Virus record (IMG/VR): IMGVR_UViG_3300030390_000875
Span: 1-21,234 of that record
Origin: a virus
Length of the DNA: 21,234 bases
Reading direction: 5' to 3' (one strand)
In this document: positions 1 to 21,234 of the stretch, piece by piece
Numbering within the stretch: the stretch's first letter is position 1
How the letters are laid out: every line of letters starts with the position of its first letter
Notes under the pieces: model-generated
Database searches by the model: none
Told to the model about the DNA's origin: nothing
The model's input: only the letters and a program-made list of their open reading frames with translations
Program-made: the position numbers and the translations under genes

Positions 1-43
1 GGGGGGCATGTTAGTACTAAATAATTTTTATGGGACTAGAAAA

Positions 44-64
44 TTTAGTATATTATCTTTATAG
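44..64 (+). promoter_or_regulatory. Candidate phage promoter, copy 1
   Basis: TTTAG-TATATTAT-CTT-TATAG lies 26 nt before the first start codon. The pattern TTT-NN-TATATTAT-NNN-TATAG recurs exactly at 10796 and 17973, and with the last spacer missing at 15977, each time in a gap just before a gene. Recurrence and position support a promoter; which sigma factor reads it is unknown. A phage-encoded or phage-modified specificity is an inference. Confidence 0.6.
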
Positions 65-90
65 ATGTATTATAACTAAAAAGAAAACTT

Positions 91-411
91 ATGTCAAAAT
101 GGGAAAATGAACCAGAGCATGAAAGTGGTTTAACGGAGATTGAACAAATGCAATTAGATCAAGTGATCTTAGAGACAGCGTATAATAACTCTTATTTTGT
201 TTTAACTAATCAAATTACTTTTGAGGACTTAATGATAAGGAAATTTAAAAAAGGTCATGAGGCAGTAATGGCTTACGACCCTGAATCAGGTCCTACACAA
301 GAAGAACTTGAGAATATGATCCATCACTATATTGGGTTTGAGAATTATGAAAGATGTGCTAAACTACAAAAGATAATGGATAAAACGTATCCTCAAACTT
401 CTGAAGCATAA
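91..411 (+). CDS. Small acidic protein with a UVR-like motif
   Basis: This 106-aa protein of unknown role opens the first transcription unit, 26 nt behind a candidate promoter. The ATG follows an A-rich leader without Shine-Dalgarno sequence, as in Bacteroidota. The C-terminal third (about residues 70-98) has the spacing of a UVR motif, the helical hairpin of UvrB/UvrC and Clp-associated proteins: a hydrophobic/Met helix, then F-E-N-Y-E-R-C-A-K-L-Q. UVR motifs mediate protein-protein contacts, so an adaptor role is possible but not shown. The N-terminus is acidic, and there is no signal peptide or membrane segment. It sits 38 nt ahead of the basic-protein cassette and may share its mRNA. The gene is certain enough; the motif call is moderate. 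Confidence 0.75.
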   Translation: MSKWENEPEHESGLTEIEQMQLDQVILETAYNNSYFVLTNQITFEDLMIRKFKKGHEAVMAYDPESGPTQEELENMIHHYIGFENYERCAKLQKIMDKTYPQTSEA

Positions 412-449
412 GTATCGTATTTGGTATAGAAAAAATATAAAAAGAAATT

Positions 450-656
450 ATGGCGTTAAAGAAAAAAGCATCTAAGAAAAAAAGTACAGTAAATAGTTCA
501 GGGAACTATACTAAACCAGGAATGCGTAAGCGTTTATTTAATTCTATTAAAGCAGGAGGAAAAGGTGGGGCACCAGGACAATGGTCAGCACGTAAAGCTC
601 AAATGCTAGCAAAAAAATATAAATCAAACGGAGGCGGATATAAAACAAAGAAATAA
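450..656 (+). CDS. Lys-rich mini-protein 1 of a basic cassette
   Basis: This 68-aa protein has no Asp or Glu and about 20 Lys/Arg, so its net charge is very high. A Lys-rich N-terminal tail (residues 4-11) precedes a compact core with GNYTKPGMRKRLF, then GAPGQWSARKAQMLAKKYK, and a Gly/Lys tail. From memory, this NYTKP...RKRLF...GQWSARKAQ arrangement recurs in small proteins of aquatic phages, but I cannot name its family with certainty. Its stop overlaps the next start (TAATG at 654-658), so translational coupling is likely. Composition suggests nucleic-acid binding, for example DNA condensation, packaging or virion cargo; that is inference. The leader is A-rich (AAAAAGAAATT before ATG). Confidence 0.8.
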   Translation: MALKKKASKKKSTVNSSGNYTKPGMRKRLFNSIKAGGKGGAPGQWSARKAQMLAKKYKSNGGGYKTKK

Positions 657-826
657 TGAAAGGAGTAAAACACTATTTAAAAAACGGAACTGAATGGAAA
701 GGTGCTAGTCACAAAATGTCTAATGGTAAATTACATACTGGTAAGACACATACAAAAACTAGTAAACCATTAGTTCATATGAAAGACTTATCTAAAACAG
801 CTAAACTTAAAGCTAAGAAAAAGTAA
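656..826 (+). CDS. Lys/His-rich mini-protein 2 of the basic cassette
   Basis: This is a 56-residue reading frame. Its ATG shares one base with the preceding stop, and its own stop shares one base with the next ATG (824-828). It has 16 Lys and five His against one Glu and one Asp. The start MKGVKHYLKNGTEWKG looks like a short beta-hairpin; the middle carries a Lys/His/Thr-rich stretch around residues 25-37; and the end is a Lys cluster (AKLKAKKK). Coupling on both sides and the same charge bias as its neighbours make it a real gene despite its size. I do not recognise a family. Nucleic-acid or polyanion binding is inferred from charge only. Confidence 0.75.
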   Translation: MKGVKHYLKNGTEWKGASHKMSNGKLHTGKTHTKTSKPLVHMKDLSKTAKLKAKKK

Positions 827-948
827 TGGCTTTACCAGGTAAAAAGAAGAAAAAGAAAACATCTTGTTGGGCAGGTTACGTTAAAAAAGGCCTAAAGAAA
901 AAAGGAAATAAGATGGTAAATAACTGTGTACGTAAAAAGTCTAGGTAA
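826..948 (+). CDS. Tiny Lys-rich mini-protein 3 with a CWAGY...NCV motif
   Basis: This 40-aa protein starts with MALPG and six consecutive Lys, followed by CWAGYVKKGLKKKGNKMVNNCVRKK. There are no acidic residues and about 16 Lys/Arg. From memory, a C-W-x-G-Y ... G-x-K ... N-C-V pattern is common at short, often terminal, basic segments in aquatic phage proteins, where the two Cys could pair or bind metal. Start and stop overlap both neighbours by one base (TAATG), which argues strongly for translation. Function is unknown; a free-standing version of a motif usually found as a tail on larger proteins is one reading. Confidence 0.75.
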   Translation: MALPGKKKKKKTSCWAGYVKKGLKKKGNKMVNNCVRKKSR

Positions 949-1190
949 TGGCAAAAACTAAACAACAAAAAAGTCTTACTAGATGGACTAAACAGAAGTG
1001 GAGGACGGCAAGCGGAAAGAAATCTTCTGAGACTGGTGAAGTATATGCTCCGTCTAAGACTATTTCTAAGTTAAAAAGTACTAAGAAAGGTAAAAAGAAA
1101 TTAGCTGCAGCAAACGCAAAGAAAAGAGCTGCTACAAAAAAAGGTAAACAACATGCTAGTCATGGTTTACATAAAGGTAAAAATAGATAA
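948..1190 (+). CDS. Basic mini-protein 4, DUF5872-like
   Basis: This 80-aa protein is roughly one third Lys/Arg, with two Glu. The N-terminal SLTRWTKQKWRTASGKKS segment (residues 9-26) matches my recollection of the RW-x-x-x-KW-core of DUF5872, found in phages, giant viruses and some marine genomes. The C-terminal half is a Lys/Ala tail (AAANAKKRAATKKGK) that resembles linker-histone or HU tails. It is coupled upstream through TAATG and ends 2 nt before the next gene. Function of the domain family is unknown to me; the tail composition supports DNA or RNA binding as an inference. Family name is recalled, not searched. Confidence 0.75.
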   Translation: MAKTKQQKSLTRWTKQKWRTASGKKSSETGEVYAPSKTISKLKSTKKGKKKLAAANAKKRAATKKGKQHASHGLHKGKNR

Positions 1191-1192
1191 TT

Positions 1193-1483
1193 ATGGCATC
1201 AAAGAAAGATGGTAGATTAGCAAAAGCAGGAGTATCTGGTTATAACAAACCTAAAAGAACCCCTTCTCATCCAAAAAAGTCACATGTAGTTGTGGCTAAG
1301 GTAGGAGATAAAGTAAAAACTATACGTTTTGGACAACAAGGCGTAAAGACTGCAGGTAAACCTAAAGCTGGTGAATCTGCTAAACAAAAGGCAAGACGTA
1401 AGAGTTTTAAAGCTAGGCACGGAAGAAATATTGCTAAAGGTAAAATGAGTGCTGCATATTGGGCTGATAAAGTCAAATGGTAA
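1193..1483 (+). CDS. Basic mini-protein 5 with KPKRTPSHPKKSHVVVAK core
   Basis: This 96-aa, highly basic protein ends the cassette. The core KPKRTPSHPKKSHVVVAKVG (residues 19-38) is followed by KTIRFGQQGV, KAGESAKQKARRKSFKARH and the ending AAYWADKVKW. I recall near-identical small proteins in many marine phage genomes (they may carry a DUF number I cannot confirm), so this is a dispersed, conserved viral family without known function. Predicted fold is a short beta segment with flanking basic helices. It lies 2 nt after its neighbour and 73 nt before the next gene, where a hairpin/-7 box element sits. Unlike the other four mini-genes it is not joined by TAATG. Confidence 0.8.
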   Translation: MASKKDGRLAKAGVSGYNKPKRTPSHPKKSHVVVAKVGDKVKTIRFGQQGVKTAGKPKAGESAKQKARRKSFKARHGRNIAKGKMSAAYWADKVKW

Positions 1484-1508
1484 AATAAATGTCTTAAACT
1501 TTTTTTAT

Positions 1509-1541
1509 TTAAACTATTTATGTATGTTTGTAATAGTTTAA
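1509..1541 (+). promoter_or_regulatory. 10-bp inverted repeat enclosing a Bacteroidota -7 box
   Basis: TTAAACTATT (1509-1518) is the exact reverse complement of AATAGTTTAA (1532-1541). The 13-nt spacer contains TATGTTTG (1523-1530), matching the Bacteroidota -7 consensus TAnnTTTG. No clear TTTG -33 element precedes it at the usual distance. No T-run follows on either strand, so it does not look like an intrinsic terminator. A promoter overlapped by an operator, or an mRNA hairpin ahead of the endolysin operon, are the two readings. Confidence 0.5.
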
Positions 1542-1556
1542 CATAAAAAAATTAAA

Positions 1557-1856
1557 ATGGCAAAATTAAATCTTGATCCAAACACGGATCCTAAATTAAG
1601 CAAAGAAGAGTTAGCAGAACGTAGAGAAGAAATTACAAGTTTCTACAAAGACAATATACCACATTTAACTGTACAAGCTGAGTATGAAGATCTATTAGCT
1701 ACAATAGAAAAGGCAAGAGCTGAAAGAATGCAAGCACAAATGTATTTAGCACAAGCATATGCTGCTTCTAAAGAAGGTGAGAACGCAAGCCCAGATTCTA
1801 AAGATGCTAAAGCATTTAAAGAAGCAATGGAAAAAGCTGCATCTAATATAGAATAG
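1557..1856 (+). CDS. Small helical protein, unknown function
   Basis: This 99-aa, Ala/Glu/Lys-rich protein is predicted to be almost wholly alpha-helical. Residues 17-75 hold long heptad-like stretches (EELAERREEI, then ATIEKARAERMQAQMYLAQAYAA) typical of a coiled-coil dimer. There is no signal peptide or membrane helix, so it is not an obvious holin although it directly precedes the endolysin (1 nt gap). It starts the transcription unit behind the inverted repeat at 1509-1541. No family recognised. A structural chaperone or assembly factor would fit, but there is no direct evidence. Confidence 0.75.
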   Translation: MAKLNLDPNTDPKLSKEELAERREEITSFYKDNIPHLTVQAEYEDLLATIEKARAERMQAQMYLAQAYAASKEGENASPDSKDAKAFKEAMEKAASNIE

Positions 1857-1857
1857 T

Positions 1858-2781
1858 ATGAGACTTCTTAAGTTAGGTGATAAGAATTTAGAGGTAAAAA
1901 AACTACAACTTAAACTTGGTTTACAACAAGATGGGCATTTTGGTCCACAAACAGAAAAGCACGTTATAAGATTTCAATTAAGTAATGGTTTAACAGCTGA
2001 TGGAATAGTTGGATCTCACACATGGAATCTATTAATTAATACACCATTTAAATTATCTGAAGAGATTGATGAGGATAATGATTTATCTAAACAACATTAT
2101 ACAACTAATTATAATCAAACTATACATAAATACTTTTTACCAAAAGGAGAATATGTAGAAGGACCTATAGAAAATCATTATATATTTTTACATCATACTG
2201 CAGGTAACTCAAACCCTTACGCATGTATAGACATGTGGGGTAGAGATAAAAGAGGTAGGATTGCTACTGAATTTGTTTTAGGTGGTATTAATCACAGAAA
2301 TGGTAATGATGAACATGATGGTGTAATGGTTCAAGCATTTGATAAAGGTAATCAAGCTTATCATTTAGGAAGAACTGGATCTGGGTTTATGAACAAACAT
2401 TCTGTAGGTTTAGAAATATGCAATATGGGATATTTAGATAGCACTACTAAAAGAACTTATGTGAATAGTTTATGTCAGAAAGATCAAATTACAGAACTAG
2501 ATCAAATGTTTAAAGGTAAAATGCATTGGCATTCTTATACAGATAAACAAATAAAAGAAACTGAAAAGTGGATTAGGTATGTAGGTGAGAGAGATGAGAT
2601 AGACATAAGATTAGGACTTAAGCAATTTATACAAAAATATGGTGCTCTAAAAGGTTTTGATTTTCAAGAAGAAGCATACTATGGTAAAGTAGAAGGTTTA
2701 TTAACACATACCAATGTAAGAAAAGATAAGTGGGATTGTTATCCACATCCTGACTTTGTTGATATGATAATGAGTTTATAA
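1858..2781 (+). CDS. Endolysin: peptidoglycan-binding domain plus zinc amidase
   Basis: This 307-aa protein is a predicted N-acetylmuramoyl-L-alanine amidase, cutting the bond between N-acetylmuramate and the peptide stem at lysis. Residues 1-60 form a PG_binding_1-type domain (LKLGDKNLEVKKLQLKLGL, then DGHFGPQT and ADGIVGSHTW). After a linker, residues 106-300 match Amidase_2/AmpD: LHHTAG with H112/H113, HSVGLEICN with E186, and the ending THTNVRKDKWDC with H284, K291 and D293, giving the expected His/His/Asp zinc site. There is no signal peptide, so export would need a holin; none is evident nearby. The cell-wall-binding domain is N-terminal. It lies 1 nt after its neighbour. Function is confident. 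Confidence 0.92.
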   Translation: MRLLKLGDKNLEVKKLQLKLGLQQDGHFGPQTEKHVIRFQLSNGLTADGIVGSHTWNLLINTPFKLSEEIDEDNDLSKQHYTTNYNQTIHKYFLPKGEYVEGPIENHYIFLHHTAGNSNPYACIDMWGRDKRGRIATEFVLGGINHRNGNDEHDGVMVQAFDKGNQAYHLGRTGSGFMNKHSVGLEICNMGYLDSTTKRTYVNSLCQKDQITELDQMFKGKMHWHSYTDKQIKETEKWIRYVGERDEIDIRLGLKQFIQKYGALKGFDFQEEAYYGKVEGLLTHTNVRKDKWDCYPHPDFVDMIMSL

Positions 2782-2782
2782 C

Positions 2783-3154
2783 ATGGCATTAGTAAATAAA
2801 ATAGATTTAAAATTAAAAGTTAATTTAGATACATGTGTAATGTATCAAATAATGACTTATTGTTTTTTTAAACAAATAGTTATAAGTAATTCTGATTTAA
2901 AATTTCTTATGCACCTTTCTAAGAATGATAATATAGAATTAACAAAGTTCTGTATTAAATTAGTTAACGGTAATATATTTAAAAGCCCACAATCTGCAAG
3001 AAATGCTATAACTAAAGCAGAAAAAAAAGGATTACTTAATAAAAGTGGAATAAATAAAAAAACTATTACTATAAATAAAGATATGAATATACAAAAGGAT
3101 GGTTTAGTATTGTTGGATTATAAAATACTTGGTAATGAATCCCAAGAAGCATAA
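2783..3154 (+). CDS. Small helical protein, possible winged-helix
   Basis: This 123-aa basic protein begins 1 nt after the endolysin stop and overlaps the HU/IHF-like gene by 20 nt. The middle (residues 65-110) reads as helix-helix-beta-hairpin: SPQSARNAITKAEKKGLL followed by two short strands (KKTITIN, GLVLLDYKIL). That layout is what a winged helix-turn-helix would show, with the Ser-rich helix as recognition helix. This is a weak structural guess, not a family match. Possible roles include a regulator or DNA-binding accessory, in keeping with its neighbours. I do not recognise a homolog. Confidence 0.7.
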   Translation: MALVNKIDLKLKVNLDTCVMYQIMTYCFFKQIVISNSDLKFLMHLSKNDNIELTKFCIKLVNGNIFKSPQSARNAITKAEKKGLLNKSGINKKTITINKDMNIQKDGLVLLDYKILGNESQEA

Positions 3155-3503
3155 AGAATTTAAAAAAAATATTGCTGATGAGGTTGGTGTTCATCAATCA
3201 GTAGTGGATGATTTTATTGCTTTTTATTATGCTAAGCTAAGAAAGCATTTATCTAACTTACAATATCCTAGAATTCAAGTAGATGGTTTAGGTACATTTA
3301 TTTTAAGGAAAAGTAAACTTGATAAGGCTATAAAAAAGAACAAGAGTATGTTAGGTAATATAGCTAAAAGAACATATAATGGTTTTGCTCAAAGTGAAGA
3401 TATACAATTGAATATTGACAACATGGAAAAGGCAAGAGAACAGATAGAAAAAAATTTAACAAACAAAAAAAAATTTAAGAATAGTAGAAATGGCAGCTTA
3501 TAA
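3135..3503 (+). CDS. HU/IHF-like DNA-bending protein
   Basis: This 122-aa protein belongs to the bacterial HU/IHF fold. The N-terminal helical part (FKKNIADEVGVHQSVVDDFI) matches the helix-turn-helix dimer body. The segment IQVDGLGTFILRKSKLDKAI corresponds to the family signature G-x-G-x-F-x-x-R, and a basic C-terminal tail follows. The usual long beta-arm is poorly conserved, as is common in phage versions. I chose the ATG at 3135; an in-frame TTG at 3129 would add two residues. crAss-like phages carry IHF-like subunits near the packaging genes, so the context agrees. It probably bends or compacts phage DNA, at replication origins or packaging sites. It overlaps both neighbours. Confidence 0.8.
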   Translation: MNPKKHKEFKKNIADEVGVHQSVVDDFIAFYYAKLRKHLSNLQYPRIQVDGLGTFILRKSKLDKAIKKNKSMLGNIAKRTYNGFAQSEDIQLNIDNMEKAREQIEKNLTNKKKFKNSRNGSL

Positions 3504-3831
3504 TATAAAAAACCTTTTAAATGTATTTAAGAACGTAGATAAAATTACAGAAGGAATAAAAAATAATATATTTAGAAAAGAGCATGTTGAGGCAGTAGCT
3601 ACAGAAAGATATCAAGTATGTATTGAGTGTTCTTTGTTTGATGCATTTGGTGATAGTTGCGTAGCACCAGGAACACAACCATGTTGTTCAGATTGTGGTT
3701 GTAGTTTAACATTTAAAATAAGATCATTATCATCTGAATGTCCTAAAGGATATTGGAAGGCAATGGCTACTGAAGAACAGGAAGAAGAGGTAATGAGTCA
3801 AGTAATTAAAAATCAAGATAATGAAAAATAA
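3490..3831 (+). CDS. Cys-rich, probable zinc-ribbon protein
   Basis: This 113-aa protein overlaps the HU/IHF-like gene by 14 nt. Eight Cys fall between residues 44 and 84: C-x2-C (44, 47), C57, CC (65-66), C-x-C (69, 71) and C84, within YQVCIEC, PCCSDCGC and SSECPKGYW. Such spacing supports one or two zinc sites. Similar C-x-x-C ... CGC ... CP-x-G-x-W proteins occur in many phages, usually as small unknowns; from memory crAss-like genomes include one. The N-terminal 40 residues are a basic amphipathic helix and the last 25 are acidic. Its role is unknown; a protein or nucleic-acid adaptor is likely. Confidence 0.75.
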   Translation: MAAYNIKNLLNVFKNVDKITEGIKNNIFRKEHVEAVATERYQVCIECSLFDAFGDSCVAPGTQPCCSDCGCSLTFKIRSLSSECPKGYWKAMATEEQEEEVMSQVIKNQDNEK

Positions 3832-3943
3832 TAATTCAATATTAATGAATAGCAATACAAGTATAGCAGGTGATATAGTAATTGTTTGGTGTTCTACTGA
3901 TACATATAATTTAAAAACAGAATGCAATGGCAATACTATTTAA
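3821..3943 (+). CDS. Possible 40-aa ORF bridging two genes
   Basis: A reading frame of 40 residues starts with MKNNNSILMNSN and contains a hydrophobic stretch (GDIVIVWC). It overlaps the preceding stop by 11 nt and the following start by 17 nt. It exactly fills what would otherwise be the only 95-nt gap in this tightly packed run, which is the main reason to list it. The start context is A-rich. There is no recognisable family. The hydrophobic stretch is too short for a membrane helix. It may equally be a spacer leader for the nuclease gene. Confidence 0.4.
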   Translation: MKNNNSILMNSNTSIAGDIVIVWCSTDTYNLKTECNGNTI

Positions 3944-4739
3944 AGAAGAAGGTCATGTTTATGAGAGTATAGATAATGACAAAATATCATGGGTAAGTGT
4001 TACTGGTTTAGTAGGTAAGTTTAAACCTAAGTTTGATAGAGATGGTCAAGCTGCAAAATCTGCAAAGAATAAAAGATCTAAATGGTATGGTATGACTGCA
4101 AAAGAAATTATAGCAGCATGGGATGGTGAAACAGAAAGAGCAATAAAGTTAGGAAACTTTTATCATAATCAAAGAGAGAATGATATGCTTGATTTTAAAA
4201 CTATACAAAGAGAAGGAACAGAGGTGCCAATTATAAAACCATTAGTTAATGAAGAAGGTGTAAAGATATCACCTAATCAGAAATTAGAAGAAGGTGTATA
4301 TCCTGAACATTTAGTCTTTCTTAAATCAGTAGGTATATGTGGACAAGCAGATGTTGTAGAAATAGTAAATGGACATATAAACATTACTGATTACAAAACT
4401 AATAAAGAAATAAAAGATAAAGGATTTACAAACTGGGAAGGTATTACTAACAAAATGTTTAGGCCTGTCAATCATTTAGATGATTGTAATCTTAACCATT
4501 ATAATTTACAACTCAGTATTTATGCGTATATTATTAAGAAGCATAACCCTAAATTAAAGATAGGTAAATTAGTAATACAACATGTAAAGTTTAAACAAGT
4601 AGGAGAAGATTCTAACGGATATCCAATTAATGAACATGTTAATGGTGAGCCAGTTTTGGAAAATATAAAAATATATGAACTACCATATTTAAGAGATGAA
4701 GTAAACTCACTAATGATGTGGATAAAAGATAACCAATGA
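3927..4739 (+). CDS. PD-(D/E)XK nuclease, RecB/Cas4-type exonuclease
   Basis: This 270-aa protein has the ordered motifs of the RecB-like PD-(D/E)XK superfamily: LGNFYHNQREND (motif with H80), E127 region, GICGQADVVE with D142, ITDYKTNKEI with the D155-x-K157 pair, and LQLSIYAY with the Q205-x3-Y209 motif that places DNA. These residues form a metal-dependent DNA-cleaving site, usually a 5'-3' exonuclease for recombination, host DNA degradation or DNA processing. Length fits stand-alone phage exonucleases. No partner annealing protein is present in the window. It overlaps the next gene by ATGA. crAss-like phages encode a PD-(D/E)XK gene, consistent with context. Function class is confident; biological role is not. 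Confidence 0.85.
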   Translation: MAILFKEEGHVYESIDNDKISWVSVTGLVGKFKPKFDRDGQAAKSAKNKRSKWYGMTAKEIIAAWDGETERAIKLGNFYHNQRENDMLDFKTIQREGTEVPIIKPLVNEEGVKISPNQKLEEGVYPEHLVFLKSVGICGQADVVEIVNGHINITDYKTNKEIKDKGFTNWEGITNKMFRPVNHLDDCNLNHYNLQLSIYAYIIKKHNPKLKIGKLVIQHVKFKQVGEDSNGYPINEHVNGEPVLENIKIYELPYLRDEVNSLMMWIKDNQ

Positions 4740-4981
4740 AATTAAAAGAATTTACAGCAGCAGTACCAATACAATCATCTACGTCAAGAATACCAACTGA
4801 CTTTGCATTTTTTGAAACAATGATAACTATTGATTTAGAAGATATAGCATATTTTAAACAATACTTTCATTTAGGTAGAGAAGCTTTTCAAGATGACTAT
4901 ACAGAAGTATTAATGAAGGGTGCAGAAAAACCTATTGTATTAAGGATAGGGTATGAAGAATTTAAAAATAATATAGCATGA
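4736..4981 (+). CDS. Hypothetical protein, unknown
   Basis: This 81-aa protein is coupled by ATGA to both neighbours (4736-4739 and 4978-4981), so it is almost certainly translated. The N-terminal 20 residues are Ser/Thr-rich and unstructured. The rest alternates beta strands and an amphipathic helix (EDIAYFKQYFHLGREAF) and ends in a strand-turn-helix (IVLRIGYEEFKNNI). There are no cysteines and no membrane segment. No family recognised. Position between the nuclease and the pre-terminase gene suggests a packaging or DNA-metabolism accessory. Confidence 0.7.
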   Translation: MKLKEFTAAVPIQSSTSRIPTDFAFFETMITIDLEDIAYFKQYFHLGREAFQDDYTEVLMKGAEKPIVLRIGYEEFKNNIA

Positions 4982-5496
4982 TAGTAAAATTATTTGATAT
5001 ACAAAATCAAACTTTAGTTGTAACAGAACATTGTTATGCTCTTCCATTTCTAAAGAAGATTATGGATGAGTATCCTAAAACACACATGCAAGTATATCAG
5101 TATATATTTTATATGACTTGTCCTGATCCTGATCTTAATCCTTTCTTTAATTTACCTGAACATCAAAAAGAAGATATTATTATTGAAGAAATAAAATTAG
5201 AAGAGTCACCAGAAGATGGAACAATTAGATATGGTATAGATATGTGTAAGAAACTATATGAAACTCCTACATATAGAGCTTATGTAGGTATTAAGGCTAT
5301 GTTAGATAGATTAGGTAAGTATATGGAGGTAACCCCTATAGAACATGGTAGAGATGGTAATATGAACTCTATGATAAATGCAGCTGCTAAGTTTGAACAA
5401 ATAAGACAATCATATAAAGGTGCATTTTTAGATATGAAACAAGAACAAGAAAGCTCTGTGCGTGGTGGTGCAGGATTAGCTTATGACCAACTATAA
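4978..5496 (+). CDS. Unknown protein upstream of the terminase block
   Basis: This 172-aa protein comes just before the GroES-like gene and terL. Residues 1-60 read as alternating strands and helices (IVKLFDIQNQTLVV, CYALPFLKKIMDEY), with a Pro-rich turn CPDPDLNPFFNLPEHQ. Residues 75-160 are mostly helical, including YRAYVGIKAMLDRLGKYM and the Ala/Gln-rich FEQIRQSYKGAFLDM. A small terminase subunit often occupies this position in tailed phages, but I see no helix-turn-helix, so I do not call it TerS. I have an impression that related genes precede terL in crAss-like phages; that was not verified. Confidence 0.75.
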   Translation: MIVKLFDIQNQTLVVTEHCYALPFLKKIMDEYPKTHMQVYQYIFYMTCPDPDLNPFFNLPEHQKEDIIIEEIKLEESPEDGTIRYGIDMCKKLYETPTYRAYVGIKAMLDRLGKYMEVTPIEHGRDGNMNSMINAAAKFEQIRQSYKGAFLDMKQEQESSVRGGAGLAYDQL

Positions 5497-5511
5497 ATAA
5501 AATTATTAAAT

Positions 5512-5790
5512 ATGAGTATGACAGTTATACCGGTAGGTAAAAAATTACTATTAAAGAAATGGAGTGTAGAAACTAAAACTAAATCTGGATTATATATTCC
5601 TGAAATAGCACAGAAGATAGAATACAAAGGTACTGTGGTAGGAAAAGGAAAAGATGTTCATGAAATAGAAGTAGGAGATATAGTACAATATGCAGAGCAC
5701 GCTATGCCAACACCAATGATGCACCAAAATGTAGAACATCTTCTTGTCCAAGAAGGTGATGTGTTTGCTATAGTAAGATATGATGAGTAG
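5512..5790 (+). CDS. GroES-like co-chaperonin
   Basis: This 92-aa protein is the length of a Cpn10 subunit and shows its order of motifs. VIPVGKKLLLKKW matches the conserved first strand (V-x-P-L-x-D-x-V-L-x-K). TKTKSGLYIPE sits where the GroEL-binding mobile loop lies. GTVVGKGKDVHEIEVGDIVQYAE matches G-x-V-x-x-V-G ... V-x-x-G-D-x-V-x-Y, and EHLLVQEGDVFAIV closes the barrel. Phage co-chaperonins (T4 gp31 is the known case) modify host GroEL so that capsid protein folds. The roof and anionic residues differ from host GroES, as expected. It overlaps terL by 11 nt, so the two are made together. An ATG at 5518 is an alternative start. Confidence 0.85.
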   Translation: MSMTVIPVGKKLLLKKWSVETKTKSGLYIPEIAQKIEYKGTVVGKGKDVHEIEVGDIVQYAEHAMPTPMMHQNVEHLLVQEGDVFAIVRYDE

Positions 5791-7972
5791 AATCATACCT
5801 ACATATGATAATAATAAATGGACAACTACTGAATTTAAAAATGATCTAGAGTTTAGAGAATTTATTGAGTCTATTTTTAGTGAGCCTGGTGAATATGGCT
5901 TTACTGATATGGCCTATAAATTTAATGAAGAAGCTAAAAGATTTACTGCAGAAGGTGTTTATTGTTCTAGCCCATTTAGATCTAAAGATTTTACAGCATA
6001 TTGGGATGATCAAAAAAATAAATGCAGAAATGGTGTTATATACAAGCAAGATGATAAAACTTGGTATATAAGTAGAGATTATTATATGTGGTTAAACTTC
6101 TTACCAATATTTGATAAAGAAGAAAAACATTATGGTTTTGCAAAAGTTAGAGATGCACAATATCATATGGCATTATATGAATGGTTAGCAGAGTTAAATA
6201 ATCAACATTCTGCTATACTTAAAAAACGTCAGATAGCATCTTCATACTTTCATATGGGTAAGATAATAAATACCTATTGGTTTGAAGAAGGTAGTACATG
6301 TAAGATTGGGGCTTCACTAAAAGACTTTATTAATGATAAAGGTTCTTGGAAGTTTTTAGAAGAATATAAAATATTTTTAAATGAACATACTGCTTGGTAC
6401 AGACCAAGTAATCCGGAAAAGGTTTTATTGTGGCAACAACAAATTGAAGTTAAGATTGGTAATAGAAAAACAGCAAGAGGACTCAAATCAAAGATACAAG
6501 GTGGTTCTTTTGAAAAGAATGCAACTACAGGAGTAGGTGGACCATGTACATACTTTTTTCATGAGGAGGCTGGAATTGCACCAAAGATGTCTGAGACATA
6601 TGAATACTTACGTCCTGCTATGTCCTCTGGTATGATGACTACAGGAATGTTTATAGCTGCAGGATCTGTTGGTGATTTAGATCAATGTAACCCATTGAAA
6701 GAAATGATTATGAATCCTGATGCAAATGATATATTTTCAGTAGAAACAAACTTAATAGATGCTGACGGAACAATAGGTATGGCAGGTTTATTTATTCCAG
6801 AACAATGGTCTATGCCTCCATATATTGATGACTACGGTAATTCTCAAATAGAAGAAGCTATAGAGGCTATACAGTTAGAAAGAAACAGATGGAAGAATGA
6901 ATTAAACGGTGAACAATTCCAATTAAGAATATCTCAGAAACCATTAAATATTGCAGAAGCTTTTGCATATAGAAAAGCATCTATATTTCCACAAGGTGTA
7001 TTATCTAAACAACTTAAAAAAATTGATGAAAAAGAATATCCTTATGAGTTAATTGATTTAACAAGAGAGCAAGAAGGTATAATTGCCAAGAGATCTAATA
7101 AACTTCCTATATCTAGATTTCCTGTAGATAGAAAGCAGCATGATAAAACTGGTGTAATAGTAGTATGGGAAAGACCAACATCTGCACGTCCTGACTTTGG
7201 TCAGTACTATGCATCTATTGACCCTGTATCAGAAGGTAAGACTACTACATCTGATTCATTGTGTAGTATATTTGTATATAAGAATGCTGTAGAAGTAATC
7301 AGAGAAACAGTAGCAGGTGATACTGAACAGTTTATTGAGAAAGATAAAATAGTAGCTGCATGGTGTGGTAGATTTGATGATATAAATAAAACACATGAAA
7401 GATTAGAATTACTTATAGAATGGTATAATGCATGGACAATTGTAGAGAATAACATTTCTTTATTTATTCAACATATGATTGCAAGAAGAAAGCAAAGATA
7501 CTTAGTACCTAAACAACAAATATTATTCTTAAAAGATCTTGGATCTAACAAATCAGTATATCAAGAATATGGTTGGAAAAATACTGGTACATTATTTAAA
7601 AGTCATTTAATATCATATGCTATAGAATTTATAAGAGAGGTTATTGATGAAGAGTTAGATGACAGTGGTAATGTAATTAATCAAACATTAGGAGTAGAAA
7701 GAATACCTGATCAAATGTTATTAAGAGAAATGTTAGCATATTATCCTGGACTTAATGTAGATAGACTTGTTGCTTTTGGTGCATTAATAGCATTTGTTAA
7801 AATACAACAATCTAACAGAGGATACTCTAAAAGACGTGAATCAGAGGACAAATCCTTGGTAAACTCAGAAAATTTGTATAAATTAAAGTATAGTCCCTTT
7901 AAGAATATTGGTAAGACTAGAGGTAGTGCAAGTAGTAAGATCAAAAGATCTGGATTTAAAAATTATAAATAG
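5780..7972 (+). CDS. terL: Terminase large subunit (packaging ATPase-nuclease)
   Basis: This 730-aa protein drives DNA into the prohead and cuts it. The N-terminal half is the ATPase: a Walker A-like KKRQIASSY (148-156), which lacks the canonical G-K-[ST], and Walker B TYFFHEEA (257-264) with E262/E263. A coupling region follows (MFIAAGSVGD). The C-terminal nuclease is RNase H-like: D481 in YYASIDPVSEG, E556 in WTIVENNIS and D661 in GLNVDRLVAFGAL, with YGWKNTGTLFK typical of terminases. The early segment CRNGVIYKQ...ISRDYYMWLNFLPIF resembles crAss-like TerL. The C-terminus is basic. The first of two adjacent ATGs is used; it overlaps the co-chaperonin gene and ends 5 nt before the portal gene. 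Confidence 0.92.
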   Translation: MMSRIIPTYDNNKWTTTEFKNDLEFREFIESIFSEPGEYGFTDMAYKFNEEAKRFTAEGVYCSSPFRSKDFTAYWDDQKNKCRNGVIYKQDDKTWYISRDYYMWLNFLPIFDKEEKHYGFAKVRDAQYHMALYEWLAELNNQHSAILKKRQIASSYFHMGKIINTYWFEEGSTCKIGASLKDFINDKGSWKFLEEYKIFLNEHTAWYRPSNPEKVLLWQQQIEVKIGNRKTARGLKSKIQGGSFEKNATTGVGGPCTYFFHEEAGIAPKMSETYEYLRPAMSSGMMTTGMFIAAGSVGDLDQCNPLKEMIMNPDANDIFSVETNLIDADGTIGMAGLFIPEQWSMPPYIDDYGNSQIEEAIEAIQLERNRWKNELNGEQFQLRISQKPLNIAEAFAYRKASIFPQGVLSKQLKKIDEKEYPYELIDLTREQEGIIAKRSNKLPISRFPVDRKQHDKTGVIVVWERPTSARPDFGQYYASIDPVSEGKTTTSDSLCSIFVYKNAVEVIRETVAGDTEQFIEKDKIVAAWCGRFDDINKTHERLELLIEWYNAWTIVENNISLFIQHMIARRKQRYLVPKQQILFLKDLGSNKSVYQEYGWKNTGTLFKSHLISYAIEFIREVIDEELDDSGNVINQTLGVERIPDQMLLREMLAYYPGLNVDRLVAFGALIAFVKIQQSNRGYSKRRESEDKSLVNSENLYKLKYSPFKNIGKTRGSASSKIKRSGFKNYK

Positions 7973-7977
7973 TAAAT

Positions 7978-10728
7978 ATGAGAGTATTAAATGCAATGCA
8001 GTTAAAGAATGGTGCTAAGGCAGAAAGCGGACCTACGTTTTCAAGTCTAACACAACCAACTCAATTTTTACCATTTTCTAAAAAGACAGATGATTGGGCA
8101 GCATGGAACCTTGATTGGTTAGAGTTACAAGGTATAGAGTTTTTACGTATACATGCAAGAAGACTACTAAAGAATTATAAACTTGCTAAAGGTATTATTG
8201 ATAAAACAGATTACATTGTTGAACCAGACAATGATTATAAAGATATGATGGATGTTCTTACTAAAGAGAATGACTCTGCTTTAGAATTAAAGTTTTATCC
8301 TATTGTACCAAATGTTATAAATGTACTAACCGGTGAGTTTGCTAAAAGATATTCTAAGGTTCAGTTTAGAGCAGTAGATGATGCATCTTATAATGAGATG
8401 TTAGAACAAAAAAGAATGCAAGTAGAGCAATCTTTATTAGCTGATGCTGAGAGACAACTTACTATGAAGATGCTTGATATGGGTATGAACCCTGGATCAG
8501 AGGAAGGGTTACAGCAACTATCACCAGACAATCTAAAAACTTTACCAGAAATAGAAGATTTCTTTAGTAAGTCATATAGGAGTATGGTTGAGGAATGGGC
8601 ATCACATCAACTTGCAGTAGATGAAGAAAGATTTCATATGCAAGAATTAGAAGAAAGAGGATTTAGAGATATGCTTATAGCAGATAGAGAATTCTGGCAT
8701 TTCCGTATGTTGGAAGATGACTATGATGTAGAGCTATGGAATCCTGTATTAACTTTTTATCATAAATCTCCAGATCAAAGATACATATCAGATTCTAATT
8801 ACGTAGGTAAAGTAGATCTTATGACTGTATCTGATGTAGTTGATAGATATGGATATTTAATGGATAAGAAACAATTAGAGTCTTTACAAAAAATATATCC
8901 AGCAAGATCAGCACAATATCAAGTTAATGGTTATCAAAATGATGGTTCATATTATGATGCTACTAGATCTCATGAGTGGAACACGCAGATGCCAGGACTA
9001 GCATATAGACAATATACAAGTAACTATTGGAAAGACCCATCAGCTGGTGGAGATATACTAAGTGAAATACTTGATCAAAGTGAAGATACAGGACCCTTAG
9101 AAGAAGGAAACTTAATGAGAGTTTCAACAATATATTGGAAGACTCAGCGTATGTTAGGTCATTTAACTAAAATAGAAACTGATGGTGAAGTAACACAAGA
9201 GGTAGTTGATGAAACATTTAAGATTACTGAGAAAGCAGTATATGACACTTCTATTTTTAAAAATAAGACAAAAGAAAATTTATTACAAGGTGAACATATA
9301 GAGTGGATATGGATTAATGAAGTATGGGGTGGAGTTAAAGTTGGTCCTAATTTACCAGCTATGTGGAGATCTACAATGGGTGATAATATCAATCCAATAT
9401 ATATAGGAATAAATAGAACTAAACCTGGTAGATTACCTTTTCAGTTTAAGGGTAACAATACATTATATGGGTGTAAACTTCCAGTTGAAGGAAGAGTATT
9501 TTCAGATAGAAATACCAGATCAACTTCATTAGTAGATTTAATGAAGGCATATCAAGTTGGGTACAATATGGTTAACAACCAAATTGCAGACATTCTAATA
9601 GATGAATTAGGAACAGTAATCATGTTTGATCAAAATGCTTTGCCACGTCACTCAATGGGAGAAGACTGGGGAAAAAACAATTATGCAAAGGCATGGGTAG
9701 CAATGAAAGATTTTCAAATGCTTCCTTTAGATACTTCAATTACTAATACTGAGAATGCCACCAACTTTAATCATTATCAGACTTTAAACATGGAGCAGAC
9801 AAGTAGATTAATGTCTAGAATCCAATTAGCAAACTACTTTAAACAACAATGTTTTGATGCCATAGGAATCAACCCACAACGTCTAGGAGGAGCTGTATCA
9901 GCTCAAACTGCAACAGGGGTAGTCCAGGCTATGCAACAATCATACGCTCAAACAGAGATGTATTTTGTACAGCATTCAGATCAGTTGATGCCTAGAGTGC
10001 ATCAAATGAGAACTGACTTAGCACAATATTATTGTAGTAATAACCCAAGTGTTAGATTATCTTATATATCTACAGAAGCACAAAAGGTTAATTTTACCAT
10101 TAATGGTACAGATTTATTATTAAGAGATTTTAATATTTTTGCTACTACTAAAACTAATCACAGAGCTATATTAGAAAATTTAAAACAAATGGCGTTAACT
10201 AATAATACTACTGGAGCAAGTATTTATGAGTTAGGTAATATTGTTAAAGCAGACTCTATAGCAGAAGTAACTGATATATTAAAAGACTCAGAAGTTAGAC
10301 AACAAACACAACGTCAACAAGAAATGCAACAACAGCAACAAATGCAACAACAAGCACTTGAAGCTAAAGCACAAGAAGAACAACAAAAACTTCAAGTAGA
10401 AATTTCTGAAAATGATAAAGACAGACAGAATGATATTACTTTAGCAGAAATAAGATCAGCAGGATTTGGTGCTTCAGCAGATATTAATCAAAATCAACAA
10501 TCTGATTATCAAGATGCTATGAAAGACATTAGAGAAACTACTCAATACCGTGAACAAATGAATATGAAACGTGAAGAATCAAATTCAAAACAGATGATGG
10601 AAAGTAGTAGACTAGATGTAGAAAGAGAGAAAATATCTGCACAAAAACAAATAGCTGATACAAAACTTCAAATAGCAAGAGAGAACAAGAATAAGTATGA
10701 TGTGGGAAAATCTGGAGATAAAAAATAG
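7978..10728 (+). CDS. Portal protein, large with Gln-rich coiled-coil tail
   Basis: This 916-aa protein would form the dodecameric DNA gate at one capsid vertex. Position directly after terL, its size and its N-terminal segment support the call: DDWAAWNLDWLELQGIEF, then RRLLKNYKLAKGIIDKTDYI, and YPIVPNVINVLTGEFAKR, a pattern shared by large crAss-like and P22-type portals. The long middle includes LMKAYQVGYNMVNNQIADIL and the helical FKQQCFDAIGINPQRLGG...ATGVVQAMQQSY typical of the stem/crown. From about residue 765 to the end it is a Gln/Glu/Lys-rich coiled coil with a Gln-dense patch at 781-795, probably an internal barrel or tail. No signal or membrane segments. The next gene follows after a 118-nt promoter-containing gap. 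Confidence 0.85.
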   Translation: MRVLNAMQLKNGAKAESGPTFSSLTQPTQFLPFSKKTDDWAAWNLDWLELQGIEFLRIHARRLLKNYKLAKGIIDKTDYIVEPDNDYKDMMDVLTKENDSALELKFYPIVPNVINVLTGEFAKRYSKVQFRAVDDASYNEMLEQKRMQVEQSLLADAERQLTMKMLDMGMNPGSEEGLQQLSPDNLKTLPEIEDFFSKSYRSMVEEWASHQLAVDEERFHMQELEERGFRDMLIADREFWHFRMLEDDYDVELWNPVLTFYHKSPDQRYISDSNYVGKVDLMTVSDVVDRYGYLMDKKQLESLQKIYPARSAQYQVNGYQNDGSYYDATRSHEWNTQMPGLAYRQYTSNYWKDPSAGGDILSEILDQSEDTGPLEEGNLMRVSTIYWKTQRMLGHLTKIETDGEVTQEVVDETFKITEKAVYDTSIFKNKTKENLLQGEHIEWIWINEVWGGVKVGPNLPAMWRSTMGDNINPIYIGINRTKPGRLPFQFKGNNTLYGCKLPVEGRVFSDRNTRSTSLVDLMKAYQVGYNMVNNQIADILIDELGTVIMFDQNALPRHSMGEDWGKNNYAKAWVAMKDFQMLPLDTSITNTENATNFNHYQTLNMEQTSRLMSRIQLANYFKQQCFDAIGINPQRLGGAVSAQTATGVVQAMQQSYAQTEMYFVQHSDQLMPRVHQMRTDLAQYYCSNNPSVRLSYISTEAQKVNFTINGTDLLLRDFNIFATTKTNHRAILENLKQMALTNNTTGASIYELGNIVKADSIAEVTDILKDSEVRQQTQRQQEMQQQQQMQQQALEAKAQEEQQKLQVEISENDKDRQNDITLAEIRSAGFGASADINQNQQSDYQDAMKDIRETTQYREQMNMKREESNSKQMMESSRLDVEREKISAQKQIADTKLQIARENKNKYDVGKSGDKK

Positions 10729-10795
10729 GCGTTAGCTATATACTGCAAAAAACTTTCAAATTTTTTTAAATATTATAAGTTTGTTTTAATAAACA

Positions 10796-10816
10796 TTTCT
10801 TATATTATATATATAG
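10796..10816 (+). promoter_or_regulatory. Candidate phage promoter, copy 2
   Basis: TTTCT-TATATTAT-ATA-TATAG fits the same 21-nt pattern as copies at 44 and 17973. It ends 30 nt before the scaffold-like gene. A TTTG at 10780-10783 lies 17 nt upstream of TATATTAT, the usual -33 position for Bacteroidota. The 118-nt gap (10729-10846) has no terminator I can see, so read-through from the portal gene is expected to add to this promoter. Confidence 0.6.
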
Positions 10817-10846
10817 AAAGTATTAATTATTAAAACCAACATAATT

Positions 10847-12160
10847 ATGAGTTCAGAAGAAACAACTATGAATAGTAAAGTAGAGACACTTGATATTAAT
10901 TTAGACGAGATCTTTAATGGTGCACCAGGAGGTGATACTATGACTTTACCTGAGGAGAAAAAAGAAACTCCTAAACAAAAAAATATTTTTTCAGGAAATA
11001 ATAACAAATCAGATTTTTCTTTTGCTGATCCTGATAAAGATGATGCTGATGATTTAACAGCTAAGGTTGAAGAACCTAAAGTAGAAGCAAAAGAAGAAGA
11101 AGCTAATGTAGAAGAAGTAAAAGCAGAAGAAACTAATAAAGAAGAAGCTGCTGATATTTTAGATACATTAGATAATGAAACAGAAGAAGATGTTGTTAAG
11201 GCTAAAAAAGGTAGAAAACCAATTAACGGTATATCTGATGTTTTTTCAAAATTAATTAAGGATGATAAAATTGTTCCTTTTGATGATGATAAAGAACTAG
11301 AAGATTATACAGCTAAAGATTGGGAAGAGCTTATACAAGCTAACTTAGATGAGAAAGCTAATCAAGTTAGACGTGAAACACCTAAACAATTTTTTGATAG
11401 TTTACCACAAGAATTACAAATAGCTGCAAGATATGTAGCTGATGGTGGACAAGATTTAAAGGGATTATTTTCTACATTATCACAAGTTGAAGAAAGTAAA
11501 TCTTTAAATATAAAAGAAGAAAAGGATCAAGAGAGAATTATAACTGAGTACTTAGGTGCAACAGGTTATGGTACTTCAGAAGAGATTCAAGAAGAAATAG
11601 AAATTTGGAAAGACTTAGGCAAGTTAGAAAAACAAGCTTCAAAGTTTAAACCAAAATTAGACAAGATGCAAGAAAAGGTTGTTGCAAGAAAATTGCAAGA
11701 ACAAGAGTTGAAGAAAAAACAACAAGAGCAAGCATCTCAAGAATATATGAAAAATGTATATAATACATTAAAGGATGGTAAGATTAATGAAATAAAGGTA
11801 GATAAAAAAACACAAGCTATGTTATATAATGGTTTGGTATCTCCTTCTTATCCATCTGTAAGTGGTAGAAATACTAATTTATTAGGACACTTACTAGAAA
11901 AATATCAATTTGTTGAGCCAAATTACGGTTTAATATCTGAAGCATTATGGTTGCTACAAGATCCAGACGGATACAAAGCAAAGATAATGGATAAAGGTGC
12001 ACAAAAAAGTGTAGAGGCAACTGTTAGAAAATTAAAAACAGAACAAGCTAATACTGGTGGATCTTCTTCATTAGGGGTTAAAGACAAAGAACCTTCAAAT
12101 GCTAGAACAACAGGTAGAAAAAAACTACAAAGGGCTAACAACATTTTTAAACGCATTTAA
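10847..12160 (+). CDS. Scaffold-like protein, acidic
   Basis: This 437-aa protein precedes the capsid gene, the usual place for an internal scaffold. Residues 50-130 are Glu/Asp/Lys-rich and low in complexity (VEEPKVEAKEEEANVEEVKAE), as in phage scaffolds. The middle and C-terminal parts are more conserved in look: FFDSLPQELQIAARYVADGG, long helices around 250-300 (KFKPKLDKMQEKVVARKLQ), then SYPSVSGRNTNLLGHLLEKY and ISEALWLLQDPDGY. The end is basic (ARTTGRKKLQRANNIFKRI), matching helix-turn-helix ends that bind coat protein in other scaffolds. No protease domain or cleavage site is obvious. Function is inferred from position and composition; an internal capsid protein is the main alternative. 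Confidence 0.7.
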   Translation: MSSEETTMNSKVETLDINLDEIFNGAPGGDTMTLPEEKKETPKQKNIFSGNNNKSDFSFADPDKDDADDLTAKVEEPKVEAKEEEANVEEVKAEETNKEEAADILDTLDNETEEDVVKAKKGRKPINGISDVFSKLIKDDKIVPFDDDKELEDYTAKDWEELIQANLDEKANQVRRETPKQFFDSLPQELQIAARYVADGGQDLKGLFSTLSQVEESKSLNIKEEKDQERIITEYLGATGYGTSEEIQEEIEIWKDLGKLEKQASKFKPKLDKMQEKVVARKLQEQELKKKQQEQASQEYMKNVYNTLKDGKINEIKVDKKTQAMLYNGLVSPSYPSVSGRNTNLLGHLLEKYQFVEPNYGLISEALWLLQDPDGYKAKIMDKGAQKSVEATVRKLKTEQANTGGSSSLGVKDKEPSNARTTGRKKLQRANNIFKRI

Positions 12161-12215
12161 TTAGATAAATTAAATATAAATGAAAATTAATTATTAATCA
12201 AAAACAATCAAATTT

Positions 12216-13835
12216 ATGGCAACTCCAGTTTTAAATAATGGGATTTTCCTACGTGATACAAGCTACAAGGCTAGTTCACATGTTGATTCTTATCACCTAA
12301 CACAGATGCTTGGCAATGCTGAGCCTATGGATATGGGACCAATTGATTTATGGGCAATGACTCAGAAGGTAGAGATGCCTTTATATCAAATGGCATCATT
12401 CGGTGGAAAGAATACAATCATGGTGGACAACGCTAGAGGTGAGTACAAGTGGCAAACTCCTATTGCACAAGATCTTCCTTATATAGTGGCAGACATTGAA
12501 CCAGCTAATGCTAGCAAAGGTATTGATGGAACTCTATTTAAGATCAAGATTAACAAAAGAACTTTTGGACATGGTGACATTATTACTTATGATAAGTATA
12601 ATGGACTAGAACTTTACATCACTGCGGACGATATTGTCCCAGCAGGTGACGGTTTTGTATACACTGTTCAATTAGTAAATAATAACAATGCCGCTACTCT
12701 TGATGCAAAATACTTAGCTAAAGGTACAAAGTACTTTAGAAAAGGTTCTGCAAGAGGTGAGTACGGTGAAAGATTCTCTGACATTGAAACAGGTTCAGGT
12801 TTCCGTGAATTCTACAATTTTGTAGGAGGAGCAGAAGCACATGTACACTATTCAATTTCTTCAAGAGCAGACTTAATGATCAAAGGCGGATTAAACGCTG
12901 ATGGTACAGTGCCTGTTACTGAGATTTGGAGAAACTTTAATACAGATCCAAACAATCCATCAGTACCTAGTATTGAAGGACTTGTAGCTAATATGGGTAA
13001 AGCAGGAGCTAGAGAAGCATTTGAAAATGGAACTCTTACAAGAACTTTCATTACAAATATGGAAGCAGCTCACTTATCTAAAATTGCAACGGATATTGAA
13101 ACTTACCTAATGTGGGGTAAAGGTGGTAGAATTAAGCAAGATGGACCGGATGATATTAGATTATCTGTAGGTTTATGGTCACAGTTAGATAACTCTTTCA
13201 AGAGAGTATATAACAAGTCATCATTTACTCTTGACATGTTTAAGTCTGAACTTTATAACTTCTATCAAGGTAAAGTTGAATTTAAAGGGCCAGACCCACA
13301 AAGATCACTTGTTGTACAAACAGGTATTGGAGGTATGCAACTTATCAACAAAGCAATTGCTGATGAAGTATACGGTTCTGGTTTAGTTCAAAATGCAACA
13401 GATATTGGAGCTGTACAAGGTTCTGGTATGGATTTAGATTATGGTTTTGCTTACACAAGCTTTACTATTCCTTTCTTAGCTAACGTTAAGTTTGTATTAA
13501 ATCCAGCATTTGATAACTTAAATACTAATGACATTGAGAATCCATTAATTGATGGAAGACCTCTAAGTTCATTTAGCTTTATTATCTTTGATGTAACAGA
13601 TGAAGGAAATGACAACATTCACTTGTTGAAACTTTCTTGGGATAATCAACTTAAGTGGTTCTACCAAAATGGTACTATGGACTACATGGGAAGAACTCAA
13701 GGTTTTGCTTCTACTGGACAATTCAATGGATATAGAGTTTATATGACTCAGACCATGCCAGCTATTTGGGTTAAGGATCCAACTAAAGTTCTAAAAATAG
13801 TAATGAGAAACCCTGTTACAGGAGGATCATTCTAA
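12216..13835 (+). CDS. Major capsid protein (candidate)
   Basis: This 539-aa protein is called coat protein because it follows a portal and a scaffold-like gene, has coat-like size, and is followed at once by a strong terminator, typical of the most abundant virion protein. It is rich in beta segments and aromatic residues, with recurrent strands such as GEYKWQTPIAQDLPYIV and FSFIIFDVTDEG, and a helical segment near NMEAAHLSKIATDIETYL that could be the HK97 spine. I do not recognise a family signature by eye. More C-ending codons (AAC, TAC, TTC) than its neighbours fits high expression. The leader is AATCAAATTT before ATG. Confidence in the gene is high, in the function moderate to high. Confidence 0.8.
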   Translation: MATPVLNNGIFLRDTSYKASSHVDSYHLTQMLGNAEPMDMGPIDLWAMTQKVEMPLYQMASFGGKNTIMVDNARGEYKWQTPIAQDLPYIVADIEPANASKGIDGTLFKIKINKRTFGHGDIITYDKYNGLELYITADDIVPAGDGFVYTVQLVNNNNAATLDAKYLAKGTKYFRKGSARGEYGERFSDIETGSGFREFYNFVGGAEAHVHYSISSRADLMIKGGLNADGTVPVTEIWRNFNTDPNNPSVPSIEGLVANMGKAGAREAFENGTLTRTFITNMEAAHLSKIATDIETYLMWGKGGRIKQDGPDDIRLSVGLWSQLDNSFKRVYNKSSFTLDMFKSELYNFYQGKVEFKGPDPQRSLVVQTGIGGMQLINKAIADEVYGSGLVQNATDIGAVQGSGMDLDYGFAYTSFTIPFLANVKFVLNPAFDNLNTNDIENPLIDGRPLSSFSFIIFDVTDEGNDNIHLLKLSWDNQLKWFYQNGTMDYMGRTQGFASTGQFNGYRVYMTQTMPAIWVKDPTKVLKIVMRNPVTGGSF

Positions 13836-13855
13836 GAACATTAATCAAGTAAATT

Positions 13856-13890
13856 GGGAGGTGGTATATGCCTCCTCCCTTTTTATTTTA
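13856..13890 (+). terminator. Intrinsic terminator after the capsid gene
   Basis: GGGAGGTGGT (13856-13865) pairs with GCCTCCTCCC (13870-13879) over ten positions with one T-T mismatch and one wobble pair, closing a four-base ATAT loop. It is followed by TTTTTATTTTA. This is the most GC-rich stem in the window and lies 20 nt after the capsid stop. It should end or attenuate the scaffold-capsid transcript. Confidence 0.88.
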
Positions 13891-13910
13891 ACCCTTAAAA
13901 AATAGAAATT

Positions 13911-14108
13911 ATGGCACTAGATATTAAATTAGCAAATAAAGCATATGAGTTTTCAAACTCAAGTGTTTCAAAAATACTTGCTTCAAAAGCATTTGGTAAA
14001 GATATCATCTTAAAAAATTACGCAACTGACACTGCAGCAAAAGCTGCTGGGTTAGGTAAGGGTGACATATATCATAACGCAGGTGTATTAAGAGTTGTAT
14101 TAACATAA
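13911..14108 (+). CDS. 65-aa capsid-region accessory protein
   Basis: This short protein follows the capsid terminator by 20 nt. The first half is Ala/Ser/Lys-rich and helical (KLANKAYEFSNSSVSKIL). The end ATDTAAKAAGLGKGDIYHN and GVLRVVL has the look of a small beta-hairpin motif (A-A-x-A-G-L-x-x-G-D-x-Y ... G-x-L-x-V-V) that I recall at the C-termini of various phage virion proteins. Capsid decoration or auxiliary protein would fit size and position; there is no direct evidence. Its expression behind a terminator implies read-through or an undetected promoter. The AAATT before ATG matches the local non-Shine-Dalgarno leader. Confidence 0.7.
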   Translation: MALDIKLANKAYEFSNSSVSKILASKAFGKDIILKNYATDTAAKAAGLGKGDIYHNAGVLRVVLT

Positions 14109-14110
14109 TA

Positions 14111-14188
14111 GTCAAACAACTTGAGCAAGAGTTAAATCTTGCTTAAGAAACTTAATAATAAGACAGTACAAATTTTTGTACGTTTGAC
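14111..14188 (+). ncRNA. Multibranched structured RNA element, cloverleaf-like
   Basis: A 7-bp perfect outer stem GTCAAAC (14111-14117) with GTTTGAC (14182-14188) encloses an 11-bp hairpin CTTGAGCAAGA/TCTTGCTTAAG (14120-14147, loop GTTAAA, one wobble), a short 4-bp hairpin CTTA/TAAG (14151-14162) and a 6-bp hairpin GTACAA/TTGTAC (14166-14181). The last arm abuts the outer stem without a linker, and two bases separate the outer stem from the first arm, as in tRNA. It lacks a T-loop consensus and an anticodon arm, so I do not call a tRNA. No T-run follows, so it is not a plain terminator. It begins 3 nt after the stop of the 65-aa gene. Base pairing is read by eye. Confidence 0.5.
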
Positions 14189-14191
14189 ATG

Positions 14192-14220
14192 TAAAACCAA
14201 TTATTAATTTTTAAAACCAA
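14192..14220 (+). repeat. Direct repeat TAAAACCAA ahead of a start codon
   Basis: TAAAACCAA occurs at 14192-14200 and again at 14212-14220, 20 nt apart; the second copy ends 5 nt before the ATG at 14226. The core AAACCAA also sits 7 nt before the ATGs at 10847 (10833-10839) and 18622 (18608-18614). In a genome without Shine-Dalgarno sequences this repeated leader word may aid initiation or mark a transcript start. Confidence 0.5.
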
Positions 14221-14225
14221 ATATT

Positions 14226-15245
14226 ATGAATGATTACACTATTGTAGAAAAGTATCAACAAGAAAAAAAACAAAGTTCTGTAGCGGTACGTCCTTTCTTT
14301 AACCCTGGCAAAGAAAATATGGGACTAGAAAGTTATGGACTATCCTTACATGATGGAGTTTACCATGAAGAATCATTAGCTTGTTTAGAAATGAACGGAG
14401 TTAAAAGGTATGTAACAGGATTAAATGAATTTGCTCCTGAAGTAAAAAGATTAAGCCCAACAGATAAAAAAGCTAAGATTGCTGAGATAAGAAGAGTAGT
14501 CTCTGAATTAGAAGCTGAATTAGCTGCTAATGTAGTTGATCCAGAAGATAAAGATTTTTGGAATAATTTAACTATAATGAAGCCAGACAATTCTAAGTTT
14601 TGGGATAAGATATCTTTAAGATGTGGTAATGACCCTGTTTTTTTAGATCCAGATGTTGATCCATATGATAAAATAAAATTACATGCTATAAATGCTGGTG
14701 GTTTTTCTATAGTAGCTAAGTCATTAAAAGAAGCTAAGGCATCTCACAATGCTCCTAAATTTTATTTAGATACATTAGAAGAAACATTAAGTACAAGAAC
14801 AGAATTAAGTAAACTTAAAAATAAAGCTGTAGTAGAGTTAGAAACTTTATATAATAGCAATACTTCTAAGCTTATGTATGTTGCTAAAATATGTGACGTA
14901 AATAGTTCACAATATGTTAAGAGTACTCCTAATGATGTGATGTATGAAAATATGGATGACTATATAAATGGTGATGGCTCAGAGTCTAACAAGAAGAGAG
15001 CAGCTAAAAACTTTATTAATGTAGCAAAGTTAAGTATGGAGGAAGTAAAAATAAGAGCATTAGTAAAAGATGCATTGTTTTATAGATTCATAACAACTAA
15101 AGCTGGAGGTTGGATTGAACCTACTGATAGTGGTGTTAGAATGGGTAAATCTCCTGACGAAGTTAAACTATTTTTAATGGATCCAAAAAATGATGAGGTT
15201 CTTGAATCAACACTTGCAAAAGTAGAACCTTACTGGAACTCATAA
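14226..15245 (+). CDS. Unknown virion-region protein, 339 aa
   Basis: This protein lies between the capsid accessory and connector genes, so a head or neck role is likely. Residues 1-65 are beta-rich (SSVAVRPFF, YGLSLHDGVYH, KRYVTGLNEF). Residues 75-100 form a Lys/Glu helix (KKAKIAEIRRVVSELEAELAAN). The middle is helical (LYNSNTSKLMYVAKIC), with a low-complexity DGSESNKKRAAKN loop, and the end YRFITTKAGGWIEPTDSGVRMG is Gly-rich before a Pro/Asp helix. There is no recognisable family. The tidy order of segments and the repeated leader suggest good expression. Alternatives are an internal virion protein or a maturation factor. Start is set by the A-rich AAACCAA leader. Confidence 0.75.
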   Translation: MNDYTIVEKYQQEKKQSSVAVRPFFNPGKENMGLESYGLSLHDGVYHEESLACLEMNGVKRYVTGLNEFAPEVKRLSPTDKKAKIAEIRRVVSELEAELAANVVDPEDKDFWNNLTIMKPDNSKFWDKISLRCGNDPVFLDPDVDPYDKIKLHAINAGGFSIVAKSLKEAKASHNAPKFYLDTLEETLSTRTELSKLKNKAVVELETLYNSNTSKLMYVAKICDVNSSQYVKSTPNDVMYENMDDYINGDGSESNKKRAAKNFINVAKLSMEEVKIRALVKDALFYRFITTKAGGWIEPTDSGVRMGKSPDEVKLFLMDPKNDEVLESTLAKVEPYWNS

Positions 15246-15255
15246 ATAATACAAA

Positions 15256-15963
15256 ATGAATAATCAAACTCTTTTAATTAAATTAAAACAAAGACTCAAC
15301 AAGTTGGATAGTCAAGATTTTGACAATATACAATGTTGGCAATTTGTTGAAGCATTTAATAAAGCACAATTAGAATGGTGTAGAAGAAATTTACATGGTG
15401 GTAATATGTATAAAGAGGGAGATGAATTATCTAAGAAAAGAATTGATGATCTTCAACCATTATTGATTGAATTATCATTAACAGGAACTATTACAGATAC
15501 ATATTTTGAAACTAATAATTTTCCTGTTGACACTTACTTAGAATACAAAAGAGTATCTACAGATGCTACGGATGACTGTTGTAAAGATCCCAGATCTATG
15601 ACAGTATACTTAGCAGAAGAAGCAAATGTACCACTCATTTTAAGGGATCCATTAAAGAATCCAGATTTTGAATGGGGTGAAACATTTTGTACTATGTTAG
15701 ATAACAGAATAAGAATATATAGAAATACTAATTTTAATATAGTCAATCCAGTATTAACATATTATAGAAAGCCAGTATATATTCAAGTAGCAGGTTGTAC
15801 AGATCCATATACAGGTCAATTAAGTTTGAATAATGTATTATGTGAATTTAAAGATGATTTAGTTGAAGTAATGTTAGATGATACAGCAGCATTAATTGCT
15901 GGAGACATAGAAAACTTATATCAACAGAAAAGAGGTCAAGCATCTGCTGAAAGAAATAATTAA
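15256..15963 (+). CDS. Probable head-tail connector (adaptor) protein
   Basis: This 235-aa protein begins with a helical region (TLLIKLKQRLNKLD, then WQFVEAFNKAQLEWCRRNLHGG) followed by beta segments with LEYKRVSTDATDDCC, a Pro-rich loop NVPLILRDPLKNPDFEW, and RIRIYRNTNF...VLTYYRKPVYIQVAG. It ends with FKDDLVEVMLDDTAALIAGDIEN, a helix common at the end of neck or adaptor proteins. This pattern of an N-terminal helix bundle, a Tyr-rich beta part and an acidic end helix matches ring/adaptor proteins of crAss-like and other short-tailed phages, as I recall them. Position after capsid genes agrees. It would sit under the portal. Moderately confident; the alternative is another neck protein. Confidence 0.65.
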   Translation: MNNQTLLIKLKQRLNKLDSQDFDNIQCWQFVEAFNKAQLEWCRRNLHGGNMYKEGDELSKKRIDDLQPLLIELSLTGTITDTYFETNNFPVDTYLEYKRVSTDATDDCCKDPRSMTVYLAEEANVPLILRDPLKNPDFEWGETFCTMLDNRIRIYRNTNFNIVNPVLTYYRKPVYIQVAGCTDPYTGQLSLNNVLCEFKDDLVEVMLDDTAALIAGDIENLYQQKRGQASAERNN

Positions 15964-15976
15964 TATATAAGATTTA

Positions 15977-15994
15977 TTTTGTATATTATTATAG
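15977..15994 (+). promoter_or_regulatory. Candidate phage promoter, copy 3 (variant)
   Basis: TTTTG-TATATTAT-TATAG matches the recurrent promoter pattern, with the three-base spacer before TATAG missing. It lies 13 nt after the connector gene and 88 nt before the next ATG, leaving a long leader. No terminator precedes it, so it probably adds to read-through transcription. Confidence 0.5.
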
Positions 15995-16082
15995 TAACAA
16001 TGAAGTTACGAACAGAGTAAACTGTTAAAATCACTTTTATAACCAGTGAGGGTAATGGTTCCTCACACAAAAATAATTAATT
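15995..16082 (+). promoter_or_regulatory. Structured 5' leader of the 599-aa virion gene
   Basis: This is the longest leader in the window. It follows a 5-bp hairpin at its upstream edge (GTAAC 15994-15998 with GTTAC 16005-16009) and holds a second one (AACAG/CTGTT, 16011-16026). It also has two competing folds: GTGAGG (16046-16051) with CCTCAC (16061-16066), or AACCA (16041-16045) with TGGTT (16056-16060). TCACT/AGTGA (16031-16035, 16045-16049) can also pair. The leader ends AATAATTAATT before the ATG. Crossing pairs make a switch-like or pseudoknotted structure possible, but with zero-length loops a true pseudoknot may be sterically strained. Confidence 0.45.
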
Positions 16083-17882
16083 ATGGCATATTTTAATCAT
16101 GCATTTAATAAGACATTTTTAGCAACATCTATAGCGGGAGCTGATGTAGCTACATCTGCCTTAACTGCTGGTCAATTTGCTTTAGTAAGTGAACAAGGTG
16201 CGTTAGGTTCTTGGAAGTCAGTATTGGCTGCCGGAGCTGCTCCAGTTATTGCTGATCTTCCACTTGGTACTCATGGGTACTTAGTGCAAGGTTCTGTTTA
16301 CACTAAAGACACAATTGGCAACAACCCTGGGCATGGGGGTTACAAAGAATCAGTAAAGTCTAAAGGAATTAATCCAAGATATATTACTGAAATGTGGAGA
16401 AGTAATTGTTCTGTAGCAAGTAATGCTACTGCTAAATTATGTTTAGCATCAGACTGTGCTCCATGTGGAAAAACACAATTTATGAGAATTGACGTGAAGG
16501 GTTCACCTGCATTAAGATTCTTAAATCACAATGCATATGCAATTGCTGACTCAGCAAATATATGTTGCGTTGATGGGCAAGAGTATTTAGATGCAGGTTT
16601 GGTAATTGCTACTATGGCTGAAATGGCTATTGGTAATGGATTAGCAAAATCTAATTTAAAATACGTAGCTGGTGATCCACTTATTACTCCTTTTGTAGGA
16701 GAAGGTGATCCTGATGGAGTTAAAACTGTTAGTGCTATTGCTGCTGGAGGTGTTGGATCAGGTTATTCTGTTGGTACTTCTTTAGCAACTGTTGCTACTT
16801 CCCCTAGTAAGGGTACAGGCTTAACTGTTCAAATAACACAGATTACTGCTGGTGTAGCAACTGTTGGAACTATAGTTGGAGGTAGTGGATATTCAACTGG
16901 TACTGGTGTAGCTACTACGCCTGCTGCTGCTGGAGGTTCAGGTGCTACTTTAGATATTACTGCTAGTGGTGGTGCAATTACTGCTGCAGTTCTTAATGCT
17001 GCTGGTGCAGGTTATACTCTAGGAGATGTATTACAGGTTGCTGGTGGATCTAGTGGTACTGTAACTGTTGCTTCTATTGCTGCTTCAGGTGCAATTAAAA
17101 CTGTAGTTATACTTGATGAAGGAGCTGGATATGCTGTTTCAGATACTGTAACTGTTACTCAAACAGGTGGTTCATCTGGTGTTTTAACTGTAGCTAGTGT
17201 ATCAGAAGGTTCTGTTGAAATTACACAAACTACTGCTGCAGGTGTTGTAACTACTGAATATTACTCAATAGCACAAGCTGTTGGTAAAGCTGCTTCAGGA
17301 AATTATGTACCTTCTACTGATCCTAACGGAACTACTAAGGTTTCTGCTTGTGTAACTTTTAAAGGTGCATACGTAGATACTGAATTTGGAAACTGTTCTT
17401 TTGATACAAGAGATCATTATAATGCTGAGCCTGTTGAAATCATAGTGTCTTCACTTGATGAAACTGGTAATCCATGTAATGATTGTGGTGTAGCTTCAAG
17501 AACTCCAGGTTCTATGCAACAAACTCAAGGTGAAAGTGTAATTAGAGAATTGATTATGTCTGAAAGATATAGACAATCTCCTTACAACCAAGGGAATGCT
17601 AGTAGTGCAAGAATCAGAGAAATTGAAATGTCTGATGAGTTATTGGATTCTGTAACAAGAGGTTCAACATACTTAGGATATTACTTTAAGCACAGTGTGC
17701 CTAGATTTAATAACCCTTCAGGTGTATTTGATAATGATCAATATGTATATAAAGTATATGTAAAATGTGACAATGCAGCTTTAATTACTGCAATGGATAA
17801 CATGTTTAAAACTTTATCTGCTTGGTCTTCTGCTAACTTCAATCCAGTACCATTTAGTACAGCTGGTATTGATGCAGTTTAG
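16083..17882 (+). CDS. Cys-rich virion structural protein with repeat insertion
   Basis: This 599-aa protein is probably an abundant tail or virion surface component, since it has its own promoter, a long leader and a following terminator. Residues 1-215 hold GYLVQGSVYTKDTIGNNPG and HGGYKESVKSKGINPRY. Residues 216-377 hold four roughly 40-residue Gly-rich repeats with GxGY cores (225-228, 267-270, 308-311, 347-350). Residues 378-599 hold VEIIVSSLDETG, IREIEMSDELLDSV and VYKVYVKCDNA. All eleven Cys (109, 120, 125, 128, 161, 162, 423, 438, 465, 468, 562) lie outside the repeats, including CAPC and CNDC pairs that could bind metal or form disulfides. A tail tube, sheath or fibre-base role is possible; I do not recognise a family. 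Confidence 0.75.
   Translation: MAYFNHAFNKTFLATSIAGADVATSALTAGQFALVSEQGALGSWKSVLAAGAAPVIADLPLGTHGYLVQGSVYTKDTIGNNPGHGGYKESVKSKGINPRYITEMWRSNCSVASNATAKLCLASDCAPCGKTQFMRIDVKGSPALRFLNHNAYAIADSANICCVDGQEYLDAGLVIATMAEMAIGNGLAKSNLKYVAGDPLITPFVGEGDPDGVKTVSAIAAGGVGSGYSVGTSLATVATSPSKGTGLTVQITQITAGVATVGTIVGGSGYSTGTGVATTPAAAGGSGATLDITASGGAITAAVLNAAGAGYTLGDVLQVAGGSSGTVTVASIAASGAIKTVVILDEGAGYAVSDTVTVTQTGGSSGVLTVASVSEGSVEITQTTAAGVVTTEYYSIAQAVGKAASGNYVPSTDPNGTTKVSACVTFKGAYVDTEFGNCSFDTRDHYNAEPVEIIVSSLDETGNPCNDCGVASRTPGSMQQTQGESVIRELIMSERYRQSPYNQGNASSARIREIEMSDELLDSVTRGSTYLGYYFKHSVPRFNNPSGVFDNDQYVYKVYVKCDNAALITAMDNMFKTLSAWSSANFNPVPFSTAGIDAV
16728..17213 (+). repeat. Four-unit Gly-rich beta repeat within the 599-aa gene
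   Basis: Four units of 39-42 codons share the pattern V-x-T-V-x-I-x-x-G-G-x-G-Y (VKTVSAIAAGGVGSGY, VATVGTIVGGSGY, ITAAVLNAAGAGY, IKTVVILDEGAGY), each followed by a Gly/Ser/Thr strand. GxGYT-rich units of this kind are frequent in phage tail and fibre proteins. DNA here is rich in GCT, GGT and ACT codons. The block has no Cys, unlike the flanks, which supports a modular insertion. Confidence 0.7.
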
Positions 17883-17890
17883 TAAGTTTC

Positions 17891-17913
17891 ATTAAGATTT
17901 AGTCAATCTTAAT
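17891..17913 (+). terminator. Upstream hairpin, first of a tandem terminator pair
   Basis: ATTAAGATT (17891-17899) pairs perfectly with AATCTTAAT (17905-17913) around a TAGTC loop. It is followed by ATTTTAATT and lies 8 nt after the virion gene stop. It is weaker than the GC-rich hairpin 10 nt downstream and may act with it, or stabilise the mRNA 3' end. Confidence 0.5.
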
Positions 17914-17922
17914 ATTTTAATT

Positions 17923-17957
17923 AGAGCAGGGGATAAATCTCCTGCTCTTTTTATTTT
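17923..17957 (+). terminator. Strong intrinsic terminator after the 599-aa gene
   Basis: AGAGCAGGGGA (17923-17933) pairs with TCTCCTGCTCT (17938-17948) in eleven pairs including one wobble, with a TAAA loop, followed by TTTTATTTT. It precedes the next promoter copy by 16 nt, so the element ends one unit and the next starts at once. Confidence 0.88.
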
Positions 17958-17972
17958 ATATTCTGTTTAATT

Positions 17973-17993
17973 TTTTGTATATTATTAGTATAG
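17973..17993 (+). promoter_or_regulatory. Candidate phage promoter, copy 4
   Basis: TTTTG-TATATTAT-TAG-TATAG fits the 21-nt pattern exactly. It comes right after an intrinsic terminator and 19 nt before the ATG at 18013. This placement is the best support for the motif being a promoter. Confidence 0.65.
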
Positions 17994-18012
17994 TATAATA
18001 AATTGAACTCAA

Positions 18013-18597
18013 ATGGCAGACAAGCATATATTAAGTTTAGAGATTCCCACAGTATCTAACTGTGAATTGTTGTGTATCAAAGATACAAGCCAATACTCTA
18101 AAGAACTAGCAGTAGATTGTGAAGAGCTGCAAATTACACTACCTGGATTTTCAGTTCCAGTACTAGTAAAAGTTAACAAAGATTTTGATATGTGTTTGAC
18201 AGCATGCACTCTAGCATTACAAAAAACTGATTGCGGGAAAACACAATCTAATATAGCTGATGGTATATATATTATAAGATATAGTGTTTCACCAAACTCT
18301 AAAGTATATGTGGAATATAATCATTTGAGAGTAACAGCTTTGATGCATACATATTATGAAGTATTATGTGATTTAGATGTACACGCATGTCAACCTAATT
18401 CAACAAAACAAGATCTTCTTGCAGAGTTAAGTTATATAAGAACAATGATTGATGCGGCTGTATCTAATGTAGAGTATTGCCAAGCTTCTGCTCAAGGTAT
18501 GCAGATATATAATTATGCTAAAATAAGATTAGATAGAATTATTTGTCCTACAGGAAACTGTGGACAAAGTAGTTCTAGTAGTAGAAAAACATATTAA
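18013..18597 (+). CDS. Cys-rich virion-region protein, 194 aa
   Basis: This protein has eleven Cys in 194 residues (17, 21, 36, 61, 65, 74, 119, 126, 156, 178, 183), unusual for a cytosolic phage protein and shared with the preceding virion gene. The first 110 residues are beta-rich (HILSLEIP, LQITLPGFSVPVLVKVNKDF, DGIYIIRYSVSPNSKVYVEY), suggesting a beta sandwich. Then come helices (LLAELSYIRTMIDAAVSNVEY, MQIYNYAKIRLDRII) and a Ser-rich tail. This reads as a tail-side structural protein with a coiled or helical attachment end. I do not recognise the family. It starts a unit immediately behind a promoter. Confidence 0.75.
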   Translation: MADKHILSLEIPTVSNCELLCIKDTSQYSKELAVDCEELQITLPGFSVPVLVKVNKDFDMCLTACTLALQKTDCGKTQSNIADGIYIIRYSVSPNSKVYVEYNHLRVTALMHTYYEVLCDLDVHACQPNSTKQDLLAELSYIRTMIDAAVSNVEYCQASAQGMQIYNYAKIRLDRIICPTGNCGQSSSSSRKTY

Positions 18598-18621
18598 ATA
18601 ATAATTTAAACCAACTAAATT

Positions 18622-18795
18622 ATGAGTTGTGCACATTGTGGAAAAAACTTTACATGTGGTTGTCAAAAAGCATCCATAGGAAATGGAATAATAGTTTGTA
18701 AGGCATGTAAAGCTAAAGCAGAAAATATAAGTACGGGAAGAGATTTAAATTTAGAATTAGCTAGACAACAAATAACTGATTTAAGAAATAAGTAA
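18622..18795 (+). CDS. 57-aa zinc-ribbon-like protein
   Basis: This short gene starts MSCAHCGKNFTCGC and continues with VCKACKAKAEN, giving C3-x2-C6, C12-x-C14 and C26-x2-C29. That is a compact ribbon or knuckle able to bind one zinc, possibly two. The second half is a charged helix (LNLELARQQITDLRNK), probably for dimerisation or docking. It fits between two virion genes: the AAACCAA leader is 7 nt upstream, and the next gene starts 2 nt after the stop. Function is unknown; an assembly chaperone or scaffold for the Cys-rich virion proteins is a speculative fit. Confidence 0.7.
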   Translation: MSCAHCGKNFTCGCQKASIGNGIIVCKACKAKAENISTGRDLNLELARQQITDLRNK

Positions 18796-18797
18796 AT

Positions 18798-19340
18798 ATG
18801 GCAACACCAATAGTATCATCATCTAATAAAAGTCAAAAGGAATATAATTCTTTGATGAAGAGGATACAGATAGAACAGAATTTTGCAAATCAAGCATATG
18901 CAAATTTCAAAGCTGTTAAGTTTGGTATTAGTGCATGTTGTTATACTGATTTTGAAGATGCAGCAATCCAAAAAGATTTATGTGATTGGAAAAACTCATC
19001 AAGTAGTAAAGTAGTTGTAGCAACAGAAACAGTGGGAGTATTTGTAGAACCATTAGCAGTAGTTAATATAGTAGCAAGTAAGTCATGTCCAGCAGTACCA
19101 TCTAATGTGTGTACTATACTTGACTTGGCAGATATAATTGCTAGAGCAGGTACTTATTCACAATGTTTTGAAATAGCTTCAGCATCTTGGGTAATAACAC
19201 ATAATTTAGGAAGATATCCATCAGTAACGGTAGTAGATGATAATAATAAAGTAGTTGTAGGAGATGTAAAATATAATAACACTAACATTATAACTATAAC
19301 ATTCCAATCAGCTTTTACAGGATGTGCATTTTTAAATTAA
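18798..19340 (+). CDS. Fibre-associated virion protein with W-x-I-x-H-x-L-G domain
   Basis: This 180-aa protein begins with a Ser/Lys segment and a helix (YNSLMKRIQIEQNFANQAYANF), then CCYTDFEDAAIQ. The C-terminal part (about 122-180) matches a small beta domain common in phage tail fibres and tail-tip proteins: ASASWVITHNLGRYPSVTVV with W131, H135, L137-G138 and P141, then GDVKYNNTNIITITF and a closing GCAFLN. The helical N-terminus may trimerise or attach to the tail, with the domain displayed outside. It directly precedes the long tail-fibre gene, so it is likely part of the same adhesive apparatus. Confidence 0.7.
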   Translation: MATPIVSSSNKSQKEYNSLMKRIQIEQNFANQAYANFKAVKFGISACCYTDFEDAAIQKDLCDWKNSSSSKVVVATETVGVFVEPLAVVNIVASKSCPAVPSNVCTILDLADIIARAGTYSQCFEIASASWVITHNLGRYPSVTVVDDNNKVVVGDVKYNNTNIITITFQSAFTGCAFLN

Positions 19341-19381
19341 AAAAATAAAAAAAAAAGTAATAATTATAAAAACAAAATAAA

Positions 19382-21234
19382 ATGGCAATTCAATTTTTAA
19401 CAGGGTTAAATATAGATGGAAACATTGATTTAAACTCTAATCAATTAAAAGAGGTTAGGATAGACAACATAGGATCAGCACCATCTGGTTCCCTGGGAAG
19501 AATCTATTATAACACTTCTACAAATAAACTTCAAGTTTATAATGGTGACTGGGTAAATATCCAGACTGGAACTGATGGTAATACAACATATGAATTATTT
19601 GGTGTAGGTTCTACAAATGGTTCAGCAGGTATACAACTAGATGGATCAGATGGAACACTTGATAATGTATTAATAGTAGGTGCTGGTACAGTAGGAGTAA
19701 CAAGAAGTGGTAATACACTTACAGTTACAGGTACTGACTCAGCAGCTGGAACAGTAACTAGTGTATCTGGAGGAACCGGTATAACAATTACGGGTTCTGC
19801 ATCCGTAACACCAACAGTTAATATAGACTATGCTGGAGCAGACAATGCAATTTTAGCTGCTACTGCTGCAACACCAGTTGGTGCAGATACAGTATGGTTC
19901 TCTGATGTAACAGATAATACAATCAAAAAAGCTTTAATTTCTGCAATGCCTGGATTTGGAAAAGATGGTACTGTAACTTCTGTAGGATCTGGAGCTGGAT
20001 TAACTGGAGGTGCAATAACAGCATCTGGTAGTTTAGCAGTAGATTATGCTGGAACTGATAACGTTATATTAGCAGCAGCTGATGGTACGGCTGTTACTGT
20101 AGTAGCATCAGATAGACTATTAGTAAGTGATGCATCTGATAACAATGCTAAGTATGTAAATATTTCACAGATTACTACAGCAATTGGTGGTGGTACTGTA
20201 ACAAGTGTATCTGGATCTGGTGGATCAACTGGATTAACATTAACGGGTGGACCTATAACAACATCTGGTACATTAACTTTAGGTGGTAAACTAGCAACAG
20301 GTTTTGGTGGTACTGGTTTAGCAAGTTATACAACAGGAGATATACTATATGCTTCAAATAGTTCAACATTAGCTAAATTAGGTATTGGATCAGCAGGACA
20401 AGTATTAAAAGTTAATAGTGGTTTACCATCCTGGCAAGCAGATAGCAATTCAGGTGGTACAGTAACAAGTATTACAAATGCTGCAGATTCAGGAACTGGA
20501 TCAGCAATTACAAGTTCAGGAACATTTACTTATTCAGGTGGAACAAACGTTACTACTTCAGTAAGTGGAACTACAGTAACTATTAATACTAGTGCAACAA
20601 CTAATACAGGAACAGTTACAAGTATAGCAACTGGAAACGGAATATCAGGTGGTACAATAACTACAAGTGGTACTTTAACAGTTAGTGGTGGAGACGGATT
20701 AAATCAAACAAGTACAGGATTAGAAGTAGATAATACAGTTGTAAGAACAACTGGTGCTCAAACAATTGCTGGAGTAAAAACTTTTAGTAATCAAGTAGTA
20801 GTTCCATTAACTCCAACAAGTGATAATAATGTAGCTTCTAAGGCTTATGTACTTTCACAAATTGGTGGAGTAGGAGGATTTAGAGGAGGATATAATGCAT
20901 CAACTAACTCTCCAGCATTATCTGGAGCTGCCAATGTTGCAATGGAATTAGGAGATTTCTTTGTTGTAGATGTAGCTGGTTCAGCATTTTTTAGCACAGC
21001 ATTAGAGCCAGGAGATTTTATATTTGCTGACGCAGCAATTGCAGCAAGTTCATCTCCATCTAAATCTGACTATACTGTTGTAATAGCAGACGAAAACATA
21101 GCAGGAGCAGGAACAACAGATGGTGGTACAATAAAAGGGGTTGCAGGATTTCAAAGTGCAACTTTTGCAGCAACATCAAATGGATTCATTACTGTTAAAT
21201 CAGGTGGAATTAGTGATGCTCAATTAGCAAGTAC
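19382..21234 (+). CDS. Tail fibre protein, 3' end beyond the window
   Basis: An open reading frame of at least 617 codons runs off the window edge. It opens MAIQFLTGLNIDGNIDLNSN and carries GSAPSGSLGRIYYNTSTNKL, a common fibre N-terminal motif. Five Gly/Thr/Ser-rich repeats starting GTVTS(V/I) follow at residues 123, 196, 271, 359 and 410. The stretch GGTGLASYTTGDILYASNSS, continuing to AGQVLKVNSGLPSWQ, and the segment RTTGAQTIAGVKTF...SKAYV, are well-known fibre and side-tail patterns. These regions form a beta-rich trimeric shaft, and the missing C-terminus probably holds the receptor-binding or chaperone domain. The upstream gap is A-rich without Shine-Dalgarno sequence. The protein should determine host range. 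Confidence 0.9.
   Translation, partial: MAIQFLTGLNIDGNIDLNSNQLKEVRIDNIGSAPSGSLGRIYYNTSTNKLQVYNGDWVNIQTGTDGNTTYELFGVGSTNGSAGIQLDGSDGTLDNVLIVGAGTVGVTRSGNTLTVTGTDSAAGTVTSVSGGTGITITGSASVTPTVNIDYAGADNAILAATAATPVGADTVWFSDVTDNTIKKALISAMPGFGKDGTVTSVGSGAGLTGGAITASGSLAVDYAGTDNVILAAADGTAVTVVASDRLLVSDASDNNAKYVNISQITTAIGGGTVTSVSGSGGSTGLTLTGGPITTSGTLTLGGKLATGFGGTGLASYTTGDILYASNSSTLAKLGIGSAGQVLKVNSGLPSWQADSNSGGTVTSITNAADSGTGSAITSSGTFTYSGGTNVTTSVSGTTVTINTSATTNTGTVTSIATGNGISGGTITTSGTLTVSGGDGLNQTSTGLEVDNTVVRTTGAQTIAGVKTFSNQVVVPLTPTSDNNVASKAYVLSQIGGVGGFRGGYNASTNSPALSGAANVAMELGDFFVVDVAGSAFFSTALEPGDFIFADAAIAASSSPSKSDYTVVIADENIAGAGTTDGGTIKGVAGFQSATFAATSNGFITVKSGGISDAQLAS
19748..20700 (+). repeat. Five GTVTS(V/I) shaft repeats in the tail fibre gene
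   Basis: Units begin at 19748, 19967, 20192, 20456 and 20609, each encoding GTVTS(V/I), then a Gly-rich turn and S-G-T/S-L-x-V-like strand. The first two also share a following DYAG-x-DN segment. Spacing is irregular (73, 75, 88 and 51 codons), so units have diverged and lost or gained blocks. Shared codons invite recombination between copies. Confidence 0.7.

Follow-up and report, generated by a model that had tools for sequence, protein, structure and literature searches.

The mRNAs of phage T7 contain RNase III sites as structured intercistronic elements, structured leaders, such as autoregulatory leaders and riboswitches, bind a regulatory protein or a ligand, and the packaging RNA of phi29 is a multi-helix RNA of a short-tailed phage. 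To our knowledge, few structured RNAs from the late operons of tailed phages have been described as families. The element described here is encoded between the major capsid gene and a conserved 339-aa gene of a virus whose 21.2-kb record (IMGVR_UViG_3300030390_000875, positions 1 to 21,234) we refer to as the window. We rate it as a new family, though of a kind that is known in general, and, with a probability of about one half, as a cis-acting intercistronic RNA element of the late virion-protein mRNA, which sets how much of the message downstream of it survives or is translated.

The terminase, portal and capsid genes of the window match head-and-packaging PHROGs. Among annotated phages, the capsid protein has only distant relatives, all with less than 30% identity: Leptolyngbya phage Lbo-JY46, the crAss-like csAssE-Sib and Cellulophaga phages. 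We call the window phage crAss-like, from a largely marine group, where the labels marine and freshwater are our interpretation of the relatives and not the output of a tool. The 339-aa protein has no PHROG and no solved relative by sequence or fold; its predicted fold matches S0A085 of Cellulophaga phage phi14:2 (E 2.1e-9), and all its matches by fold are uncharacterised proteins of phi14:2 and crAss-like viruses. A PDB match to RecA (E 0.3) covered a segment of ~65 residues and was discounted.

Table 1. Features around the RNA element, in window coordinates.
Feature	Position	Strand	Evidence or remark
Promoter-like motif TTCTTATATTATATATATAG of the unit containing the element	10797..10816	+	TATATTAT core in 54/61 leaders of 437-aa gene
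Major capsid protein gene	12216..13835	+	phrog_11589, E 1.1e-30
Intrinsic terminator behind capsid gene	13856..13886	+	terminator-like in 81/86 element-bearing relatives
65-aa ORF in exchangeable small-gene slot	13911..14108	+	stop codon 2 nt 5' of P1
Structured RNA element (P1-P2-P3-P4 here; family core P1-P2-P4)	14111..14188	+	fold z −7.4; covariance model 103.5 bits; covariation
P1 (7 bp)	14111-14117/14182-14188	+	fold; covariation; own versus cross partner z −8.3
P2 hairpin (11 bp)	14120..14147: 14120-14130/14137-14147	+	fold; covariation; own versus cross z −14.3
P3 small hairpin (4 bp), optional in family	14151..14162: 14151-14154/14159-14162	+	own versus cross z −4.8; weak energy
P4 hairpin (6 bp)	14166..14181: 14166-14171/14176-14181	+	fold; covariation; own versus cross z −8.4
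Conserved AUUAUUAA, complementary to junction UUAAUAAU (14152-14159)	14200..14207	+	candidate pseudoknot or P3 alternative
AAAACCAA leader motif before 339-aa start	14213..14220	+	general in these phages, not element-specific
339-aa conserved gene, 3' of element	14226..15245	+	uncharacterised crAss-like phage protein

Fold, covariation and selected strand

An earlier note on this DNA had drawn a 78-nt fold, and refolding reproduced its helices and coordinates exactly, with two bases behind the 5' strand of P1 and none ahead of its 3' strand. The minimum free energy is −26.8 kcal/mol, against −9.7 ± 2.3 for shuffled sequences, none of 200 being as low. With its flanks (14109-14225), the element scores z −6.6 on the + strand and −3.0 on the − strand.

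Using the neighbouring 339-aa gene as anchor, we obtained 80 viral loci. A MAFFT alignment misplaced P1 in many rows and was replaced by a smaller alignment and a covariance model, which was built on 15 sequences; these match by construction, the rest do not. The model found exactly one copy, always sense to the operon, in the window and in each of the 80 gene-anchored loci, and it matched 72 of 80 loci retrieved by sequence motif and 25 of 84 further loci at E<1e-6. Fifteen element-bearing contigs of 77-118 kb have one strong copy apiece. The fold z of the + strand lies between −2.9 and −7.2 in 85 distinct relatives (median −4.8).

In an alignment of the 85 distinct sequences, 91.3% of the cells are paired and both sides change in 19 of 28 pairs. 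Measured against shuffles that ignore relatedness, 196 cells are doubly changed (53 ± 5 in shuffles), with a covariation score of 0.259 (shuffled 0.097 ± 0.005, reached in 0 of 500; slid 0.007-0.032). Since this alignment was fitted to the structure, we used as a second test the duplex energy of each strand with its own partner versus those of other sequences, again with shuffles that ignore relatedness; the resulting z-scores are negative for all four helices (Table 1), with +2.4 for the negative control. The pair 14111/14188, for example, is GC, CG, GU, UA, AU or UG among the relatives, and in P2 both sides change in 8 of 11 pairs. Related phages thus show strong covariation in P1, P2 and P4 but weak covariation in P3, and together with the fold energy this bears out the structure of the earlier note.

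Among the solid pairs there are 37 G.U against three A.C. P4 is closed by a UACG loop in 9 of 85 sequences and P3 by a GUAA loop in 24, while in one relative (L082) the tip of P2 reads GGGCAACC and folds into a GCAA loop. From this bias and these UNCG- and GNRA-type loops it follows that selection acts on the + strand RNA, and in 71 of 85 relatives this strand also folds with the better z. Compensatory change, the mark of a cis-acting mRNA element, is found on the mRNA strand.

We give almost no credence to the view that the region has no structured RNA but inverted repeats arisen by chance, a terminator or a promoter. The region is AT-rich and the UUUGAC of P1 resembles a Bacteroidota −33 box, but covariation largely refutes this view and the shuffles also speak against it. 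A sigma-70 scan was at chance level with no site at the element, the spacing from UUUG to a putative −7 box varies, and one relative (L050) has no UUUG. The absence of a T-run, correctly reported before, is accompanied by the absence of any + strand terminator-like site at the element, the one found lying upstream, past the capsid gene. Promoter and intrinsic terminator were therefore rejected as identities of the element.

Identity and junction architecture

The outline of the fold had been likened to tRNA geometry, a resemblance that did not survive closer inspection. ARAGORN called no tRNA at the element, and the tRNA model RF00005, which detected six tRNAs in three of four related phages, found none there. 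The element shows no 7-nt T loop on a 5-bp T arm, no 5-bp anticodon arm and no CCA end; instead, P2 has 11 bp, P4 has 6 bp and mostly a 4-nt loop at the position of the T arm, P3 has 3-5 bp or is absent, and AUGUAAAACC follows P1. A tRNA mimic or RNase P/Z substrate, cut at 14111, would draw on the stacking of P1 and P4 like acceptor and T arms, with ~13 stacked positions that are linker-free in the window; with a loop of 4 nt where the T loop would be, P1 not followed directly by CCA and P3 dispensable, we consider it very unlikely. Searches of Rfam 15 gave no match at the gathering score and, at E<10, nothing beyond hits of chance level (E 5-9), in agreement with the earlier statement that no known class fits. 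We thus rule out tRNA, tmRNA and the Rfam families. A limited open-access search of papers on crAss-like phages found no description of such an element.

At the level of the family, the core is a three-helix junction of P1, P2 and P4, with a conserved stretch, UAGAAAUAUUAAUAAUAA, 3' of P2. P3 is weak; folding predicts it for the window and for many relatives, whereas it is missing from the predictions for L029, L037, L082, L194 and L198, among others. Because P3 goes unpredicted in many relatives, the cloverleaf proposed at first is a better description of the lineage to which the window belongs than of the whole family.

The junction segment UUAAUAAU is complementary, over ~7 nt or more in nearly all members, to AUUAUUAA in the leader of the 339-aa gene. 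AUUAUUAA occurs in 64 of 74 element-bearing leaders of this gene, versus 0 of 22 leaders of element-lacking relatives, and it remains beside the element in a relative (L051) where an inserted 68-aa gene precedes the 339-aa gene. A putative pseudoknot or alternative pairing between the two segments, which would compete with P3, is plausible. These observations, and the weak covariation of P3, would also suit a translational or conformational switch, in which UUAAUAAU pairs either with its P3 partner or with AUUAUUAA, the choice being made by a ligand, a protein or the passage of ribosomes. Yet AU-rich sequence pairs easily, AUUAUUAA also precedes the capsid and 437-aa genes of the same clade (29/63 and 24/57 leaders, ~45%), and co-variation between junction and AUUAUUAA was not significant, own pairs being not clearly better than cross pairs (duplex energy z −1.3, against shuffles that ignore relatedness). 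We regard such a switch as possible, though doubtful.

Position in the late operon

The P1 end of the element lies ~37 nt 5' of the start of the 338/339-aa gene. This downstream gene is constant, whereas the upstream gene is variable or absent, for which reason we rejected the element as a 3'-end element of the 65-aa gene. In relatives, the slot before the element is occupied by a gene of 64-70, 73-87, 52 or 221-233 aa or is empty, and the distance from the stop codon of the small gene to P1 is mostly −1 to +9 nt. Two families found in this slot (13836-14110 in the window) differ in their N-termini and share a C-terminal motif, AAAxAAGLxKGDLYHTxGxLKIV. On the other side, a 68-aa ORF lies between element and 339-aa gene in L051 (3736-3998) and L098.

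That small genes of unrelated families end so close to P1 could also mark a boundary at the DNA level, a site at which small genes recombine or insert and where the fold would work in single-stranded DNA, as in attC, or the sequence as mere homology. In one relative, L061, the element (3878-3983) indeed looks recombinant, its first half being L064-like and its second half L053-like. Against this stand the strand-specific G.U bias and the RNA tetraloops, the single copy with no paired second site seen, and the persistence of the element in three relatives with an empty slot (L012, L194, L253), which together render a DNA boundary quite improbable.

The motif TTNGTATATTATNNNTATAG has seven sites, where 1.7 are expected, and we infer that it is a candidate promoter. 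Sites precede gene groups at 45-64, 10797-10816, 15978-15997 and 17974-17993 of the window. Of 65 leaders of the 599-aa gene, 58 have the TATATTAT core; of 86 capsid-to-339 intervals with the element, none has it. If TTNGTATATTATNNNTATAG is a promoter, the element lies mid-operon and heads the segment behind the terminator. ACCAA occurs near the start codon in 73 of 74 leaders of the 339-aa gene with the element and 22 of 22 without, and in 57 of 57 leaders of the 437-aa gene; it is absent from the capsid leaders of the window and its relatives. A few bases 5' of starts, it may possibly serve as a translation-initiation signal.

The same surroundings bear on the idea of a small non-coding RNA in its own right, released from the late mRNA by cleavage and acting in trans or in the virion, like a packaging RNA. 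One copy per genome, a compact fold with P1 closed and conservation amid virion genes would be in keeping with it. The element has neither its own promoter motif nor a terminator at its 3' end, the adjoining leader sequence is conserved too, and sister phages with the same virion genes are missing it, all of which makes a separate RNA unlikely.

A second conserved structured RNA is located at 15994-16068 of the window, between the 235-aa and 599-aa ORFs. It comprises a hairpin GUAAC..GUUAC, a hairpin with the nearly invariant CAGAGUAAACUG and then AACCAGUGnGGGUAAUGGUCCUCAC; its last hairpin, GUGAGG/CCUCAC, overlaps an alternative ACCA/UGGU pairing, which is ACUA/UAGU in L037 and L204. There are 26 distinct versions and no Rfam match, and from its sequence this RNA could be a leader switch or pseudoknot. 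In eight relatives (L005, L031, L033, L036, L043, L044, L051, L070), its place 5' of the 599-aa gene is taken by an additional ORF and a short leader with a GUAC..GUAC hairpin.

Proposed function, origin and comparison with known systems

A fold that is selected on the mRNA strand, at a nearly fixed site and indifferent to the small gene before it, points to a cis-acting element of the late mRNA. The evidence that counts for this comprises the compensatory changes in P1, P2 and P4, the single sense copy, the terminator upstream and the motif-free interval between capsid gene and element. In the proposed course of events, a transcription unit would begin at the promoter-like site near 10800, cross the 437-aa and capsid genes and reach the terminator; readthrough RNA would extend across the exchangeable small gene and the element and on through the genes for the 339-aa and 235-aa proteins. 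The element would then head the post-terminator segment and act in cis on its survival or translation, be it as a stable border against nucleases, as a processing boundary or as a protein-bound leader. Stability, processing or translation of that segment may each be what it governs. Of the roles listed in the earlier note, the tRNA mimic finds no support, whereas a processing site, a stability element or a regulatory RNA may each apply, and the surroundings speak for a cis element in a polycistronic late mRNA. Counting against the cis-acting element, a promoter of another type inside the small gene is possible, the intervening 68-aa gene of two relatives argues against strict control of the 339-aa gene, and element-lacking relatives retain the same gene order, so that the element is not essential to that order.

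More specifically, but only tentatively, the element may be a pseudoknotted or bistable junction RNA that gates one virion segment by blocking nucleases or sensing a protein or ligand, being one of two unrelated RNAs that bracket the 339-235 gene pair.

If the element does act in cis, ratios of virion proteins would be set at the RNA level, beside a hot spot of small-gene exchange that leaves the element undisturbed. In a tree of the 339-aa protein (103 rows), the distribution of the element requires one change, as do 66% of bootstrap trees (5-95% range 1-2); it probably arose once, in the marine clade, its freshwater sisters being without it. These freshwater relatives have the capsid gene, the terminator, a short ACCAA leader and a 339-type gene, most of them without small gene and element; in L189, L209, L213 and L215 the sequence is different and the element absent, and Leptolyngbya phage Lbo-JY46 has none between capsid and next gene. 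The element is backed by covariation over a wide marine clade, and its sharp phylogenetic origin makes a comparison of sister phages with and without it possible.

Compared with tRNA, the element of the window phage has a cloverleaf outline, a 7-bp outer stem and a 2-nt first linker, but differs in arm lengths, loops and consensus bases. With the packaging RNA of phi29 it shares being a multi-helix RNA encoded by a short-tailed phage, while fold and locus differ and it is without its own promoter motif. The three- or four-way junction ahead of a start codon and the complementary leader segment recall regulatory leaders; it differs from them in having no Rfam match, a ribosome-binding region left free by the nested fold and, in one case, an inserted gene. 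In its action the element would be closest to structured leaders or to the intercistronic elements of phage mRNAs. As in those of T7, a folded RNA lies between genes of one polycistronic message, in which adjacent genes can be set apart by processing or stability; unlike the RNase III sites, it is no single long irregular hairpin but a multi-helix junction with a conserved single-stranded core and a longest helix of 11 bp.
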